DNA of 64,000 nt, taken from the NCBI RefSeq assembly GCF_003418935.1, contig NZ_QVMT01000003.1, forward strand, positions 434,001 to 498,000, written 5' to 3'. Shown here in pieces: positions 1-64,000 of this stretch (its first letter is position 1; each line of letters opens with the position of its first letter). The notes under the pieces were generated by a model. That model saw only the letters and a program-made list of their open reading frames with translations, ran no database searches and had not been told where the DNA came from. Source of the DNA: Emticicia sp. C21. Lineage in GTDB: Bacteria; Bacteroidota; Bacteroidia; Cytophagales; Spirosomataceae. Made by a program: the position numbers and the translations under genes.

Positions 1-896
1 AACGTAAGATTCGTAAACGTATTGAATTTGCCCTGACGGTTGTTTAAATTGAGGCTTGTATTGTACTTTGGCATCATACCGGGCTTCATGGTTTCTACGG
101 CGGTAAGTTCTTTGTTTAGCCCGGTTTTTAGAAAAGGGGGCAAACTCACCGAACCTCCTATAGATATGCTACCATTGGTACCGAAATTCTTATTTTTCTT
201 GGTTACGATATTAATCACGGCTTTGCCGGCTGCGTCATAGCGAGATGATGGGTTGGATACGATTTCGATTTTCTCAATCTGATCACTGTTCATGCTTTTC
301 AGGAGGTTAGCCAGATCGCTTTGCGACATATACGTCTGCTTGCCATCCATCAATATCAAAACCCCTTGTTTGCCTTTTACGCTGATATTATCGTTATTAT
401 CAACTGTAATACCCGGCGATTTCTGCAAAACCTCCAAAGCGGTGTTACCGTTGGCTACTATACTACCTTCAACATTTACCACCAGCTTATCGGCTTGTTG
501 TTCAATGAACGGCTTTCTGGCTGTTACCGTTACCTCTTTCAGGTTTTTGGTATCCAGTTCTAACTGGATGTTAGAAAGTTTCACCTCCAGGTTTTCAGCA
601 CTGATAACAATTTTTGGAGAATAGTATTTTTTATAGCCAACCATCGAAACAGATACGATAAACTGGTTCTGTGTTTCGCTGCTGACAAATTGTTCGATTA
701 AGAATTTTCCTTCTATATCACTTACGCCACCTTTCACCAATGTTGAGTCTTGTGCTTTTAATAATAGGACACTGGCAAACGGAAGGGCTTGTTTTTTTTC
801 GTCGTAGAGGCTTCCCGAAATCTTTCCTTTGGTAGATTGGGCAAAAGAAAGTAGACTCGCTCCTGTCAACAGGAGTGTTAGTAATAGCTTTTTCAT
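1..896 (-). CDS. TonB-plug outer-membrane beta-barrel protein, 5' part only
   Basis: Outer-membrane receptor-like protein whose reading frame runs off the left edge, so only about 298 residues are present. The start at 896 gives a lipid-free signal peptide (MKKLLLTLLLTGASLLSFAQ). Next comes a carboxypeptidase-regulatory-like beta-sandwich (about residues 25-110, with GKISGSLYDEKKQALPFASV). A TonB plug domain follows (about 130-230, with VTVTARKPFIEQQADKLVV, ILMDGKQTY and VSNPSSRYDAAGKAVINIVTKK). This order is typical of Bacteroidota outer-membrane beta-barrel family proteins related to SusC/TonB receptors. The barrel itself lies outside the window. The substrate cannot be told from this part. 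Confidence 0.88.
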   Translation of the reverse strand, partial: MKKLLLTLLLTGASLLSFAQSTKGKISGSLYDEKKQALPFASVLLLKAQDSTLVKGGVSDIEGKFLIEQFVSSETQNQFIVSVSMVGYKKYYSPKIVISAENLEVKLSNIQLELDTKNLKEVTVTARKPFIEQQADKLVVNVEGSIVANGNTALEVLQKSPGITVDNNDNISVKGKQGVLILMDGKQTYMSQSDLANLLKSMNSDQIEKIEIVSNPSSRYDAAGKAVINIVTKKNKNFGTNGSISIGGSVSLPPFLKTGLNKELTAVETMKPGMMPKYNTSLNLNNRQGKFNTFTNLT

Positions 897-1285
897 CAGA
901 TTTAATTATTTACTTAGTAATAGCTTTGTTATGTTTGCGGATGCCCTTTTGAAGCAAATGCACTGTTGGTATTATTGTTTTATTAAATGCTTTTCATAAA
1001 TTTTTCTCCTATTTTCTTTCAACTACCTATTAGATGGTGAAAGCCGGGTTTAGGTTACACTTGATTTAAAAAAACTGCCTCTAAAGGCTGAGACAGTTTT
1101 CGTCTTAATTAACCTAAACTAAACTAAATATTTTGTGCTTTTTCATAATTTTCTGATACAAACTTATAGTACTTTGTAATGCAAGGTAACTGATATTACA
1201 TAAGTGGTTTTAATATTATGATGAATGGTAAAACCTTGCATTTATTCTGTAGATGCAACGATGTAGGGTTGGGTTGCACTTGATT
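897..1285. other. Intergenic region, 389 bp
   Basis: This holds the leader of the outer-membrane protein gene and the terminator of the upstream XRE/DUF2975 operon (1068-1100, listed separately). The phrase TTACACTTGATT near 1055 recurs with one change near 1272, a short diverged direct repeat of unknown meaning. No further gene is seen. Confidence 0.5.
1068..1100 (-). terminator. Rho-independent terminator of the XRE/DUF2975 operon
   Basis: Reading the minus strand, a stem of about ten pairs (AAACTG and CTC against GAG and CAGTTT, one mismatch) with an 8-base loop is followed by seven T residues. It lies about 190 bp after the stop codon of the XRE gene. Confidence 0.6.
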
Positions 1286-1501
1286 CTAATTTTTTTTTTC
1301 GGGCACAAATTCCAGTATATCTCCCGGTTGGCAGTCAAGTGCTTCGCAAATGGCCTCTAAGGTCGAAAAACGCACGGCTTTAGCCTTGCCGGTTTTCAAA
1401 ATAGACAGATTAGGCAGAGTTATATCTACTTTTTCTGCTAAATCCGAAAGGGGCATCTTTCGTTTGGCAAGCATTACATCAAGGTTTACAATAATTGGCA
1501 T
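1286..1501 (-). CDS. Small XRE-family (YozG-like) helix-turn-helix regulator
   Basis: A 71-residue protein that is almost entirely one helix-turn-helix domain of the Cro/C1 type. The segment LAEKVDITLPNLSILKTGKA (residues 21-40) forms the HTH, followed by FSTLEAICEALDCQPGDILEF, the usual ending of YozG-like regulators. Members of this family are commonly encoded beside DUF2975 membrane proteins, as here. The gene is third behind two DUF2975 genes with 83-bp and 45-bp gaps, suggesting one transcript from the promoter at 2712-2743. The last codons run through ten consecutive A residues on the coding strand, so slippage there would only change the final residues. Autoregulation is an inference from the palindrome in that promoter. 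Confidence 0.85.
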   Translation of the reverse strand: MPIIVNLDVMLAKRKMPLSDLAEKVDITLPNLSILKTGKAKAVRFSTLEAICEALDCQPGDILEFVPEKKN

Positions 1502-1558
1502 TGTTGAATTATTTAAAGTGTTGAACAGACCCTACTGGAGTGACACTGTTGGTGTTAG

Positions 1559-1584
1559 CTCCCCTTTAGGGGTTGGGGGCGGTC
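1559..1584. repeat. GC-rich CCCCTTTAGGGG-type intergenic repeat (family C)
   Basis: A small palindrome, CTCCCCTTTAGGGGTTGGGG, in the gap between the XRE gene and the DUF2975 gene. Relatives of the same CCCCT..AGGGG core occur at 9071, 18311, 26887 and 31152. Confidence 0.6.
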
Positions 1585-2109
1585 TTACACCGTCAAATCA
1601 TTCTCCTCCTGGATCTCAACCCCACGTTTGAATATCTGAGAGATTACATAGATGATTCCGGCTGCAAGCAGAAACTGGAAAGCAGTTTTAAAATAACCTC
1701 TGTCTAACTCAGGGATAGTCTTGGCTAAGTATCCAATATATAAATCGGCAACGATATACAGTATGCCTAAACTCAGAATCAGATAGCTCAGGTTTTCAAT
1801 CATTTTCGCCACTTTCTCTGAAAAAGGCGTATTCAGATCGATTTCGTCGAGAATGCTACGCAGGTAATTCCAGATTTGTACCTGAATCAGTGCAATAACA
1901 ATCACAAACGACATCAGGCCGATATAAGGTAATAGGTGGTTGTTTCTCAGGAAGTCGAATCCCGTTCCTGTATCTGTCCAGAGGTTTTCGTTAATGAAAC
2001 CCATGATGAAAGGAACCATCACCCGACCTACATGAATGGATGCCCCGATATAAACAATAAAAGCAATGATACGTGTAGTACTTAGTATATTTTGTGTTCT
2101 GGTTTTCAT
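1585..2109 (-). CDS. DUF2975 membrane protein (copy 1)
   Basis: A 174-residue inner-membrane protein with four hydrophobic segments (about residues 13-33, 57-78, 104-127 and 139-160), matching the four-helix layout of DUF2975. It is a clear paralogue of the next gene upstream: both start MKTRTQ and end with YVI.QIFKRGVE.QEEN.LTV. The biochemical function of the family is unknown; it is known mainly from its pairing with small XRE regulators, and this gene is followed by one. The short gap to the upstream copy implies co-transcription. Confidence 0.85.
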   Translation of the reverse strand: MKTRTQNILSTTRIIAFIVYIGASIHVGRVMVPFIMGFINENLWTDTGTGFDFLRNNHLLPYIGLMSFVIVIALIQVQIWNYLRSILDEIDLNTPFSEKVAKMIENLSYLILSLGILYIVADLYIGYLAKTIPELDRGYFKTAFQFLLAAGIIYVISQIFKRGVEIQEENDLTV

Positions 2110-2154
2110 AAATGTATGTATTGAATGATTAATGGATGTCAGATTTATAATGGG

Positions 2155-2679
2155 TTAAACTGTTAATTCGTTTTCTTCCTGTAATTCTAAGCCTCGTTTG
2201 AATATCTGCGCTATTACATAGACTATCCCTGCCGATAACAAGTATTGATAATCTGTTTTGAAAATAGTCAGGTTAATGCCAGTTATAGTATCAGCTATGT
2301 AACCTAAATAAATATCTCCGCCAAGGAATAGGGCTCCTAACGTCAGTATTGTATAACTCATCTTTTGTATGGATGAAGCTACTTCCATCGAAAAAGGCGA
2401 GTGCAGGTTAAGTTTTTCTATGATGTTTCTTAAGGTATTCCAGATTTCAATTTTGATGATAGCTATGGCAATAACCAGAGCCATAAGAGAGATGTAGATA
2501 AAGAGATGTGGTTGTCTCAGGTGGTCAAGCCCCGTTCCTGTGTCAGTAGCGATGGTTTCAGTAAAGAAACCGATAATATAAGGAATAATGATTCTAAGTC
2601 CATGAATAATAGCGCCGATATAGCCTATTAGGGCAATGATGCGTACTACTTGTAATATACTTTGCGTTCTGGTTTTCAT
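2155..2679 (-). CDS. DUF2975 membrane protein (copy 2)
   Basis: First gene of the DUF2975-DUF2975-XRE operon, 174 residues, the same length as its neighbour and alignable along the whole protein. It has four predicted membrane helices. The acidic patch TDTGTG and the phrase NTLRNIIEKLNLHSPFS between helices 2 and 3 have close counterparts in copy 1 (TDTGTG, NYLRSILDEIDLNTPFS). The start is supported by a consensus promoter about 33 bp upstream. Tandem duplication beside a single regulator suggests the two copies might form a heteromeric membrane complex; that is inference. Confidence 0.85.
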   Translation of the reverse strand: MKTRTQSILQVVRIIALIGYIGAIIHGLRIIIPYIIGFFTETIATDTGTGLDHLRQPHLFIYISLMALVIAIAIIKIEIWNTLRNIIEKLNLHSPFSMEVASSIQKMSYTILTLGALFLGGDIYLGYIADTITGINLTIFKTDYQYLLSAGIVYVIAQIFKRGLELQEENELTV

Positions 2680-2711
2680 AATAGTTTTTGTTTTTGATTA
2701 ATTTGATGAAA

Positions 2712-2743
2712 CAAAGGTATATAATTATTTATCGATAAACAAT
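2712..2743 (-). promoter_or_regulatory. Bacteroidota-type promoter with embedded operator palindrome
   Basis: On the minus strand a TTG (-33) at 2742-2740 is followed after 20 bp by TACCTTTG (-7 consensus TAnnTTTG) at 2719-2712, about 33 bp before the DUF2975 start. A perfect 12-bp palindrome, TTTATCGATAAA (2728-2739), fills the spacer. Related half-sites ATTGTTTATG (2767-2776) and GTGATAAACG (2792-2801) lie just upstream. This is a plausible binding site for the XRE protein of the same operon. Confidence 0.65.
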
Positions 2744-2805
2744 AAATATATGCTAATAAATAGTAAATTGTTTATGAATAACAGTTTTTTGGTGATAAAC
2801 GGACT

Positions 2806-2848
2806 GCGTGGCACGACTCTACTCTGAAGTAGACGGGCGTGTCACGCA
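2806..2848. repeat. REP-like palindrome, family A copy 1
   Basis: Inverted repeat with arms GCGTGGCACG and CGTGTCACGC around a loop containing ACTCTACT. It is one of two such palindromes directly 5' of the RAYT transposase gene, in opposite orientation to copy 2. Confidence 0.7.
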
Positions 2849-2943
2849 TAACTAGAGTAGATGATGGGAATGGGAAAAACATTTTTCAATTCCTAGATGC
2901 TAAGTGGAATAATTAAAAGGGATAGAAAAATTGTCGAGTTTAT

Positions 2944-2985
2944 CCGTGCCACGCGTGTTTGCGGACGAGTAGACGCGTGACACGG
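2944..2985. repeat. REP-like palindrome, family A copy 2
   Basis: Arms CCGTGCCACGCGT and ACGCGTGACACGG around TTTGCGGACGAGTAG. The GGACGAGTA word is shared with the copy at 58021 and, in reverse, with the copy at 57846. It ends 103 bp before the RAYT start. Confidence 0.7.
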
Positions 2986-3088
2986 AGGCCATTGAGTGAC
3001 ACACTTTTTTTACACTTTATAGAAAGAATACCTATATTTTGCCTTTCATTGAAATTAAAAGTATTTTGCACGACTGTTGTCGAGACCT

Positions 3089-3682
3089 ATGCAATATCAG
3101 ATAAACCATATTTATCATATTTATAACCGGGGTAATAACCGACAAAAAATTTTCTTTAAGAGAATCAATTATCTGTTCTTTTTAGAGAAAATGCGAAGAT
3201 TCCTGCAACCTCATTGTGATATCTTATCCTATTGCTTAATGCCCAATCATTTCCATTTTCAAATTCGGGCTAACGAAAATTCAATAAAAACCGTTACTAT
3301 AAAAGATGAGGAGAGAAATGTTATATCGGAGGCAATAAGGATTATGTTGAGTTCCTATTCACAGGCAATTAATAAACAAGAAAGAAGGACAGGTTCGTTA
3401 TTTACACAAAATACAAGAGTAAAAGATTTAACACCTGCTCCTGTCGACTGGGAATACCCTGCTACATGTTTTCATTATATACATCAGAATCCGTTCGTTG
3501 CTTCGTTGGTAACAAAGATGGAGGATTGGGAGTTTTCTTCTTTTACTAACTATCATCAAAATAGAAACAAAACATTATGTAATCAAGCGCTAGCAAAAGA
3601 AGTGTTAAGAATAGATTTTGATAATTTTTATGACGAATCTTATAAAAACATAAATCCTGAGAAAATATTGAAAATATGGTAA
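3089..3682 (+). CDS. REP-associated tyrosine transposase (RAYT), IS200-like
   Basis: A single-strand DNA transposase/nickase of the Y1 HUH class. The ATG at 3089 is preferred over an in-frame TTG at 3077. Family marks are the N-terminal YHIYNRGNNRQ, the metal-binding HUH motif in CLMPNHFHFQIR (His-Phe-His), and the C-terminal FHYIHQNPF, whose Tyr is the likely nucleophile. The length of 197 residues fits RAYTs. It is a single gene bracketed by family-A palindromes at 2806, 2944 and 3694, the usual arrangement in which a RAYT acts on its own REP sequences. Further family-A copies stand alone at 57846 and 58021. All catalytic motifs appear intact, so it may be active. Confidence 0.9.
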   Translation: MQYQINHIYHIYNRGNNRQKIFFKRINYLFFLEKMRRFLQPHCDILSYCLMPNHFHFQIRANENSIKTVTIKDEERNVISEAIRIMLSSYSQAINKQERRTGSLFTQNTRVKDLTPAPVDWEYPATCFHYIHQNPFVASLVTKMEDWEFSSFTNYHQNRNKTLCNQALAKEVLRIDFDNFYDESYKNINPEKILKIW

Positions 3683-3693
3683 ATCAGTGAACT

Positions 3694-3751
3694 ACCGTGT
3701 CACGGCTCTACTCCTCCGAAAAAGGACCGGACACCGCGTGGGTGGCACGGT
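3694..3751. repeat. REP-like palindrome, family A copy 3 (3' of RAYT)
   Basis: ACCGTGTCACGG on the left pairs with the right-hand region containing ACCGCGTGGGTGGCACGGT. It begins 11 bp after the RAYT stop codon and is more diverged than the 5' copies. Confidence 0.6.
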
Positions 3752-3834
3752 TAATGAGCTGAGCGGTCATGAAGTTTATTAATTAAAAGCATAAGCATAT
3801 TCAAGTATATGTTTAATAATTATATCTATTAAAT

Positions 3835-4476
3835 ATGAAACCATTATCGTTATTGGTTGTAGCATTCATACAAGTTTCATGTATAGATACCAGGCAGCTA
3901 TTCACAGTAAAGGAAGAATACCCGGCATACGAGATAAAGGCTACTCATAAAAAAGTGGCTATCTTGCCGGTAAATTATGTGGATAACAGTGATAGTAAAG
4001 ATTTGGTAGGAGAGATGATAGATAGTAAGACAGACCCACTCATCAGGCAAGAAGAAAGAGCCAACAAGTTTCAACATATCATTTATGAAGAATTGTATAG
4101 ATTAAATAAGAAGACTGACTGGCAAACCGATAAAGCAACAAACCGTATTTTGAAGGAGAAAAACATCAGTTTTCAGGACATCAGTAGACTATCTAAGACT
4201 GAAATAGCTAATAAACTGGATGTAGATGCTGTGGTTTATTTTGATTTTGCCTTTAAAATCGAAACCGTAAATAAAGAAGATAAAAAGAAAGCTCTACTTA
4301 CAAATGGGAATGATGTTAAGAATGTTGTGGAAGTGACGGTAGAGATTTATAGTACTATAGCCAATGATCTGGTATGGAGAGGAACAAGTATGGTTGACAG
4401 ACAAAAGATTTATTCACCAACACTATTCAAGGATTTGATAGGTCGTCAGTTAGAGCCTGTTTTGCCGTTTAATTGA
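3835..4476 (+). CDS. Putative lipoprotein, paralogue of the next gene
   Basis: A 213-residue protein of unknown function. The N terminus MKPLSLLVVAFIQVSC looks like a lipoprotein signal with the modified Cys at residue 16. The body begins KATHKKVAILPVNYV and later has LSKTEIANKLDVDAVVYFDF. The motif pattern (beta strand ILPV, then a long helix, then DAV.Y.D) recalls periplasmic lipoproteins of the CsgG/GNA1162 kind, but this is only a fold-level guess. It lies 25 bp ahead of a homologous gene, so the two are probably one transcript. Confidence 0.65.
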   Translation: MKPLSLLVVAFIQVSCIDTRQLFTVKEEYPAYEIKATHKKVAILPVNYVDNSDSKDLVGEMIDSKTDPLIRQEERANKFQHIIYEELYRLNKKTDWQTDKATNRILKEKNISFQDISRLSKTEIANKLDVDAVVYFDFAFKIETVNKEDKKKALLTNGNDVKNVVEVTVEIYSTIANDLVWRGTSMVDRQKIYSPTLFKDLIGRQLEPVLPFN

Positions 4477-4501
4477 TTAAAAGTTTAACCATAAATAATA
4501 A

Positions 4502-5173
4502 ATGAAGAAAGGATTTTTACTGGTGTTGACAATTATAAGTTTATCTTGTTTAAATAAAAGGGCTCTGTTTACTGAAAAAGAATTGTATGATACTGATGAG
4601 ATAAAAGCTACACATAACAAAATAGCGATTTTGCCTGTTAATTATGTTTTTAATAAAGATGGTGAGATGCTAATCGAGAAGATATTTACCAGTAATGACC
4701 CCACAAAAGCTATTACCAATCAGGAAGATGTCGGGCATAGGATACAACGTATTTTGTATGAAGAGTTTGCAGCGTATCATAAAGAAGTAGTTTGGATGAG
4801 CGATGAAAAAGTGAATGGCAAACTGAACGAAAAAAACATTAATTATGAGGATTTAAGACGTTTGTCGAAAGCTGAGATAGCTAAAGCGCTAGAAGTCGAT
4901 GCCGTAATTTATTGCGATATTTTTGTTAGTTCAACCAAAGTAAACAGAGTTAGCGCCGGACCCGGGATACCATCGATACCTCTGAATGGCACTTCTGGCA
5001 TTTATTCAGATAAAGTACCAAAAGTTGAATTTACTGTAGAAATTCATAGCGGAATAGAAGAAGATTTACTCTGGAAGGCAAAAAGCGTTTTTAACAGAGA
5101 CAGGTTTTATGTAGAACGATCTTTTAGAAAAGTTATTAAGTCAGACCTGTCACCGATTCTGCCTTTAAATTAA
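4502..5173 (+). CDS. Putative lipoprotein, paralogue of the previous gene
   Basis: A 223-residue homologue of the preceding gene. It shares the signal peptide with Cys16 (SLSC), the block EIKATHNKIAILPVNYVF, the block LRRLSKAEIAKALEVDAVIY, and the ending LSPILPLN (against LEPVLPFN). It carries an extra Gly/Pro/Ser-rich loop (about residues 155-175) that the first copy lacks. The function is unknown. Tandem lipoprotein paralogues usually arise by local duplication, and the two have diverged considerably. nadE follows after 35 bp without an obvious terminator. Confidence 0.65.
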   Translation: MKKGFLLVLTIISLSCLNKRALFTEKELYDTDEIKATHNKIAILPVNYVFNKDGEMLIEKIFTSNDPTKAITNQEDVGHRIQRILYEEFAAYHKEVVWMSDEKVNGKLNEKNINYEDLRRLSKAEIAKALEVDAVIYCDIFVSSTKVNRVSAGPGIPSIPLNGTSGIYSDKVPKVEFTVEIHSGIEEDLLWKAKSVFNRDRFYVERSFRKVIKSDLSPILPLN

Positions 5174-5208
5174 TTGAACTTACCATTATAAGGTAATAAC
5201 ACAAAACA

Positions 5209-7236
5209 ATGAAACTAATAAAAGTTGCTGCCGGAACACTTAACCAGACGCCTTTAGCCTGGGAACAGAACCGCAAAAATATCATCGATTGTATCAAAGA
5301 AGCTGATAAGCAAAATGTGAGCCTGCTATGTCTGCCTGAATTGTGCATTACAGGTTATGGATGCGAAGACGCGTTTTACTCATTTGATGTAGCCGAACAA
5401 GCCAAAGAAAGTCTGCTTGAGATTGTGCATCATACCTCAGGCATGATAGTATCGGTGGGATTGCCTTTGCGTTTTAATAATAAAATCTTCAATACCTCGT
5501 GCCTGATTGCCAACAAGCGCATTCTGGGGTTTGTATGCAAGCAGCACCTGCCTAATTATGGTGTTTTTTATGAGGACCGTTGGTTCCATCGCTGGCAAAC
5601 GGGGCTAAGAGATGAAATAGAAATCGACGAATTTAAGTATCCGATAGGGGATCTGGTTTTTGAATTGAGTGGTGTTCGCATCGGCTTTGAGATATGTGAA
5701 GATGCCTGGGTAGCTAACCGTCCGGGCAGAGTATTGTTTGATAGAGCCGTAGATATTATTCTGAATCCAAGTGCCAGTCCGTTTTCGTTCTCAAAGTTTA
5801 TGACCCGTGAGCGATTTGTGATTGATGGCAGCCGTTCATTCTCCTGTAGTTACATCTATACCAATCTATTGGGTAATGAATCCGGACGTTTGATTTTCGA
5901 TGGTGATGCCATGATTGCCTCAGATGGAAATCTTCTGGTTTCTTCGCCTCGTTTTGGCTACAATGATTTTTATGTAACGAGTGCTACGATAGACATCGAA
6001 GCCCCAAAGGTGAACCATTCCCAAATCAAATCTCCGATTATTGCCAGTACCTGGAGAGTACTCGCACTTTTCGATTTTCCTGAGATTAAACCTGTAGCCA
6101 ACCAGTATGCCGAATTAGAAAAATTTGAAAGGGGAGGGCATCTGAAAGAAGAAGAATTTGCCCGTGCGGTATCATTGGCTTTGTTTGATTACCTGCGTAA
6201 ATCACGTTCACAAGGTTTTACAGTATCCTTATCCGGCGGGGCAGATTCTTGTGCCTGTGTAGCTTTATGTGGCTTAATGATTCGTCTGGCAGATGAAAGC
6301 ATTGGTTTGGAAGCTTTTAAAAATAAATTGTCTTATATTAAGAAAATTCAATCTTGTAATACGGTAGAAGAAGTTACCAAAGAACTGATTCACAGTATTT
6401 ATCAAGGTACTGAAAACAGTTCGACAGATACCTACGAATCGGCAGAAAGTCTGGCGAAATCAATAGGAGCCACTTTCTATAATGTCAATATTAATGGCCT
6501 GGTTGAATCTTACACAGGTTTAATAGAAAATCAGATTGGACGTAAGCTATCCTGGGAAACAGATGATTTGCCGTTGCAAAATATTCAGGCAAGGGTACGT
6601 GCCCCGAGTGTATGGTTATTGACCAACCTATACAATCACTTGTTATTGGCTACCTCAAACCGCTCAGAAGTAGCAGTGGGCTATTGCACAATGGATGGCG
6701 ACACAGCTGGGAGCATCAACCCGATTGCAGGTATTGACAAATACTGGCTAAAACAATGGTTGGTCTGGCTGGAAACTATCGGCTGTGAGGTAAAAGGCAA
6801 ACATATCAAGATAGAAGGTTTGCATAAGGTAAACACGCTGCAACCAACAGCAGAGCTTCGTCCGCTGGAAACAAAACAGACCGACGAAAAAGACCTGATG
6901 CCTTACGAAGTACTAAATGAGATTGAGAGAGTGGCCATCAGAGATAAAAAGCCTCCTTTGGAATGTTTACTATTCATGGAAGCTCAATTTGCTGACCGTT
7001 TCGACCGCGATATTCTGGCCACATGGGTAGAACGATTCTTCAGACTCTGGAGCCGCAACCAATGGAAACGCGAACGCTATGCCCCAAGCTTCCATCTGGA
7101 TAGCCATAACCTTGACCCTAGAAGCTGGTGCCGCTTCCCGATTCTGAGTGGTGGTTTTGAAAAAGAACTCGAAGATATGAGAGAGTATCTGGCTAAAGGA
7201 GATAAGAGGAAGGTTAAGGGGAGAATTGGGTTTTAA
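5209..7236 (+). CDS. nadE: NAD(+) synthase, glutamine-hydrolysing
   Basis: Catalyses the ATP-dependent amidation of deamido-NAD to NAD with ammonia from glutamine, the last step of NAD biosynthesis, in the cytosol. The 675 residues hold an N-terminal nitrilase-type glutaminase (residues 1 to about 290) with the Glu-Lys-Cys triad visible as Glu44 (LPEL), Lys111 (CKQHLPNYG) and Cys163 (FEICEDAW). The C-terminal synthetase has the PP-loop SLSGGADSCA near residue 342. LLATSNRSEVAVGYCTMDGD and DKYWLKQWLVW are typical synthetase segments. The length fits the long, glutamine-dependent form. A perfect hairpin with a T tract at 7300 likely ends the transcript. Confidence 0.95.
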   Translation: MKLIKVAAGTLNQTPLAWEQNRKNIIDCIKEADKQNVSLLCLPELCITGYGCEDAFYSFDVAEQAKESLLEIVHHTSGMIVSVGLPLRFNNKIFNTSCLIANKRILGFVCKQHLPNYGVFYEDRWFHRWQTGLRDEIEIDEFKYPIGDLVFELSGVRIGFEICEDAWVANRPGRVLFDRAVDIILNPSASPFSFSKFMTRERFVIDGSRSFSCSYIYTNLLGNESGRLIFDGDAMIASDGNLLVSSPRFGYNDFYVTSATIDIEAPKVNHSQIKSPIIASTWRVLALFDFPEIKPVANQYAELEKFERGGHLKEEEFARAVSLALFDYLRKSRSQGFTVSLSGGADSCACVALCGLMIRLADESIGLEAFKNKLSYIKKIQSCNTVEEVTKELIHSIYQGTENSSTDTYESAESLAKSIGATFYNVNINGLVESYTGLIENQIGRKLSWETDDLPLQNIQARVRAPSVWLLTNLYNHLLLATSNRSEVAVGYCTMDGDTAGSINPIAGIDKYWLKQWLVWLETIGCEVKGKHIKIEGLHKVNTLQPTAELRPLETKQTDEKDLMPYEVLNEIERVAIRDKKPPLECLLFMEAQFADRFDRDILATWVERFFRLWSRNQWKRERYAPSFHLDSHNLDPRSWCRFPILSGGFEKELEDMREYLAKGDKRKVKGRIGF

Positions 7237-7299
7237 ATGAAAATAGTAGATGCTTTTGATAATTTCAATCAGTAGTATTCGCTTGATATGATAATAGGT

Positions 7300-7329
7300 A
7301 GAGACAGGGCATTGCCCTGTCTCTTTTTA
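7300..7329 (+). terminator. Hairpin terminator after nadE (family D-like)
   Basis: A 25-bp perfect palindrome with arms AGAGACAGGGCA and TGCCCTGTCTCT followed by TTTTT. The AGAGAC..GTCTCT ends match the family-D repeat at 49394, so this terminator may derive from that repeat. Confidence 0.75.
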
Positions 7330-7505
7330 TGCACTTGTAAATCTAGCCAGGATGGTTCTCATCATAAGACAAGACTCCTCAGATTAATAATTATGAACCG
7401 ATTATTTCCCATCCCCCACATTATAGGGCAATTGCCGTATTGAACAAAAGACAAATAGGGGTTTAATTTGTGGCGAATCTTATTCGCACTAAAACCCAGA
7501 CCATA

Positions 7506-8978
7506 ATGCTCAGAATTATACTAACTGCCCTTATGCTGTTTCCTCTTTTCGGAATCGCCCAATCGGGCACTGTGGCTACCGATGGGGTATATGTACCCCG
7601 ATTATCAACCGTCCAACGTAATGCTATAGCGACTCCTGTAAACGGACAAATGATTTATAATACCGATGATAATTGCTTTAATCTGTTTCAGAAAGATACG
7701 TGGCAAAAATTGTGTGGTATGAACATGGAGGTAACTACAAATGATGACTGGGTCAGAAAAGGTGATTTTGGGACTACCCGCGTAGGTGCTGTGGGGTTTT
7801 CGATAGGTAGTAAAGGTTATGTTGGTACTGGTGCCAGTACTATGAGTGGTACTTCCCTGGCTGATTTCTGGGAGTATAATCCTGTTACGGATGTCTGGAC
7901 ACAAAGAGCTAACTTTGGTGGTGGTGGCCGTAAGGATGCTGTTGGGTTTTCAATGGGTAATAAAGGTTATGTTGGCACCGGAGGTACGTCAGATTTCTGG
8001 GAGTATAATCCTGTCACTAATGTATGGAGATCAAGGGCAGCTGTTGGAGGTGGTGCAAGGTCTGGTGCTGTTGGCTTTTCAATAGGTAATAAAGGTTATA
8101 TCGGCACAGGAAGCAGTAAGGAGGATTTCTGGGAATATGATACAACTGCTAATGCCTGGAGCCAGAAAGCCAATTTTGGCGGAGGTACCCGGACCAATGC
8201 TGTCGGTTTTAGCATTGCCAACAGAGGCTATATAGGTACCGGCATTAGTGGTACTACCAAAAAAGTGGATTTCTGGGAATATGACCCGATTGCTAATAGC
8301 TGGACTCAGAAAGCTAATTTTGGCGGAACTGCCCGAACGGGTGCTTCCGGGTTTTCTATTAATAATAAAGGATATATTGGCACAGGAAATGTTGGTTTAG
8401 CTAATGATGTAGTCCCTGAAAATGATGTATGGGAATATAGCCCTTCCTCCAATTCCTGGACAGTTAAAAGTAGTTTCTGGCGCACAGGTAGAATTGATGG
8501 TGTTGGCTTTTCGATAGGCAATAAAGGGTATATGGGATTAGGATACGATCTTGATCGTAGTGATGACCCCTATGTAACAAAGGATTTCTACGAGTATACT
8601 CCTAACATAACCAGTCTATCTATCGATGGTAATCTAAGTATAGGAGGATTGCTGAATAGCCCTGATTTTATAGCTCCTACCTTGCTCAATAGCTGGGTGA
8701 ATTTTGGCAGCGGCTATTCAACAGTTGGCTATTATAAAGACAAAGAATCGGTAGTGCATCTGAAAGGTTTTATTAAAGGTGGTACTACCACCCAGAATAC
8801 CGTTTTATTTACACTTCCCTTTGGGTATCACCCTTCTGAAACCAGAGTTTTTACGGTAGCAAGTGGAGATGGTACATTCGGAAGGGTGAATATCACCTCT
8901 CTTGGGTCGGTTCAATTTTATAGCGGTGTAAATACTTATCTGAGCCTTGACGGGATTTCTTTCAGGGCTGAGGAATAG
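7506..8978 (+). CDS. Exported kelch-repeat protein with tail-fibre-like C terminus
   Basis: A secreted protein of 490 residues when started at the ATG at 7506, which gives a good signal peptide (MLRIILTALMLFPLFGIAQ); an in-frame GTG at 7470 would add 12 residues before it. After a short head (VYVPRLSTVQRNAI, NGQMIYNTDDNCFNLFQ) there are six kelch-type repeats of about 48 residues, each with GFSIGNKGYIGTG followed by DFWEYDP...W.QKANFGG, predicted to form a beta-propeller. The last 100 residues (SWVNFGSGYSTVGYYKDKES, then LFTLPFGYHP) resemble carbohydrate- or receptor-binding tips of phage tail fibres. Likely a surface adhesin or binding protein; the ligand is unknown. Confidence 0.75.
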   Translation: MLRIILTALMLFPLFGIAQSGTVATDGVYVPRLSTVQRNAIATPVNGQMIYNTDDNCFNLFQKDTWQKLCGMNMEVTTNDDWVRKGDFGTTRVGAVGFSIGSKGYVGTGASTMSGTSLADFWEYNPVTDVWTQRANFGGGGRKDAVGFSMGNKGYVGTGGTSDFWEYNPVTNVWRSRAAVGGGARSGAVGFSIGNKGYIGTGSSKEDFWEYDTTANAWSQKANFGGGTRTNAVGFSIANRGYIGTGISGTTKKVDFWEYDPIANSWTQKANFGGTARTGASGFSINNKGYIGTGNVGLANDVVPENDVWEYSPSSNSWTVKSSFWRTGRIDGVGFSIGNKGYMGLGYDLDRSDDPYVTKDFYEYTPNITSLSIDGNLSIGGLLNSPDFIAPTLLNSWVNFGSGYSTVGYYKDKESVVHLKGFIKGGTTTQNTVLFTLPFGYHPSETRVFTVASGDGTFGRVNITSLGSVQFYSGVNTYLSLDGISFRAEE

Positions 8979-9006
8979 GGGTTTATTAATAAAGGTACCG
9001 GTTGGG

Positions 9007-9050
9007 TGTAGGGGTTCAAAGACCAGGCGTCCCCATCTTGAACCCCTACA
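9007..9050. terminator. Long hairpin between convergent genes
   Basis: Arms TGTAGGGGTTCAAAGA and TCTTGAACCCCTACA (one bulge) around a loop reading CCAGGCGTCCCCA. It lies between the kelch gene and the convergent LysR gene and could terminate either. The loop resembles that of the hairpin at 40121. Confidence 0.55.
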
Positions 9051-9070
9051 TGCACCGCACGTTGCTTTAA

Positions 9071-9092
9071 TTCCCATTTAGGGGCTAGGGGC
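9071..9092. repeat. Family-C GC-rich repeat overlapping the LysR stop codon
   Basis: TTCCCATTTAGGGGCTAGGGGC, a diverged CCCC.TTTAGGGG palindrome. The TAG stop of the LysR gene (9087-9085 on the minus strand) is part of it. Confidence 0.45.
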
Positions 9093-9984
9093 GCTTTTTC
9101 ATTGCAAATCTCCTGAAATTTTCGGGTAACCGACCAATTACACCCTGCGGATGCACAAAAAAGAAATATCGTTCTATCTCAAAATCATTGAGTTCCACTA
9201 TCTGCAACTCTTCATTTTTGAGCTCTTTAGTAATGGCGTGTATCGACAAAAAAGAAAAGCAATTGGTAGTGAGCAGAAAATTCTTGATGCTTTCAGTGCT
9301 GGCTAAAACTACTTTCACATGCAACTCGTGCATACCGATTCCTATTTTCATCAGGGCTTTTCTGATGACCTCATTCGTTCCCGAGCCTTGTTCTCTTAAT
9401 ACGAAATCTACTTCTTTCAATAATTCAGCATTTACCGGATTATTATTTGCCACCAAAGGATTGCCGTGACGGGTAACCAACACCAGTTCATCTTTCAAAA
9501 ATTCTTCATATTTCATGGAGGCATTATCAGATAAGCCCTCAACAATGCCTAAATCAATCTCTTTTTGTTGTAGCCATTCTTCTACTTGTTTAGAATTGCC
9601 GTGTAGGGTCTTTATCTTAATTGAGGGGAATTGGGTATGAAAATCAGCCAGAATTTCGGGGATAATATAGTGTGAGATAGTGGTACTTGCGCCCAGACGT
9701 AGCTCTCCGGCTGTTCGTCCATCCAGAATATCCAGATTTTCATTCAACTGGTCATAGATTCCCTGTAATTGTTGGGCATAATTGAAGAGCAGTTGTCCGG
9801 TTTCACTTAATACCAATCGGTTACCGTTTCGCTCAAAAAGGTTTCGTCCGGTCTGTATCTCCAGTTCATGTATATTTTTACTGACGGCAGGCTGAGAGAT
9901 ATTGAGGTCTTGTGCTGCCTTTGTAAAATTAAGATGCCTGGCCGCTGCCATAAAAACCGACATTTTGAAGTCAATAGCTATCAT
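9085..9984 (-). CDS. LysR-family transcriptional regulator
   Basis: A 299-residue DNA-binding regulator. The N-terminal winged helix is clear (FMAAARHLNFTKAAQDLNISQPAVSKNIHELE, residues 11-42, then LFERNGNRLVLSETG). A substrate-binding domain begins near residue 90 (GELRLGASTTISHYIIPEILADF). This resembles CysL/YwfK-like members, but the effector and targets cannot be told from sequence. The stop codon lies inside a family-C palindrome (9071-9092). The only gene nearby in the same direction is a small membrane-protein ORF 61 bp upstream. No divergent target gene is adjacent, which is unusual for LysR genes. Confidence 0.9.
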   Translation of the reverse strand: MIAIDFKMSVFMAAARHLNFTKAAQDLNISQPAVSKNIHELEIQTGRNLFERNGNRLVLSETGQLLFNYAQQLQGIYDQLNENLDILDGRTAGELRLGASTTISHYIIPEILADFHTQFPSIKIKTLHGNSKQVEEWLQQKEIDLGIVEGLSDNASMKYEEFLKDELVLVTRHGNPLVANNNPVNAELLKEVDFVLREQGSGTNEVIRKALMKIGIGMHELHVKVVLASTESIKNFLLTTNCFSFLSIHAITKELKNEELQIVELNDFEIERYFFFVHPQGVIGRLPENFRRFAMKKRP

Positions 9985-10045
9985 TGATGCTTTTGGTATG
10001 AATTACGGCTCTATTTACAGCACATTAGTCGTAGTTCCAAATTAT

Positions 10046-10252
10046 CTAAACAAAATTGGTATCTGCCAATGCCAAAAGAGACTGTTTCGGGCTTACATTA
10101 ACTTTTGCATTTTCAGACACAGGAGCATCTTTCCAGTATATTCTCGATAATAGAAATAAGCCCAGTATTGATAAAAATGAAACCAGTAAAAACAATATAG
10201 TCATATATTTGAGTAGTAACGGCTGTTCGGTGCTTATATTTTCGTTGTTCAT
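10046..10252 (-). CDS. Possible small single-pass membrane protein
   Basis: A 68-residue reading frame with one strong hydrophobic segment (YMTILFLLVSFLSILGLFLL, residues 16-35) followed by a polar tail with basic and acidic residues. It resembles no family known to me. It points the same way as the LysR gene 61 bp downstream. Support is limited to the amphiphilic layout and its position in an otherwise empty stretch, so it may be spurious. Confidence 0.4.
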   Translation of the reverse strand: MNNENISTEQPLLLKYMTILFLLVSFLSILGLFLLSRIYWKDAPVSENAKVNVSPKQSLLALADTNFV

Positions 10253-10554
10253 TGTGCAATCGTTTTATGCAACAAAAGTAGGTTTTTAATAGGTAGCATT
10301 AAAAGGATAGTTTTTGATTGTCGATAACTAAAGGTTATGGAATTTGAGCATTTTAGGTAGAAAACGAGGTGAGATGTAAAAGTATAGTAGTGGGGTTTAT
10401 AGGGAAAGGGTGCGTTTAAGTAGAGGGTATTGTAAGGTCGAAAGTTCTTGCAAGGAAAGAAAATATGCCGAATAATCAATTTTTTTTGCTAAAGGGAGAT
10501 TTATAATTACTTTTCAAGGCTGTTAGAATTATTAACCTTTATACCCCAAATTCA
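10253..10554. other. Intergenic region, 302 bp
   Basis: An AT-rich stretch separating divergent genes. A minus-strand open frame here (10249-10479) has no domain, unusual composition and no start context, and was not accepted. Nothing else is recognised. Confidence 0.4.
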
Positions 10555-11178
10555 ATGAAAAAACTTCTCTTTCTTTTCGCTATTGCTATTATTCTCAATG
10601 CCTGTAAAGGCGATCAGGGGCCACAAGGCCCCCAGGGAGCACAAGGTGCACAAGGCCCTGCAGGGGCAAACGGAGCCAAAGGTGATACCGGGCCTGCGGG
10701 TCCAACAGGAGCTGCAGGGGCTACTGGCATGACGGGAGCTACAGGAGCAACTGGTGCACAAGGTGCTACGGGGCCCCAAGGACCAGCCGGGGTAAGTGCT
10801 CCTACTGCGAGGTATTATGATTATACTTTGATCTGGGAAGGGAACATCCCAAGTTCTAAGGAAGATTTTAAAATTCCTAATTTTAAGCCTAATTCAGAGT
10901 ATGCAATTACATATGTATTGGGTTCTTCATTAATAGAACAGTTACCGCTTGTCAATAAAGCCGTTTTCGAAGCAAATGGTACTACTATTAATATAGTAGA
11001 TATGAGCGCTACTTATGGCAGTTCTGGGCTTACTTTTATAGATGAATGGAGATATAAAGAAAATGGCCCATCAAGTTATAAATTTAGAACAGTGATAGTC
11101 CCAATGGTAGCAGGTGCAAGACTACCTGCTAATACACCTTACGAAACATTAAAATCTTTATACAATCTGCCTGATTGA
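10555..11178 (+). CDS. Collagen-like repeat lipoprotein
   Basis: A 207-residue exported protein. The signal [17 protein letters not shown] gives a lipobox with Cys17. It is followed at once by about twenty uninterrupted Gly-X-Y triplets (residues 19-80, such as [29 protein letters not shown]), predicted to trimerise as a collagen-type triple helix without hydroxyproline. The remaining 125 residues form a globular part with no recognised domain ([13 protein letters not shown] to SLYNLPD). Probably anchored by its lipid with the triple helix as a stalk. The next feature is a strong terminator, so it is likely monocistronic. Confidence 0.85.
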
Positions 11179-11199
11179 TAATGATAAACATGTTTTTAA

Positions 11200-11235
11200 A
11201 CGCCAAAAGCCTTGAAGATTCAAGGCTTTTGGCGT
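11200..11235 (+). terminator. Terminator hairpin (GCCAAAAGCC family, copy 1)
   Basis: Perfect 17-bp stem ACGCCAAAAGCCTTGAA / TTCAAGGCTTTTGGCGT with a 2-base loop, 21 bp after the collagen-like gene. Confidence 0.75.
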
Positions 11236-11343
11236 AAAATCAAAGTTACCTGACTCAACCAGACCTTCTTCTAGGTAGCGACATATTCTTCTCCAAAAAC
11301 ATTAACATTTCATTAACCTTGTTCTATAGTAAAAATTGATAAG

Positions 11344-11366
11344 TTTGTTTAAATCCTTTAAACAAA
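11344..11366. promoter_or_regulatory. Inverted repeat directly before the propeller gene start
   Basis: Perfect arms TTTGTTTAAA and TTTAAACAAA with a 3-bp centre, ending 7 bp before the GTG start at 11374. It could be an operator or an mRNA hairpin covering the start region. Confidence 0.4.
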
Positions 11367-11373
11367 TATAAAT

Positions 11374-12381
11374 GTGGTAAAACTTATACACCTCTATACT
11401 TTAATACTGGTTGTTTCCGGCAATGTGTGCAAAGGACAAAAACAACAAAAAAGTTATTATCCGACCGAGCCTGAAACCAAAGAGATAATCACTTCACACG
11501 GTCCTTTGGGTATCGTACGTAATATCAAGCAGGATAAAAAGGGCCATATCTGGATTGCAGCCTTTAGTGGTATTTTTCGATATGATGGGAAATCGTTTAC
11601 CAATATCACAAGTGATGTAAGTTCTGCCCGTTTTTTCGATGTTTTAGAAGATAAAAAAGGAAATCTCTGGTTCGCTTCTGTTGGTTCGGGGGTTTATTAT
11701 TACGACGGTAAATCTTTTCAGCATTTTACAACTAAAGAGGGGCTTATGAGTGATGTGATTACTCATATTTATGAAGATAAAAGTGGCAATATCTGGTTTG
11801 GCGCTAGCCGTTGGGACGGAAAATCTTTTCAGAATTTTAAGCCAAATGAAGGATTGCCTGATGGCAATGATGACAATAATGATGTTAATTCTATTATTGA
11901 AGACAAAACAGGGAAGTTCTGGTTTGCTACAAGGGGTAAAGTCTTTACTTATGACGGAAAGAAATTTACTGTCGTTACCCATAATGGCAAATCTTTTTCG
12001 AATACCCGTACGATAATTGAAGATAAAAAAGGTGATATCTGGTTGGGTGGTGAAGCTGGCCTATGGCGATATAGCGATGGTGCATTCACCAATATTACGT
12101 ATAATTCGGTTGGATATGTCTACGAAGATAAAGATGGAAACATCTGGACAAGTTCTCAACCTGATTATAACGGAACCGATAGGTGGGCAATTGCTCGATA
12201 TGATGCAAACACCTTGTCTGAACCAAAGCCAACTGTAACTGATATCATGGCAGAATATGAAGATTATAAAAACCTGTTTTTTGGGATTTTAGTGGCAAAT
12301 GATGGAAGTGTCTGGTTTGGCTCTTTAAATGGGGTGTTTCGGTATGATGGAAAGAATATCGTTGCTTTTACCGACAAATAA
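11374..12381 (+). CDS. Exported two-component-regulator-type beta-propeller protein
   Basis: A 335-residue protein made of about seven Reg_prop blades with the consensus EDK.GNIWFG....F.YDGKSF (for example near residues 53-75, 92-115 and 133-152). Such blades usually form the periplasmic sensor of hybrid two-component systems. Here the protein stops after the propeller, with no membrane helix or kinase, so it is a free-standing exported propeller. The N terminus (VKLIHLYTLILVVSGNVCKGQ) is a signal peptide; the GTG start at 11374 is the only good one because the overlapping ATG at 11372 is out of frame. A family terminator follows at 12400. Confidence 0.8.
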   Translation: MVKLIHLYTLILVVSGNVCKGQKQQKSYYPTEPETKEIITSHGPLGIVRNIKQDKKGHIWIAAFSGIFRYDGKSFTNITSDVSSARFFDVLEDKKGNLWFASVGSGVYYYDGKSFQHFTTKEGLMSDVITHIYEDKSGNIWFGASRWDGKSFQNFKPNEGLPDGNDDNNDVNSIIEDKTGKFWFATRGKVFTYDGKKFTVVTHNGKSFSNTRTIIEDKKGDIWLGGEAGLWRYSDGAFTNITYNSVGYVYEDKDGNIWTSSQPDYNGTDRWAIARYDANTLSEPKPTVTDIMAEYEDYKNLFFGILVANDGSVWFGSLNGVFRYDGKNIVAFTDK

Positions 12382-12399
12382 CTTTGGATGCATTATAAA

Positions 12400-12438
12400 A
12401 ACGCCAAAAGCCTTGAATCATTCAAGGCTTTTGGCGTT
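12400..12438 (+). terminator. Terminator hairpin (GCCAAAAGCC family, copy 2)
   Basis: Perfect 18-bp stem AACGCCAAAAGCCTTGAA / TTCAAGGCTTTTGGCGTT with loop TCA, 18 bp after the propeller gene. Nearly identical to the hairpin at 11200. Confidence 0.75.
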
Positions 12439-12638
12439 AAATCAGAGCTGTTCTGCCCAATCGGTTCTTCAACTGCACAGCGGCACATCCTTTTCCAACA
12501 GTTTTACATTCACTTAACATCTTTTTACAAGCCTTTTTCTAAAACCAAAGACAAATCTTGTAGGTTTGTTGAAATACCTGATGCATGGGTAATGGCGAAT
12601 CTACGTATAAATTAGTACCACTTTTAAAAGACAATTAC

Positions 12639-13226
12639 ATGCGATTATTGTTTTTCAACCTGTTCATCCTGACAAGCTTCTTTGCCCTTGGTTCATGTAA
12701 TACTTCAACAAACAAAGGCTTATCTGGTATCTCAACAATTCCTACAGACACAGCTAAAGGTATCATTATCAAGCATAGTTTACCAAGAGGCAATATATAT
12801 AATGACCCTGCCGGAAAGCACTTCGCATATGGCGTATTCTGGGCTAGTGTTATTAATAAAACGGCAACTCCGATAGAATTAACGATGAATTTTCCTGCAG
12901 ATTCATTCGCCATTTCTGGTCAGCCTAAAGATTATGTGAAGTTTTTTCTTCCTCCGGGCACCATGACACCTGAAAAAGAATCTGTGTATGACTATGGTCT
13001 AACGACTTTAAAATCTTTTTTAGACAAACACTTCCATGAACCAAGCCAACTGAAAACAACCATTAAACCTAAAGAGGAGTACCGTTTTTATATTGCGGTG
13101 GTCTCTAAGGAGGGTTATAATGGGGCGGTAAGAGCGGAACTCGTTTTAAAGGAGCAGAATCTTTTTTATAAAATTAATATGCTTGATTCATTGCTCCCGT
13201 GCGGAAGTATTGTTTTTAAGAAATGA
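12639..13226 (+). CDS. Putative lipoprotein of unknown function
   Basis: A 195-residue protein when started at the ATG at 12639, which places a lipobox at FFALGSC with Cys20; an in-frame ATG at 12585 would add 18 non-signal residues. The mature part has no recognised domain. It shows a beta-rich pattern (KHFAYGVFWASVINKTATPIE, SVYDYGLTTLKSFL, YRFYIAVVSKEG), suggesting a beta-sandwich that could sit in the periplasm or on the surface. It follows a terminator, so it likely has its own promoter. It converges on the long surface-protein gene 122 bp downstream. Confidence 0.65.
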   Translation: MRLLFFNLFILTSFFALGSCNTSTNKGLSGISTIPTDTAKGIIIKHSLPRGNIYNDPAGKHFAYGVFWASVINKTATPIELTMNFPADSFAISGQPKDYVKFFLPPGTMTPEKESVYDYGLTTLKSFLDKHFHEPSQLKTTIKPKEEYRFYIAVVSKEGYNGAVRAELVLKEQNLFYKINMLDSLLPCGSIVFKK

Positions 13227-13348
13227 GTAAAGGGAAACGCTCAACGATAGCAATTCGATTTTTGGTTTATTAAGATTTAAAAAATAATCGTTCTGAAATT
13301 CTTATCTGGCCGCAATAGATGTCAGACATAGATTACGGTTTTGCAATG

Positions 13349-16300
13349 CTAATTACAAGCCTTTATTTCTGCCTTAAAGACGCTGTTTTTCTCTGCCACA
13401 AAACCCGGCTTTAGTACAATCGTCTGGCCTGCCTGAAAACTTACATTGGCAGAAGGTGAATAATTAGGGTCACCGATTTTCTTAGCTGATTCTATCGTAT
13501 TTAGCGCTTTAATGAGATTGAAACCAGTAATTATGTTTGTATTGATTACTACAGTCTGACTTGCGATAGATACATCAACGCTTGAGGCTCCACCTGTGCT
13601 ACACTGAGCAATGTAAGTGGTAGTGGTACTTGGGCTTACCGAAATTGATGTTCCTGTCTGGCTGCTGTTACCAAAAAACCAGGTAACTACGCCACTGCAC
13701 CCGCTTGCACTAAGGGTGGTTGAACCGCCAGGACAAATCAAAGGTTTAGCCGGTGTAATGATAATAAAACCCTGGCCGCCACAATTATCGGCTTGTGAAA
13801 TGGTAATATTGGCCTCGGTACTGAAGCAGCCCATATCAGACATACAATAGCCTTTATAGGTACCAGGTGCACTTACTATCCGGATCACTTTGCTCAAAGG
13901 ATTAGATGGAATATTGGTTTGCACTTGTTCAGTGCTCCAGTAAAAAGCATCAGCTACCGACTCGCACTGGCCTGTCAGTAAAGAAAAATCACCCTTACAG
14001 ATTGCATTGTTATTGGCTGTAATGTTTGCTATTGGTTTAGGATTCACATATACATAGAATACATCAGATGAATCGCTACTACAACCATCAAACCTTGCCA
14101 AAGCTCTGTAGCCTTTACTTACAGTAGGAGAAACATTGACAGACTGACCGCTCAGGCCGCCAGACCAATGATAGGTAGTCTGGCCTGAACCACTGATAAT
14201 GGTAGCTGTAAGCACTATTGCTACGCCAGGGCATATCTCATTGATACCGTTGATAACAGGTGTATTTGGTTTAGCCTTTATTACTACCTGGTTAGTGAGT
14301 ACTCTATCGCTGATACAGGTACCATTGACACATTCGACAACATAAGTTGTATTTTCTTCCGGGCTAACTGTTAGAATATTACCACTACCAATGCTTGTAA
14401 CAGAACTTGCGGTGCCACCACTTGCAGAGATATACCAGTTTACAGTGCCTATGGCGCAAGTAGCAGTTAAATTGATGCTCTCTCCAATACAAATGGTTGT
14501 TATATTTATTGCTACACCAGTTGGTGCAGTGGGTTGTGCATTAACTGTTACTTGATTTGTAGCAACTCTGCTACTTAAACACTCTCCATTTACACAGGTA
14601 GCATAGTAAGTTGTATTTTCAATTGGGCTTTGTATAAGTGCGTTACCTGTGCCAATGGGTACTCCGCCAGTAGCCTGCGTATACCAGTTAATAAATCCAA
14701 TAGAACAGGTAGCAGTTAGGGAAACACTGGAGCCGCTACATATAAGAGTTTTATCAACCGCAACATTCGACGGAGCATCCGGCTGCAACAAATATACTAT
14801 ATGGCTGGTCGCCACTCTTCCTGATTCACAAATTCCATTCAAGCAAGCAGCATAATATGCACCGGATTTGGTAGGGGTATATACAAAGTCATTCGCCGTC
14901 CCGATAGTTGTTCCACCTGTGGCCTGGTTATACCAGACAATGCTTCCGCTAGCGCAGGTAGCACTTAGAGTGATGCTGGTACCTGAGCAAACAACTATAC
15001 TACTAACAGAGACATTCGTTGGTTGCGAAGGTATACTATGAGCTGATACTGGGTTGGTAGCAATACGATTACTTGCTATACTACCAATTTCACAAGATGC
15101 ATAGTAGGTAGTCTGTGACGTTCTGATGTAACTCAGATTATTACCTGTGCCTATAGCTGTTCCGCTGCTGGAATCTATGTACCAAGTAATGGTTCCGACA
15201 GCACAAGTAGCGGTAAGCACAACAGGCGTACCACTGCAAACAGCTGTGGCACTGACAGCCACCCCTGTAGGATTTGTAACTGTAAGACTATTGACGAAAA
15301 AACCACCGAATCCGGTAGTGGCAAAACTCACTTCCCAACGGTTATCCGTACTATTCCATACAATATCTGTATCTTCTGGGTTAATGGTAATGATGCTACC
15401 ACTGTAAGTACCAGGCAGACCTGTTCCATCAGATGAGTATCCACTTCTCCTTTCAATCAGCAAATTGCCAATACCTATAGCATCACTGCTATTGACCGGA
15501 AGTTTAAGAGTATTGGCTGAAGTGGCTGCATTATAGGCATCAAATTCAGCCTGGCTGAAATAAAGTGTTACCATACCAGTAAGCTCAAGGCTTACAGATT
15601 CCGGTTTGATTTCGTAATGGCGTTTCACAAAACTATCCGGCGTTGTCGGCTCTATCCAGACAGTGGTTTCAATGTTTCCGTTTACAGGGTTTGCGCCCGT
15701 TGCCGTGACCTTGCTGATAAGGTAATTGAAGATATCACAATTGCAGGTTGTGGTGGTGTTATGAACCTGAGAATTAAACGTACTTGTCTTGGTTGTTTTG
15801 TTCACAGCAGGATTTGTATCAATACAGTTTCCAATACTCCAGAGTTCGTTACCATAGGAAACATTGTCTGCTACGCCACTGGCAGTAAAATATAGTTTAC
15901 CATTGACATTAACAAACTGACTGGGCATAGAACCCGTAATTCCCGGGTTAATGTCTTTCATGAGCTTGGTGCCTGATGTTGTGCCGTCACTTTTCCATAA
16001 TTCAGAGCCAAGAGCACTGTCATTTACCACCAGATACAACTGACTACCAGCGCTGTCTGAATTTTTTGTCAGTAATTCTATTCCCGGATAAAAATCTTTA
16101 ATCATTACCGTTTCGCCAGAAGTTTCATCTATTTTCCACAAAGCCACCCCGCCATTATATTCAGCTGTAAAATATAAAGTATTATTCAGAATGGTAAGAA
16201 AACCTGGATTTGAGCCTGTACTTCCGGCAATTATGTCTTTTACAATTGCTGTTCCGGTACTATCGCTTTTCCATAATTCGCGGCCATAGTCAGGGTCATA

Positions 16301-17326
16301 AGCCACAAAGTACAAAGCCTTTTTGAAAACCTTAAAATCTGAGAGGTCTGCGCCGCCTGTACCCGCATTTATATCTTTTACCAATACTGTACCAGTCCCC
16401 GTACCATCGGTTTTCCATAGTTCAAAACCGTGCTCATTGTCATCAGCAATAAAGTATAAATGGTCATTCACAACTGTAAAATCTGATATTTCCGGGTCAG
16501 CATCTGTACCAATGTCTTTTAGTAGACTTGTGCCTGTACTATCACTTTTCCAAAGTGCATATCCATGTATACCGTCATCGGCCTTAAAATATAAGGACTT
16601 TTTGAAAACGAATAAACCGGATGGATAAGAGCTATTGCCATTAACCGGATTAATGTCTTGTACGAGCATTGTATTGGGCGCTGTGCCATCTGTTTTCCAT
16701 AACTCATCTCCGTGCTCATTATCAATTGCAGTAAAATATAAAGTATTATTTACTACAGTAAGACTATTAACGTTTGAGTTCCCATGAGAGTTTATATCTT
16801 TAACTAACAGGGTGCCGGATGGCGTGCCGTCTGTGTTCCATAATTCGACTCCATTTGTTCCATCGTTGGCTCTGAAATAGATACTGCCATTAAAAACAAT
16901 AGGGCTGAATATATCTGCATCGCCGGAAAGATTAATATCTTTTACCATATAGGTGCCGTCTGGCGTGCCATCGCTTCTCCACAATTCACTGCCATTCGTC
17001 CCATTATTGGCTCTGAAATACAAAATACCATTATTTTGTAAAAAAAATGTAATCTGGGAACCGCTAATCCCTGGAAAAATATCTTTTACCAATAATGTCC
17101 CGGCTTCTGTACCATCAGACTTCCATAACTCTTCTCCGTAATTTAGTGTTTCAGCAGTAAAAAACAGCGTTCCATTTACATTTAAATGATTATTTAAATT
17201 GGCATTACCAGAGCCAACGAGAATGTCTTTAACCAGATAAGGTACCTGAGCAACAGTAAGATGGGTAGCAAACAGACAAAAGGCAACAGCAAGACTTCTA
17301 TAGAAGAGAGATAGAGGTTTTATCAT
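13349..17326 (-). CDS. Large exported ELWxxDGT-repeat and Ig-like surface protein
   Basis: A 1325-residue secreted protein. The start at 17326 yields a signal peptide (MIKPLSLFYRSLAVAFCLF to TVAQ); the open frame continues 88 codons further upstream but that part looks non-coding. Order of parts: ten repeats of about 48 residues with the core GxELWKSDGTxxGT.LVKDI..G (residues about 30-510), probably a propeller or solenoid; a linker domain with a beta-sandwich look (about 560-720); about six Ig-like modules with C.G..V.LTATC..G...WY (about 720-1250); and a C-terminal 3-coathanger-type domain (SANVSFQAGQTIVLKPGFVA). The Cys pairs in each Ig-like module suggest disulfides. Probably a surface adhesin or binding protein. 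Confidence 0.85.
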   Translation of the reverse strand: MIKPLSLFYRSLAVAFCLFATHLTVAQVPYLVKDILVGSGNANLNNHLNVNGTLFFTAETLNYGEELWKSDGTEAGTLLVKDIFPGISGSQITFFLQNNGILYFRANNGTNGSELWRSDGTPDGTYMVKDINLSGDADIFSPIVFNGSIYFRANDGTNGVELWNTDGTPSGTLLVKDINSHGNSNVNSLTVVNNTLYFTAIDNEHGDELWKTDGTAPNTMLVQDINPVNGNSSYPSGLFVFKKSLYFKADDGIHGYALWKSDSTGTSLLKDIGTDADPEISDFTVVNDHLYFIADDNEHGFELWKTDGTGTGTVLVKDINAGTGGADLSDFKVFKKALYFVAYDPDYGRELWKSDSTGTAIVKDIIAGSTGSNPGFLTILNNTLYFTAEYNGGVALWKIDETSGETVMIKDFYPGIELLTKNSDSAGSQLYLVVNDSALGSELWKSDGTTSGTKLMKDINPGITGSMPSQFVNVNGKLYFTASGVADNVSYGNELWSIGNCIDTNPAVNKTTKTSTFNSQVHNTTTTCNCDIFNYLISKVTATGANPVNGNIETTVWIEPTTPDSFVKRHYEIKPESVSLELTGMVTLYFSQAEFDAYNAATSANTLKLPVNSSDAIGIGNLLIERRSGYSSDGTGLPGTYSGSIITINPEDTDIVWNSTDNRWEVSFATTGFGGFFVNSLTVTNPTGVAVSATAVCSGTPVVLTATCAVGTITWYIDSSSGTAIGTGNNLSYIRTSQTTYYASCEIGSIASNRIATNPVSAHSIPSQPTNVSVSSIVVCSGTSITLSATCASGSIVWYNQATGGTTIGTANDFVYTPTKSGAYYAACLNGICESGRVATSHIVYLLQPDAPSNVAVDKTLICSGSSVSLTATCSIGFINWYTQATGGVPIGTGNALIQSPIENTTYYATCVNGECLSSRVATNQVTVNAQPTAPTGVAINITTICIGESINLTATCAIGTVNWYISASGGTASSVTSIGSGNILTVSPEENTTYVVECVNGTCISDRVLTNQVVIKAKPNTPVINGINEICPGVAIVLTATIISGSGQTTYHWSGGLSGQSVNVSPTVSKGYRALARFDGCSSDSSDVFYVYVNPKPIANITANNNAICKGDFSLLTGQCESVADAFYWSTEQVQTNIPSNPLSKVIRIVSAPGTYKGYCMSDMGCFSTEANITISQADNCGGQGFIIITPAKPLICPGGSTTLSASGCSGVVTWFFGNSSQTGTSISVSPSTTTTYIAQCSTGGASSVDVSIASQTVVINTNIITGFNLIKALNTIESAKKIGDPNYSPSANVSFQAGQTIVLKPGFVAEKNSVFKAEIKACN

Positions 17327-17773
17327 CGGATAATAGAATAGGTTAACAAAAGGATATAAATCTTGTAAATTAAAATCTAATCTTGTCTTAAAAGGAAACA
17401 AACATAATTTATAACTAAAACCAGACTTAAATATAATTAATTTCAGAATTATTCTATCAATAAAAATCCTGATTTTTCCTTTTTGTTTGAGAGGGAATGA
17501 TTTTGCTTTGCGGGATTTGTAATTTTCATTAACCTTCATTCCCTGATTTAATCTGAAAAAGCACTGTATTTTTTCGCTTGTTAAAATCATTAGTGCCTAC
17601 ATGGATGACGAATATATAGAGGGCCTTACAGACTGTGTCCTGACCAGGTGGCAGAGAGAAATAAGAAGTAGCACGGTCGAAAGCACAAATGTGCAAGTAT
17701 AGCATTAAATGCCAAAAGCCCTGATTCCTCAAGGCTTTTGGCATTTAATGCTGTTACAATGGTTTACAGTAAC
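17327..17773. other. Intergenic region, 447 bp
   Basis: Contains the leader of the large surface-protein gene and the hairpin at 17701. The in-frame upstream extension of the surface-protein frame is very rich in Lys, Phe and Ile and looks like translated AT-rich leader DNA. No gene is seen. Confidence 0.45.
17701..17752. terminator. Terminator hairpin (GCCAAAAGCC family, copy 3)
   Basis: Outer arms AGCATTAAATGCCAAAAGCC and GGCTTTTGGCATTTAATGCT, 20 bp, around a 12-base loop. It shares the GCCAAAAGCC core with the hairpins at 11200 and 12400 and lies just after the LytTR gene on the minus strand. Confidence 0.7.
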
Positions 17774-18124
17774 TTATTGATGAAGGAATGTTCGTGCTTT
17801 TCTTCTTGACACTACAATCTTGTCTCCGGTAGTCAGGTGGGCGATGTGTTCTTCACCTATCGACTCTATACGTTTCAGATATTGCAGGTTTAGCATGAAC
17901 TTGCGATGAATGCGGGCAAAATGCCCTTTTTCAACTAATTGTTTTTCGTGAACCCCTAAAGTGCGAGAGGAAACTACTTTCTTGCCGCATTTCAAGTGGA
18001 ACTCGGTGTAATTTTCTAAACTACTCAAATAAACGACCTCATCTGGCTGAACACAGGTTTTTCCGTGATCGAACCAAATCATGCGAGGATCACAATAGGA
18101 TGGCTTAATAAAAAATTTTCTCAT
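17774..18124 (-). CDS. LytTR-only DNA-binding protein
   Basis: A 116-residue protein with a LytTR DNA-binding domain over residues 28-110 (EVVYLSSLENYTEFHL, SRTLGVHEKQL, FARIHRKFMLNLQYLKRI, DKIVVSRRK). It lacks a receiver domain, so it cannot be phosphorylated directly like ordinary response regulators. It is encoded downstream of a LytS-like kinase pair and their LytTR response regulator (18374-23423), in the same direction but 249 bp away past family-C repeats. It might compete for or extend the same target sites; that is inference. Confidence 0.85.
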   Translation of the reverse strand: MRKFFIKPSYCDPRMIWFDHGKTCVQPDEVVYLSSLENYTEFHLKCGKKVVSSRTLGVHEKQLVEKGHFARIHRKFMLNLQYLKRIESIGEEHIAHLTTGDKIVVSRRKARTFLHQ

Positions 18125-18248
18125 GGCTGCTCAAAAAAGGGATTATAATATGGATTGTCAAATTTGACAAGAAAAAGATAAACCCTCTACGAACATTTAG
18201 TATCTGGCGGATATAGCAGATATTTGGTAGGTTTCGGTTAGTATTTGG

Positions 18249-18272
18249 CGCCCCCGCTCCTAAAGGAGAGCT
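18249..18272. repeat. Family-C-like GC-rich palindrome
   Basis: GCGCCCCCGCTCCTAAAGGAG with arms CTCCT / AGGAG, upstream of the LytTR-only gene. Confidence 0.4.
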
Positions 18273-18310
18273 ATATATTCGACCCAACAAGATTGTAGCA
18301 AATTTGTAAT

Positions 18311-18385
18311 TCCCCTTTAGGGACGGTCCGCCGCGCGGTTAGGGGTTCTTAGCTCCCCTTCAGGGTCGGGGGGCTATAGGGGTAT
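18311..18385. repeat. Family-C repeat with embedded GC-rich insert
   Basis: Two CCCCTTTAGGG / CTCCCCTTCAGGG units. Between them the word GGTCCGCCGCGCGG (18325-18338) interrupts the usual palindrome. The same 14 bases occur in reverse at 28436-28449 inside a different repeat. The right end overlaps the stop region of the adjacent kinase gene. Confidence 0.55.
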
Positions 18386-20524
18386 ATGTATCGTCACCTT
18401 TGTGCCTTGTGCTGTGCCGTCTTTTGATTTCTTGTCTTCAATCATAATCTGGATATGTAGGTCATTGGCCTGGCTTAAGAGTTTAATACGCTCATTGTTG
18501 ATATTCATGCCCATAGACTGGTATTTTGGGATGTTTTTGCGTAATAGTGCAGCCTGTTCCCGTCCGATGCCATTGTCTTCTATAATTATTTCAATAGACT
18601 CAGCCAATTGCCTGATTTTCAGTTCCAGCATACGCGTTTCCTGCTTGTTCATCAAACCGTGCTTGATGGCATTTTCAATATAGGGTTGCAGGAGCATAGG
18701 TGGCGCAAATACTTCGTCGGTATCAATGCTTTCGTCTACTTCATATACAAACTCAAAATTATCTTCAAATCGCAGTTTTTCCAGTTTTATGTAGAGGACG
18801 GCGGTTTCCAGTTCGTCTGTCAGGGAAATTAACTGCTCTTTTGAATGCTGCAGGATGGAGCGCATCAGCATCGAAAAATCGGTCAGGTATTCGGCCGCTT
18901 CCACCGAGCGGTGAGTCAGGATATAACTCTTGATAGAGTTGAGACTATTAAACACAAAATGCGGATTAATCTGCGAGCGCAATGTACGCAATTCAGATTC
19001 TTTCATGGCTTTGAATAGCGAATTCTGTTCTTTTTGTATCTGATAACTCCGGCTACCGATGGCAATAGAAAAGAAAAAGATTTCAAGCAAGGTGCCCAGC
19101 ATGAACACAATGCTTGGCTCCACCCGCAAAAGTATGTACGACTCATGGCTGAACCACTGGGTCATGAATCCGACAAGAGCCCCGAGCATCAGAAAAGTAC
19201 TGCCTATCTTAATGTTTCGGGCGATTCTTCCTTTGGTTTTGAATACGAATATCAATAAGATGATATTCAGAATAGGAAATACACCCTGAAAAAACCAGTA
19301 GAAAGTGTCGCTCCAATCCAGACGTCTGAAAACGAATAAGATAATGATATCTATTGCCAAACACACAAATAAGGTTCGGATTAACCGTCGGAATAATAAG
19401 CCTAAGCCGGGATATTTTTCTTTTAACTCCAGGAAATCATAGATAAACAGAAAATAAGAAATCTGGCTCAATAATATATAGATATTGCTATTACCCGTGA
19501 ATTTCAGAAAAGGCAGGTAACTGAACAAGAGATGAAAATAAGGCGAATGCTCGTATTCCCAGAGATTAAAAAAGGCCAGAGAAGCCGTATAAAAGCCATA
19601 ATAAAGGTAATATTTTTGACGGTCGAGCAGGTAAAAGGTAAAGACAAATAGTGCAACGAATAGTTGAATTGAAATAATGAGCCCATTGTTAATCAAATAA
19701 ATATATTCGTCATAAAAAGCTTTTACCTTATGGTGATTCTCCCAGAAATGACTTACCAGCTTAGGCTGTAAAATAAAGTCTTTCTTAGGATAATCGTTTA
19801 CCTTGATGTATAACTGATAATGCGTGCCAGGCAAAAACCGAATCGGAATATACTGGTCGTCATAACGGAAGAGCCTTTGGTCGGGCAGATAATCTTCGTT
19901 GGTTTTATACAATTCTATCAACTGGTTATAAATATCTCTGTATAGACCAACAGATCGGTGCAAACCTGTGGTTAATAACAAATCAAGGGTATCTGGTGTG
20001 GGGTTGTGCACATGTAGTTTGAGCCAGTAATCGTACCGATAACCCTTTGCAAAGCTCTTGGGTATATCCAGACTTTTGAGTGGTTTGAATCTTTGTTTTG
20101 GAATGGCTTGTAAAGGTACTTGTCTGGTTGAATCAATGAATAGAGACGTGCTATCTGTGCAATCCAGGAAACCGTTTTTTTCCAGCTCGAAGTATAAGCG
20201 GATTTGGGCTTGGGTTTTTATAGATAAGAAAATAAAGCAAAAGAATAACAATAGTTTTGAGAAATTTCTCCTCCTTAAAAAGGAGGAGTACCCATTAATA
20301 ACTAATGAAAAATTAGTTATTAATGGGGGAGGTGGTTGTAGGATTAAAAAGTACTTTTGAACCAGCTCACTGGCCTGTAACCACCCCGTCACCATCCCGA
20401 CTGCGTCAGGTATGGTGCCACCCCTCCTTGAAAAAAGGAGGGGAAATTTCGGACCAATACTTTCTATTATGCAATAGAAAGTATTGAGTAAGGAATAGGA
20501 TAGTATTTTGCGAGTGTACTTCAT
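18374..20524 (-). CDS. 7TM LytS-like sensor histidine kinase, altered N terminus
   Basis: A membrane sensor kinase paralogous to the gene directly upstream. The order is: signal-like segment (LLLFFCFIFLSIKTQAQ), extracellular 7TMR-DISM-type beta domain, seven membrane helices (about residues 280-490), then a His_kinase domain with SQINPHFVFNSLNSIKSYI carrying the phospho-accepting His, and an ATPase domain (NAIKHGL, IEDNGIGREQA). The first ATG (20524) abuts the stop of the upstream gene (TAGATG), allowing translational coupling. The first 80 or so codons run through a 190-bp repeat (20261-20450), so the annotated N terminus is partly repeat-derived and the true start is uncertain (an ATG inside the repeat, near 20398, is another candidate). 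It probably signals to the LytTR regulator at 22671. Confidence 0.85.
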   Translation of the reverse strand: MKYTRKILSYSLLNTFYCIIESIGPKFPLLFSRRGGTIPDAVGMVTGWLQASELVQKYFLILQPPPPLITNFSLVINGYSSFLRRRNFSKLLLFFCFIFLSIKTQAQIRLYFELEKNGFLDCTDSTSLFIDSTRQVPLQAIPKQRFKPLKSLDIPKSFAKGYRYDYWLKLHVHNPTPDTLDLLLTTGLHRSVGLYRDIYNQLIELYKTNEDYLPDQRLFRYDDQYIPIRFLPGTHYQLYIKVNDYPKKDFILQPKLVSHFWENHHKVKAFYDEYIYLINNGLIISIQLFVALFVFTFYLLDRQKYYLYYGFYTASLAFFNLWEYEHSPYFHLLFSYLPFLKFTGNSNIYILLSQISYFLFIYDFLELKEKYPGLGLLFRRLIRTLFVCLAIDIIILFVFRRLDWSDTFYWFFQGVFPILNIILLIFVFKTKGRIARNIKIGSTFLMLGALVGFMTQWFSHESYILLRVEPSIVFMLGTLLEIFFFSIAIGSRSYQIQKEQNSLFKAMKESELRTLRSQINPHFVFNSLNSIKSYILTHRSVEAAEYLTDFSMLMRSILQHSKEQLISLTDELETAVLYIKLEKLRFEDNFEFVYEVDESIDTDEVFAPPMLLQPYIENAIKHGLMNKQETRMLELKIRQLAESIEIIIEDNGIGREQAALLRKNIPKYQSMGMNINNERIKLLSQANDLHIQIMIEDKKSKDGTAQGTKVTIHIPL
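20261..20450. repeat. 190-bp MITE-like repeat inside the kinase 5' end
   Basis: The ends are inverted copies: CTCCTCCTT..AAGGAGGAG on the left and CCCCTCCTT..AAGGAGGGG on the right. Each is bordered by GAAATTTC (20261-20268 and 20443-20450), which may be an 8-bp target duplication. An inner hairpin (ATTAATAACTAAT and ATTAGTTATTAAT) lies at 20294-20324. The CCACCCCGTCACC segment is of a kind often seen in Bacteroidota intergenic repeats. Confidence 0.7.
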
Positions 20525-22438
20525 CTAATCAATCATCGGTAAATAAATCATCACCTTAGTACCATCAGCTTTGCCTTCCGGTGTTTTTTTGTCAATAATC
20601 TGTATATCTATATGCCAGTCGTTGGTCATGGCTAAGAGTTTTATCCGTTCGTCGTTGATATTCATGCCCATTGACTGGTGTTTGAAAATGTTTTTGCGTA
20701 GCAAAGACGCCTGTTCTCGCCCGATGCCATTATCCTCAATCACAATCAGGGTTTTGTAAGGGTGCGCTTCCAGACTTATCGATAAGATTCTGTTTTCAGA
20801 TTTATTCATCAAACCGTGCTTAATAGCATTTTCGATATAGGGCTGTAAAAGCATGGGTGGAATGAGTGTTTCGTCGGTATCAATCTTTGGGTCGAGGTGG
20901 TAAATAAACTCAAAGCCATCATCAAAACGCAGTTTCTCCAGTTTGATATAGAGTGAAATGGTTTCCAGTTCGTCGGCTAATGGAATCAGCTTTTCTTTAG
21001 AATGTTGTAGAATTGAACGCATGAGGGTCGAGAAATCTGTCAGATACTCTGCTGCTTCAACTGAGCGGTGTGTCAGGATATAACTCTTAATAGAATTCAG
21101 GCTATTGAATACAAAGTGCGGGTTAATCTGCGAGCGCAATGTACGTAAATCAGATTCTTTTACCGATTTCATCAGCAAGTTACGGTTGCGTTGGCGAAGC
21201 CACGTTTTGTAGCCTAAGGCTGTTGAAAAACACAATATTTCAACTAGCACCCCTATATTGAATGGTGTACTCAATGCGAGTCGCATCAGTACGTTTTCAA
21301 AAGGTTTCATCATGAGCAATTGCTCTGATATACCCACTATTACTCCTATCAACAAGGCAATAGAACCCCACTTGATATACTTCACAAAGGAGCCTTTCAG
21401 GGTAAGTACCACAATAGTAGAATAAACTCCAAAGAAAACAATGAGTATCTGTGTAAGTATCCAGATGTACCCACCTGACTGGTAAGCCTGAAAAACAAAA
21501 TTCAGCAGGGTATCGGCTACTAGCAACGCTATAAGGATTTTCAGGTAAAGCCGGATAAGTTTTTCAAATTTTGGAGCTGTCTTTTCAAGTTCCAGAAATT
21601 CGCTTAGAAACAGATAGTAAAAGACATTAGCAACCAGCGCATAAGTATTATTATTGGCTGAGAATTTCAGAAAAGGCACAAAGCTAAAAAACACCCGCAT
21701 ATAGGGCGAATGTTCGATACCCCACAAGGCAAAGAGCAGGATAAAAAACAAATAACCTGCATAATATAGGTAATAGCGCTTGTGCTCAACAAAATATAGG
21801 ATGAATATATAAATAGAAACAAAAATCAGGATTGAGGCAAAGAAGCCGTCGGCCATCAGGTGGCGATATTCATCAAAAAAGGCACGCATTTTATCGTTAT
21901 ACTCCCAGCCATAACTTACCAGTTTGGGTTGGAGATTCATATATAACTGCGGATGCTCACTTACTTTAATCAACAATTCATAGGTCTGCTTTGGCCCAAA
22001 TTTTAAGGGAACGTACTTTTCATCGTACCTGAATGGTCGTTCATTTGGCAGTAAATCCTGACTGGTAGATTGCAATAATACGTATTTGCCATTGACCTTA
22101 CGAAACACCTTTACCTCCTTATGAATACCTGCTGTAAACAAGGCCGGAATCATAACATTAGTCGGATTAGTAACCGTGATTCGAAGCCAGAAAACATAGT
22201 CAAAATAGTCGAAGGCAAAAGGCTGAAAACGAAACGCCTGCAATGGCATAAAGTATTGCTTGTCAATCTGTTGTATCGGCGCTTTGCCTGTTGAATCGAT
22301 ATATAAAAGGGCTTGGTCAGAACATTGAATGACCTGATTGTCGATAAATTTTTTGGTAATAGTAATGGTGCCTGTTTTTTGTGCAAAACAGTGGGGGGGG
22401 AAAGATAGTAGTATAGCTATTGTGAGAAAAAATCTCAA
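20525..22438 (-). CDS. 7TM LytS-like sensor histidine kinase
   Basis: A 637-residue membrane kinase. It has a clean signal peptide (MRFFLTIAILLSFPPHCFAQ), an extracellular 7TMR-DISM-type domain (residues about 30-195), seven membrane helices (about 200-400), and a LytS-type kinase core with SQINPHFVFNSLNSIKSYI (His phosphorylation site) and HATPase motifs (NAIKHGLMNKSENR, VIEDNGIGREQAS). It is co-directional with the response regulator upstream and the paralogous kinase downstream, with no gap to the latter. Unlike its paralogue, its N terminus is intact, and it is a useful reference for the original start of that gene. Confidence 0.93.
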   Translation of the reverse strand: MRFFLTIAILLSFPPHCFAQKTGTITITKKFIDNQVIQCSDQALLYIDSTGKAPIQQIDKQYFMPLQAFRFQPFAFDYFDYVFWLRITVTNPTNVMIPALFTAGIHKEVKVFRKVNGKYVLLQSTSQDLLPNERPFRYDEKYVPLKFGPKQTYELLIKVSEHPQLYMNLQPKLVSYGWEYNDKMRAFFDEYRHLMADGFFASILIFVSIYIFILYFVEHKRYYLYYAGYLFFILLFALWGIEHSPYMRVFFSFVPFLKFSANNNTYALVANVFYYLFLSEFLELEKTAPKFEKLIRLYLKILIALLVADTLLNFVFQAYQSGGYIWILTQILIVFFGVYSTIVVLTLKGSFVKYIKWGSIALLIGVIVGISEQLLMMKPFENVLMRLALSTPFNIGVLVEILCFSTALGYKTWLRQRNRNLLMKSVKESDLRTLRSQINPHFVFNSLNSIKSYILTHRSVEAAEYLTDFSTLMRSILQHSKEKLIPLADELETISLYIKLEKLRFDDGFEFIYHLDPKIDTDETLIPPMLLQPYIENAIKHGLMNKSENRILSISLEAHPYKTLIVIEDNGIGREQASLLRKNIFKHQSMGMNINDERIKLLAMTNDWHIDIQIIDKKTPEGKADGTKVMIYLPMID

Positions 22439-22515
22439 ATTAATATGGTTGTTTTTTTATGTATCACGATTTGAAAAATCGTGATTATTAAGGAAGTTCT
22501 TGATTGCGTCGTTTC

Positions 22516-22636
22516 AGCGAATAGAATTCGCCGTCTAAGATAACAACGGTAGTATCATCTTGCATAGGCCGACTTAAGTAGGCCGTACATAATAAAAAAT
22601 ATTCCGTTGTTATCTTAGACGGCGACTTTAGTCGCT
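22516..22636. repeat. Family-B palindromic MITE, solo copy
   Basis: About 121 bp with near-perfect inverted ends: left CGCCGTCTAAGATAACAACGG, right CCGTTGTTATCTTAGACGGCG followed by ACTTTAGTCGCTG. Inner palindrome GGCCGACTTAAGTAGGCC. Same family as the repeats around the IS200-type transposase (27652-28600) and at 54336. It sits between the response-regulator and kinase genes of one operon. Confidence 0.75.
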
Positions 22637-22670
22637 GTGCGTATGCACGTTTGTATACCATGCCAATAAA

Positions 22671-23423
22671 TTACCGCACCAAATCCATCAGTTTCATCCG
22701 ATTGGCACGTGAAACCTGCAGGCTCACGCCATTATTCATTACCACATAACCACCCTCGCCTTTGATATATTTTTTGATATGCGTCAGATTAACCAGATAA
22801 GATTGATGGATACGCACAAAAGGATGATTGGAAAGCAGGGTCTCCAGATCTTTCAGCGTGCGTGAAATCAACACCTTTTCTTTATTCCCCATCATGATTC
22901 TGGAATAATTGCCATCGGCTTCGGCATAGATGATGTCGTTGATGGAGATAAACTCCAGTCCCTCCGGTGTTGGTACGGCCACATTGGGTTTATGATGGAT
23001 ACCCCCTCGCATATTGGCCAGGAGTAGTTCAAGATTCTGCAGGTCAACCTGTTTGCTTTGTTTCTGGCGAACCTTTTCTACGGCTCTGATAAGCTTCTCT
23101 TTCGAAATAGGTTTCAATAGATAATCTATGGCACAAAACTCAAAGGCTGTGAGAGCATAGGCATCATAGGCTGTACAGAAAATGACTTCAAAATTGATTT
23201 TCGGAATCTTGAGCAGGAAATCAAAACCATTCATCTGTGGCATACTGATGTCCAGAAAAATCATATCGGGGCGGATGGTCTCTAGTATTTCAAGCGCTTT
23301 TTCGGCAGACTGGAATTTGGCAAGTACTTTTACGTCGGCACAATAGGTCTGTAGCTCTATTTCAAGGGTATCGAGGCAACCTTTTTCGTCGTCAATTAAA
23401 ATGGCTGTAAGCATACGCATCAA
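22671..23423 (-). CDS. LytTR-family response regulator
   Basis: A 250-residue response regulator with a receiver domain (residues 5-120) and a LytTR DNA-binding domain (about 150-248). The acidic pocket is Asp11/Asp12, the phospho-acceptor is Asp58 (MIFLDISMPQMNG), and the conserved Lys is in DYLLKPISKEKL. LytTR marks are DIIYAEADGNYSRI, SRTLKDLETLL and FVRIHQSYLVNL. It is the first gene of a regulator-kinase-kinase operon on the minus strand and is the obvious partner of both downstream LytS-like kinases. Met codons at residues 1, 2 and 4 are all possible starts; the difference is trivial. Confidence 0.93.
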   Translation of the reverse strand: MMRMLTAILIDDEKGCLDTLEIELQTYCADVKVLAKFQSAEKALEILETIRPDMIFLDISMPQMNGFDFLLKIPKINFEVIFCTAYDAYALTAFEFCAIDYLLKPISKEKLIRAVEKVRQKQSKQVDLQNLELLLANMRGGIHHKPNVAVPTPEGLEFISINDIIYAEADGNYSRIMMGNKEKVLISRTLKDLETLLSNHPFVRIHQSYLVNLTHIKKYIKGEGGYVVMNNGVSLQVSRANRMKLMDLVR

Positions 23424-23693
23424 GGATTTTCGGAAAGTGAAGCTACAAACTTTCTCTGAAAAAAGTGTATCTTTTTACAAAAACACAAACTTTTTTGAAA
23501 AGGAGGGGGTTATAATTTAAGAAATTGTAAATTTGCTATCCCTATTCCAAGGGCTCAGATTAAATTTTAGTTGCTTTAACAAATATTTAACTGCGGATGG
23601 ATATTTTTGCGCTTTTTTTGTTATTATTGCAACGGAATTAGCAAAATAATTCATCAATAAAATTGATAACCACAAAATAATCTAAATGTTTTT

Positions 23694-24977
23694 ATGGCTG
23701 GTACAGCAGAATTAATACTTGATGGTAAATCTTACCAATACCCTACCATAGAAGGTTCGGAAGGAGAGAAAGCGATTGATATTGCCAAACTCCGTGATGA
23801 AACAGGTTACATAACAATCGATAGCGGCTATAAAAATACAGGAGCGACCAAAAGTGCCATTACTTTTCTGGATGGTGAAGAAGGAATATTGCGCTACCGC
23901 GGCTATGCTATAGAAGATCTGGCTGAAAAAGCTAACTTCTTAGCAGTGGCTTATTTGCTTATTTATGGCGAATTGCCAAATAAGGAACAATACGACCAAT
24001 TTGATAATGCTATTCGCAGACATACGCTGGTAAACGAAGATATGCGTCGCATTTTCGATGGTTTCCCGGTGAATGCTCACCCAATGGGTGTAATGTCGGC
24101 AATGGTAAGTGCCATGAGTGGTTTTTATCCTGATTCTTATAACGATAAAGTTCCTGACCATACCGAAACGCATATCATCCGTTTGTTAGCTAAATTCCCT
24201 ACACTGGCTACCTGGTGTTATAAAAAATCAAACGGACACCCAATCAATTATCCTAAAAACTCATTAGATTATTGCTCGAATTTTCTACATATGATGTTCT
24301 CGTTGCCGGTTGAAGAGTATGAAGTAGATCCGGTAGTTTCAGCAGCTTTGAACAAATTATTGATTCTTCATGCCGATCACGAGCAAAACTGCTCTACCTC
24401 GACTGTACGTCTGGTAGGTTCATCAAAAGCTAATTTATACTCGTCTATTTCAGCAGGTATTTCGGCATTATGGGGTCCGCTACATGGTGGTGCTAACCAG
24501 GAGGTGATTGAAATGCTGGAAGACATCAAGGCTGATGGTGGTGATGTAATGAAGTTTGTGAATAAAGCAAAAGATAAAAATTCAGGTTTCCGTCTGATGG
24601 GCTTTGGCCACAGAGTTTATAAGAACTTTGACCCACGTGCCAAAATCATCAAAAAAGCGGCTGACGATATTCTAGGTAAACTAGGTGTAAACGACCCTGT
24701 ACTGGAGATTGCAAAAGGATTGGAGGAAGCAGCGTTGCACGATGATTATTTCGTATCGAGAAAGTTGTATCCAAACGTTGACTTCTACTCAGGAATCATC
24801 TACCGTGCTTTGGGTATTCCTACCAATATGTTTACTGTAATGTTTGCTATAGGCCGTCTTCCGGGTTGGATTGCGCAATGGAAAGAAATGAGAACCAACA
24901 AAGAGCCAATCGGTCGTCCTCGTCAAATCTATACAGGAGCAACTTTGCGCCCGTTTGTGGAGATTGAGAATAGATAA
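23694..24977 (+). CDS. gltA: Citrate synthase
   Basis: Condenses acetyl-CoA with oxaloacetate to citrate, entry step of the TCA cycle, in the cytosol. The 427 residues match the hexameric type II bacterial enzyme. Catalytic residues appear at the expected places: His in GPLHGGANQEV near residue 264, His in MGFGHRVYKNFDPRA near 305, and Asp in NVDFYSG near 362. The N-terminal domain (ITFLDGEEGILRYRGYAIEDLAEKANFLAVAYLLIYGELP) is typical. It is a single gene with a terminator directly behind. It is unrelated to the two-component operon that is divergent from it across 270 bp. Confidence 0.97.
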   Translation: MAGTAELILDGKSYQYPTIEGSEGEKAIDIAKLRDETGYITIDSGYKNTGATKSAITFLDGEEGILRYRGYAIEDLAEKANFLAVAYLLIYGELPNKEQYDQFDNAIRRHTLVNEDMRRIFDGFPVNAHPMGVMSAMVSAMSGFYPDSYNDKVPDHTETHIIRLLAKFPTLATWCYKKSNGHPINYPKNSLDYCSNFLHMMFSLPVEEYEVDPVVSAALNKLLILHADHEQNCSTSTVRLVGSSKANLYSSISAGISALWGPLHGGANQEVIEMLEDIKADGGDVMKFVNKAKDKNSGFRLMGFGHRVYKNFDPRAKIIKKAADDILGKLGVNDPVLEIAKGLEEAALHDDYFVSRKLYPNVDFYSGIIYRALGIPTNMFTVMFAIGRLPGWIAQWKEMRTNKEPIGRPRQIYTGATLRPFVEIENR

Positions 24978-25001
24978 GATTTATGGTTTTATAGATATAT
25001 A

Positions 25002-25034
25002 GAAGCCTCGGAGATTGGTCTCTGAGGCTTTTTG
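25002..25034 (+). terminator. Terminator of gltA
   Basis: Stem AAGCCTCGGAGA / TCTCTGAGGCTT (one mismatch) with loop TTGG, followed by TTTTTG, 24 bp after the stop codon. Confidence 0.8.
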
Positions 25035-25069
25035 TTTTAATCTATGATAGCGGAAATGAGATAAATCAT

Positions 25070-25975
25070 TTATTCAACAAAGTAATCACGGGGATGCAAG
25101 ACCCCATCAGGGGTTAATTTACCTCCATATACTGGGAACAGACTTGCGTCGCCATAGTTTTTGATACGTCTGATATTTTTAAGGACTTCCATATCGACCT
25201 CTGAAATCTCGAAATCTATCTCTGCATTGGCACGTATATGAGCGGGATTGGCTGTTTTAGGCAATGGCAGCATATCTAATTGCAGACAATAGCGAATACA
25301 TAGTTGCGGAATACTAACCCCATAGCGTTCAGCCATGGCCGAAACCTCTTCGTTTTTTAACAACTCTCCATGTGCTACCGGCGAATAAGCCTGTATCAGA
25401 ATGCCTTCACTCTGATTATAGGCAATGAGTTCAAAAGGAGTATTGCTTATATGTGCCAGAATCTGGTTTACCATAGGTTTGATTGTGCCATGCGCCAGAA
25501 TATTCTCCAGATCCACCTGCTCAAAGTTTGAAACGCCGATAGAGCGGAGTTTACCTGCTGTATAGGCTTCTTCCAGGGCACTCCAGGCTTCCAGATTACC
25601 TTCAAAGAAGCGATTATCTTCGTGATAGTCGAGCCAGGGCTGAGGGCTATGAATAATCATTAAATCTATATAACCCAGGTCGAGTTTTTGCAGCGATTCT
25701 TCGATAGCAGCTACTGCTTCGGCGTAATTCTTGATGTTAGCACTCAGCTTAGTGGTAACAAAAATTTCTTCACGAGGCACACCACTGGTCCGGACACCCT
25801 CACCAACGCCTCTTTCGTTGCCATAACCTTGTGCGGTATCAATATGCCGATACCCCATTTCGATGGCCGCACGAACCGGCTCTGCCACTTTGCTGTCTTC
25901 AATTAACCATGTTCCAAGTCCAAGCTTTGGAATCTTAACGCCATTAGGTAAAGTAAATGTTTCTTGTAGAATCAT
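25070..25975 (-). CDS. Aldo/keto reductase
   Basis: A 301-residue NADPH-dependent TIM-barrel oxidoreductase. The catalytic tetrad is present: Asp46 and Tyr51 (YRHIDTAQGYGNE), Lys76 (VTTKLS), His109 (LMIIHSPQP). SIGVSNFEQVDLENIL and NQILAHI are typical of the plant-type or 2,5-diketo-gluconate reductase-like branch. The cofactor site includes PLPKTANPAHIRAN. The physiological substrate cannot be named. Encoded alone, convergent with gltA and separated from it by a terminator. Confidence 0.92.
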   Translation of the reverse strand: MILQETFTLPNGVKIPKLGLGTWLIEDSKVAEPVRAAIEMGYRHIDTAQGYGNERGVGEGVRTSGVPREEIFVTTKLSANIKNYAEAVAAIEESLQKLDLGYIDLMIIHSPQPWLDYHEDNRFFEGNLEAWSALEEAYTAGKLRSIGVSNFEQVDLENILAHGTIKPMVNQILAHISNTPFELIAYNQSEGILIQAYSPVAHGELLKNEEVSAMAERYGVSIPQLCIRYCLQLDMLPLPKTANPAHIRANAEIDFEISEVDMEVLKNIRRIKNYGDASLFPVYGGKLTPDGVLHPRDYFVE

Positions 25976-26167
25976 AAGATAATTTCTTTACCTTGTTTTA
26001 CTAAAAAAATTGTTCCTACTGATTACCATATAAAGCACCGGCTTATCAGAAGCTTTTATAATTCCTGCTGAAATGATAATTCATCTGTTTTTTGGCGGAA
26101 TGTGTGATGCTCAAATTTTTTCTGCTATAGGTTTATATATTTCAGGTGATAATTATCTACTTAACTG

Positions 26168-26797
26168 CTACCTTCTCTGCATAATGCGTTGCATGTATTT
26201 GCCTAGTATATCAAACTCCAGATTAACCGTGCTGCCTACTGCTAATTGATGAAAATTGGTATGCTCCCAGGTATAAGGGATAATGGCTACACTAAAGCCA
26301 TTGTCTTTTGAATTGACAACCGTCAGGCTCACACCATTCACACAGATTGAGCCTTTTTCTACTGTAATATTATTGGTAGCAGCATCGTATTCAAACGATA
26401 TGAGCCAACTACCGTTCTGGTCTTCAAGGGTGGTGCAGATACCTGTCTGGTCAACATGGCCTTGCACGATATGCCCGTCGAAACGTCCGTTGGCAGGCAT
26501 ACAACGCTCCAGATTTACTTTATCTCCAATGGTTAGTTTGCCAAGGTTGGTTTTTTTCAGGGTTTCATCAATGGCGGTTACTTTATATCTTATGATTTGA
26601 TCGCCATTGAGTCCTTTCACAGGTTGATATTCAGCATTCAGTAACTCTACAACAGTCAGGCAAACGCCGTTGTGCGATAGGCTCTGGTCTATTTTTAGTT
26701 CGTGAGCAATATCAGATTCAAAAGTAAAAGTTAAATTTGTGCCATCTGGCTGAATATCAATGAGGTGGCCCATTGATTCTACAATTCCGGTAAACAT
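26168..26797 (-). CDS. ribE: Riboflavin synthase, alpha chain
   Basis: Dismutates two 6,7-dimethyl-8-ribityllumazine molecules to riboflavin, the last step of the pathway, in the cytosol. The 209 residues form the expected two similar barrels: the first starts MFTGIVESMGHL and contains SHNGVCLTVVE; the second contains GHIVQGHVDQTG and SICVNGVSLTVV. The C terminus has TNFHQLAVGSTVNLEFD. There are no other riboflavin genes nearby and no FMN riboswitch-like structure is apparent in the 177-bp upstream gap. Confidence 0.95.
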   Translation of the reverse strand: MFTGIVESMGHLIDIQPDGTNLTFTFESDIAHELKIDQSLSHNGVCLTVVELLNAEYQPVKGLNGDQIIRYKVTAIDETLKKTNLGKLTIGDKVNLERCMPANGRFDGHIVQGHVDQTGICTTLEDQNGSWLISFEYDAATNNITVEKGSICVNGVSLTVVNSKDNGFSVAIIPYTWEHTNFHQLAVGSTVNLEFDILGKYMQRIMQRR

Positions 26798-26886
26798 GTA
26801 ATAATTGATAAAGTTTTCGACTGCGAATTACGATATTTCAACTCAGAATAGCGAAGAAAAGTTCTTATTAGCTATATTAGCGGAAA

Positions 26887-26909
26887 AACCCCCGACCCCT
26901 AAAGGGGAG
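26887..26909. repeat. Family-C GC-rich repeat
   Basis: AACCCCCGACCCCTAAAGGGGAG between divergent ribE and the DUF1684 gene. Core palindrome CCCCTAAAGGGG. Confidence 0.6.
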
Positions 26910-26974
26910 AGACAGAATCGTCGATTCTCAAGAGAAATAAAATGAAAAAGGTTTATTAATAATCATACAACACT

Positions 26975-27565
26975 ATGTTCAAAAACAAAATTGTCCTTCT
27001 TATTCTGGTCGTTGCCATTGTAGGTATCTTGTTTTACTCGCTTCAGGGCTCAGAAGACTATATTGCTACTATCAGCGAGAAGCGAAATGAATATGCCCAG
27101 ACTCTTGCTAACGATAAAGATTCTCCGATAGCTAATCTGCCCAATTTTACGGGTTTTAAATACTTTGAACCGAATGTAGACTACCGGATTGAGGCTGAGT
27201 ATAAAGGTACCTCAGACAGCGGACAAAGCATGATTCTGATGACCGACAGCACCCAAAGCGAAATAAAAAAAGCCGGAGAAGCGACTTTCTTATTAGGTGG
27301 AGAAAACTATACGGTGAGCCTTTTTGATGAGGGAGATATTTACCTGCTCCCTTTCCGCGACCTAACCAGCGGCAAAGAAACCTATGGTGGCGGGCGCTAC
27401 ATAAATATTCCGAAAGATAAACTGGTAGGCGATAAAATAGAGATTGATTTTAACAATGCGCATAATTTCTATTGTGCTTATAATGAAAGCTATATATGCC
27501 CAATTCCACCAAAGGAGAATTTTATTAAGGCCGAGATTAAGGTAGGAGAGAAGGTTTATAAGTGA
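26975..27565 (+). CDS. DUF1684 family exported protein
   Basis: A 196-residue protein of the DUF1684 family, recognised by FRDLTSGKETYGGGRYI and the ending IDFNNAHNFYCAYNESYICPIPPKENF. The N-terminal MFKNKIVLLILVVAIVGILFYSL is a signal anchor, so the soluble domain likely faces the periplasm. The family is widespread but lacks a settled biochemical role. The usual Asn-Pro-Tyr-Cys in the C-terminal motif is Asn-Phe-Tyr-Cys here. The stop codon is directly followed by a 30-bp direct repeat belonging to the flank of the IS200-type element. Confidence 0.88.
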   Translation: MFKNKIVLLILVVAIVGILFYSLQGSEDYIATISEKRNEYAQTLANDKDSPIANLPNFTGFKYFEPNVDYRIEAEYKGTSDSGQSMILMTDSTQSEIKKAGEATFLLGGENYTVSLFDEGDIYLLPFRDLTSGKETYGGGRYINIPKDKLVGDKIEIDFNNAHNFYCAYNESYICPIPPKENFIKAEIKVGEKVYK

Positions 27566-27567
27566 GG

Positions 27568-27662
27568 GGGTGAAATAAACAAAATACCGACTTGAGTAGA
27601 TACATCCCGCGAGTATAAAAATAAAAAATATCGGGTGAAATAAACAAAATACCGACTTGAGT
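27568..27662. repeat. 30-bp direct repeat, two copies 65 bp apart
   Basis: The segment at 27568-27597 recurs exactly at 27633-27662; it starts GGGTGAAATAAAC and ends CCGACTTGAGT. The second copy runs on into the ACCGACTTGAGTCGGT hairpin of the family-B array. Confidence 0.75.
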
Positions 27663-27845
27663 CGGTATGACTAGAAACGAATCCTTTGTTATCTTAGCCG
27701 GCGACTTTAGTCGCTGAAACAAGGGTATTGGATAATGGGAGTTTATTTGGCAATAAGTTAAGTCATAGTCTTCTGGCACAGCGACTAAAGTCGCCGGCTA
27801 AGATAACAAAGGTAATTTTGCATTCAGTACCGACTGAAGTCGGCA
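27652..27845. repeat. Family-B palindrome array 5' of the IS200-type transposase
   Basis: Two oppositely oriented units. The left is ACCGACTTGAGTCGGT, then CCTTTGTTATCTTAGCCGG and CGACTTTAGTCGCTG (to 27716). The right begins CAGCGACTAAAGTCGCCGG at 27779 and ends with ACCGACTGAAGTCGGC. Together they form a nearly symmetrical inverted repeat of about 194 bp. Confidence 0.75.
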
Positions 27846-27900
27846 CGTTTGAGTAAAAATTTTAAATTAAGATTAACATTTTCAAACCTAAAAGCTGCTA

Positions 27901-28332
27901 ATGAAAAGGAATTATATCGCTTTGCATGTTCATTTAATATGGACAACAAAGAATAAAACTCCTTTTTTAGAAGCAAAATACCGCTATCCTTTATTAGAAC
28001 ATATCAGAGAAACAGCGTTATTAAAGGGTATAAAAATACGAATTGTAAATGGCGTTGAAGACCATTTACATTGTCTGGTAAGTTTGCATCCAACCCAAAG
28101 TATCGCAGACGTTATGAAGAGCATTAAGGGAGAATCTTCGAGGTGGATAAATCAGCAGAGGTGGTTCGGTAAAGATTTTGAATGGCAGGATGGTTATGGT
28201 GCTATTTCGGTAAGCCCTCAGCACTTTGCCCGCACAACACAGTATATCTTTAATCAGGAAGTTCATCATGCTTCTCAAAATTTAGAAGATGAATTGAAGA
28301 TTTTTGAGCAATTCGCAGATGAGATAGAATAG
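27901..28332 (+). CDS. tnpA: IS200/IS605-type TnpA transposase
   Basis: A 143-residue Y1 HUH transposase that moves single-stranded DNA by recognising subterminal hairpins. The motifs are intact: HVHLIWTTKNKTPFL at the N terminus, the HUH pair in VEDHLHCLVSL, and the C-terminal TTQYIFNQEVHH with the nucleophilic Tyr. It has no accompanying TnpB. It lies between family-B palindromes (27652-27845 and 28381-28600), and solo family-B copies occur at 22516 and 54336, so it is the likely source of their mobility. It is a different lineage from the RAYT at 3089. Confidence 0.92.
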   Translation: MKRNYIALHVHLIWTTKNKTPFLEAKYRYPLLEHIRETALLKGIKIRIVNGVEDHLHCLVSLHPTQSIADVMKSIKGESSRWINQQRWFGKDFEWQDGYGAISVSPQHFARTTQYIFNQEVHHASQNLEDELKIFEQFADEIE

Positions 28333-28380
28333 ATAATATAGATTTTCTTAAAAATTGAATATGATATATAATGAACATGT

Positions 28381-28600
28381 CTCGACTTGAGTCGGGAATG
28401 CATGCAAAATAAACCTTTGTTTTCTTAGACGGCGACCGCGCGGCGGACCGTTTCAGTCGCTGAATCACAGGTCAAAGGAATGCCCAAATACCCGTGGTCA
28501 ACCAATAAATTGGTCGGACTGCCGAAGGGGCTCCTAAAATAAAAAAGCGGACGTCGCGCGGAAAAAAAAATCAGTATAGGCCTACTAAAGTCGGCCATTA
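28381..28600. repeat. Family-B repeat 3' of the transposase, with insert
   Basis: CGACTTGAGTCG (28383-28394) and CCTTTGTTTTCTTAGACGGCG (28414-28434) mirror the 5' array, but the following palindrome is split by CCGCGCGGCGGACCG. Further right is GGCCTACTAAAGTCGGCC (about 28580-28600), the inner palindrome of the family-B MITE. The end of the element is degraded. Confidence 0.6.
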
Positions 28601-28672
28601 AAGTAAAAGCCGTTATTATTTATTCATGTACCAACCCCCACAAAAACAAATAAAAAACAAACAGTAACCCCT

Positions 28673-31147
28673 ATGAAACAACGCTTCATCAAAACATTGG
28701 CCTTGCTGGTTATCAGTGCTTATGCAATGGCGCAAGACCCTAAATCTATTGATGCCTTTACTACCGGCATGGATAAACGAGAGGGCTTTCTGAATTTCTA
28801 CTGGAACGGGAAAGACGGCAAAGTATACCTCGAAATCGACAAATTTGATACCGAGCTATTGTATTACCCCTCATTGGCACAAGGCGTAGGGTCAAACGAT
28901 ATCGGACTTGACCGTGGTCGGCTTGGACAAGAACATGTGGTGAAATTCCAGAGAAGCGGCAACAAAATTCTCATGATTGAGCCCAACTACTCTTACAGAG
29001 CCATCTCCGATGATATGATGGAAAAAAGAGCTGTTGAACAATCGTTTGCCAAGTCGGTGCATTTTGGTTTTGATATAAAGGCCGAAAGCGGTGGCAAGGT
29101 ATTAGTCGATTTGACACCTCTTCTGTTGCAGGATGCCGTAGGTGCTATTCAGGATATTGCCCGTAGCAGACAAGGCACTTTCCGACTGGATGCTTCCCGT
29201 TGTGCGGTCTATCTGCCTTATACGAGAAATTTCCCTAAAAACTCAGAATTTGAAGCCATTATTACCCTGACGGGTGATAATCCTGGAGGGTATCTGCGTG
29301 AGGTAGTGCCAACACCTACTATTATCACCATGCACCAGCATCACTCGTTTGTAGAATTACCTGATCTGGAAGCTGATAAAAAAAGCAAGGCATTTACCCC
29401 AAGGGAATTTGACCCACGCATTGGCTATGGCGGTATTGAGTATTTTGATTACGCCACGCCTGTCAGCGAGCCTATCAATAAAAGATATATTTCCCGCCAT
29501 CGTCTGCAAAAGAAAGACCCAACTTCTATTCTGAGCGAAGCCGTAAAACCAATTGTCTATTATATGGATCCGGGTGCGCCGGAACCTATCCGTTCAGCTT
29601 TGATGGAAGGAGCAGCTTGGTGGAATCAGGCCTATGAAGCGGCAGGGTATAAGGACGCTTTTCAGGTAAAACTTCTACCGCCTGATGCCGACCCGATGGA
29701 TATTCGCTATAACCTTATCCAATGGGTACACCGTAGTACTCGTGGGTGGTCATATGGTGCCAGTGTAATCGACCCTCGTACAGGTGAGATTCTGAAAGGT
29801 AAAGTAACGCTTGGTTCATTACGTGTCCGTCAGGATTTCATGATTGCACAAGGCTTTATAGGCAATTATGAAACCGATAGTACCAACCTCAATACTATCA
29901 ACCAGATGGCTCTGGATAGATTGAAACAACTGGCAGCGCATGAAATAGGGCATACATTGGGCTTACCGCATAACTATATTTCGAGCATCAATGGTCGTGC
30001 CTCTGTAATGGATTATCCTCATCCGCTTATCAGCTATGCCAATGGTAAATTCGACCTTTCGCGTGCTTATTCAATGGGTATCGGCGAATATGATAAGGCA
30101 TCAATCACCTGGGGGTATCAGGATTTTCCGGATAATGTAAATGAAAAAGCTGAATTGGAGAAGATAGTGCAAAATACCCTGAGAAAAGGCTTACGATTCC
30201 TGACCGACCAGGATGCCCGTCCGGAAGGTTCGGTGAGTCCATCAACACACTTATGGGATAATGGCGGTGATGCCGTAACGGAATTGAAAAGAGTGATGGA
30301 GTTGCGTAGAATTGCACTAAAAGATTTTACAGAAAAGAAAATCAGAGTTAATGCACCAATGGCCACAGTTGAAGAGGTATTGGTACCTATGTATATGTTC
30401 CACCGCTATCAGACAGAGGCTACCTCTAAAATATTGGGTGGCGCAGACTATAACTTTGCCCTACGTGGCGATGGACAGGTAGTTTATGACCCAGTACCTG
30501 CTGCCAAACAACGCGAGGCTTTTAATACTTTGATGCAAACCCTTACCCCGGAGTTTCTGGCTGTGCCTGACCATATCCTGAAAATGATTCCGCCGAGACC
30601 GTTTCGCTATCAGGCTAATCCGAGAGAGACATTCAAGCGTCATACTGGTTTAGCTTTTGACCCATTGGCTCCGGCAGAAGCATCAGCAGGAATGACTCTG
30701 AGATTGATTCTGAACCCTGAGCGTGCATCAAGATTGGTAAGTCAGAAAGTAATGAAACCGGATTTGCCGACATTGGCCGAAGTATCAAGCATTATGGTAC
30801 AAAAGCTATGGAAAAAGCCGGAAATGTTTAAAAATAATAGCTATTATGCCCAGATAGACCGCATGGTAGCGATGCAGTTTTTAGACCAGTTGATGACACT
30901 GGCTAATAACAAAGATGCCTCCATGGAAGTACGCGCCAATGCCTACGGTGCTATCGATGATATTCAGGATTGGTTGAAAAGCAATACAGTGGATGGCGCA
31001 GGTTTTGCTCGTTTGACTTTATTAAAGATAAAGCAATTTGAAGAGAATCCGGATATTACTATTCCAACCAATAGCTTAGCGGCTCCTGATGGTGCGCCAA
31101 TCGAGCCGGGCTATGAGTGGTTGGATGAGGATTGTGAGTGGAAATGA
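28673..31147 (+). CDS. Zinc-dependent metalloprotease, DUF5117/DUF4953 family
   Basis: An 824-residue exported protease of the family common in Bacteroidota. A signal peptide ends at AYAMAQ. A DUF5117-type region follows (FDTELLYYPSLAQGVGSNDIGLDRG, VKFQRSGNKILMIEPNYSYRA). The DUF4953-type catalytic region carries the zinc motif HExxHxxGxxH: His423, Glu424, His427, His433 (HEIGHTLGLPHNY). A Met-turn-like SVMDYPHP comes soon after, as in metzincins. The C-terminal third is helical. Natural substrates are unknown; cell location is periplasm or outside. A hairpin with T tract at 31179 terminates it. Confidence 0.92.
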   Translation: MKQRFIKTLALLVISAYAMAQDPKSIDAFTTGMDKREGFLNFYWNGKDGKVYLEIDKFDTELLYYPSLAQGVGSNDIGLDRGRLGQEHVVKFQRSGNKILMIEPNYSYRAISDDMMEKRAVEQSFAKSVHFGFDIKAESGGKVLVDLTPLLLQDAVGAIQDIARSRQGTFRLDASRCAVYLPYTRNFPKNSEFEAIITLTGDNPGGYLREVVPTPTIITMHQHHSFVELPDLEADKKSKAFTPREFDPRIGYGGIEYFDYATPVSEPINKRYISRHRLQKKDPTSILSEAVKPIVYYMDPGAPEPIRSALMEGAAWWNQAYEAAGYKDAFQVKLLPPDADPMDIRYNLIQWVHRSTRGWSYGASVIDPRTGEILKGKVTLGSLRVRQDFMIAQGFIGNYETDSTNLNTINQMALDRLKQLAAHEIGHTLGLPHNYISSINGRASVMDYPHPLISYANGKFDLSRAYSMGIGEYDKASITWGYQDFPDNVNEKAELEKIVQNTLRKGLRFLTDQDARPEGSVSPSTHLWDNGGDAVTELKRVMELRRIALKDFTEKKIRVNAPMATVEEVLVPMYMFHRYQTEATSKILGGADYNFALRGDGQVVYDPVPAAKQREAFNTLMQTLTPEFLAVPDHILKMIPPRPFRYQANPRETFKRHTGLAFDPLAPAEASAGMTLRLILNPERASRLVSQKVMKPDLPTLAEVSSIMVQKLWKKPEMFKNNSYYAQIDRMVAMQFLDQLMTLANNKDASMEVRANAYGAIDDIQDWLKSNTVDGAGFARLTLLKIKQFEENPDITIPTNSLAAPDGAPIEPGYEWLDEDCEWK

Positions 31148-31151
31148 AAAC

Positions 31152-31174
31152 GCGCCCCTAGCCCCTGAAGGGGA
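31152..31174. repeat. Family-C GC-rich repeat
   Basis: CGCCCCTAGCCCCTGAAGGGG, 5 bp after the metalloprotease stop codon and just before its terminator. Confidence 0.55.
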
Positions 31175-31178
31175 ACAA

Positions 31179-31226
31179 CTCGTTCTGAAACAGGTTTTAC
31201 AAGCGGTTTCAGAACGAGATTTTTTT
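31179..31226 (+). terminator. Terminator after the metalloprotease gene
   Basis: Perfect 13-bp stem CTCGTTCTGAAAC / GTTTCAGAACGAG with a 14-base loop, followed by a run of seven T residues. Confidence 0.85.
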
Positions 31227-31260
31227 CAAAGTATTTTAAATAAATGAGTTAAATTTGTTC

Positions 31261-31824
31261 ATGAAATATAATTTTATTCGATCTGTTTTTCAAGCAACCA
31301 CTATTCTTGAAAGAGAGAGGTACGAAAGTATCAATCATCTTTTAGATGAGGAGACTAAATATTTTCTTTATGAATTTGGTTTGCCGAATTCAACTTGGTT
31401 TTCGTTTGAATTTACCAATTCAGAAATTTATAATGCTGAATATAATATCTTAAATATTGGGAATAATGGAAGAAAATTTAATGGAGAAATAGCATCTTAT
31501 ATAGGTATAGACCTTAATAGTAACGAAATAGTCATGTTTTATAATTTTGCAGAAAATGAGAAATGCTTTTTAGGATTATCTTTAAAGCATTTCATACTGA
31601 CTATGTTTGAATTTGAAATGTTTACAAAAGAAATATGTGTAAAAAAATATTTTGGAGAGATACATAGTCAAGAAAAAAAATCATATCTGGAATATTTAAA
31701 TTATAGACTATTGCAATTAGATAAAGATTTCTATGCCAATGATAGAAGTTATTATTGGGGCAGTATACTTGAAGGAATGGAACAAGGTGTTGTACAGATT
31801 GTAGACTTCAAGACTATTAAATAG
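31261..31824 (+). CDS. Hypothetical protein, possibly SUKH/Smi1-like
   Basis: A 187-residue cytosolic protein with no signal or membrane segment and no family I recognise firmly. The layout (helical start, then FLYEFGLPNSTWFSFEF, IGIDLNSNEIVMFY, then CFLGLSLKHFILTMFEFEMF) loosely resembles SUKH/Smi1-like immunity domains, in which a Gly-Leu-Pro near the start and a Ser-Leu-x-x-Phe near the end are common. No toxin gene is adjacent, so it would be an orphan. The gene is AT-richer than its neighbours, which hints at acquisition by transfer. The ATG at 31261 is preferred over an upstream TTG. Confidence 0.55.
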   Translation: MKYNFIRSVFQATTILERERYESINHLLDEETKYFLYEFGLPNSTWFSFEFTNSEIYNAEYNILNIGNNGRKFNGEIASYIGIDLNSNEIVMFYNFAENEKCFLGLSLKHFILTMFEFEMFTKEICVKKYFGEIHSQEKKSYLEYLNYRLLQLDKDFYANDRSYYWGSILEGMEQGVVQIVDFKTIK

Positions 31825-31884
31825 GTTTGTGTAAATCTGTTTCAGGAATACAAATTGTGCATTAGAATTAATAATTATCGCCAG

Positions 31885-32301
31885 TTACTGAGCCTTTGTC
31901 CAGTTTACGGTTTTGCCCAGTAACGGTGAACCTATGTATCCTTTAAGCTTCAAAATATTCCCTTCAATAGTTATTTTACCACTATAGTTCTTTCCAGATG
32001 TAGGGTCATAAATAGAGCCATCTACCCACTCATCACTATCAAATACAAAATTGGAAAGCAGAATCAGGTTTAGTATAGTTTTAGTGCCAGATTTATCTTT
32101 TTTCAAAGTCTTGCCATCGGCCAGATAGGGTTCTTTAAGCCAGATTATTTTACCCATGTATTTGTCACCTGATTTGTAAATCTGAAGTTTGGTGTTTTTC
32201 TCAGGATTTAACCACATACCCACTATATCATTTGCATTATTTGAATCAGGGCTGGTAAAAGAGTTAATAACCGTTAATAAAATGATTGTTATCTGAAGCA
32301 T
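31885..32301 (-). CDS. DUF2147 family exported protein
   Basis: A 138-residue protein when started at the ATG at 32301, which gives a signal peptide (MLQITIILLTVINSFTSP). The mature domain begins DIVGMWLNPEKNTKLQIYKSGDKYMGKIIWLKEPYL, typical of DUF2147, and ends KLKGYIGSPLLGKTVNWTK. The domain is a small lipocalin-like beta barrel of unknown ligand, widespread in Gram-negative bacteria. Longer frames upstream give a Lys-rich stretch without a signal and were rejected. It lies 141 bp after the lipoprotein gene on the same strand. Confidence 0.85.
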   Translation of the reverse strand: MLQITIILLTVINSFTSPDSNNANDIVGMWLNPEKNTKLQIYKSGDKYMGKIIWLKEPYLADGKTLKKDKSGTKTILNLILLSNFVFDSDEWVDGSIYDPTSGKNYSGKITIEGNILKLKGYIGSPLLGKTVNWTKAQ

Positions 32302-32442
32302 TGTTTTGTGAATTTTAGTTGATAATTTCTTTGGGTTGAGCTGATGTGAGAATCTACCTATAAAATAGACATTCTGTTTTCTACACCTATCATCAACGAA
32401 AAAGATTACCTTTTGATTGCCCTTTCCTTTTACCAAAACACC

Positions 32443-33066
32443 TTACTTACTAATAAACCCCTCTTCAACCATCTTATCATACACAATTTTGGCTACTTCC
32501 ATGGCCATTTTGTCAACACCACTAGGGTTTGTAGTTTCAGTAAGCCCTGTCCAGATGATTTTGTCTTCTTTTATTGAGTAAATATTCACTTCAACCCGAT
32601 AAGTCTTGGTTGAATAGTATCTATCAGGCGTAGAAGAAAGTATCCAGCTTCTCCGGTAAAATCCACCAAAAGACCGATAATAGATAGGATAAGATGAAAT
32701 TGTCCCGGGCACATAGTCAATATCCTTATCTACGTCTACGAGTCGCATGGTAATGGCACCATCAAAATTATCTCCTCTGATTTTATTGATTATCTGCTTC
32801 TCATCCTGTTCAGTGATACTGGTAGTATATTCATTCAGATAGTTATAAGATACTACCCCTCTGTCTTGCAGATACTTTTTCATCTCATCTTCTGCCTTAC
32901 GGCGGCTTGTTTCATTCCTGACCATGGCCACTATCAATATTTTATTTAATTGCTTACCGGTAACGGTTCTATCGGGTTCTCTCCAGCTACTGGCGAGGCG
33001 TGTAGAATTACAAGACATCAAAAAAATGGCACAAAGGCCAACGAGACACAAGGCAGTTTTGTTCAT
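32443..33066 (-). CDS. DUF4136-like lipoprotein
   Basis: A 207-residue lipoprotein with lipobox LMSC (Cys19) after MNKTALCLVGLCAIF. The body starts with STRLASSWREPDRTVTGKQLNKILIVAM and contains NFDGAITMRLVDVDKD and TKTYRVEVNIYSIKEDKIIWTGLTET, resembling DUF4136 lipoproteins in which a short N-terminal helix precedes a mixed sheet. Likely tethered to a membrane in the periplasm. The function is not known. A Tyr-rich loop (YPIYYRSFGGFYRRSW) in the middle is a distinctive feature. Confidence 0.7.
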   Translation of the reverse strand: MNKTALCLVGLCAIFLMSCNSTRLASSWREPDRTVTGKQLNKILIVAMVRNETSRRKAEDEMKKYLQDRGVVSYNYLNEYTTSITEQDEKQIINKIRGDNFDGAITMRLVDVDKDIDYVPGTISSYPIYYRSFGGFYRRSWILSSTPDRYYSTKTYRVEVNIYSIKEDKIIWTGLTETTNPSGVDKMAMEVAKIVYDKMVEEGFISK

Positions 33067-33344
33067 GAGTATTGTTGTTTGAGTAAGTCCAGCAAATTTT
33101 TAACAGGTTTGCTACTTAGCTATTGAAAGAATCTGATTATTAAATTTTTATTATTTTTTGCAAAAACATCAGACCAACGGCAGCTGAGGAAATTCTTTCT
33201 CTCCTTGTTCTTTTAAATACCATTGTATTTCAGTTTGTGTATTTTTCTCTATGTCGTTAGGATAATTAAAGGCTTAACTTGAATGGCATATTTTTTTTAT
33301 CGTTTGGAGGTAATTAAAAACTCAGAAAACAAAAAAACAGAACC

Positions 33345-33884
33345 ATGAAAAATTCAAACAAAAGCATTTGGGATATGTTCTCGAAAGAAGAAAGTGAAAA
33401 TCTGAAAGACTTATTTGTTGATGGCCTGAAAGACATTTATTGGGCAGAACAACATCTGACAGAAGCTTTGCCAAAAATGGCACAAGCGGCTACTTCGGAT
33501 GAATTAAGAGCAGCTTTTGAAATGCACTTAACTGAAACAGAAAGTCATGTAATGAGAGTGGAGCAGGTATTTGAATTGATTGGGGAAGAAGCGGAAGCGA
33601 AACATTGTCCGGCTATGGAAGGTCTGGTTGAGGAAGGAGAAGAAATCATAGACACCACAAAAGAGGGTACATTTGTACGCGACTGTGGTCTGATTATGGC
33701 AGCGCAAAAAGTAGAACACTATGAAATAGGTTCTTACGGAAGTCTGAGAACTGTTGCCCGTTTATTAGGGTATCATGAAGCAGCTGATATATTACAAACG
33801 ATTCTGGATGAGGAGGGTGCTGCCGATCAGAAATTAACAGCCTTGGCCGAAGCGACCATTAATGAAGAAGCGGCTCAGGAATAA
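33345..33884 (+). CDS. Ferritin-like DUF892 (YciE/YciF) protein
   Basis: A 179-residue four-helix-bundle protein of the DUF892 family, related to YciE/YciF, which are linked with stress responses in enterobacteria. Recognisable segments are LKDLFVDGLKDIYWAEQHL, HLTETESHVMRVEQVFELIG, and AAQKVEHYEIGSYGSLRTVARLLG. The conserved Glu and His residues (Glu-x-x-His type at ETESH and EHYE) are the probable di-metal ligands. No signal peptide, so cytosolic. A strong terminator follows at 33923 that could also serve the convergent fucosidase gene. Confidence 0.9.
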   Translation: MKNSNKSIWDMFSKEESENLKDLFVDGLKDIYWAEQHLTEALPKMAQAATSDELRAAFEMHLTETESHVMRVEQVFELIGEEAEAKHCPAMEGLVEEGEEIIDTTKEGTFVRDCGLIMAAQKVEHYEIGSYGSLRTVARLLGYHEAADILQTILDEEGAADQKLTALAEATINEEAAQE

Positions 33885-33922
33885 CGAGGAACAATTTGGT
33901 TAACTATATAATTTTTGCTTAT

Positions 33923-33963
33923 AAAAATGCCTTATGAATACTTTGATTCATAAGGCATTTTTT
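33923..33963. terminator. Bidirectional terminator
   Basis: Stem AAAAATGCCTTATGAAT / ATTCATAAGGCATTTTT with a 6-base loop between the convergent ferritin-like and fucosidase genes; T tracts on both strands. Confidence 0.85.
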
Positions 33964-33983
33964 GAATTAAACGAGATTTTGCC

Positions 33984-35309
33984 TCAATTTGCTGGCGTAT
34001 CATACAATTCTACATTCGCAATCAAAGGTTTAGCTAATGTGCCTTGAATGGCTACACGAACTTCTTTGCTGTTTACTCTCGGGAAATACACAATGCGTTT
34101 ATTCCCTATGGTAGTAGCTGTGGCTACGGTTTTCCATTCGTTGTTTTCTTTTACCTGTACGGTAAACTGGCTTACGCGTTGTCCGTAACGAATATCTTCC
34201 TGCACTACCAGACAGTTGAAACTCTGCGCTTTGTTCAATTTAATATCGACACTGTTTTCTCCGGCAGTTTTAGTAAAAGTGCCTTTAGCTAACAGGTTTT
34301 TCCTGAAATACTCGTCACGCATTTTCTTAAATTCCATCAACGATTTTTCGTCGTTTTCATGTACCAGACCACGGCCATCAACCGGTAGATTCAATAATAA
34401 ATTAGCGCCTCTGCCTACCGATTTATTATAAATATCCATCAGAGCAGCTGCCGATTTTACTTTGTCGTCTTCGTTTTTATGATAAAACCAACCCGGACGG
34501 ATAGATACATCACATTCCGCCGGAATCCAGTGCGTGCCGTTTTCATCACCTACATTCAGGTGTTTTGGTTTGTCGTAGGCCGGGAACAATTGTGCTCCGT
34601 TGATAGTACTCCAACAGGTTTCTCCGGCAAAACCTCTTTCATTACCTACCCAACGAATATCCGGGCCTGCATCGCTGAAAATAAGCGCATGTGGCTGGTA
34701 GGTTTTTACGGTTTTATTAAACAGTGGGAAATCGTAAACCTGTTTTTTGCCGTTAGGACCCTCGCCATTGGCACCATCGAACCATACCTCAAACAAATCG
34801 CCGTATTGGGTAGTCACTTCTTTCAGCATGTTTACATATACCTGATTGTATTCGGGTGTGCCGTAAGTCGGGTGGTTTCTGTCCCACGGAGAGATATAGA
34901 TGCCCATTTTCAGGCCGTATTCTTTACAGGCTGCTGATAATTCTTTCAGTACATCGCCTTTACCATCTTTCCACTTCGATTCTCTCACGGTATGCGTAGA
35001 ATATTTACTTGGGTAGAGCGCAAAACCATCATGGTGCTTGGCGGTGATGATAATACCTTTCATGCCTGCTGCTTTGGCGATACGTGCCCATTGGCGGCAG
35101 TCTAATTGCGTCGGGTTGAATACTTCTTCCTTTTCTGTGCCATCGCCCCATTCTTTATCGGTAAAGGAATTTGGCCCGAAATGCACAAAAGCATAGTATT
35201 CCATTTTATGCCATTTGAGTTGATCGGCAGATGGAGTGGCACCATAAGGCTTAGGTGTTTGAGCCATTGAAATGCTCGCAAGCAAGCATAAAAAGAGGAT
35301 TTTTCTCAT
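33984..35309 (-). CDS. Alpha-L-fucosidase, GH29
   Basis: Releases alpha-linked L-fucose from glycans. The 441 residues begin with a signal peptide ending SISMAQ, so the enzyme is exported. The catalytic barrel has FVHFGPNSFTDKEWG, ITAKHHDGFALYPSKYSTHTV, MGIYISPWDRNHPTYG and EVWFDGANGEGP, in which Asp178 is the expected nucleophile. The C-terminal 100 residues (SFNCLVVQEDIRYGQRVSQF) form a beta-sandwich of the F5/8 type C kind. There is no susCD pair next to it, so it is not in a visible polysaccharide-utilisation locus. A consensus -7 element lies 62 bp upstream. Confidence 0.93.
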   Translation of the reverse strand: MRKILFLCLLASISMAQTPKPYGATPSADQLKWHKMEYYAFVHFGPNSFTDKEWGDGTEKEEVFNPTQLDCRQWARIAKAAGMKGIIITAKHHDGFALYPSKYSTHTVRESKWKDGKGDVLKELSAACKEYGLKMGIYISPWDRNHPTYGTPEYNQVYVNMLKEVTTQYGDLFEVWFDGANGEGPNGKKQVYDFPLFNKTVKTYQPHALIFSDAGPDIRWVGNERGFAGETCWSTINGAQLFPAYDKPKHLNVGDENGTHWIPAECDVSIRPGWFYHKNEDDKVKSAAALMDIYNKSVGRGANLLLNLPVDGRGLVHENDEKSLMEFKKMRDEYFRKNLLAKGTFTKTAGENSVDIKLNKAQSFNCLVVQEDIRYGQRVSQFTVQVKENNEWKTVATATTIGNKRIVYFPRVNSKEVRVAIQGTLAKPLIANVELYDTPAN

Positions 35310-35353
35310 GAGTGTTTTGTAGTAGAGTGTGCTGGCCGATGGGTATCGGCTTG

Positions 35354-35378
35354 CTAAATATTTAGTGGGTCAAAAGTA
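35354..35378 (-). promoter_or_regulatory. Candidate promoter of the fucosidase gene
   Basis: TACTTTTG on the minus strand (35378-35371) matches the TAnnTTTG -7 consensus. The palindrome CTAAATATTTAG (35354-35365) sits at the expected transcription start. No clear TTG at -33, so the promoter may be weak or activated. Confidence 0.4.
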
Positions 35379-35591
35379 GTGAATTTGAAATTGTTTAACA
35401 TTATTTTTATGGGAGGAAATGTTTGCGGCATATTCAAAATCATTTGAGGTAAATCTTTGGATTGTTTAGAGAATGCCATAAGTGAAAATAAAGAGCCTAA
35501 TGGAGGACGAATTCTTTTACTATTCAATTGCTGTCAAGTAATTTCTTGACTTTTCAGGAGTTCAAATAGCTTATAATCAGTTACTTAAATG

Positions 35592-35619
35592 ATGCTTGCG
35601 ACATTAATGTCGCAAGCAT
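35592..35619. repeat. Perfect 28-bp palindrome
   Basis: Arms ATGCTTGCGACATT / AATGTCGCAAGCAT without a loop. It stands alone between two genes and has no T tract. Confidence 0.6.
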
Positions 35620-35748
35620 AGGTGTAATTACCCATACGTATAAATAAAGAGTATAATATAGAATGAAAGATCTAACAGTTTCGGCAATAGTCCGACAAAA
35701 CATTTTAATAATCAAGTCAATAGCTTTTCAGGTAAATCAAAAACAAAT

Positions 35749-36243
35749 ATGAAAGAATTATTTTTTCAATTGCTAAATGATTACAAAGTTGACGTAAGAG
35801 AAGCTATTATACTTCTAAATAAAAAGAATGTTCGGTCCCCTTACTTTTTTAGAGAATCTGGTAAAGGCTATCTGGATGACGAACATAAAATAAAATATGA
35901 ATTTCATGGTTTTGGCTGTTGGATAAAGTATGAAAATGGGATAACTGTAGACTTTGATTTTGGAGTGCTTAGTGGAAATGCACGTGGGGATGGATTTCAC
36001 AAGGGAGCTATATATCAATACGTGGTAGATAATGAGAAAAATAAACAGAAGTACTCAGTCTTTAATTCGTATATTGTGGTAGATAAAATAGTTGATACAC
36101 TGGTTGAAAGCGGAGAAATTATTAAGGATCCTGAACAGACACTCTATTATCGACCAGAGGATTTTATAAATCCTAACCCTATCAGATGGATTGCTACACC
36201 ACCGAAGCGAAAAAACGAAAAGAAAGCTCAATCTTACAAATAA
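35749..36243 (+). CDS. Hypothetical protein, DUF6896-like
   Basis: A 164-residue cytosolic protein. The segment YEFHGFGCWIKYENGITVDFDFGVLSGNARGDGFHKGAIY (about residues 47-86) resembles DUF6896-type proteins, which have been noted among proteins linked to polymorphic toxins; I am not sure of this match. The N terminus is helical (KELFFQLLNDYKVDVREAIILL). There is no signal peptide. It is followed after 19 bp by an exported protein of unrelated type. AT-rich relative to neighbours. Confidence 0.5.
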   Translation: MKELFFQLLNDYKVDVREAIILLNKKNVRSPYFFRESGKGYLDDEHKIKYEFHGFGCWIKYENGITVDFDFGVLSGNARGDGFHKGAIYQYVVDNEKNKQKYSVFNSYIVVDKIVDTLVESGEIIKDPEQTLYYRPEDFINPNPIRWIATPPKRKNEKKAQSYK

Positions 36244-36262
36244 CCATAAAACTCAAACCTAT

Positions 36263-36643
36263 ATGAAAAAACTAAACACATTCTTTGCAGGAATTTTACT
36301 GCTTCTGCTATCATTCTATGCTAATGCACAAACCAAAAAAGGAGTTGATTACTTTGAGGGGAAATGGAAGGTATCCATACCCGGTACACCCCTTGGAGAT
36401 TTAAAACGATTAATCATTCTTGAAAAAAAAGATAATGGCTTATCAGGTGTGGTCAAGGATGATGCAACCGGAAATGAAATTGCTAAAATCTCAAAAGTAG
36501 ATATCAAAGACAATGAAGTGACTATTTATTATCATGCTAATGATGTAGATGCCGTACTGGTTATGACCAGAAAGGATGATGACCATATTACAGGAAATAT
36601 ACTGGAAGCGTATCCTTTGGAGGGAACACGAGTGAAAGATTAG
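36263..36643 (+). CDS. Small exported protein, lipocalin-like (DUF2147-like)
   Basis: A 126-residue protein when started at the ATG at 36263 (signal MKKLNTFFAGILLLLLSFYANAQ); an in-frame upstream start would add 24 non-signal residues overlapping the previous gene. The mature part GKWKVSIPGTPLGDLKRLIILEKKDNGLSGVV and KISKVDIKDNEVTIYYHANDVDAVLVMTRKDDDHITGNI is an all-beta pattern resembling small lipocalin-like or DUF2147-like domains. Its function is unknown. It sits 36 bp ahead of the TIM-barrel isomerase gene and may be co-transcribed with it. Confidence 0.7.
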   Translation: MKKLNTFFAGILLLLLSFYANAQTKKGVDYFEGKWKVSIPGTPLGDLKRLIILEKKDNGLSGVVKDDATGNEIAKISKVDIKDNEVTIYYHANDVDAVLVMTRKDDDHITGNILEAYPLEGTRVKD

Positions 36644-36679
36644 ATAGCGTATTGAATGATTCACATAAACAGCAATGAT

Positions 36680-37618
36680 ATGTTAACACGAAGACTTTTT
36701 ATAAAACAGACTTTATTAAGCACAGGCGCTATGTTAGTAAATCCGTCAGTATTTGCAGCCGCTAAAGACGCAGGTTTAAAAATATCTCTCGCAGAATGGT
36801 CATTCCACCGGACTATTCGTTCAGATAAACTCGATCATCTGGATTTTGCCGCCAAAGCCAAAAAAGATTTTGGTATTGATGCCGTAGAATATGTCAATGG
36901 ATTGTTTGGCACTAAGACGATGACCTTTAAGGAAGCCGCCACAAACCAGAACTATCTGAAAGAACTATTGAAGCGAAGCAAAGATGCGGGCGTGTTTAAT
37001 CATCTGATTATGGTTGATGAAGAAGGGCCATTGGCATTACCCAACGATAAAGAAAGATTGCAGGCTGTAGATAACCATAAGAAATGGATAGAAGCGGCAA
37101 AGTTTTTAGGTTGCGTAACCGTGCGTGTAAACCTCCACGGAGAGGGAGAATCAAATGCAAAAAAGACAGCCTCAATAGATTCGCTTTCAAGAATGGGGGA
37201 ATTTGCTAAAACTATGGATATAAATATCGTGGTTGAAAATCATGGGAGCGATTCATCCAAAGGTTTCTGGGTAGCAGATGTAATGAAGCAGGTGAATAAA
37301 CCGAATGTGGGTACGTTGCCTGATTTTGGTAACTTCTGTATCTCGCATCCGTGGGGTACAACGCAGGAGCCGTGTAAAGAAGAATATGACCGATATAAAG
37401 GCATAAGCGAACTATTGCCATTTGCCAAAGGTGTCAGCGCTAAGACCTATGATTTTGATGCCAAAGGCGAGCAACCCTTAATAGATTACAAACGGTTGAT
37501 GGATATAGTAAAAAAATCAGGTTTTAAAGGGTATATCGGGATAGAGTTTGAGGGCTTTAATGGAAATGAAGAAGAGGGAGTGAGGAAAACCAAGGCTTTG
37601 ATTGAGAAGTATTTGTGA
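36680..37618 (+). CDS. Exported sugar phosphate isomerase/epimerase-like TIM barrel
   Basis: A 312-residue protein of the xylose-isomerase-like TIM-barrel superfamily. The start at 36680 puts a twin-arginine-like signal at the N terminus (TRRLFIKQTLLSTGAMLV to VFAAAK), so a folded enzyme may be exported by Tat. Barrel segments: LKISLAEWSFHRTI, IDAVEYVNGLFG, LGCVTVRVNLHGEG, INIVVENHGSDSS, VGTLPDFGNFCI, AKTYDFDAKGEQPLIDY, GYIGIEFEG. The Glu, Asp, His and Glu metal ligands expected in the family can be placed in VEN, PDF, YDF and IEF. Substrate unknown; such proteins often accompany sugar catabolism. Confidence 0.8.
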   Translation: MLTRRLFIKQTLLSTGAMLVNPSVFAAAKDAGLKISLAEWSFHRTIRSDKLDHLDFAAKAKKDFGIDAVEYVNGLFGTKTMTFKEAATNQNYLKELLKRSKDAGVFNHLIMVDEEGPLALPNDKERLQAVDNHKKWIEAAKFLGCVTVRVNLHGEGESNAKKTASIDSLSRMGEFAKTMDINIVVENHGSDSSKGFWVADVMKQVNKPNVGTLPDFGNFCISHPWGTTQEPCKEEYDRYKGISELLPFAKGVSAKTYDFDAKGEQPLIDYKRLMDIVKKSGFKGYIGIEFEGFNGNEEEGVRKTKALIEKYL

Positions 37619-37669
37619 GATAGTGGTTAAGTACATAATAACTCAGACATACTAATAACCAAACTTCAC

Positions 37670-37689
37670 TTTTTGCCAAATGGCAAAAA
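37670..37689. promoter_or_regulatory. Palindrome before the SDR-Crp gene pair
   Basis: Arms TTTTTGCCA and TGGCAAAAA with a 2-bp centre, 60 bp before the SDR start and 52 bp after the isomerase stop. It may be the isomerase terminator or an operator for the Crp-like regulator encoded downstream. Confidence 0.45.
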
Positions 37690-37748
37690 AAATCATTTTC
37701 TGTTTAATCATCTTTGCCCTATAATTAGTTAATTAAAAAATTAAGAAT

Positions 37749-38561
37749 ATGGCAAAGACAGTGTTAGTTACAGGGGCATCTGCCGGCATTGGAAGAGCAA
37801 CGGCCATTTATCTGGCACAAAATGGTTATCATGTGTATGGTGCAGCTCGAAGAGTAGAAAAAATGCAGGACCTGAAAATAGAGGGCATACATCCAATTTA
37901 TCTGGACGTTACGAAGGAGGAAAGTCTGGTGGCATGCGTTGAACAAATTTTGAAAGAAGCAGGAAGAATAGACATTTTAGTCAACAATGCAGGTTCGGGC
38001 TATTATGGCGCCCTGGAAGATACTCCTATGGCTGACGCGAAATATCAGATGGAAGTAAACGTTTTTGGAGTAGCTCGTCTGATACAACTCGTGTTGCCGA
38101 CCATGAGAAAAAATACCTATGGAAAAATAGTCAATATATCGTCGGTTGGTGGAAAAGTAACCCTGCCTATGGGTGCATGGTACCATGCCAGTAAATTTGC
38201 CATTGAAGGTTTGAGTGATGCCATTCGTAAAGAAGTAAAGCAATTCGGAATTGATGTAATCGTGATTGAACCGAGAGGCGTAAAATCAGAAATGTCAGAA
38301 CTGGGAGGAGGATATCTGATGCGTGTTTCAGGGAATACGTTATATAGTTCATTGGCGAGAGGTATCGCTGATTTTTATGGAAAAGTAGGGAAAGACGCTT
38401 CAGACCCGATGGTGATTGCCAAACTTATCAGGGAAGGGATTGAGGCGAGTAATCCGAAAACAAGATATGCAGGTGCGGCAGGAGCAAAATTGATGCTGTT
38501 TTTCAGGAAAATATTGTCAGATAAACTCTTTGATAAACTGGTAATGAGTCAACTGAAATAA
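37749..38561 (+). CDS. Short-chain dehydrogenase/reductase
   Basis: A 270-residue classical SDR oxidoreductase. The cofactor motif TGASAGIG lies at residues 8-15, the NNAG motif at 79-82, and the catalytic Ser132, Tyr145 and Lys149 (YHASKFA) are all present. An Arg-rich turn after strand 2 (GAARRVEKM) suggests NADP(H) preference. The C-terminal segment (YAGAAGAKLMLFFRKILSDKLFD) is typical of SDRs annotated as oxidoreductases of unknown substrate. It is 7 bp from the Crp-like gene downstream, so the two form an operon, and that regulator may control it. Confidence 0.92.
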   Translation: MAKTVLVTGASAGIGRATAIYLAQNGYHVYGAARRVEKMQDLKIEGIHPIYLDVTKEESLVACVEQILKEAGRIDILVNNAGSGYYGALEDTPMADAKYQMEVNVFGVARLIQLVLPTMRKNTYGKIVNISSVGGKVTLPMGAWYHASKFAIEGLSDAIRKEVKQFGIDVIVIEPRGVKSEMSELGGGYLMRVSGNTLYSSLARGIADFYGKVGKDASDPMVIAKLIREGIEASNPKTRYAGAAGAKLMLFFRKILSDKLFDKLVMSQLK

Positions 38562-38568
38562 TATTTCT

Positions 38569-39138
38569 ATGGAGGCATTGATTAATTATTTATTGCAATT
38601 TGGCAATCTGAACAAGCAGCAGATTGATTTGATTACGAGCAAAGCTGTGTTTAAAGAAATCAGAAAAGACGAATGTTTTCATGAAGCCGGAAAGATACCC
38701 CGGGAGGTTATTTTTCTGACAGAAGGTGTTATGCGAGTGTGTTATTACAATAATAAAGGCGATGAGATTACGAAGTACTTTATTGATGAAAATAATTTTG
38801 TGGCAGATATAAATAGTTATAATCAGGAAATTCCATCTACTGAGTATATTCAAGCCATTACAGCGTGTAGCTACTTTGTGCTGTCTAAAAGCTCCATGAA
38901 AGAGTTATCAATGACCATCATTGAATGGGACAATATTGTTGCCAAGATAACCGCCAAAGGCTTGGCAGATAAAGTGAATAAAATTAGTCCGATGATGACA
39001 GAAGATGCAAAAGAACGCTATCTATCCTTTCTTGAAAAGTTTCCCAAATTGGCCAACCGTATCCCTCTCTCATATTTAGCTTCGTATTTAGGAATTACAC
39101 AGTCTTCGCTAAGCAGAATAAGAAAAAATATCCGTTAA
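38569..39138 (+). CDS. Crp/Fnr-family transcriptional regulator
   Basis: A 189-residue regulator with an N-terminal cyclic-nucleotide-binding-like beta roll (FKEIRKDECFHEAGKIPREVIFLTEGVMRVCYY) and a C-terminal helix-turn-helix (IPLSYLASYLGITQSSLSRIRKNIR). The cNMP contact residues of true Crp are not evident, as is usual for Bacteroidota members, so the effector is unknown. It is co-transcribed with the SDR gene 7 bp upstream. A strong terminator follows. Confidence 0.9.
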   Translation: MEALINYLLQFGNLNKQQIDLITSKAVFKEIRKDECFHEAGKIPREVIFLTEGVMRVCYYNNKGDEITKYFIDENNFVADINSYNQEIPSTEYIQAITACSYFVLSKSSMKELSMTIIEWDNIVAKITAKGLADKVNKISPMMTEDAKERYLSFLEKFPKLANRIPLSYLASYLGITQSSLSRIRKNIR

Positions 39139-39156
39139 ATCTCGTTGCCTGATAGA

Positions 39157-39216
39157 ATGCCTTGTTCTGAAATAAGTAAACACAAATCTGTTTCAGAACA
39201 AGGCATATTTTTTTAA
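39157..39216 (+). terminator. Terminator after the Crp-like gene
   Basis: Stem ATGCCTTGTTCTGAAA / TTTCAGAACAAGGCAT with an 18-base loop, followed by ATTTTTTTT. Confidence 0.85.
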
Positions 39217-39270
39217 CTTTACAAATAAATAGTCTCTTTAAAAATTAACGTGCAAAACTCCAAAACGGAA

Positions 39271-40029
39271 ATGAAATCCATCGTAAAAATACTCCTGCTT
39301 ATTGTATGCTCGCTAATCATTTTTAATGGTAACGCTCAAAAAAAATCTGCATTCAAACCCAAAGAAATTTACAAATCGAAAGATTTAATTGTTACTCAGA
39401 TTGCTGAAAATTCTTTTGAGCATATCTCATTTAAACAAACCAACGATTTCGGGTATGTGCCTTGTAATGGCCTTATTGTAAGGAGTGGAAATGAGGTTAT
39501 TATTTTCGACACACCCACCAACGACACAAATTCAGAAGAGCTCATCAAATGGATACAGGAAAAGTTGCATTGCAAGATAAATGCGATTATTCCCACCCAT
39601 TTTCACGATGATTGCTTAGGTGGACTAAAAGCCTTTCATGAGAATAAGATTCCTTCTTATGCTTATGTAAAAACCATTGAACTGGCCAGAGAGAATAAGT
39701 ATGAGGTTCCACAGAATAGTTTCAGCGAGCCGTTGAGTTTAAAAGTTGGCAAGGAAAGTATTACCGCAAAGTTTTTCGGCGAGGGACATACCAAAGATAA
39801 TGTAGTGGGCTATTTCCCAAGCGAAAACATCTTGTTTGGTGGTTGTTTATTAAAAGAAATGAATGCAGGTAAAGGCTATCTAGGCGATGCAAACGTGGCA
39901 GAATGGTCAAGTACTGTTGAAAAGGTGAAAAAGGCTTATCCAAATGTAAAAATCGTAATCCCAGGACATGGAGAATATGGAGATGGGAAATTGCTGGATT
40001 TTACGATTCAATTGTTTAGGGTGAAATAG
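39271..40029 (+). CDS. Subclass B1 metallo-beta-lactamase
   Basis: A 252-residue exported zinc hydrolase. The signal peptide ends at NGNAQ. The zinc ligands of subclass B1 are all present: His110, His112 and His173 for site 1 (PTHFHDDCLGG, GEGHTKDN), and Asp114, Cys192 and His233 for site 2 (LFGGCLLKE, IPGHGEYG). Lys195 matches the substrate-binding lysine of the family. The position of the usual Asn in the GNLGDA loop is Tyr here (GKGYLGDAN). The length and motifs fit chromosomal enzymes of Bacteroidota, such as the BlaB group. The ATG at 39271 is preferred to a GTG at 39250. No mobile element borders it, suggesting an intrinsic gene. Confidence 0.92.
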   Translation: MKSIVKILLLIVCSLIIFNGNAQKKSAFKPKEIYKSKDLIVTQIAENSFEHISFKQTNDFGYVPCNGLIVRSGNEVIIFDTPTNDTNSEELIKWIQEKLHCKINAIIPTHFHDDCLGGLKAFHENKIPSYAYVKTIELARENKYEVPQNSFSEPLSLKVGKESITAKFFGEGHTKDNVVGYFPSENILFGGCLLKEMNAGKGYLGDANVAEWSSTVEKVKKAYPNVKIVIPGHGEYGDGKLLDFTIQLFRVK

Positions 40030-40120
40030 AGGATGAAATAAAGAAAGAATAATGCGAAGAGATAATAGCGACATTATTGGCTTTCCACAAATAATCGGTC
40101 TTAAGGAATGCCTAATTTGG

Positions 40121-40161
40121 TAGAGACAAGGACTAGGCGTCTCCGCAGTACCTTGTCTCTA
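40121..40161. repeat. Family-D-like hairpin
   Basis: Arms TAGAGACAAGG / CCTTGTCTCTA around ACTAGGCGTCTCCGCAGTA, between the convergent beta-lactamase and EthD genes. The loop word AGGCGTC is shared with the hairpin at 9007. Confidence 0.6.
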
Positions 40162-40226
40162 CTTTGCGCGCATTTGATAACGATTCTTTGAGAGATTAAA
40201 TAAATGAAAGTTTATATCTAAAATTC

Positions 40227-40622
40227 TCACTTCACCACCTCACTCACCAGAATAATCGGAGCAACGTTAGTATAATTCTGAAAATCTGCTCTGATGGCAT
40301 CTCTGTTCGGCGCAATTGCTGCCTGATACTCACTAAGGCTTTTTACATAAAATGTACCAATAGCCATATAAGGCAATGGTTGGTTCGGAATACCACTGGC
40401 GACTCCTTTTTCGATGGTATATTTAACCAGATTTGACCCTAAAAATGCAGCTACCATAGGCATATGCTTGGTTTCATAATATTCCATATTAAAGGTTTTA
40501 CCCTCGGCGAAAGGATACATAACAGATATTTTAATTAAGCCTTTTTCAGATGGTTTTTCCTGACTAAACGCAGCAAATCCAATGGTTAAAAGTAATAGCG
40601 ATAGAATAAGTTTAAACTTCAT
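40227..40622 (-). CDS. Exported EthD-family protein
   Basis: A 131-residue protein with a signal peptide (MKFKLILSLLLLTIGFAAFSQ) and one EthD/dimeric alpha-beta barrel domain (ISVMYPFAEGKTFNMEYYETKHMPMVAAFLG, YMAIGTFYVKSLSEYQAAIA). EthD-like proteins are dimeric ferredoxin-fold barrels; one was first seen in ether degradation, but most members have no known reaction. An exported version is somewhat unusual. It is divergent from a LysR gene across 126 bp that contains an inverted repeat (40671-40701), so it is the natural target of that regulator. Confidence 0.88.
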   Translation of the reverse strand: MKFKLILSLLLLTIGFAAFSQEKPSEKGLIKISVMYPFAEGKTFNMEYYETKHMPMVAAFLGSNLVKYTIEKGVASGIPNQPLPYMAIGTFYVKSLSEYQAAIAPNRDAIRADFQNYTNVAPIILVSEVVK

Positions 40623-40670
40623 GATTGATATAAAATTAGGTGATAAAATATTTCGTCTGAAACACTATTC

Positions 40671-40701
40671 TGCAAATATCTGAATCCTGTCTATATTTGC
40701 A
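40671..40701. promoter_or_regulatory. Candidate LysR operator and promoter between divergent genes
   Basis: Inverted repeat TGCAAATAT, 13 bp, ATATTTGCA. The right arm overlaps TATATTTG (40692-40699), a match to the TAnnTTTG -7 box for the LysR gene, which fits autoregulation. Confidence 0.55.
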
Positions 40702-40748
40702 AAACGCTATTTTTCGATAAAATCAATCGATAAAACCGATTTAGAGAT

Positions 40749-41630
40749 ATGGAGCTAAGGCAACTGAAATATTTTTTGAAAGCAAAGGAGCTATTAAACT
40801 TTACCGAGGCCGCCAATGTATTGAATATCAGCCAGAGTACACTATCACAACAAATAAAACAGCTGGAAGATGAACTGCATGTACTTTTGTTTAACCGTAT
40901 AGGCAAGCGAATTACGCTTACCGAAGCAGGTGAGGTATTTGGCGAATATGCGGCACAGAGTATCAACAGAGCCAATGACGGTTTATTGGTTTTGCAGGAT
41001 CTGAAAAACCTCAATAAGGGAAAAATAACCATTGGCGTGATTTACTCCATGCGGATTCTTTTTGCCAGAACATTGATAGAGTTTGCAAGGCAATATCCCA
41101 ATATCAAAATACAGGTGGTCTTTGGTACTACCAAAGACCTGCTCGAAAAACTCAATGCAAATGAATTTGATTTTATTCTGACATTCCACGAAAATCTCAA
41201 AGAACCCCATCTGAAATGCCAGGCGCTTCTCAAAGCAAATATGGTGCTGGTGACTGCCAGAAAATCGGCATTGGCCCAGAAAAAAAGTATATCACTTGAT
41301 GAAGTGGCCCAATTGCCATTAGCATTACCTTTCAGCGGTTATAGCACCATTCATTTTTTTGTGCAATCATTCAGCCGAAAGAATCTGGAACCCAATATTT
41401 GTATGGAAATCAACGATATTCCGACTCTGTTCGAGATAGTAAAAACAGGACATTGGCATACCATATTGAGCGATACCAGTGTAAACGACCCAGAGGTAGT
41501 GGGTATTCCGATTGATGGAAAAAACATGAAGCGAACCATCATGATAATATCACTCAAAGAAGCCTACGAAAAGAAAGCCGTGAAAAAATTCTATGAGCTG
41601 CTGGCAAGCATGCATGCTAAGAATCTTTGA
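40749..41630 (+). CDS. LysR-family transcriptional regulator
   Basis: A 293-residue regulator. The winged helix is textbook (MELRQLKYFLKAKELLNFTEAANVLNISQSTLSQQIKQLEDEL, residues 1-43) and the effector domain starts near residue 90 (GKITIGVIYSMRILFARTLIEFA). It resembles CynR/CbbR-like members in general layout. The adjacent divergent EthD-family gene and the shared inverted repeat make that gene its likeliest target. The effector is unknown. Confidence 0.93.
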   Translation: MELRQLKYFLKAKELLNFTEAANVLNISQSTLSQQIKQLEDELHVLLFNRIGKRITLTEAGEVFGEYAAQSINRANDGLLVLQDLKNLNKGKITIGVIYSMRILFARTLIEFARQYPNIKIQVVFGTTKDLLEKLNANEFDFILTFHENLKEPHLKCQALLKANMVLVTARKSALAQKKSISLDEVAQLPLALPFSGYSTIHFFVQSFSRKNLEPNICMEINDIPTLFEIVKTGHWHTILSDTSVNDPEVVGIPIDGKNMKRTIMIISLKEAYEKKAVKKFYELLASMHAKNL

Positions 41631-41672
41631 TAGTAAGATTCCTGCAGAAGTGGGAAAAATACAACCTATATA

Positions 41673-41704
41673 TTGTATTTTAGGAACTAAATTTAGTATC
41701 TTTA
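41673..41704 (+). promoter_or_regulatory. Promoter with palindrome ahead of the GNAT toxin-antitoxin-like pair
   Basis: TTG (41673-41675), 21 bp, then TATCTTTA (41697-41704, 7 of 8 matches to TAnnTTTG). The perfect palindrome CTAAATTTAG (41687-41696) lies directly before the -7 box, a suitable place for autorepression by the encoded pair. Confidence 0.5.
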
Positions 41705-41735
41705 CGTAGTTACTTCAATAAAAAATAATCAATTT

Positions 41736-41888
41736 ATGGCAAAGCCAATTAAAGAGACTCCGATTTTAAAGGGAGCAGATGCAGCGAAGTTTAGAGAGCA
41801 AAATAAAACTGTTCAAAAGATTTCTGCAGAGGAGCGTGCTAGGATTAAAGAAAATTTTAAAAGATTAAATTCTATCGCTCAATTCTAA
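41736..41888 (+). CDS. Small protein preceding a GNAT toxin-like gene, putative antitoxin
   Basis: A 50-residue basic, helical protein (MAKPIKETPILKGADAAKF, then SAEERARIKENFKRLNSIAQF). Its stop overlaps the start of the acetyltransferase gene (TAATG), so the two are translationally coupled. It is not a ribbon-helix-helix DUF1778 protein, the usual partner of TacT/AtaT toxins; no DNA-binding domain is evident. Short proteins with a KETP.L.G.DA.KF opening in front of GNAT genes are something I recall from other Bacteroidota, which supports it as a real gene. The antitoxin role is inferred from position and size only. Confidence 0.7.
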   Translation: MAKPIKETPILKGADAAKFREQNKTVQKISAEERARIKENFKRLNSIAQF

Positions 41889-42436
41889 TGGATTTAGAAG
41901 AATTTTTAAAGAATTTTAAGTTAATTAGATTAAGTGAAGACCATGTGTTAAAGCCATTTAATTGTGGTAATGTTGATTTAAATGACTTTTTTCTTAATGA
42001 CTCTAAAGCATATCAAAAGCAGCTTTTAGCAGTCACCTATATCATAGAAAGCGACGATGAAACCGTCGCTTTTTTCAGTTTGTTAAATGACAAAATAGTT
42101 TTTGAAACAGCAAAAGATGGAAGAAAAAACTTCTGGAATTTATTGAATAGAAGTATTCCTAATTCTAAACGTACCTATAGTGGCTATCCAGCTATGAAAA
42201 TAGGGAGATTAGGGGTAAGTAGTAATTTCCAAGGTAGAGATATTGGAACTTTAATAATCGACTATTTAAAGGATTTATTTATTACGAATAATAGAACGGG
42301 TTGTAAGTTTATTACCGTTGATGCCTACAAACAGTCATTAAATTTTTATATAAGAAATGGCTTTCAATTCTTAACAGATAAAGATGAAGATGATGAAACA
42401 AGGTTAATGTATTTTAATTTATCTGCAATGTTATAA
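41888..42436 (+). CDS. GNAT acetyltransferase, TacT/AtaT toxin-like
   Basis: A 182-residue GNAT-fold N-acetyltransferase. The N terminus HVLKPFNCGNVDLNDFFLND matches the F.CG...LN.FL signature of aminoacyl-tRNA-acetylating toxins (TacT, AtaT, ItaT). The acetyl-CoA site is PAMKIGRLGVSSNFQGRDIG (Gln-Gly-Arg-x-x-Gly) and the C-terminal Tyr-containing part is LNFYIRNGFQFL. Preceded and overlapped by a 50-residue gene that could be its antitoxin. The acidic tail DKDEDDET before the last strand is distinctive. Whether it is toxic cannot be told; the catalytic motif appears complete. Confidence 0.8.
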   Translation: MDLEEFLKNFKLIRLSEDHVLKPFNCGNVDLNDFFLNDSKAYQKQLLAVTYIIESDDETVAFFSLLNDKIVFETAKDGRKNFWNLLNRSIPNSKRTYSGYPAMKIGRLGVSSNFQGRDIGTLIIDYLKDLFITNNRTGCKFITVDAYKQSLNFYIRNGFQFLTDKDEDDETRLMYFNLSAML

Positions 42437-42490
42437 TATACTTTTTTCTTGCTATCAAATTATAAAATTATAGCTGCTAACTTATAAAAG

Positions 42491-42531
42491 AACTCAAGAC
42501 AAAACTCCTTGCCTAAAACTTTGCTTGAGTT
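42491..42531. terminator. Weak hairpin after the GNAT gene
   Basis: Arms AACTCAAG / CTTGAGTT around a 25-base loop. No long T tract. Confidence 0.3.
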
Positions 42532-42698
42532 GTTACATTTCGTTTCTTCCTGAAACTTATACAACAAGGCCTACACAGTGGCTATATATTAAGCCCTGCC
42601 AGAGGCACCATAAGCAACTTATCCTCCAAACAATTGATTATCAAGCAACAATTCCTTAGCTTTGGCTCATAATTAGCGCCCTCTAACCCGAAACTGCA

Positions 42699-43346
42699 AT
42701 GCCCATCAGAATCCTCATTGTAGACGACCATCAGATTTTATTGGATAGCCTGTCCCTCTTAATTTCTTCTATTCCGAACATGGAAGTGGTCGGTACCTTA
42801 TACGACAGCCGGAAAGTACCGGATTTCTTAGAAAACAATGAAATTGATATACTGGTTAGCGATATGAATATGCCTTATCTGACCGGCATAGACCTCACAC
42901 TTAAAGTCCGTAACCATTATCCGAATCTGAAAATTCTGATGCTGACTGTCAACGACGAGGCCGAGAATATCCGCCATGCGTTTCAGGCAGGTATATCGGG
43001 TTATGTGACCAAAAAAGCCAATCGTTCAGAACTGGAAAAAGCGCTTACTACTATAGCTAAAGGGGAAAAGTATTTCAGTGAAGCGGTGCTGAAAGAACTG
43101 CTGACACCCGTCTCGATGAGTGCCAGTCCAATCGAAGAAATACAGCCTGAACCCAAAGCCCTCACCCTGCGTGAATTGGAAATAGTAAAGCTGATTGCAC
43201 AGGAATTATCCTCTTCTCAAATCGCCGACCGACTGTTTATCAGTGTAGGTACGGTAGAAAATCATCGACACAATATTTTGCAGAAACTGGGTGTGAAAAA
43301 TACCATTGGTATCATCAAATATGCTATTAAGTATCGCCTCATTTAA
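42699..43346 (+). CDS. NarL/FixJ-type response regulator
   Basis: A 215-residue response regulator. The receiver has the acidic pair Asp9/Asp10, phospho-acceptor Asp55 (LVSDMNMPYLTG) and KK after VT. The C-terminal LuxR/GerE helix-turn-helix is LTLRELEIVKLIAQELSSSQIADRLFIS, then VGTVENHRHNI. The stop region overlaps by 4 bp the stop of the convergent histidine-kinase gene, its probable partner. Candidate binding boxes for a NarL-type protein occur upstream of the kinase gene (45329-45368) and of the signalling cluster (47942-47982). Confidence 0.93.
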   Translation: MPIRILIVDDHQILLDSLSLLISSIPNMEVVGTLYDSRKVPDFLENNEIDILVSDMNMPYLTGIDLTLKVRNHYPNLKILMLTVNDEAENIRHAFQAGISGYVTKKANRSELEKALTTIAKGEKYFSEAVLKELLTPVSMSASPIEEIQPEPKALTLRELEIVKLIAQELSSSQIADRLFISVGTVENHRHNILQKLGVKNTIGIIKYAIKYRLI

Positions 43347-45214
43347 AGTGTAACATCAACCTGTACATTGGTGCCATGCGTGCTTTGGCGGGTTATCTGC
43401 ACCCGTCCGTTCAGATTATCTACCCGTGAATGCACATTCCGTAAGCCTACACCATTGGCGGTCTGTTTTATATCTATTCCCTTGCCGTTGTCTGATACCG
43501 TGAGCGAGATCCGGTCGTCTTGTTGTGTCAGGCTTACCCATGCCTGTGTAGCCTGGGCATGTTTCAGAATATTGTTAATCAGTTCTAAGGCAATATTGTA
43601 GAGTTCATGTTCCAGTTGAGGTTCAAGCCGATGAGTAATACCCTCGGTCAGGAAATGGAAACCTATATGGCGGTTGGAAATATTATTCAGTAGCTTTTGT
43701 AGTGCCACCACCAGCCCTTGCGTTTCTAGTTCGGCAGGCAAAAGGTTATGCGAAATGAGCCGGACATCCATATAAATATCATCCAGAACCTTGACGAAAT
43801 CTGATAATATTTTCTGGTCTTGCTCACTGTATTTCGAGGTGTCCAGAGCTTCAAAGCGCCATTTCAGAGCTACTATTTTGGTATTCAGGTTATCATGGAG
43901 CTCAGACGCGACCCGTTTCCGTTCGATGGTCTGGCCTTTAAACATGGCACCCGAAATCTCATCGTTTTTGGCTTTTAGTTCTTCATTCTTGGTTTTTAGC
44001 TGCTTATTATTCCAGAATACATAGCCTACCAAACCTAAGCCTAAAAGCAGGCTGGCAATGAGTGTATTCCTTATCCACTCATCACGTTCATTGGCACGTT
44101 TCAGGTTTTCGTTTTCAAGGGTTTTTATCTGGTTTTTCTGCTTTTCGTCTTCATATTTCACCTGCCATTCACCAAAGTTCTGATTCAGTTTTCGAGTTTC
44201 GGCTTCATCTTCGTATTGCTTCACTTTTTCTAAATAAGTAAAAGCTTTAGCCGGTTGGTTGAGTGCTTTGTAGGTCTGGTATAAGGTTTTGTTCAGCGCA
44301 TTGTTATAATAAGGAAAATTGAGAAAGTTGGCGTTTTGCTCGCCCATTAAAGATAGTTGCAGGGCATTTTGGTAATCTTTCTTTTCCAGATAATATCGCC
44401 CCACAAAAGCCCCGATCTGGCTTAGTACATACTTAGCTTCGTTGAGTGATTTATTCTGTTGGCACACGGCAATTATTTCATCCAGCATTGTCCGGCCTTC
44501 TTGTTCTTTCCCCATATTCAGCAAACTCAGGCTTTGGCCTAGTTTACTGATATAATAATAATCGAACCAGTCGCGGCGGTTTTTCTTTTCTATCAGTTGT
44601 ATCACCTCTCCGGCATTGCGGTAGCATTCCTTGTAGTCTTTCAATACAAAAATATAATATCCGGCCAGTGTGATCTGGATATTGGCCCAAACTGCCGTGT
44701 CTTTCTTGACTTGCGGCATAGCCAAAGCATCTTTGATGTATTGCAGGTAACGCTGTTGTCCTTCTTTCGGAATCTGATTTTCAATCATATTCCAGTTCAT
44801 GAGCGGAATAAATTTGTTATTGACCTTGAGGTAATGCTCGTAGTCTTTCTGTTGCTTAAAAGCCAGCATAGCCCGTTCTAAATCATAAAAGGCGGCATAG
44901 AGTTCGTTGGTGAACAGGTGCATAGTGCCACTCATGAAATTATAGTGTGCCCGGGCTTTGCTCCATTGGGTAGTTTCCAAGATTTGCTGAAAGTCTTTTT
45001 TCAGGCGATTATAGGCGGCGGTATCTCCTTTAGGTACTTCGTATGTCAGGTCTCTGAGAACCAGTATCATTAATGAATCTCTTTTGATGGAAGCCTTTTG
45101 CGTACGTAGTTTTTCAAAAGTTGTGGTAAGAGAGTCAAGGGTTTTATTAGCAGTTTGTGCTGATAGTAGGTGGCAGGTGAAGCAGTATAGTATCAGAAGA
45201 ATGGCTCTTGGCAT
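43343..45214 (-). CDS. TPR-containing HisKA_3 sensor histidine kinase
   Basis: A 623-residue NarX/DegS-type kinase. A signal peptide (MPRAILLILYCFTCHLLSAQ) is followed by an exported helical region with TPR-like repeats (about residues 60-340, for example YYNNALNKTLYQTYKALNQP), a coiled coil, one membrane helix (NTLIASLLLGLGLVGYVFW), and a cytosolic HisKA_3 domain with RKRVASELHDNLNTKI bearing the phospho-accepting His. The HATPase has ELINNILKHA and VSDNGKGID. It is convergent with the NarL-type regulator gene. Its promoter region carries paired palindromic boxes, suggesting control by that regulator. Confidence 0.92.
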   Translation of the reverse strand: MPRAILLILYCFTCHLLSAQTANKTLDSLTTTFEKLRTQKASIKRDSLMILVLRDLTYEVPKGDTAAYNRLKKDFQQILETTQWSKARAHYNFMSGTMHLFTNELYAAFYDLERAMLAFKQQKDYEHYLKVNNKFIPLMNWNMIENQIPKEGQQRYLQYIKDALAMPQVKKDTAVWANIQITLAGYYIFVLKDYKECYRNAGEVIQLIEKKNRRDWFDYYYISKLGQSLSLLNMGKEQEGRTMLDEIIAVCQQNKSLNEAKYVLSQIGAFVGRYYLEKKDYQNALQLSLMGEQNANFLNFPYYNNALNKTLYQTYKALNQPAKAFTYLEKVKQYEDEAETRKLNQNFGEWQVKYEDEKQKNQIKTLENENLKRANERDEWIRNTLIASLLLGLGLVGYVFWNNKQLKTKNEELKAKNDEISGAMFKGQTIERKRVASELHDNLNTKIVALKWRFEALDTSKYSEQDQKILSDFVKVLDDIYMDVRLISHNLLPAELETQGLVVALQKLLNNISNRHIGFHFLTEGITHRLEPQLEHELYNIALELINNILKHAQATQAWVSLTQQDDRISLTVSDNGKGIDIKQTANGVGLRNVHSRVDNLNGRVQITRQSTHGTNVQVDVTL

Positions 45215-45281
45215 GGGGTTAAGTATTTAATTCTATGTGTTTGCAATAGATGTTTACGAAACAACATTGCTGTTCATCCTG

Positions 45282-45313
45282 AAAAGATACAACCCAAAAG
45301 CCTTTATATCCAA
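45282..45313 (-). promoter_or_regulatory. Candidate promoter of the NarX-type kinase gene
   Basis: On the minus strand TTG (45313-45311), 21 bp, then TATCTTTT (45289-45282, 7 of 8 to TAnnTTTG). About 68 bp before the start codon. Confidence 0.45.
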
Positions 45314-45328
45314 GTGCTTAGTGCAAAA

Positions 45329-45368
45329 TGTAGGTTTCCCTACAGGAGTAAATACAGGGTTTCCTGTA
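45329..45368. promoter_or_regulatory. Paired palindromic boxes, probable response-regulator operator
   Basis: TGTAGGTTTCCCTACA (45329-45344) and TACAGGGTTTCCTGTA (45353-45368). Each has 6-bp inverted arms around 4 bp, and the two starts are 24 bp apart, just upstream of the kinase promoter. The first box is identical to the one at 47942. Confidence 0.65.
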
Positions 45369-45689
45369 CATAAAATATTCGGTTTTGCAGAGTATAAGTA
45401 TTAGTTATGGGTAATATTTTGTAGAAAGGTATAGTATTCGGATGCCAACGAAAGAGATTTATAAAACTTATTTTGCAGACAGGAAATAAGTTACAACTTT
45501 CTTATAGATTTGTTTAGGATGATTTCTTTTCTTTAAAATGTATTGTTGTGGCTGCGTCTGCATCAAATGAAAGCCTGAATAGGAGGCATCCGCATGAAGA
45601 ATAGCTTAACAGTATGAATATTCTAAAAACCTGCCTGAAGACTTTGAAAACACAAACTTAAGTAGGAAATTTATTGGTTTATGTCTGAT

Positions 45690-45999
45690 TACCTGCCACG
45701 AAAATGGAATTGAAAAAAGTAGACAATATAGTGACTGCCTTTTTGAACAAGGAGAGAGCTTTCCAGCTATCAGCCACGAAAGCAGCATCAGAAAAGGTTA
45801 CCAATACGGGGGGAACCTTTTTGAATGAGGTGCAGAGAACTTTCCAGCTATCAACCACGAAAACGGCATCAGAAAAGGTTACCAATACGGGGGGAACCTT
45901 TTTGAACAGTGGCAGAGACCTTTCCAGCTATCAACCACGAAAGCAGCATCAGAAAAGGTTACCAATACGGGGGGAACCTTTTTGAATGAGGGTAGATAG
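45690..45999. repeat. Tandem repeat array, unit about 80 bp
   Basis: Three nearly identical units begin TTTCCAGCTATCA at 45760, 45841 and 45921 (periods 81 and 80). Each contains CCACGAAA, GCATCAGAAAAGGTTACC, AATACGGGGGGAACC and TTTTTGAA. A diverged fourth unit precedes them (45690-45757). Changes among the units are few, so the array is recent or kept uniform. Confidence 0.8.
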
Positions 46000-46077
46000 G
46001 TTCGAGATTATCTAAGTAATGAAAATCCTGAACAACTTATATTTAAGCATCAGTAGTTATTCCTGAAATTATTTAAA

Positions 46078-46529
46078 ATGGACAGGTCAGCATTAGAACA
46101 ACATGAAACCTATATGCGTATTTGTATAGACCTTGCTAAAATGGCTAAGCAAAGGGGAGATAGCCCCGTAGGTTCAATAATCGTACAGAATGGTAGTATT
46201 ATTGGTAAAGGAATTGAGGGCGGGAAAACGCATAAAGACATTACTTTTCATGCCGAAATAGAAGCCATACGCGAGGCTACCAGACATCTTGGTAAACAAG
46301 ATTTATCTGATTGTATACTATATACCACACATGAGCCATGTATAATGTGTTCGTATATGATACGACATACAAAATTCCATTCATTGTAACCGGACTTACC
46401 ACAGGCGACATTGGTGGGTTTAGTTCTCAATTACCTTTATTACTTGATACCACCATTAAAAAGTGGGCTGCGCCACCGCGCTTAATCAATGGTATATTGG
46501 AAAAAGAATGTAGGGAGTTGAGTAAGTAG
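46078..46529 (+). pseudogene. Nucleoside/tRNA-type deaminase split by a one-base frameshift
   Basis: The first frame encodes a zinc-dependent cytidine-deaminase-fold protein with the HAE motif (FHAEIEAI) and the PCxxC motif (THEPCIMCSYMI), then ends early as HTKFHSL. The missing C-terminal part continues in another frame as IPFIVTGLTTGDIGGFSSQLPLLL to LEKECREL. One extra A in the run of four A residues at 46371-46374 would restore a normal protein of about 150 residues. The reaction would be hydrolytic deamination of guanine, cytosine or a related base; guanine-deaminase-like members end similarly. Either a recent pseudogene or a sequencing error in a homopolymer. Confidence 0.8.
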
Positions 46530-46802
46530 CTAAGAAAGTAATTAAAAAATGACAAAGACCGACCAATCAAAACACAATATCTGTGTAGCTGCTATCAGGA
46601 GAAAAACGATGAAGCCATACGACTTTAAATGGACAAAGTTTTATGAGTATAATGCAGAGTTTCCTTATTCAGCACTTCAATGAACTAGTTTTTTACAATA
46701 AATCTGCCTTCATTACCTCCTTAAAACTCCTCCATTTTTCTCTTTTTGGGCAATATATATGGCATGGCATGACTTTTTAATCATCTGGGATTATAAAGAT
46801 TT

Positions 46803-47702
46803 ATGACGAATATGAGACTTATTCAAATCGCAATCGTGCTGTGTTTTTTTGCGGCTGGTTGCAATAATCAACAAAAACAACGCAATATGGAGACACAGGA
46901 AAAGAGCGAGGTAACTCAAACAACCACTGCCGTTTCAAAAGACGGTACCGCTATCGCTTATGAAAAAACCGGACAAGGGCCTGCCATTATTCTGGTGAAT
47001 GGTGCTTTGTCTGACCGCAAAACCTACGACCAGACAGGTTGGACCAGCATGCTTGCAAAAAACTTCACCGTAATTATTTACGACCGACGAGGCCGGGGTG
47101 AAAGCACGGATACAAAACCGTATGATGCAGAACGGGAAATTGAAGATATCAAAGCCCTTATAGATATAGCCGGAGGTAGCGCGTATTTATTTGGCTCATC
47201 CAGTGGTGCTGCCTTGTCGCTTCTTGCTGCCGAAAAACTTGGGCCTGAAAAAGTAACCAAACTGGCACTCTATGAACCGCCCTACGGGTCTAACGTCAAA
47301 AAAGAGTTTGCTAAGCAGAAAATTAAGGTAAACGAGTTGGTAGATGATGGCAAACCTGCTGATGCCATTGCTTTCTTTATGGAAAGTCTGGGAACACCGC
47401 CTGACCAACTGGAAGGAATGAAGAAATCGCCACAGTGGGATGGCATGGTAAGCATGGGGCATACGCTTGTATATGATTTTGAGGTTTTGAGAGATGGGGA
47501 AGTGCCTAAGGATGTGGCAAAAAATATAACTATCCCAACACTGGTAATGAATGGTGAAAAGAGTTTTGATTTCATGGCTGCCACTGCAGATACTGTTGCG
47601 GAAGCTATTCCGGGCGCTCAGCGTAAAACTATCAAAGGACAAACGCATAATCCTTCTCCCGAATCAGTTGTGCCGGTATTGGTAGAATTTTTTGGTAAGT
47701 AG
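46803..47702 (+). CDS. Lipoprotein alpha/beta hydrolase
   Basis: A 299-residue hydrolase. The N terminus is a lipoprotein signal (Cys20 after CFFAAG), which is rare for alpha/beta hydrolases, followed by a Gln/Thr-rich linker. The hydrolase domain runs from AIAYEKTGQGPAIILVNGA. The nucleophile elbow is FGSSSGA with Ser133. The oxyanion segment is VNGALSD and the catalytic His is likely in KGQTHNPS near residue 291. YDRRGRGES is the typical strand-4 turn. Substrate unknown; the enzyme is probably attached to the periplasmic face of a membrane. A hairpin follows at 47733. Confidence 0.9.
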   Translation: MTNMRLIQIAIVLCFFAAGCNNQQKQRNMETQEKSEVTQTTTAVSKDGTAIAYEKTGQGPAIILVNGALSDRKTYDQTGWTSMLAKNFTVIIYDRRGRGESTDTKPYDAEREIEDIKALIDIAGGSAYLFGSSSGAALSLLAAEKLGPEKVTKLALYEPPYGSNVKKEFAKQKIKVNELVDDGKPADAIAFFMESLGTPPDQLEGMKKSPQWDGMVSMGHTLVYDFEVLRDGEVPKDVAKNITIPTLVMNGEKSFDFMAATADTVAEAIPGAQRKTIKGQTHNPSPESVVPVLVEFFGK

Positions 47703-47732
47703 GCATCTGAATTAATATATTATTTGTTGACA

Positions 47733-47778
47733 ATCTCTTTCAGAAATAGTTTAGCACAAGCCTATTTCTGAAAGAGAT
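47733..47778 (+). terminator. Hairpin after the hydrolase gene
   Basis: Perfect 17-bp stem ATCTCTTTCAGAAATAG / CTATTTCTGAAAGAGAT, 12-base loop, 31 bp after the stop. It lacks a T tract, so termination is probable but not certain. Confidence 0.6.
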
Positions 47779-47941
47779 ATGGACGATTTGCTGAACCACA
47801 GGATGCTCCATGGAATGATTGATGGCATACCCAATAACCTCGACCAAGGTAACTGCTCAGTTGTAAAGTACTCACCGTGCTACGAGACTGCTTAATCACT
47901 AATTCTCTGCATTCACCAGATCACTCAATACTACTCCTATC

Positions 47942-47982
47942 TGTAGGTTTCCCTACATATAAAAAATATAGGTTTCCCTACC
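47942..47982. promoter_or_regulatory. Paired palindromic boxes ahead of the signalling cluster
   Basis: TGTAGGTTTCCCTACA (47942-47957) and TATAGGTTTCCCTACC (47967-47982), 25 bp apart. The first is identical over 16 bp to the box at 45329. They end about 47 bp before the -7 element TAATTTTG at 48029. Confidence 0.65.
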
Positions 47983-48028
47983 CCCAAAATGTAGACTATT
48001 GCAGATTTACAGGTGTTGGTATTAGCCA

Positions 48029-48036
48029 TAATTTTG
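48029..48036 (+). promoter_or_regulatory. -7 promoter element of the signalling cluster
   Basis: TAATTTTG matches TAnnTTTG exactly, 47 bp before the ATG at 48083. No good TTG lies at -33 (only TTTAC at 48006), as expected for a promoter that needs an activator. Confidence 0.5.
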
Positions 48037-48082
48037 TATCGTTCAAAAAGCATAGCGATTAAACTAATACACAAGCAAATCT

Positions 48083-49381
48083 ATGAAACCCCAGCATACG
48101 ACCCCAACCGAAACTACCGAAGATGATGGATTCTGGACAATACTGTACGATATTATTCAAAAGCACCCAATGATTTTTACGTTGCTGTTTCTGATACCAT
48201 TGATTGCCCTGCTGATTTCTATGGCTTTTAAATGGCATTATGTATTCAGTGATTCGATGCACTATCTGTCTGATTATTCGGTAGTGAATGGTCAATGGAA
48301 TGATACCAGCGCGTACTTCAGCCCGGGTATTGACCGCTATATCAGAGAACTGGATATTGCCGGATTAATGGGGGGGATTGTAGGTATTTTTATTGGGTTA
48401 TATGTAGCAGTATCGACCGAGAAAATCAATCGCCAGAAAGAGCGTACCAACCAACAGGATATGGAGCGCATCAAAACCCAGACGAGTCTTCTGGTGCAAG
48501 CTACCCAATCTTTAAACACCTTAATGATTGATGTAAGTGGCAAAGTAAGCGAAAAAGTGCAATTGATGGAGGGTACAACTGAGTTACTGGATGGTATCTC
48601 GAAAGTAATAGAATCTTCAAAAAACCAGGGAAATAACTTATTGGTCTTATCAAATACGGCTCGCATTGAGGGCATCTCACCTTACAGAATGGAATACGTT
48701 GCCAAACATGCCGGATTAAAACCCCATGAACTGAAAAACGCCACCCAGTTCGACTATGCCCGCAAAGCCGAGGCCTTACAGCGTGATTCTACCGATGTAG
48801 AGAATAAACTGAAAGAAGTATCTATCTATCTGCAAAATATGGGTAGCGAAGCAAAAGTAGAATACGTAACTCTCAACGACCAGAGCGAGGGTGCTACCCA
48901 TGCTTTTCTGAAATATTTAGGCAAGGTTTTCAACGAGCATGTAGTAGTAGAAACTTACCGTAGTGGAAGCAATGCGGTCTTGAATAGCCTGGAGGGCACA
49001 CCTCACCATAACCGTTTTTTAGTGCCAAGCAGTACGGCAGAGGTTGATAATCCACAGGCATATCTGGTTCGGCAATTGTATGACCAACAGGTGCAAGCCA
49101 TTAAGGAAATGCAGGAATTGGGTATCAGAGTCACTAAAATCAATAAAACCCTGCCGATTCAGTTGTTTATTTCGGCACCGTTAGAAAACAAACCGGGTAT
49201 TTATAAAGGATTGTGCGTGTGTATTCTGGGCAGTGGCTCCAGCACTAGCGGAAGAGCTTCAAAACTAACGGCATTCCTGACAGATGACCCACATATTGTG
49301 GCATCAATGACTGAGTTATTCTACGATTATGAGAATGATGCGCAGATGAATACGAAGGAGTTTATTCGGCCGATGGCGTAG
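48083..49381 (+). CDS. Membrane protein of unknown function, head of the signalling cluster
   Basis: A 432-residue protein of no recognised family. Two membrane helices are evident (MIFTLLFLIPLIALLISMAF, residues 30-49; LMGGIVGIFIGLYVAVS, about 96-112), with a 45-residue loop between them (HYVFSDSMHYLSDYSVVN), so both ends probably face the cytosol. A coiled-coil stretch follows (INRQKERTNQQDMERIKTQT, then VSEKVQLMEGTTELLDGISK). The last 250 residues look like a folded alpha/beta domain (AKVEYVTLNDQSEGATHAFL, NRFLVPSSTAEVD, PIQLFISAPLENKPGIYKGLCVCILG) of unknown kind. First gene after the paired boxes, hence likely the lead gene of the cluster. Confidence 0.75.
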   Translation: MKPQHTTPTETTEDDGFWTILYDIIQKHPMIFTLLFLIPLIALLISMAFKWHYVFSDSMHYLSDYSVVNGQWNDTSAYFSPGIDRYIRELDIAGLMGGIVGIFIGLYVAVSTEKINRQKERTNQQDMERIKTQTSLLVQATQSLNTLMIDVSGKVSEKVQLMEGTTELLDGISKVIESSKNQGNNLLVLSNTARIEGISPYRMEYVAKHAGLKPHELKNATQFDYARKAEALQRDSTDVENKLKEVSIYLQNMGSEAKVEYVTLNDQSEGATHAFLKYLGKVFNEHVVVETYRSGSNAVLNSLEGTPHHNRFLVPSSTAEVDNPQAYLVRQLYDQQVQAIKEMQELGIRVTKINKTLPIQLFISAPLENKPGIYKGLCVCILGSGSSTSGRASKLTAFLTDDPHIVASMTELFYDYENDAQMNTKEFIRPMA

Positions 49382-49393
49382 TGGTAAAAATTT

Positions 49394-49539
49394 GATTTCG
49401 TAGAGACGTATTGCAATACGTCTCCCGAGGGTCTATCAACATTAGAAAAATTAGCTATTCATTTAAGACCCTGAATCAAAATACATTTATTGGGTAAGAC
49501 AGACCCATGAGACGTATTGCAATACGTCTCTACGAAATC
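49394..49539. repeat. Family-D MITE-like inverted repeat, 146 bp
   Basis: Ends are perfect 31-bp inverted copies, starting GATTTCGTAGAGACG and containing GACGTATTGCAATACGTC, a palindrome in itself. It fills most of the gap between the membrane protein and the ABC exporter gene. Confidence 0.85.
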
Positions 49540-49559
49540 GGATAAAATTTTAGACAAAA

Positions 49560-51341
49560 ATGAACACCCTCCATATATTAAAAAAACTATTCCCTTTCAT
49601 CCGGAAATACCGTGGGAGCCTGATACTGGCGCTGGTGCTGACAACAATCGGTGCATTGCTTTCGCAGGTGACACCTTTGGTGATGGAGTACTCAGTGAAT
49701 ACGGTGCAAGCCATGCTCGACAAGCCGGTTGACAAGGAACGTATATTTGTAATCGTTGGTACACTGGTGGCTATTTTATTAGGTAAAGAAATATTGAGCT
49801 TACTAATAACTTTAGGGCAGAAGTTTCTGAGCGACCGCATTCGTTTTCGTATGTCAGGTGATTTATATGATTATACTATTAACCGAATTACAAATTATCA
49901 TCTATCGTTTTTTGCCTTGTCGCAAAACCAGACTGGAAAACTCGAAAAACGTATTGATAAGGGCATTGAAAGTCTGACCAAAACTGTAAAGAATATATTT
50001 GTAGATATTCTGCCGATGCTGGCCAATGCCGCTTTCGCACTGCTGTTGATTTATAAAAAGAATGTGTGGGTGGGGCTGGTAGCCACCATTATTCTGCCTT
50101 GCTATATCTATATCAGCAGGGAGCAGACACTCCGGCAGAAGAGTATCCGCCACAACATTCAATATGTAAGAGAAGAGAAAGCCAATTCATTATTTGGATT
50201 ATTGGAGTCGATTTTTGTGGTGAAATCTTTTGTACGGGAGAAGTATGAAACGGGTCGTCAGCAGGGCATCAATCTTAGATTGACCGAAAATGAAATAAAG
50301 CACCACCGTACCAATTACCTGTTTGATGGACTGAAAAGTATTGCTGAGCAATTGGGAGTTGTGATGGTGTTTACCTTAACGATTTTCTTCGTATTAAATA
50401 AAGAAATGACGGTTGGGGCTATTCTCCTGCACATTATGTTATTCAACAATGTATCGTCGCCTGTGCGTCATTTGCATCGCATTTATGATGAATATACCGA
50501 GGCTTTGACCTACTCTGAGGGCTTTTTTGATATGATAGAGAACAATACCTATTTATCGAAAAAAGGTGGAATAACCACAGAGCATCTGCAGGGCAATTTC
50601 AGTTTTCAGGACGTAGATTTTATTTATCCGAATGGCAAGCAAGCCTTAAAAAACGTGAGTTTTGAACTGAAACATGGCAAGACCACGGCACTGGTTGGGT
50701 TATCAGGCGCAGGTAAAAGCTCAGCCATGAATCTACTGGCAGGTTTCTATGAGCCAACCAAGGGGAAGGTATTACTAGATGATAAATCATTGGCCGATTA
50801 TGATAGCGATTTCGTTCGTGAAAACATCGGGCTGGTAATGCAGAAAAACCATATTTTCTCAGGCACTATTGAAGAAAATATCCGCTATGGCGATTTAACT
50901 GCCACCCGTGAAGCCATTGAAGAAGCTGCAAAAAAAGCCAGTCTGCACGACCAGATACAACGTATGCCGAATGGTTATGATACGCAGGCCCGAGAACTTT
51001 CAGGTGGACAGCAACAGCGCATTGCCATTGCCCGATTGTTCCTTAAAAATCCGCCGATTATCTTTTTAGATGAACCTACGGCGAGCCTCGATGCCATCAC
51101 CACCGAGCAGATTAAAGAAAGTATTGATGCTGTGAAACATAACCGAACCGTCTTGATTATCTCTCATAATATCAGCCAGATTATGGACGCCGACCATATC
51201 TATGTGCTGAGCGAGGGCGAGGTAGTCGGGCATGGTACACATGAGTCGCTGTATAAAGAAGGCGGCTTATATAGCCAGATTATTGACTCTAATGCAAGAA
51301 CCCTCAACATTGGTCGCCTTGCGGCAACGGTGTTGGGGTAA
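49560..51341 (+). CDS. ABC exporter half-transporter (membrane plus ATPase)
   Basis: A 593-residue fused exporter subunit that should act as a homodimer in the inner membrane. A type-I exporter membrane domain with six helices covers residues about 18-300, then the ATPase domain: Walker A GLSGAGKS (380-387), Q-loop Gln428, signature LSGGQ (480-484), Walker B IIFLDE (500-505), and H-loop His in IISHN. This is MsbA/lipid-A-exporter-like in layout, but substrate classes cannot be separated by sequence reading. It has no peptidase or signal. Position inside a kinase-protease cluster suggests that export and signalling are connected; that is inference. Confidence 0.93.
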
Positions 51342-51390
51342 AACAAATAGCAGCCCATTTGGAAATAGCATTATCAATATGCGCTGCAAA

Positions 51391-51567
51391 ATATATTATC
51401 CCTACGGGATACCAGAGTTCGCAACATACATTCTTTCTACCGATATAACATCCCTACGGGATATTTAAACACTGTTTTTTAGTCCCGTAGGGACGATATA
51501 TCGGCGGCCGCCGCGCAGTAGAAAAAATGAGCTAAAATAAGTTCTAAATCCTGTAGGGACGATATAT
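51391..51567. repeat. Family-E repeat, four TCCCTACGGGA units
   Basis: Two forward units (ATATATTATCCCTACGGGAT at 51391-51410; ATCCCTACGGGAT at 51450-51462) face two reverse units (TCCCGTAGGGACGATATAT at 51483; ATCCTGTAGGGACGATATAT at 51548-51567), making a nested inverted repeat of 177 bp. A GC-rich insert (GGCGGCCGCCGCGC) sits after the third unit. Confidence 0.75.
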
Positions 51568-51621
51568 TAATTATCAAATGAAAATTTTTAAAATATCATT
51601 ATTTAATATCTAATAAAGACC

Positions 51622-53313
51622 ATGAGCACCACAGTACAAAATTTTGTCATCCGCCATATTGCGGGTGCAAAGGCTAACCAGATTGAAGAATTCGATTTTC
51701 AGAAACATAGCGAACTGACCCTCGGGCGTGCCAGCACCAGCGATGTGCAGTTTGACCCTGATTTAGACACAGTTGTGAGCCGTGAACACGGCAAAATCGT
51801 GAAGGATTCAAGCGGCCCGCTCTCGTTTATGCTGATTGATAACAATAGCCGCAATGGCATAATGGTGAACAAAATCAAGGTAAAAGGCTCTACAAAATTA
51901 TTCCCTGGCGATGAAATCCAGTTGGGTAATAACGGTCCGGTTTTCGTATTCGACCTTGATCCTCGTCCGCAGGAATTTATGCCGCAGACTCGTATGGTAG
52001 ACATCAGCAAACCTACTACCGAGTTTCTTCCGAGTGAGGTAGCTAATACGGCCAATACTGGGAAAACAGGCATTGGTAAACAGACTTTTGAGCGCGTAAT
52101 TACACACGAACGCAAAAAATCGCAGCGTATGTTGTGGACGGGCTTAGCTGCTGCCATAGTATTAGTGAGTGCCGTTAGTTTTATTGTCTGGAAAAATGGA
52201 CAGGATAAAAATGACGAAATGGCTCAGCAAATGGGCAATGCTACCAAGCAGTTAGATTCGCTCAGAAATGCGGTTTCTATTAAACAACAGAGAGGCGAAG
52301 CATTATCGCCGGAAGAAATCGTAGCAGCCAATCAGGATAAAGTCGTGAAAATTGAATTTGGCTGGCAATTATTTGACCCAAGTACAAGCGATGAAATCTG
52401 GCATGTATATATTCCGATGAAAATGCAGGATGGTAGTGAGCGTTACGTGGCAGCTTATCAGCAGAACTCACAAGGTAGAATTGAGCCTTATCTGAATACC
52501 AAAAGAAACGTATCGATGGGAGTACCAATCGGTATGTCAGGTGCTTCTGGTTCAGGTTTTGTCGTATCAGAATCGGGCTTTATTTTGACAAACCGTCATG
52601 TGGCAGCTTCATGGAATACAGGTTTCTCGTTTCCTGAATATGCTTTCCCGGGTGTGCTGTTAGATGCCCAAGGCAAAGTAACCAATCAGATGATTTCGGC
52701 CGGAGATGTCTATGGCTGGGTGCCATCAGAGGCCTCTATGCTGGGTGGAAGATCACTTAATTCAAGAGTTGAGGGCCGTAATACTTATCTGAAAGTAACC
52801 TTTGCCAATAATGTTTTGCGCCGTAATGCTACCGTTGAGGCAGTATCAGACAACCACGATGCCGCCATGATTAAAGTAGCGATGCCGGGCAAACTGGCAA
52901 GTGTAGAACTACTGGATAATTATGACGACATCAAAGCCGGGCAAGCCGTTACGGTAATGGGATATCCGGGAGTAGCGCCTGAACAATACGTGGTGCGTAA
53001 ATCAAGTGACCCATTCAAACCAAATACAGATTTCAACTCTGTACCATCACCAACGGTTACACCTGGTAATATCGGTCGCCTGATTAAGAGTTCAGCAGAT
53101 AAAACAAACTTATACAGCACCTTTGGCGATTCCTATCAATTGACCATCAACGCCACTGGAGGCGGCAATAGTGGTGGCCCGATGTTCGACGATAAGGGCC
53201 GTGTAATCGGTATCTACTACGCAGGCAAAAGCGATGCCCGCGGCACCCAGATTTCATTCGCCGTTCCGATTAAGTATGGGATGGAGTTGATGGGGAATAC
53301 GAAGGTGCTTTAG
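51622..53313 (+). CDS. Membrane-anchored FHA domain - trypsin-like serine protease
   Basis: A 563-residue fusion. The N-terminal FHA domain (residues 20-112) keeps the phosphothreonine-binding residues: Gly35-Arg36, Ser53-x-x-His56, Asn78-Gly79. A linker leads to one membrane helix (LWTGLAAAIVLVSAVSFIVW, 171-190) with basic residues before it, so the FHA part is cytosolic and the remainder periplasmic. The C-terminal domain is a trypsin/DegP-like protease with the full triad: His326 (LTNRHVAAS), Asp413 (NHDAAMIKVA), Ser517 (GGGNSGGPMF). No PDZ domain. A phosphorylated protein bound inside could therefore control proteolysis outside. The two kinases encoded downstream are the obvious sources of that phosphate. 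Confidence 0.92.
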   Translation: MSTTVQNFVIRHIAGAKANQIEEFDFQKHSELTLGRASTSDVQFDPDLDTVVSREHGKIVKDSSGPLSFMLIDNNSRNGIMVNKIKVKGSTKLFPGDEIQLGNNGPVFVFDLDPRPQEFMPQTRMVDISKPTTEFLPSEVANTANTGKTGIGKQTFERVITHERKKSQRMLWTGLAAAIVLVSAVSFIVWKNGQDKNDEMAQQMGNATKQLDSLRNAVSIKQQRGEALSPEEIVAANQDKVVKIEFGWQLFDPSTSDEIWHVYIPMKMQDGSERYVAAYQQNSQGRIEPYLNTKRNVSMGVPIGMSGASGSGFVVSESGFILTNRHVAASWNTGFSFPEYAFPGVLLDAQGKVTNQMISAGDVYGWVPSEASMLGGRSLNSRVEGRNTYLKVTFANNVLRRNATVEAVSDNHDAAMIKVAMPGKLASVELLDNYDDIKAGQAVTVMGYPGVAPEQYVVRKSSDPFKPNTDFNSVPSPTVTPGNIGRLIKSSADKTNLYSTFGDSYQLTINATGGGNSGGPMFDDKGRVIGIYYAGKSDARGTQISFAVPIKYGMELMGNTKVL

Positions 53314-53317
53314 GAAG

Positions 53318-53450
53318 AATTTAGTGATTGAGTGAATTAGTGATTGAGTGATTATGTAGGTAAACTGAAATCAAAAAGAATTTATCTCAATGAAATTGAA
53401 CCAGATTTTTAATCACTCATTCACTCAATCGCTAAATCACTCAATTAATT
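53318..53450. repeat. Family-F inverted repeat of GTGATTGAGT units
   Basis: Left arm made of AGTGATTGAGTGAATT-type units (53318-53353), right arm its complement (AATCACTCATTCACTCAATC and more, 53410-53450). It occupies nearly the whole gap between the FHA protease and kinase genes. Another left arm occurs at 63955. Confidence 0.8.
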
Positions 53451-53460
53451 AAATGTAATC

Positions 53461-54312
53461 ATGCAAGAGCCATTTTTAAATAAGAATATCAGAGGATACA
53501 TACTCACGCAGTGGTTAGGCTCGGGTGGGATGGGAGAGGTATATCAGGCACAACATCAAAGTACTCGTCAGACTGCTGCTGTAAAAGTATTGAACCGTAT
53601 TGATCAGGTAGAAAGATTCCGGAATGAAGCCTATGTGCAATCGTCGGTGAAGCACCCCAATATTGCGGCACTCTACGAATATTCAGTCGAAAATGGGATT
53701 CCTTGCATTGTGATGGAATATGTAGAGGGGCTGACACTCGAAAGACTTATTAAAAGACAAGGCGCATTACCTGAAACCTTTGTCTGGAAGGTACTGGAAC
53801 AAATGGCTGCAGCGGTAGCGCACCTACATGCCAATACGATTTTTCATCGGGATCTGAAACCTGCCAATATCAAAGTAACTAAAGAGAGTCTGGTCAAACT
53901 ACTTGATTTCGGGATTGCCAAAGCCGCTTATACACCCAAACTCACGCAAGAGGGATATATCGTCGGAACATCCTATTACATGGCCCCGGAACAATTTCAT
54001 GGCAAGGGCCATATACAGTCGGACTGTTGGGCGTTAGGGGTAATTCTCTATGAAATGTTAACCGGACAGTTGCCCTTTGATGGCAGGACAGAAACCGAAA
54101 CCCGCATCAAAATAGAGCGTGGCGAGTACATGGCGCCCAATCTCATTAATCCGCATGTATCAAAAAAGAGCAAGCGGCTGATAGAGAAACTATTGCAGCA
54201 TAACCCCAAAAAACGCATGACAGCCGAGGGTTTGTTGAGCGAATTGAGGGGGGAGAGTGATGGGAATAATCTATTTGGTAGGGTGAGTGATTGGGTTAGG
54301 AATGCGTTTTGA
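53461..54312 (+). CDS. Serine/threonine protein kinase, soluble
   Basis: A 283-residue Hanks-type kinase with no membrane helix. Motifs: Gly-rich loop GSGGMGEVY (20-28), Lys42 (AVKVL), Glu56, catalytic HRDLKPANI (129-137), DFG (149-151), APE (175-177), and the C-lobe Asp in SDCWALGV. The short tail after the kinase domain (NNLFGRVSDWVRNAF) is amphipathic and might contact a membrane or a partner. Placed between the FHA protease and the PP2C phosphatase, it should phosphorylate targets of both. Confidence 0.94.
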   Translation: MQEPFLNKNIRGYILTQWLGSGGMGEVYQAQHQSTRQTAAVKVLNRIDQVERFRNEAYVQSSVKHPNIAALYEYSVENGIPCIVMEYVEGLTLERLIKRQGALPETFVWKVLEQMAAAVAHLHANTIFHRDLKPANIKVTKESLVKLLDFGIAKAAYTPKLTQEGYIVGTSYYMAPEQFHGKGHIQSDCWALGVILYEMLTGQLPFDGRTETETRIKIERGEYMAPNLINPHVSKKSKRLIEKLLQHNPKKRMTAEGLLSELRGESDGNNLFGRVSDWVRNAF

Positions 54313-54335
54313 ATATTGACTTTATATATAAGTAT

Positions 54336-54455
54336 CAGCGACTGAAGTCGCCGTCTAAGATAACAAAGGAAATATCATCTTTCATATGCGGACTTAAGTC
54401 CGCATTCACTACTAAATTGTTCCTTTGTTATTTTAGCTACCGACTTTAGTCGGTG
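54336..54455. repeat. Family-B palindromic MITE, solo copy
   Basis: About 120 bp. The left end has CAGCGACTGAAGTCGCCGTC and TAAGATAACAAAGGA, the right end TCCTTTGTTATTTTAGC and CCGACTTTAGTCGGTG, with inner palindrome TGCGGACTTAAGTCCGCA. Very like the copy at 22516. Confidence 0.75.
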
Positions 54456-54518
54456 AAACGATGGCAGATGCATCCACCAAATATTATTTAACATCAATTC
54501 ATTATAATCATCATCAAG

Positions 54519-55379
54519 ATGTTTTGGAAAAAATGGTTATCAGGAGGCGAGCCTAAGCCTACAGAAGAACACTCCATCAAAGAAGAAGATTTGAGGGCGG
54601 TGGTGGTAACCGATGTAGGGCGCGTACGCACCAACAACGAAGATGCGGCCCGGTTTGTACGTCCGTCGAAAATTCTGGTGAGAATACAGAAAGGCTTCTT
54701 AGCCATTGTGGCAGATGGTATGGGTGGACACGCCGCCGGAGAAATTGCCTCGCAAATGGCTGTTGAAACCATTGCCAAAGCTTATTATCAACAAGAAGAT
54801 ACACCAGAGCCAAGTTTATTTGTGGCTTTTGCTAAAGCCAACAGGGCTATCTGGCAAACGGCAAATAAAAATGTGATGCAAAAAGGGATGGGTACTACGT
54901 GCACGGCTGTTGCCATTTGCCAGAACAGGCTGTATATGGCACATGTAGGCGACAGTCGTCTGTACCTGTTCAAAGATGGTCAGCTGATTCAGTTATCAAC
55001 CGACCATACCTACGTGCAGGAACTGCTACAACAGGGGGTAATTTCGACAGATGAGGCCGAAAAACACCCTGACCGTAATATGCTGACAAGGGCGATGGGC
55101 ACGCATAATAAAGTAGAAGTAGATGTACAGGCTATTTCGACCTTGTTTGAAAATAACGACAGGTTGATGCTTTGTAGTGACGGTCTCTACGACTATTTCA
55201 GCCCGGCTGAGATTGCCACTTTTCTAACGATTCCTACCCTGAATGAAGCGGCACAACAAATGGTAGATGCCGCCAAACAACGTGGAGGCCACGATAATAT
55301 AACGGTGCTGTTGGTGGAGAAAGTGAACCCCGAGGAGTTTCAGCCCGCTAAACCTACCGAAAACATTGACATACCATGA
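54519..55379 (+). CDS. PP2C-family serine/threonine phosphatase
   Basis: A 286-residue PPM/PP2C phosphatase, cytosolic, expected to reverse the kinases' action with Mn/Mg. Motifs: TDVGRVRTNNEDAARF (31-46), VADGMGGHAAGEIAS (64-78, metal-binding Asp66), GTTCTA (125-130), HVGDSRLYL (142-150), LCSDGLYDYF (218-227) and GGHDNITVL (256-264). All metal ligands seem present. Its stop overlaps the start of the next kinase gene by 4 bp (ATGA), so phosphatase and kinase are translationally coupled, probably in near-equal amounts. Confidence 0.94.
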   Translation: MFWKKWLSGGEPKPTEEHSIKEEDLRAVVVTDVGRVRTNNEDAARFVRPSKILVRIQKGFLAIVADGMGGHAAGEIASQMAVETIAKAYYQQEDTPEPSLFVAFAKANRAIWQTANKNVMQKGMGTTCTAVAICQNRLYMAHVGDSRLYLFKDGQLIQLSTDHTYVQELLQQGVISTDEAEKHPDRNMLTRAMGTHNKVEVDVQAISTLFENNDRLMLCSDGLYDYFSPAEIATFLTIPTLNEAAQQMVDAAKQRGGHDNITVLLVEKVNPEEFQPAKPTENIDIP

Positions 55380-57184
55380 TAGGCCAGAAGATACAAAACT
55401 ATAATGTAGAAGAGCTACTGGGCGAGGGGGGCATGGGAACCGTCTATCGGGCTACTGATACGCTTTTGCAACGCTCGGTGGCTGTCAAGATTCTGCATCC
55501 GCATCTGGTTCGTGATACGACTTTCTTTGAGCGTTTCCGTAACGAAGCTATCCTATCTGCCAAGCTCAATCATTCCAATGTCGCTGTTCTCTATAATTTT
55601 CTGAGAGACCGCAATGATAACTTCATGGTGATGGAGTTTGTAGATGGTATGACCTTAGAAAAACTACTGAAACAAAACGGAGGTCTACCCCTGGAATCAG
55701 TCTTGAAAATCATGATGCAAACTTTAGACGGCCTGCACCATGCCCACGAAAAAGGGATTCTGCACCGGGATATTAAGCCTGCCAACCTGATGCTCACCCG
55801 TGAGGGTATTGTGAAACTAATGGATTTTGGTATTGCCCGTATGGTAGGTTCTCAGAGATTGACGAGGGCAGATAGGATTGTAGGAACATTGGAGTATATG
55901 GCACCTGAATTATTAGATGGGAGCGAGCCAAGCGTACAATCAGATCTTTATGCCATTGGGATACTGATGTACGAATTGCTATCTGGCAAAATGCCTTTCG
56001 AAGCTTCAACTGATTCAACATTGATAACGCAGATTCTGACTAAAAAGCCAATTCCTTTGCGTACCCGCATAGGTAATCTGCCAAAAAAGGTGGAAGAGAT
56101 TCTGGATACTTTACTTCAAAAGAAACCAGAAAGAAGATTTGAAAGTGCGGCTGATTTACGGCATATCCTCAGTACTATTGTAACACCGGGTAGAGTAGTG
56201 CCACAAACTTTGCAGCCGAAAAAAGTAGAGGTAAACATTGCCCCTACAGAAATGTACACCAAGGCCAATACCAACCCGACCCGACTGGCCGACCATCGGC
56301 AGCAAAGGGCATCGGGTTCAAATTCTACGGTGGTGCAGACGGTCAGATCCAGGATGCTGTCAACCGAGGGAATGATTCTGGGCGGAGCAGTTCTTGCGGC
56401 CTTGATGATTGTCATTGTGGGGGTATTCTTTATGTCTCCAAAAAAATCTGACAAGAATGAACAGGCTGAGAATTTTATACCAACTACAACTCTGGTGATA
56501 CCCCAGCCTGTTGCTACTACTGATTCTCAAAAAGTCAGCAATAACGATGTAGGCTTTCAGCAACCCTTAGATAAAGTGTTGAATCCAATAGAAAAAAAGG
56601 AGACCAAGCCTAAAGAAACATTACCCATAGACAATAAAGAAAAGACTAAGGACAAAGAGAAAACCAAACAACCTATTGAAAAAAAGGAAGAAGAAAAGAA
56701 GAAAGAAGAGCCTAAACCGACACCATCAGAGCCTATTGCGAAGCAACCTGTTACAGAGCCTGTCAAAGAGCTCGAACCCGTACGGGAAGAGCCTAAAGCC
56801 AAAGTCACTCGCAATGTGACTGTCAGAGGCTTATCGGTAGCGGTGGTATTGGACGAAACCATATCTTCCAACGATCCGGGCATCAAGGGCAAGAGTATCA
56901 ACCTGCGGGTTTTGAGTGATATACGGGTAGATGGAATTGTGGTGATTGCTGCAGGGGCAAGGGCTACTGCCAAAGTAACCAGTGCTCGCTCAAGTGATGC
57001 CGGAAAGTCATTCTTAGAGTTCAGACCCGAGCGGGTACAAGCGGTAAATGGCGATTGGGTATCGCTCAAAAGTCCTGAATTAGGTAAATCAGGGAGTTCT
57101 ACTGAAGCGGTTGTTTTTACAAGGGGGATGCGCATCTTACCCGACCCTAAAACTGCCAACACTATCTTAACTATTACACTATAA
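55376..57184 (+). CDS. Membrane serine/threonine kinase with exported beta-rich domain
   Basis: A 602-residue PknB-like kinase. Kinase domain residues 9-270: GEGGMGTVY (16-24), Lys38, HRDIKPANL (130-138), DFG (150-152), APE (176-178). After a linker comes one membrane helix (EGMILGGAVLAALMIVIVGVFFM, 331-353), then a 115-residue Lys/Glu/Pro-rich stretch that could span the periplasm, and a compact C-terminal beta domain (480-602: VRGLSVAVVLDETISSNDPG, SINLRVLSDIRVDGIVVIAAGARATAKV). That domain replaces the usual PASTA repeats and resembles small beta modules found in secretion- and conjugation-related proteins. Likely reports an envelope signal to the cytosol. Confidence 0.92.
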   Translation: MIGQKIQNYNVEELLGEGGMGTVYRATDTLLQRSVAVKILHPHLVRDTTFFERFRNEAILSAKLNHSNVAVLYNFLRDRNDNFMVMEFVDGMTLEKLLKQNGGLPLESVLKIMMQTLDGLHHAHEKGILHRDIKPANLMLTREGIVKLMDFGIARMVGSQRLTRADRIVGTLEYMAPELLDGSEPSVQSDLYAIGILMYELLSGKMPFEASTDSTLITQILTKKPIPLRTRIGNLPKKVEEILDTLLQKKPERRFESAADLRHILSTIVTPGRVVPQTLQPKKVEVNIAPTEMYTKANTNPTRLADHRQQRASGSNSTVVQTVRSRMLSTEGMILGGAVLAALMIVIVGVFFMSPKKSDKNEQAENFIPTTTLVIPQPVATTDSQKVSNNDVGFQQPLDKVLNPIEKKETKPKETLPIDNKEKTKDKEKTKQPIEKKEEEKKKEEPKPTPSEPIAKQPVTEPVKELEPVREEPKAKVTRNVTVRGLSVAVVLDETISSNDPGIKGKSINLRVLSDIRVDGIVVIAAGARATAKVTSARSSDAGKSFLEFRPERVQAVNGDWVSLKSPELGKSGSSTEAVVFTRGMRILPDPKTANTILTITL

Positions 57185-57204
57185 ACTTTTAAATCATAAA
57201 CTTT

Positions 57205-57837
57205 ATGAAAACTATCTTATTGAAAAAATACATAGCCTTTGTATGCATGTGTTCAATCATAAGCTTCTCCTCCCGGGCGCAGGATGCGCTCACGTTGCGT
57301 TCCAATACTGAGGGCTTCCATATCGGTCTGGGGGGCGGGTATAAACACTGGATTTCGTCTTATTTTAATCAATTAGACGAACTGGAGCCCACAGGTATCG
57401 GTGGCGGTCTTAATCTTGGCTTTGGCATCACGCAGCATATAGAACTGTTTGCTACACTCGATTACCATACCTTTAAATTTAAAAACGATTGGGACGACTA
57501 CGGTATGACGATTGTAGGCGTAGGAACCCGTTATAATTTTGGAGGTACCCTACAAAAGGTAAGACCTTACGCTGAATTAGCCTATAATTATCAGTATCTG
57601 GTGGTTGATCCTGTACAACTGAATGGACAATTGTTTAAATATGAACTGAGTGGTGGTGCCCTCTCATTGGGTGGTGGAGTGAATTTCTTTGTCAGCCCAA
57701 GATTCGCCATTAATCTTAAAGCAGGAGCCAATTTAGGCAAATTCAATAGCTTTCTCTTAAACGAAAACGGCATAGAAGATCGCCCTGACGTAAAGACTTT
57801 TCAGTTTGGCATTGGGTTAAATTATTTTTTTAATTAG
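57205..57837 (+). CDS. Outer-membrane beta-barrel protein (porin-like, OmpX/OmpW type)
   Basis: A 210-residue exported protein, signal peptide MKTILLKKYIAFVCMCSIIS to SSRAQ. The mature part alternates in strands typical of an eight-strand barrel (FHIGLGGGYKHWIS, GIGGGLNLGFGITQHIELFATLDYHTF, YGMTIVGVGTRYNFG, FAINLKAGANLG) and ends with the aromatic FQFGIGLNYFFN expected for outer-membrane insertion. It begins 20 bp after the membrane kinase gene, the tightest non-overlapping junction in the cluster, so it may be the envelope component sensed by or regulated with that kinase. Confidence 0.88.
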   Translation: MKTILLKKYIAFVCMCSIISFSSRAQDALTLRSNTEGFHIGLGGGYKHWISSYFNQLDELEPTGIGGGLNLGFGITQHIELFATLDYHTFKFKNDWDDYGMTIVGVGTRYNFGGTLQKVRPYAELAYNYQYLVVDPVQLNGQLFKYELSGGALSLGGGVNFFVSPRFAINLKAGANLGKFNSFLLNENGIEDRPDVKTFQFGIGLNYFFN

Positions 57838-57845
57838 CAATGGCC

Positions 57846-57889
57846 TGCGTGGCACGCGTATACTCGTCCGCAAAAGCGCGTGTCACGCA
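57846..57889. repeat. REP-like palindrome, family A copy 4
   Basis: GCGTGGCACGCG, TATACTCGTCCGC, then CGCGTGTCACGC followed by ATAACTAG. The sequence after the right arm is the same as after copy 1 (2849-2854). Confidence 0.75.
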
Positions 57890-58020
57890 TAACTAGGGAG
57901 AATTCAGGTTTTACTAAAGCCAGTTGATACTACTACTTATACCTCCAGCTAAAGCAAGCGGACGCCGAGCAAAGGTAATTGAATAAATATCTTTTGCGTG
58001 GTAAAAAAACTCCTCTGCTA

Positions 58021-58062
58021 ACTGTGCCACGCGCTTTCTCGGACGAGTATACGCGTGAAACA
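58021..58062. repeat. REP-like palindrome, family A copy 5
   Basis: CTGTGCCACGCG, TTTCTCGGACGAGTATA, CGCGTGAAACAG. It is in inverted orientation to copy 4, about 130 bp away, the same pair arrangement as copies 1 and 2. Located between convergent genes. Confidence 0.75.
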
Positions 58063-58073
58063 GTGACCTTAAC

Positions 58074-59390
58074 TCAAAACCGAATCTGAAAAGCTGTCAC
58101 CTTATCTTCATTCGTCTTTAAAGAATATTGAAAACCGTGATTTACCAAAACCTCACGGATAAGTGTCAGGCCGATGCCTTGTCCGTTTTCTTTAGTGGTG
58201 AAGAAAGGAGAGAAAATCTGTTGTTCTACTTCCGGTGAAATACCTAGTCCGTTATCTTCAATCACCAGTTGCTTTTTGGTAAAAGTAGTTTTGATATTGA
58301 TTAAGCCATCCGGCGCAGAATCAGACTGGCGGAGTTTGCGTATTTCTATGGACTCAATCGAGTTTTTGATAATATTGATAATCACCTGCTCCAACTGATG
58401 TAAATCTGCCGAAATAAGAAAGGGCATTTCGGTAAGTTGTGTTTCAAGTCTGATGCCCAATGCTGAGGCTTTAAACTCCATTAATTGCACGACATTTCGT
58501 AGTAATTCGTTCAAATCTATTTTCTCGGGGCGAGGTTCGGGGAGACGAACCATGTCGGCAAAGTTCCGCATAAAATAGTTCAGGTGATCGTTCCGCTGAA
58601 TGGCTATTTCGAGCGCATATTTAATATCTGAATCATGCTCCTGTAATTGAACTGTAGTATCCAGAATAGAATTAACTGAGCCGATGGAGTTGTTTACTTC
58701 ATGCGCCATCATCCGTATTACCTTGCCATAGGCTTTCTTTTCCGCTTGCAGAATCTCGGCTGTTAGTTCTTCTATCATCACAAAATATCTTGGGAAACCT
58801 CTGTCGATAAAATGTGATTTCTGGCATTTATAGGTCTGTATACCGTTAAGGGAAATAGTTTTAGATTCACCTGTTTTCAGGGTGCTGATGGCTTGCAGCA
58901 ATACTTTGTCAAAATCAAAAATAGACTTTCCAATAAGTTCTCTCGCCTCTAAGCCTAGTATCTCAGAAACCTTTGGATTGATATTAGCAATATTATCATC
59001 AAAATCCAGAATCAGGATTCCGGTAGGGGAGGTTTGGACTAGTTTTTCGAGGAAATAATGTTGTTGCTCCTGTTGAGTGCGTTCATGTCGGAGTTGTTCG
59101 ACCATACCATTGTAGACATCAATCAGCATATCCATTTCAATCTTGCCTACTTTCAGAAACTTCACGCTGAAATCCTTATCACGCATGGCATCAATGCCCG
59201 TCATGAGTAATCGGATGGGAGCAATCAAATCATTATACAATTGCCAGGCGATGAATATCGAGATTAATACAAAAACCTCTGAAATGATGAAAACGACCTT
59301 ATTATCCTGAAAAATATAGAAAGAAAGGCCAATCATTACCGAGTGAATGACCACCATGAAAAGCAAAAACTTAGTCCGGATCTTCATCAT
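58074..59390 (-). CDS. PAS sensor histidine kinase (NtrB-like partner of the NtrC-type regulator)
   Basis: About 438 residues when started at the double ATG 59390/59387. Two N-terminal membrane helices (TKFLLFMVVIHSVMIGLSFYI; VVFIISEVFVLISIFIAW), a HAMP-like segment (LIAPIRLLMTGIDAMRDKDF), a PAS domain (about 115-215: LEKLVQTSPTGILILDFDDNIANINPKVSEILG), then a HisKA-like helix with MMAHEVNNSIGSV containing the phosphorylated His and an ATPase domain (IINIIKNSIESI, IEDNGLGISPEVEQQIFSPF, GQGIGLTL). Overlaps the end of the NtrC-type gene by about 20 bp, so the two are coupled and form a cognate pair. Confidence 0.92.
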   Translation of the reverse strand: MMKIRTKFLLFMVVIHSVMIGLSFYIFQDNKVVFIISEVFVLISIFIAWQLYNDLIAPIRLLMTGIDAMRDKDFSVKFLKVGKIEMDMLIDVYNGMVEQLRHERTQQEQQHYFLEKLVQTSPTGILILDFDDNIANINPKVSEILGLEARELIGKSIFDFDKVLLQAISTLKTGESKTISLNGIQTYKCQKSHFIDRGFPRYFVMIEELTAEILQAEKKAYGKVIRMMAHEVNNSIGSVNSILDTTVQLQEHDSDIKYALEIAIQRNDHLNYFMRNFADMVRLPEPRPEKIDLNELLRNVVQLMEFKASALGIRLETQLTEMPFLISADLHQLEQVIINIIKNSIESIEIRKLRQSDSAPDGLINIKTTFTKKQLVIEDNGLGISPEVEQQIFSPFFTTKENGQGIGLTLIREVLVNHGFQYSLKTNEDKVTAFQIRF

Positions 59391-60744
59391 GCGGGATATT
59401 ATATTTCTCCAATCTACGATATAAAGCACTGCGTGTCAAGCCCAGTGCTTTGGCTACTGTCATTACCTTGCCTTTATGAAACTCTAATGCCCGGCGTATC
59501 ATCTGCACTTCCATTTCTTCTAACGTCATGGTACCCACTTCCGGCAATGCTACCGAACTAGGTTTGCGGGCTGTTGGCTGCCATTGTGCCTGAAAATCGG
59601 TTAGTTCTAAAGTATCATGATTGCTCACCAGAATTGTGCGTTCAACCAGATTTTTTAATTGTCGGATATTGCCCGGCAAAGGCAGTTGTTTAAGCCACTT
59701 CATGGCTTCCTGTGTCACCCGAAGATTCGGACGGCTATATATTTCACGTAGGTTTTGCACAAAGAAATTAACCAGTAAAGGAATATCGTTCGGACGTTTG
59801 CGTAGGGGTGGGAGATTAATCGTAATCAGGTTAATACGATACAGCAAATCTTCTCTGAACGAGTTTTTCTGTACGCTTTCTTCCAGGTTTTTATTGGTGG
59901 CACAAACCACCCGAACATCTAACGTTTTGGTGCGGCTACTGCCTAATACTTCATAGGTGCGGTCTTGCAAGACGCGCAATAGTTTCACTTGACTGCTCAA
60001 ATCCAGATCCCCGATTTCATCCAGAAAAATAGTGCCTTTATTGGCCATTTCAAAGCGGCCGACACGGTCAAAGCGGGCATCAGTGAATGCTCCGCGGACA
60101 TGTCCGAACATCTCTGATTCAAATAAACTGGTTGAAATTCCACCTAAATTTACTTTTACAAAAGGCTTCCTGTTTCGCTGACTATTCTGGTGGATGGCTT
60201 CGGCAATGAGTTCTTTACCTGTGCCGCTTTCGCCCATAATCAGTACTGAGGCATCGGTAGAGGCTACCCGACCTATGGTTTCCAGTATCTTCAAAAACTC
60301 GGCATCTTCACCAATTAACTGACTGAAATTGTATTGGGCATCCAGTTTCTTGCGTGTCAGTGTCAGGGTTTTCTTTTCTGATAAATCCAGTATGGTGCGG
60401 ATAGATTGCATCAGGTGGGCATTTTGCCAGGGTTTATTGATGAAATCACTGGCCCCTAATTTCATGCCTTTCACGGCTAAATCGATGGTAGCCCAACCAG
60501 TAATCAATATGACAGGGATACTATTATTGATTTTCTTGATTTTTTCTAATAAACTCAACCCGTCGTTGCCCGAGGTATCGTTCGAAAAATTCATATCCAG
60601 AATAACCAAATCAGGTACTTCCAGTTGTAAAAACGACAAAGCCTCCTGCTGCGAACCCACAGCAACAAAATCGAAACCCTCTTTTTTCATTAAGAGAGAG
60701 AGGGAGGTGCGCACGGCTATGTCATCGTCAATGATTAAGAGCAT
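59371..60744 (-). CDS. NtrC-family response regulator, sigma-54 activator type
   Basis: A 457-residue regulator started at the ATG at 60744; the frame upstream is repeat-derived. Receiver: Asp6-Asp8 cluster, Asp50 (DLVILDMNFSND), Lys104. AAA+ domain: Walker A GESGTGKE (171-178), Walker B GTIFLDEIG (237-245). The sigma-54-contacting loop reads GAFTDA (218-223), not the canonical GAFTGA. C-terminal Fis-type helix-turn-helix: VMTVAKALGLTRSALYRRLEKYNI. Likely drives sigma-54-dependent genes, though the loop change leaves some doubt. Precedes its kinase and follows the permease genes on the same strand. Confidence 0.92.
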   Translation of the reverse strand: MLLIIDDDIAVRTSLSLLMKKEGFDFVAVGSQQEALSFLQLEVPDLVILDMNFSNDTSGNDGLSLLEKIKKINNSIPVILITGWATIDLAVKGMKLGASDFINKPWQNAHLMQSIRTILDLSEKKTLTLTRKKLDAQYNFSQLIGEDAEFLKILETIGRVASTDASVLIMGESGTGKELIAEAIHQNSQRNRKPFVKVNLGGISTSLFESEMFGHVRGAFTDARFDRVGRFEMANKGTIFLDEIGDLDLSSQVKLLRVLQDRTYEVLGSSRTKTLDVRVVCATNKNLEESVQKNSFREDLLYRINLITINLPPLRKRPNDIPLLVNFFVQNLREIYSRPNLRVTQEAMKWLKQLPLPGNIRQLKNLVERTILVSNHDTLELTDFQAQWQPTARKPSSVALPEVGTMTLEEMEVQMIRRALEFHKGKVMTVAKALGLTRSALYRRLEKYNIPHDEDPD

Positions 60745-60909
60745 GGGGCAGAGGGCATGGGGCAGGGGGTAAGGGCAGGGAGCAAAGGGAATGGGGTGAA
60801 GCGTGTAGTTATGGCAAAGGGCACAATTTATTTCCTTTGTACCCATAACTACATGCTTTAAGCAAGTCACCCATTGCCCTCTGCTCCATGCCCTCTACTC
60901 CCTTACCCG
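60741..60909. repeat. Family-G repeat, GGGCATGGGGCAGAG type
   Basis: G-rich left half (GCATGGGGCAGAGGGCATGG) and C-rich right half (CATTGCCCTCTGCTCCATGC) around an inner inverted repeat TGTAGTTATGG (60804) / CCATAACTACA (60843). It overlaps the start codon of the NtrC-type gene and the stop of the four-helix gene. Confidence 0.7.
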
Positions 60910-61268
60910 CGCAATGTTTTTTGGAAATTGGTTATTTTTCTACTTAAAACTTCTAATTCTTCAAATAATTGATTTTTTATTGATTCATCAATTAAATTCC
61001 TTCTCAATAAAATGATAAGGATATTGGCACTTTCAAAACAGGAGCGTCGAGCATAATTTAAGAATAATATAAATTCTTTGTCAGAAAATGAGCCAGAACC
61101 TTCAGCAATATTATTCGATATGCTCATGCCACAGCCCCTTAATTGCTCAGCAAAACGGAAAAGTTTTTTGCCCTCTAAAGCATCAGAAATATTAAACAGA
61201 TGGTCTCCGACTTCAATGGCGGTCTTCCATATTTCTAAATCTTCAAAGCGAAACTTTCGTTTTGTCAT
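60903..61268 (-). CDS. Four-helix-bundle protein (23S intervening-sequence type)
   Basis: A 121-residue protein of the four-helix-bundle S23 family. Start at 61268: MTKRKFRFEDLEIWKTAIEV; then LFRFAEQLRGCGMSISNNIAEGSGS, LFLNYARRSCFESANILIIL, EELEVLSRKITNFQ. The family takes its name from proteins in rRNA intervening sequences; free-standing genes are common in Bacteroidota, and related proteins act as accessory factors in some retroelements. Function here unknown. It stands between two family-G repeats and splits the permease genes from the NtrC-type two-component genes, so it looks like an inserted cassette. Confidence 0.9.
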   Translation of the reverse strand: MTKRKFRFEDLEIWKTAIEVGDHLFNISDALEGKKLFRFAEQLRGCGMSISNNIAEGSGSFSDKEFILFLNYARRSCFESANILIILLRRNLIDESIKNQLFEELEVLSRKITNFQKTLRG

Positions 61269-61317
61269 GGTATTAAGGGTAAAGGGATTAGGCGCTTGCT
61301 TTTGGCAAATATAGGTA

Positions 61318-61495
61318 AAATTTGCATGGGGCAAAGGGCATGGAGCCTGGGGTTTTGGGTAGAGGGCTGGTTGCCATGATTGTGTAATGTTGTAAACCCT
61401 CTGCACCCTTTCCTTTGCTCAATACCCTTGGCTCTCTGCGCCATGCCCTAAAGTTAACCCTATGCCCTCTGCTCCATGCCCCCTGCCTGATCACT
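61318..61495. repeat. Family-G repeat, second copy
   Basis: Left half GCATGGGGCAAAGGGCATGG, right half GCCCTCTGCTCCATGCCCCC, with diverged inner part. Together with the copy at 60741 it brackets the four-helix-bundle gene. Confidence 0.65.
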
Positions 61496-62648
61496 CCTCA
61501 TGCAAAGCCACAGCAGGATAAATCTCCGAAGCCTGTTTGCTAGGAAACAATGCACAGGCAATTACAAGGATATAAATTGAAATTATCGCCAGCACAATCC
61601 CAACTATATAAACAAATGCCTCTAAATCGAAGACATTCAGCAAAGGGAATTGGATGGCAAAAAAGAGGCCTAAAATAATCCCAAAGGTTGTAATTACAGC
61701 AGTTTCCCCTACAAAATGCCACAGAATATGGCTTTTGGTGGCACCAATGGCTCTGCGTACGCCAATCTCCTGCTTGCGGCGACTGATGGTCTGAAACAAT
61801 ACTCCGAAAAGCCCTAAAGCCACATTGAAAATCAGGAAGCTGCAAACTATCAGCAATATCAGAATGGGTACCCAGATAATACGGTTTTTGTTGGCTTTCA
61901 TATTATCTAAATGCTGAATCTCCACCGACCAGTCTTTGCCTAATTGCACAATTGCCTTTGATACCAGCGCTTCTGTCTCTACAGTAGTTCCCGGTTTTAC
62001 TCTTACAAGCATATCTGTTTGCCAACCACCAAGAGGCTCTAGCATACAAGCCGATTCTGCCTGGAAGTCGTTTTCAAATTTAAAATGACTTAGCACGCCT
62101 ATTATCTGCTTTCTGTCGTCTTTCTCGCCAATTATTTTCCCCAAAGCATTATCGTTACCAAATAAATCCTCTTTCATCTTTTGGGTGATAACAATGGGTT
62201 TGATTTTATTGACTTTGTCGCCTTCGGTAAACCAGCGGCCTTCTGCCAATTTCATTTTCAGCACGTCTGGATAAGTCGGGTCGACACTCATGAATTCAGG
62301 ATGCGTATGCTTTCCATTGTAAGTCATATCGCTGTTAGATGAACTAAAACTATAGGGCATGTTGCTCGAAGTAAATGCTGAGGCTTCTATTTCAGGAAAA
62401 CTCTTGAGTTTTTGTCTGACTAAATCACGGTAAATCGTTTTCAGACTGTCGTTATCCGTATTGAAATCAATAAAAACTGCCCATACGTTTTGGTGTTCTA
62501 TGCCCGATGGTTTTGAGTAATTGCGATAATTGTAAAAACTCAATGTCCAGACGGCAAATAATATCAGAAAGGATACAAAGATTTCGAGCATCATCAGAAA
62601 GTTGCTCTTTTTCTTCTTCCATATTAGTTTAAAAAGATGTTTTAACAT
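61491..62648 (-). CDS. ABC transporter permease, MacB/FtsX type
   Basis: A 385-residue inner-membrane permease. One N-terminal helix (FLMMLEIFVSFLILFAVWTLSF), a large periplasmic MacB-PCD domain (about residues 45-250: YRDLVRQKLKSFPEIEA, MKMKLAEGRW-like LKMKLAEGRWFTEGD, IIGEKDDRKQIIGVL), then three helices of the FtsX core with SRRKQEIGVRRAIGATKSHI after the second. Such proteins work with a MacB-type ATPase, not present in this window. It lies 38 bp after another permease of the same kind, probably forming a heterodimer. Confidence 0.92.
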   Translation of the reverse strand: MLKHLFKLIWKKKKSNFLMMLEIFVSFLILFAVWTLSFYNYRNYSKPSGIEHQNVWAVFIDFNTDNDSLKTIYRDLVRQKLKSFPEIEASAFTSSNMPYSFSSSNSDMTYNGKHTHPEFMSVDPTYPDVLKMKLAEGRWFTEGDKVNKIKPIVITQKMKEDLFGNDNALGKIIGEKDDRKQIIGVLSHFKFENDFQAESACMLEPLGGWQTDMLVRVKPGTTVETEALVSKAIVQLGKDWSVEIQHLDNMKANKNRIIWVPILILLIVCSFLIFNVALGLFGVLFQTISRRKQEIGVRRAIGATKSHILWHFVGETAVITTFGIILGLFFAIQFPLLNVFDLEAFVYIVGIVLAIISIYILVIACALFPSKQASEIYPAVALHEE

Positions 62649-62686
62649 AATAGTAAATGAATAAAGTGTGATTGATTAACCTGAAC

Positions 62687-63940
62687 TTATTCGCCCCCTC
62701 TTAAAGCAGTAACTACTTGCAAACGAGACATACGCCAGGCCGGATAAACCCCGGATAATAGCCCGAATACCAGACTCACTAAAATGGCTATCACAAAAAC
62801 TTTCCAGTTGATGGCCAGGTCGGCGTAGTTAATCATTCCACTGCTATTGATAAAGTAAATAACCCCAACTGAAAGAATAAGCGCAATAAAACCTCCGATC
62901 AGCGTAAGAATGATATTTTCGGTGATAAACTGGTAAGTGAGCACTTTTGATGATGCTCCGAATGCCTTGCGGATGCCGATTTCGGAGGCGCGTTCCATGA
63001 TACGGCTGATGTTGACATTGACCAGATTAATGGCAGGTAAAGACATGAAAAGCAAGGCTATCCCTACAAGAGCCATATACAGATATGCCTTTTTGGTATC
63101 ACCGTCAGAACTCGTAAACTGGCTCAGGAATGAACCTACGTAGGTATCAGCAGTAGACTCTAATTTGTTGGGTTTGAACCACTTGTCTTCGCTTGTGATG
63201 GGTACTTTACGCATGATTGACTCATATTCGGCCTTGATTTTTGAAAAATCCTCCGGACCTTTAGCCAATAAGAATGCCATATAACTGCCATTCAGGTTTT
63301 TCTTAGTCTGGTCTCTTTTAGAGGTATTATAAGGCAGATACACGTCTGATGCCACATATATACGGGTAACAGGACATCCACGCACCACACCAATGATGCG
63401 GTAAGTGAGGTTATCCAACTCCATCGTTTTACCTACTGCCGATACTCCTTTGCCAAAATATTTGTCACGGGTATCATCGTTGATAACCATTACGAAATCA
63501 TTATTGTCGATATTTTGCTTGTTAAACGGCTTGCCCTCCAGGAAATCAAAACTGGTGATATTCCAGAAATTGGCATCGGTATATTTATACATCAGTTTTA
63601 TTTTATTCTGATTGGCGTAGGCATTAACCGTGTTCGGATATGAGGCAAAGCCTATCATTTCGGGTGTTGACATTTTCAGGACAAAGTTCTCAAGGAAGTA
63701 CATACTTACAGGACCGCTACTTTGCCCGTTTTGTGTAGTATCTCGTTGTACCATTCTTTCGATATATAAAGAGCGGTCTCTATTAATTTCCGGGTATCCT
63801 GCCGAAACAAGATGGTCAATAAAAGACGTAATGACTACCAGCACCAATAAGGTAAAACTGATGCCGAAGAGACTGATAAACGTGAAGAACTTTCTACGTT
63901 TCAGTACGGCAAATGTTATTTTTAGATAATTCTTAAGCAT
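62687..63940 (-). CDS. ABC transporter permease, MacB/FtsX type
   Basis: A 417-residue permease with the same plan as its downstream neighbour: N-terminal helix (FFTFISLFGISFTLLVLVVIT), periplasmic MacB-PCD domain (about 45-275, with ITSFDFLEGKPFNKQN and MELDNLTYRIIGVVRG), then three helices with the FtsX signature NISRIMERASEIGIRKAFGASSKVL. Periplasmic regions of the two permeases differ strongly while the core is alike, typical of paired heterodimeric MacB-like exporters in Bacteroidota. An ATPase gene is expected just beyond the right edge. Confidence 0.92.
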   Translation of the reverse strand: MLKNYLKITFAVLKRRKFFTFISLFGISFTLLVLVVITSFIDHLVSAGYPEINRDRSLYIERMVQRDTTQNGQSSGPVSMYFLENFVLKMSTPEMIGFASYPNTVNAYANQNKIKLMYKYTDANFWNITSFDFLEGKPFNKQNIDNNDFVMVINDDTRDKYFGKGVSAVGKTMELDNLTYRIIGVVRGCPVTRIYVASDVYLPYNTSKRDQTKKNLNGSYMAFLLAKGPEDFSKIKAEYESIMRKVPITSEDKWFKPNKLESTADTYVGSFLSQFTSSDGDTKKAYLYMALVGIALLFMSLPAINLVNVNISRIMERASEIGIRKAFGASSKVLTYQFITENIILTLIGGFIALILSVGVIYFINSSGMINYADLAINWKVFVIAILVSLVFGLLSGVYPAWRMSRLQVVTALRGGE

Positions 63941-63954
63941 GAGAGAGAAATTTA

Positions 63955-63989
63955 TTTAGTGATTGAGTGAATTAGTGATTTAGTGATTG
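63955..63989. repeat. Family-F repeat, left arm at the window edge
   Basis: TTTAGTGATTGAGTGAATTA followed by GTGATTTAGTGATTG, matching the left arm at 53318. Its partner arm would lie outside the window. Confidence 0.65.
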
Positions 63990-64000
63990 TTTTAATTTTT

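Follow-up and report, generated by a model that had tools for sequence, protein, structure and literature searches.

Paired palindromic boxes as predicted operators of a NarL-type regulator upstream of a sensor kinase gene and a Ser/Thr phosphorylation cluster in Emticicia and other Spirosomataceae

NarL sites have a 7-2-7 geometry, and at ogt, which has two sites, one of these abuts the -35 element (PMC7419079); the E. coli NarL heptamer is TACYYMT (PMC4886647). Two-component regulators have also been tied to eukaryotic-type kinases and phosphatases, as with VraR (NarL-type) of S. aureus and DosR of M. tuberculosis, both of which are response regulators modified by Ser/Thr kinases (PMC4601284). 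The locus described here, in a 64,000-nucleotide stretch of the Emticicia sp. C21 genome (the window), is comparable with both systems, as a regulator of the NarL family appears to be tied through its predicted operators to a cluster of Ser/Thr kinase and phosphatase genes. The direction of the tie differs, however: for VraR and DosR the Ser/Thr kinase phosphorylates the regulator, whereas in this locus it is the kinase genes whose transcription the regulator is predicted to control. The genes concerned are the following.

42699..43346, plus strand: NarL-type response regulator (PF00072 and PF00196), candidate binder of the boxes
43343..45214, minus strand: histidine kinase (PF07730 and PF02518), convergent with the regulator gene and under the first box pair
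48083..49381, plus strand: membrane protein heading the cluster, with orthologs found
49560..51341, plus strand: ABC transporter (membrane and ATPase parts), by domain match
51622..53313, plus strand: FHA domain and trypsin-like protease, by domain match
53461..54312, plus strand: Ser/Thr protein kinase, by domain match
54519..55379, plus strand: PP2C phosphatase, by domain match
55376..57184, plus strand: Ser/Thr protein kinase with extracytoplasmic C-terminus, by domain match, topology read from the sequence
57205..57837, plus strand: outer-membrane beta-barrel protein, by domain match

Pfam searches identified a Response_reg domain (PF00072, 86.9 bits) and a GerE/LuxR helix-turn-helix (PF00196, 59.7 bits) in the 42699 protein, which thus has the NarL/FixJ arrangement of a receiver and a C-terminal GerE/LuxR HTH, with a phospho-acceptor Asp conserved where its SDMNMP aligns with LDLNMP of NarL. 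Its best solved relative is E. coli NarL (1a04), its recognition helix reads TVENHRHN, and its orthologs form a single clade (support 96/92); about 69 matches to this regulator superfamily occur in the same Emticicia genome. The kinase is of the HisKA_3/NarX type, with HisKA_3 (PF07730, 31.4 bits) containing the ELHD motif (ELHDNL) and HATPase_c (PF02518, 51.9 bits), and differs from the nitrate sensor of E. coli in its N-terminus, which reads as a helical-repeat region with one TM. In Dyadobacter and Runella (L126-L132), a single regulator lies opposite two or three neighbouring TPR-type histidine kinases, which suggests several sensors per regulator in these genera.

The membrane protein heading the cluster had no significant family in domain searches (Pfam, NCBIfam), with all matches to CoV_NSP6 or other Pfam families sub-threshold, and its AlphaFold model was poor (pLDDT 46). 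We did not adopt an anti-phage defence reading of the cluster, as the PADLOC and NCBIfam matches were to generic kinase and ABC proteins and fell below the cut-off where one exists. The cluster kinases matched the PADLOC models PD-T4-6 and MAD6, yet they matched 35 models each, and scored 171-182 against the NCBIfam MAD6 cut-off of 460; the ABC protein matched part of mad3, and the membrane protein matched no PADLOC model.

Two pairs of palindromic boxes lie upstream of the kinase gene and of the membrane-protein gene.

45329..45344, no strand assigned: kinase-side box 1, TGTAGGTTTCCCTACA, pairs also found in E. agri and Emticicia sp. BO119
45353..45368, no strand assigned: kinase-side box 2, TACAGGGTTTCCTGTA, starting 24 bp after box 1
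47942..47957, no strand assigned: cluster-side box 1, TGTAGGTTTCCCTACA, kept in orthologs
47967..47982, no strand assigned: cluster-side box 2, TATAGGTTTCCCTACC, starting 25 bp after box 1

The preliminary description of this DNA had reported two exact copies of the first box, each followed 24-25 bp on by a related one, at about 100-115 bp from the start codons and with no further copy in the window. Both copies are exact, the second boxes lie at +24 and +25, the distances measured 115 bp (kinase, start 45214) and 100 bp (membrane protein, start 48083), and the rarity extends to the whole 6.64-Mb genome, in which these are the only two exact 16-mers. Allowing up to three mismatches to the 16-mer gave 3 matches in the window vs 0.45 expected, and the degenerate pattern TRYAGG-N4-CCTRYA gave three 12/12 sites, all within these pairs, together with an 11/12 partner. 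Pairs of this pattern at 22-26 bp spacing occurred in none of 60 mononucleotide shuffles of the window. A paired-box pattern search recovered the kinase-side pair alone, since box 2 on the cluster side has C as its last letter. No good box was present before the regulator gene, where the best promoter site matched the pattern at 10/12.

Like the NarL/NarP operators of E. coli, the boxes are 16-bp inverted repeats of two 7-bp elements 2 bp apart, a form seen in about 40 promoters, and are arranged as tandem sites of which one abuts the -35/-33 region, next to a regulator of the same family; the half-site can even begin with TAC, as in TACAGG. The specificity of E. coli NarL (TACYYMT) was not found, as the half-site is TRYAGGK-like, with a core of AGGT/GGTT rather than YYMT, and has only the TAC start and the final T in some copies. 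The shared 7-2-7 geometry with other core letters thus points to a NarL-like operator rather than to E. coli NarL specificity. The locus further differs from E. coli NarL in the spacing of its sites (23-25 bp rather than 33), in its Bacteroidota -7/-33 promoter and in its target, a Ser/Thr-kinase cluster.

The boxes had been described as lying just upstream of candidate -33/-7 promoters, which was borne out, but the rigid composite layout of these promoters had been missed. The promoter elements are as follows.

47990..48005, plus strand: proximal half-site, TGTAGACTATTGCAGA, a third, half-conserved site 23 bp after cluster-side box 2, abutting the -33 region
48029..48036, plus strand: -7 element of the cluster promoter, TAATTTTG, in register 39 bp after the half-site start
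45282..45289, minus strand: likely kinase-promoter -7, TATCTTTT, kept in two Emticicia relatives

The Bacteroidota housekeeping promoter has the -7 consensus TAnnTTTG together with a TTTG-like -33 (PMC7366714), and alignment of boxed promoters on the -7 element revealed one or two 7-2-7 palindromes, the second in many promoters 24-26 bp after the first, followed by the proximal half-site and then the -7 element. The first T of the half-site, AAATGTAGG..TTtC.GGATTtac, lies 39 bp before TAnnTTTG, a distance identical in two-site and three-site promoters, and the register was kept in 23 of the 24 aligned promoters; the one miss was the Arundinibacter FHA promoter, for which the script failed to pick the -7 element. 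The -33 element is weak in most boxed promoters, reading TTTAC rather than TTG in many, and the cluster promoter follows the same scheme, as TAATTTTG fits the consensus at the fixed distance from the sites and the -33 is weak, with the transcription start predicted from these elements. On sequence grounds this is the promoter-abutting (class II) geometry, with a site next to the -33 at a constant 39 bp from the -7.

When 21 genomes carrying the cluster were scanned for a box followed by the half-site, 26 exact matches were found, and in 25 of these TTTG stood in the predicted register, which argues against a random placement of the boxes. Composite matches elsewhere on the chromosomes preceded genes for DUF3592-like small membrane proteins (counting one-mismatch matches, two pass the Pfam cut-off and one falls short) and for a secreted protein, adding candidates to the predicted regulon in Spirosoma, Larkinella and Rhabdobacter (L304-L312). 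As the full layout stands before unrelated genes, descent from a single ancestral promoter does not account for it. The composite matches before the kinases of Emticicia sp. BO119 and of a NarL-type paralog (hereafter the C12 paralog) are oriented away from the kinase. In E. agri and BO119 the kinase-side pair also lies within an outward composite promoter directed at the cluster, consisting of TACAGGGTTTCCTGTA, a half-site at +23 and a -7 element at +62 (L040 10066-10135); the window holds only a remnant of it (45353-45421), with ATATTTTG at 45414-45421, 1 bp out of register.

Conservation was followed through orthologs of the membrane protein on 24 named contigs, nearly all from Spirosomataceae, in seven named genera (Emticicia, Spirosoma, Larkinella, Rhabdobacter, Dyadobacter, Runella, and Arundinibacter). 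The expectation that the boxes would be conserved in relatives was upheld: counting the window itself, 23 of 25 loci had a full 12/12 box at 97-194 bp before the membrane-protein gene (22 of these among the 24 contigs), and the FHA-protease gene had a full box of its own in 18 of the 19 genomes searched; the counted genomes are related, and these counts are therefore not independent. The Emticicia FHA gene (51622 in the window) has no box of its own while other genera have one, and it is probably dependent on the upstream promoter of the cluster. The box was absent from the membrane-protein and kinase promoters of Arundinibacter.

The arrangement of the locus varies among these genomes. All parts, from regulator and kinase to the two box pairs and the cluster, lie together in E. 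agri, with a kinase-to-cluster gap of only about 430 bp, whereas genes are inserted in this interval in the window and it reaches about 16 kb in BO119. The insertion in the window contains three tandem 80-bp units (45753-45992, 91% matches) and a cytidine/dCMP deaminase ORF (46078-46529) that stops at 46389, with the likely C-terminal part continuing in another frame; it looks frameshifted, or reflects a sequencing error. Larkinella and Rhabdobacter carry the cluster in two parts on separate contigs, one with the membrane protein, ABC and kinase genes and the other with the FHA, phosphatase, kinase and barrel genes adjoining the regulator and its histidine kinase. Both halves are boxed, so their common box cannot be put down to linkage. 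These split loci and the register in unrelated promoters are the strongest points in favor of the predicted operators.

The 42699 regulator had been named as the candidate binder, and its distribution agrees with this. Among 24 family genomes checked, an ortholog (at least 60% identity) was present in all 6 with the cluster and absent from all 18 without it, where the best match was 57%. Of the 19 genomes reached through the cluster, 18 also had it, the exception being a Gemmatimonadaceae MAG (63% GC) that served, with the caveat that it is a MAG, as a case of cluster without regulator; its membrane-protein and FHA promoters both had no box. The cluster relatives in this MAG (L124, L155) include a membrane protein 72% identical, and a transfer between phyla is possible; misbinning was considered, and the 63% GC gives it no support. 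Co-occurrence, the boxes at the kinase promoter and the related boxes at related TPR-kinase/NarL pairs all point to the 42699 protein as the likely binder.

We consider it highly probable that the boxes are operators of the 42699 protein, bound by tandem dimers, from which the phosphorylated regulator would activate both the cluster and its own kinase gene; the paired boxes are in all likelihood genuine binding sites, common to soil and water Spirosomataceae. One dimer would occupy each 16-bp palindrome, and two or three sites 23-25 bp apart would load dimers side by side, the last of them on the degenerate half-site abutting the weak -33 element. The sensor kinase would phosphorylate the regulator, leading to binding, and the bound regulator would contact polymerase from the half-site at about -43, activating transcription of the membrane-protein/ABC/FHA-protease/Ser-Thr-kinase/PP2C cluster. 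Activation of the kinase gene itself would constitute positive feedback. In the kinase promoter the distance from the sites down to the -7 element is about 16 bp greater than in the cluster promoter, and the -33 is better (a -33-like CTTGG at 45310-45314), so the feedback may use another contact, and kinase autoregulation may differ in mode from activation of the cluster. The earlier suggestion of a second phospho-relay above the Ser/Thr cluster would then be right in the sense of transcriptional control.

The sign of the predicted effect is open to an opposite reading, in which the regulator binds and represses and kinase signalling lifts the repression of the cluster, as a site abutting the -33 could block polymerase as well. 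We regard this as unlikely, given that the sites lie wholly upstream of the -7 element, in a constant 39-bp register and with a poor -33, as expected for activation from about -43, and that NarL at ogt activates from -44.5 (PMC7419079). Slightly less probable still is that the boxes are bound mainly by another regulator, the likeliest being the C12 paralog (C12:272040, on contig C12, 56% identical), or by this paralog and the 42699 protein as a cross-regulating pair. Its kinase is preceded by the near-identical box TACAGGTTTTCCTGTA, so that cross-binding is possible, and the recognition-helix motif HRHN is common to the two proteins; the paralog clade is, however, separate from the 42699 ortholog clade, which is the one the box tracks across the family. 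Furthermore, the cluster boxes of Emticicia are centred on TTTC/GAAA, with arms that are mostly TGTAGG/TATAGG, which sets them apart from the box of the paralog, and a T-to-N change in the recognition helix occurs only in the Emticicia 42699 orthologs. In BO119 (L320 7078-7117) a mixed pair of TACAGGTTTTCCTGTA and TCACGGTTTACCGTGA, 24 bp apart, gives the impression of one promoter serving two paralogous regulators.

A role of the palindromes as RNA (GNRA-like hairpins, an attenuator) or as a mobile or REP-type repeat is highly improbable. One strand would read UGUAGG-GAAA-CCUACA, a 6-bp stem with a GAAA loop, but the predicted transcription starts lie downstream of the boxes, which places these outside the mRNA, and the loop becomes TTTT/AAAA in other genera while the arms stay constant. 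The Emticicia genome has no exact copies away from the two promoters, and the RNA-element reading was rejected on the position of the sites and the lack of any Rfam match.

With the 42699 protein as the predicted binder, its paralogs may bear on how such operators are recognized. The base contacts of NarL are made by K188, V189 and K192. Paralogous TPR-kinase/NarL pairs of the Spirosomataceae share the frame T-xyz-GG-N4-CC-z'y'x'-A, in many cases as two copies 22-25 bp apart before the kinase gene, and differ in the half-site letters (TACAGG, TCATGG, TCACGG), with TACAGG-CCTGTA before related kinases at five loci, TCATGG-CCATGA at about six and TCACGG-CCGTGA at three. At the position aligned to K192, regulators paired with xxAGG boxes have H, those with TCATGG boxes R and those with TCACGG boxes K, and Emticicia alone combines N for T earlier in the helix (V189) with TTTC/GAAA box centres. 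We tentatively propose, at somewhat less than even confidence, a family-wide operator code for Bacteroidota TPR-kinase/NarL pairs, in which the middle letters would be set by a few recognition-helix residues (H to xxAGG, R to TCATGG, K to TCACGG, and V189 T-to-N with the Emticicia shift). As the independent events are few and no box was found for some regulators with R or K at the K192 position, the match of residues to letters is a lead and not a law. NarL-type ORFs of 63-99 aa with the DNA-binding domain only and no receiver were also seen beside kinases with TCATGG boxes (L086 14315-14614; L089 3565-3768; L208 1698-1889; L214 1830-2021; L316 5734-5931).

A limited literature search found no operator described for such Bacteroidota TPR-kinase/NarL regulators, which are numerous as kinase pairs in these genomes. 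The predicted operators would tie an unstudied aspartate-phosphorylation pathway to a Ser/Thr cluster and provide base-level operator predictions in the seven named genera, some of which have cultured strains. If the code is true, the operators and regulons of many uncharacterised sensor pairs would be readable from sequence alone.
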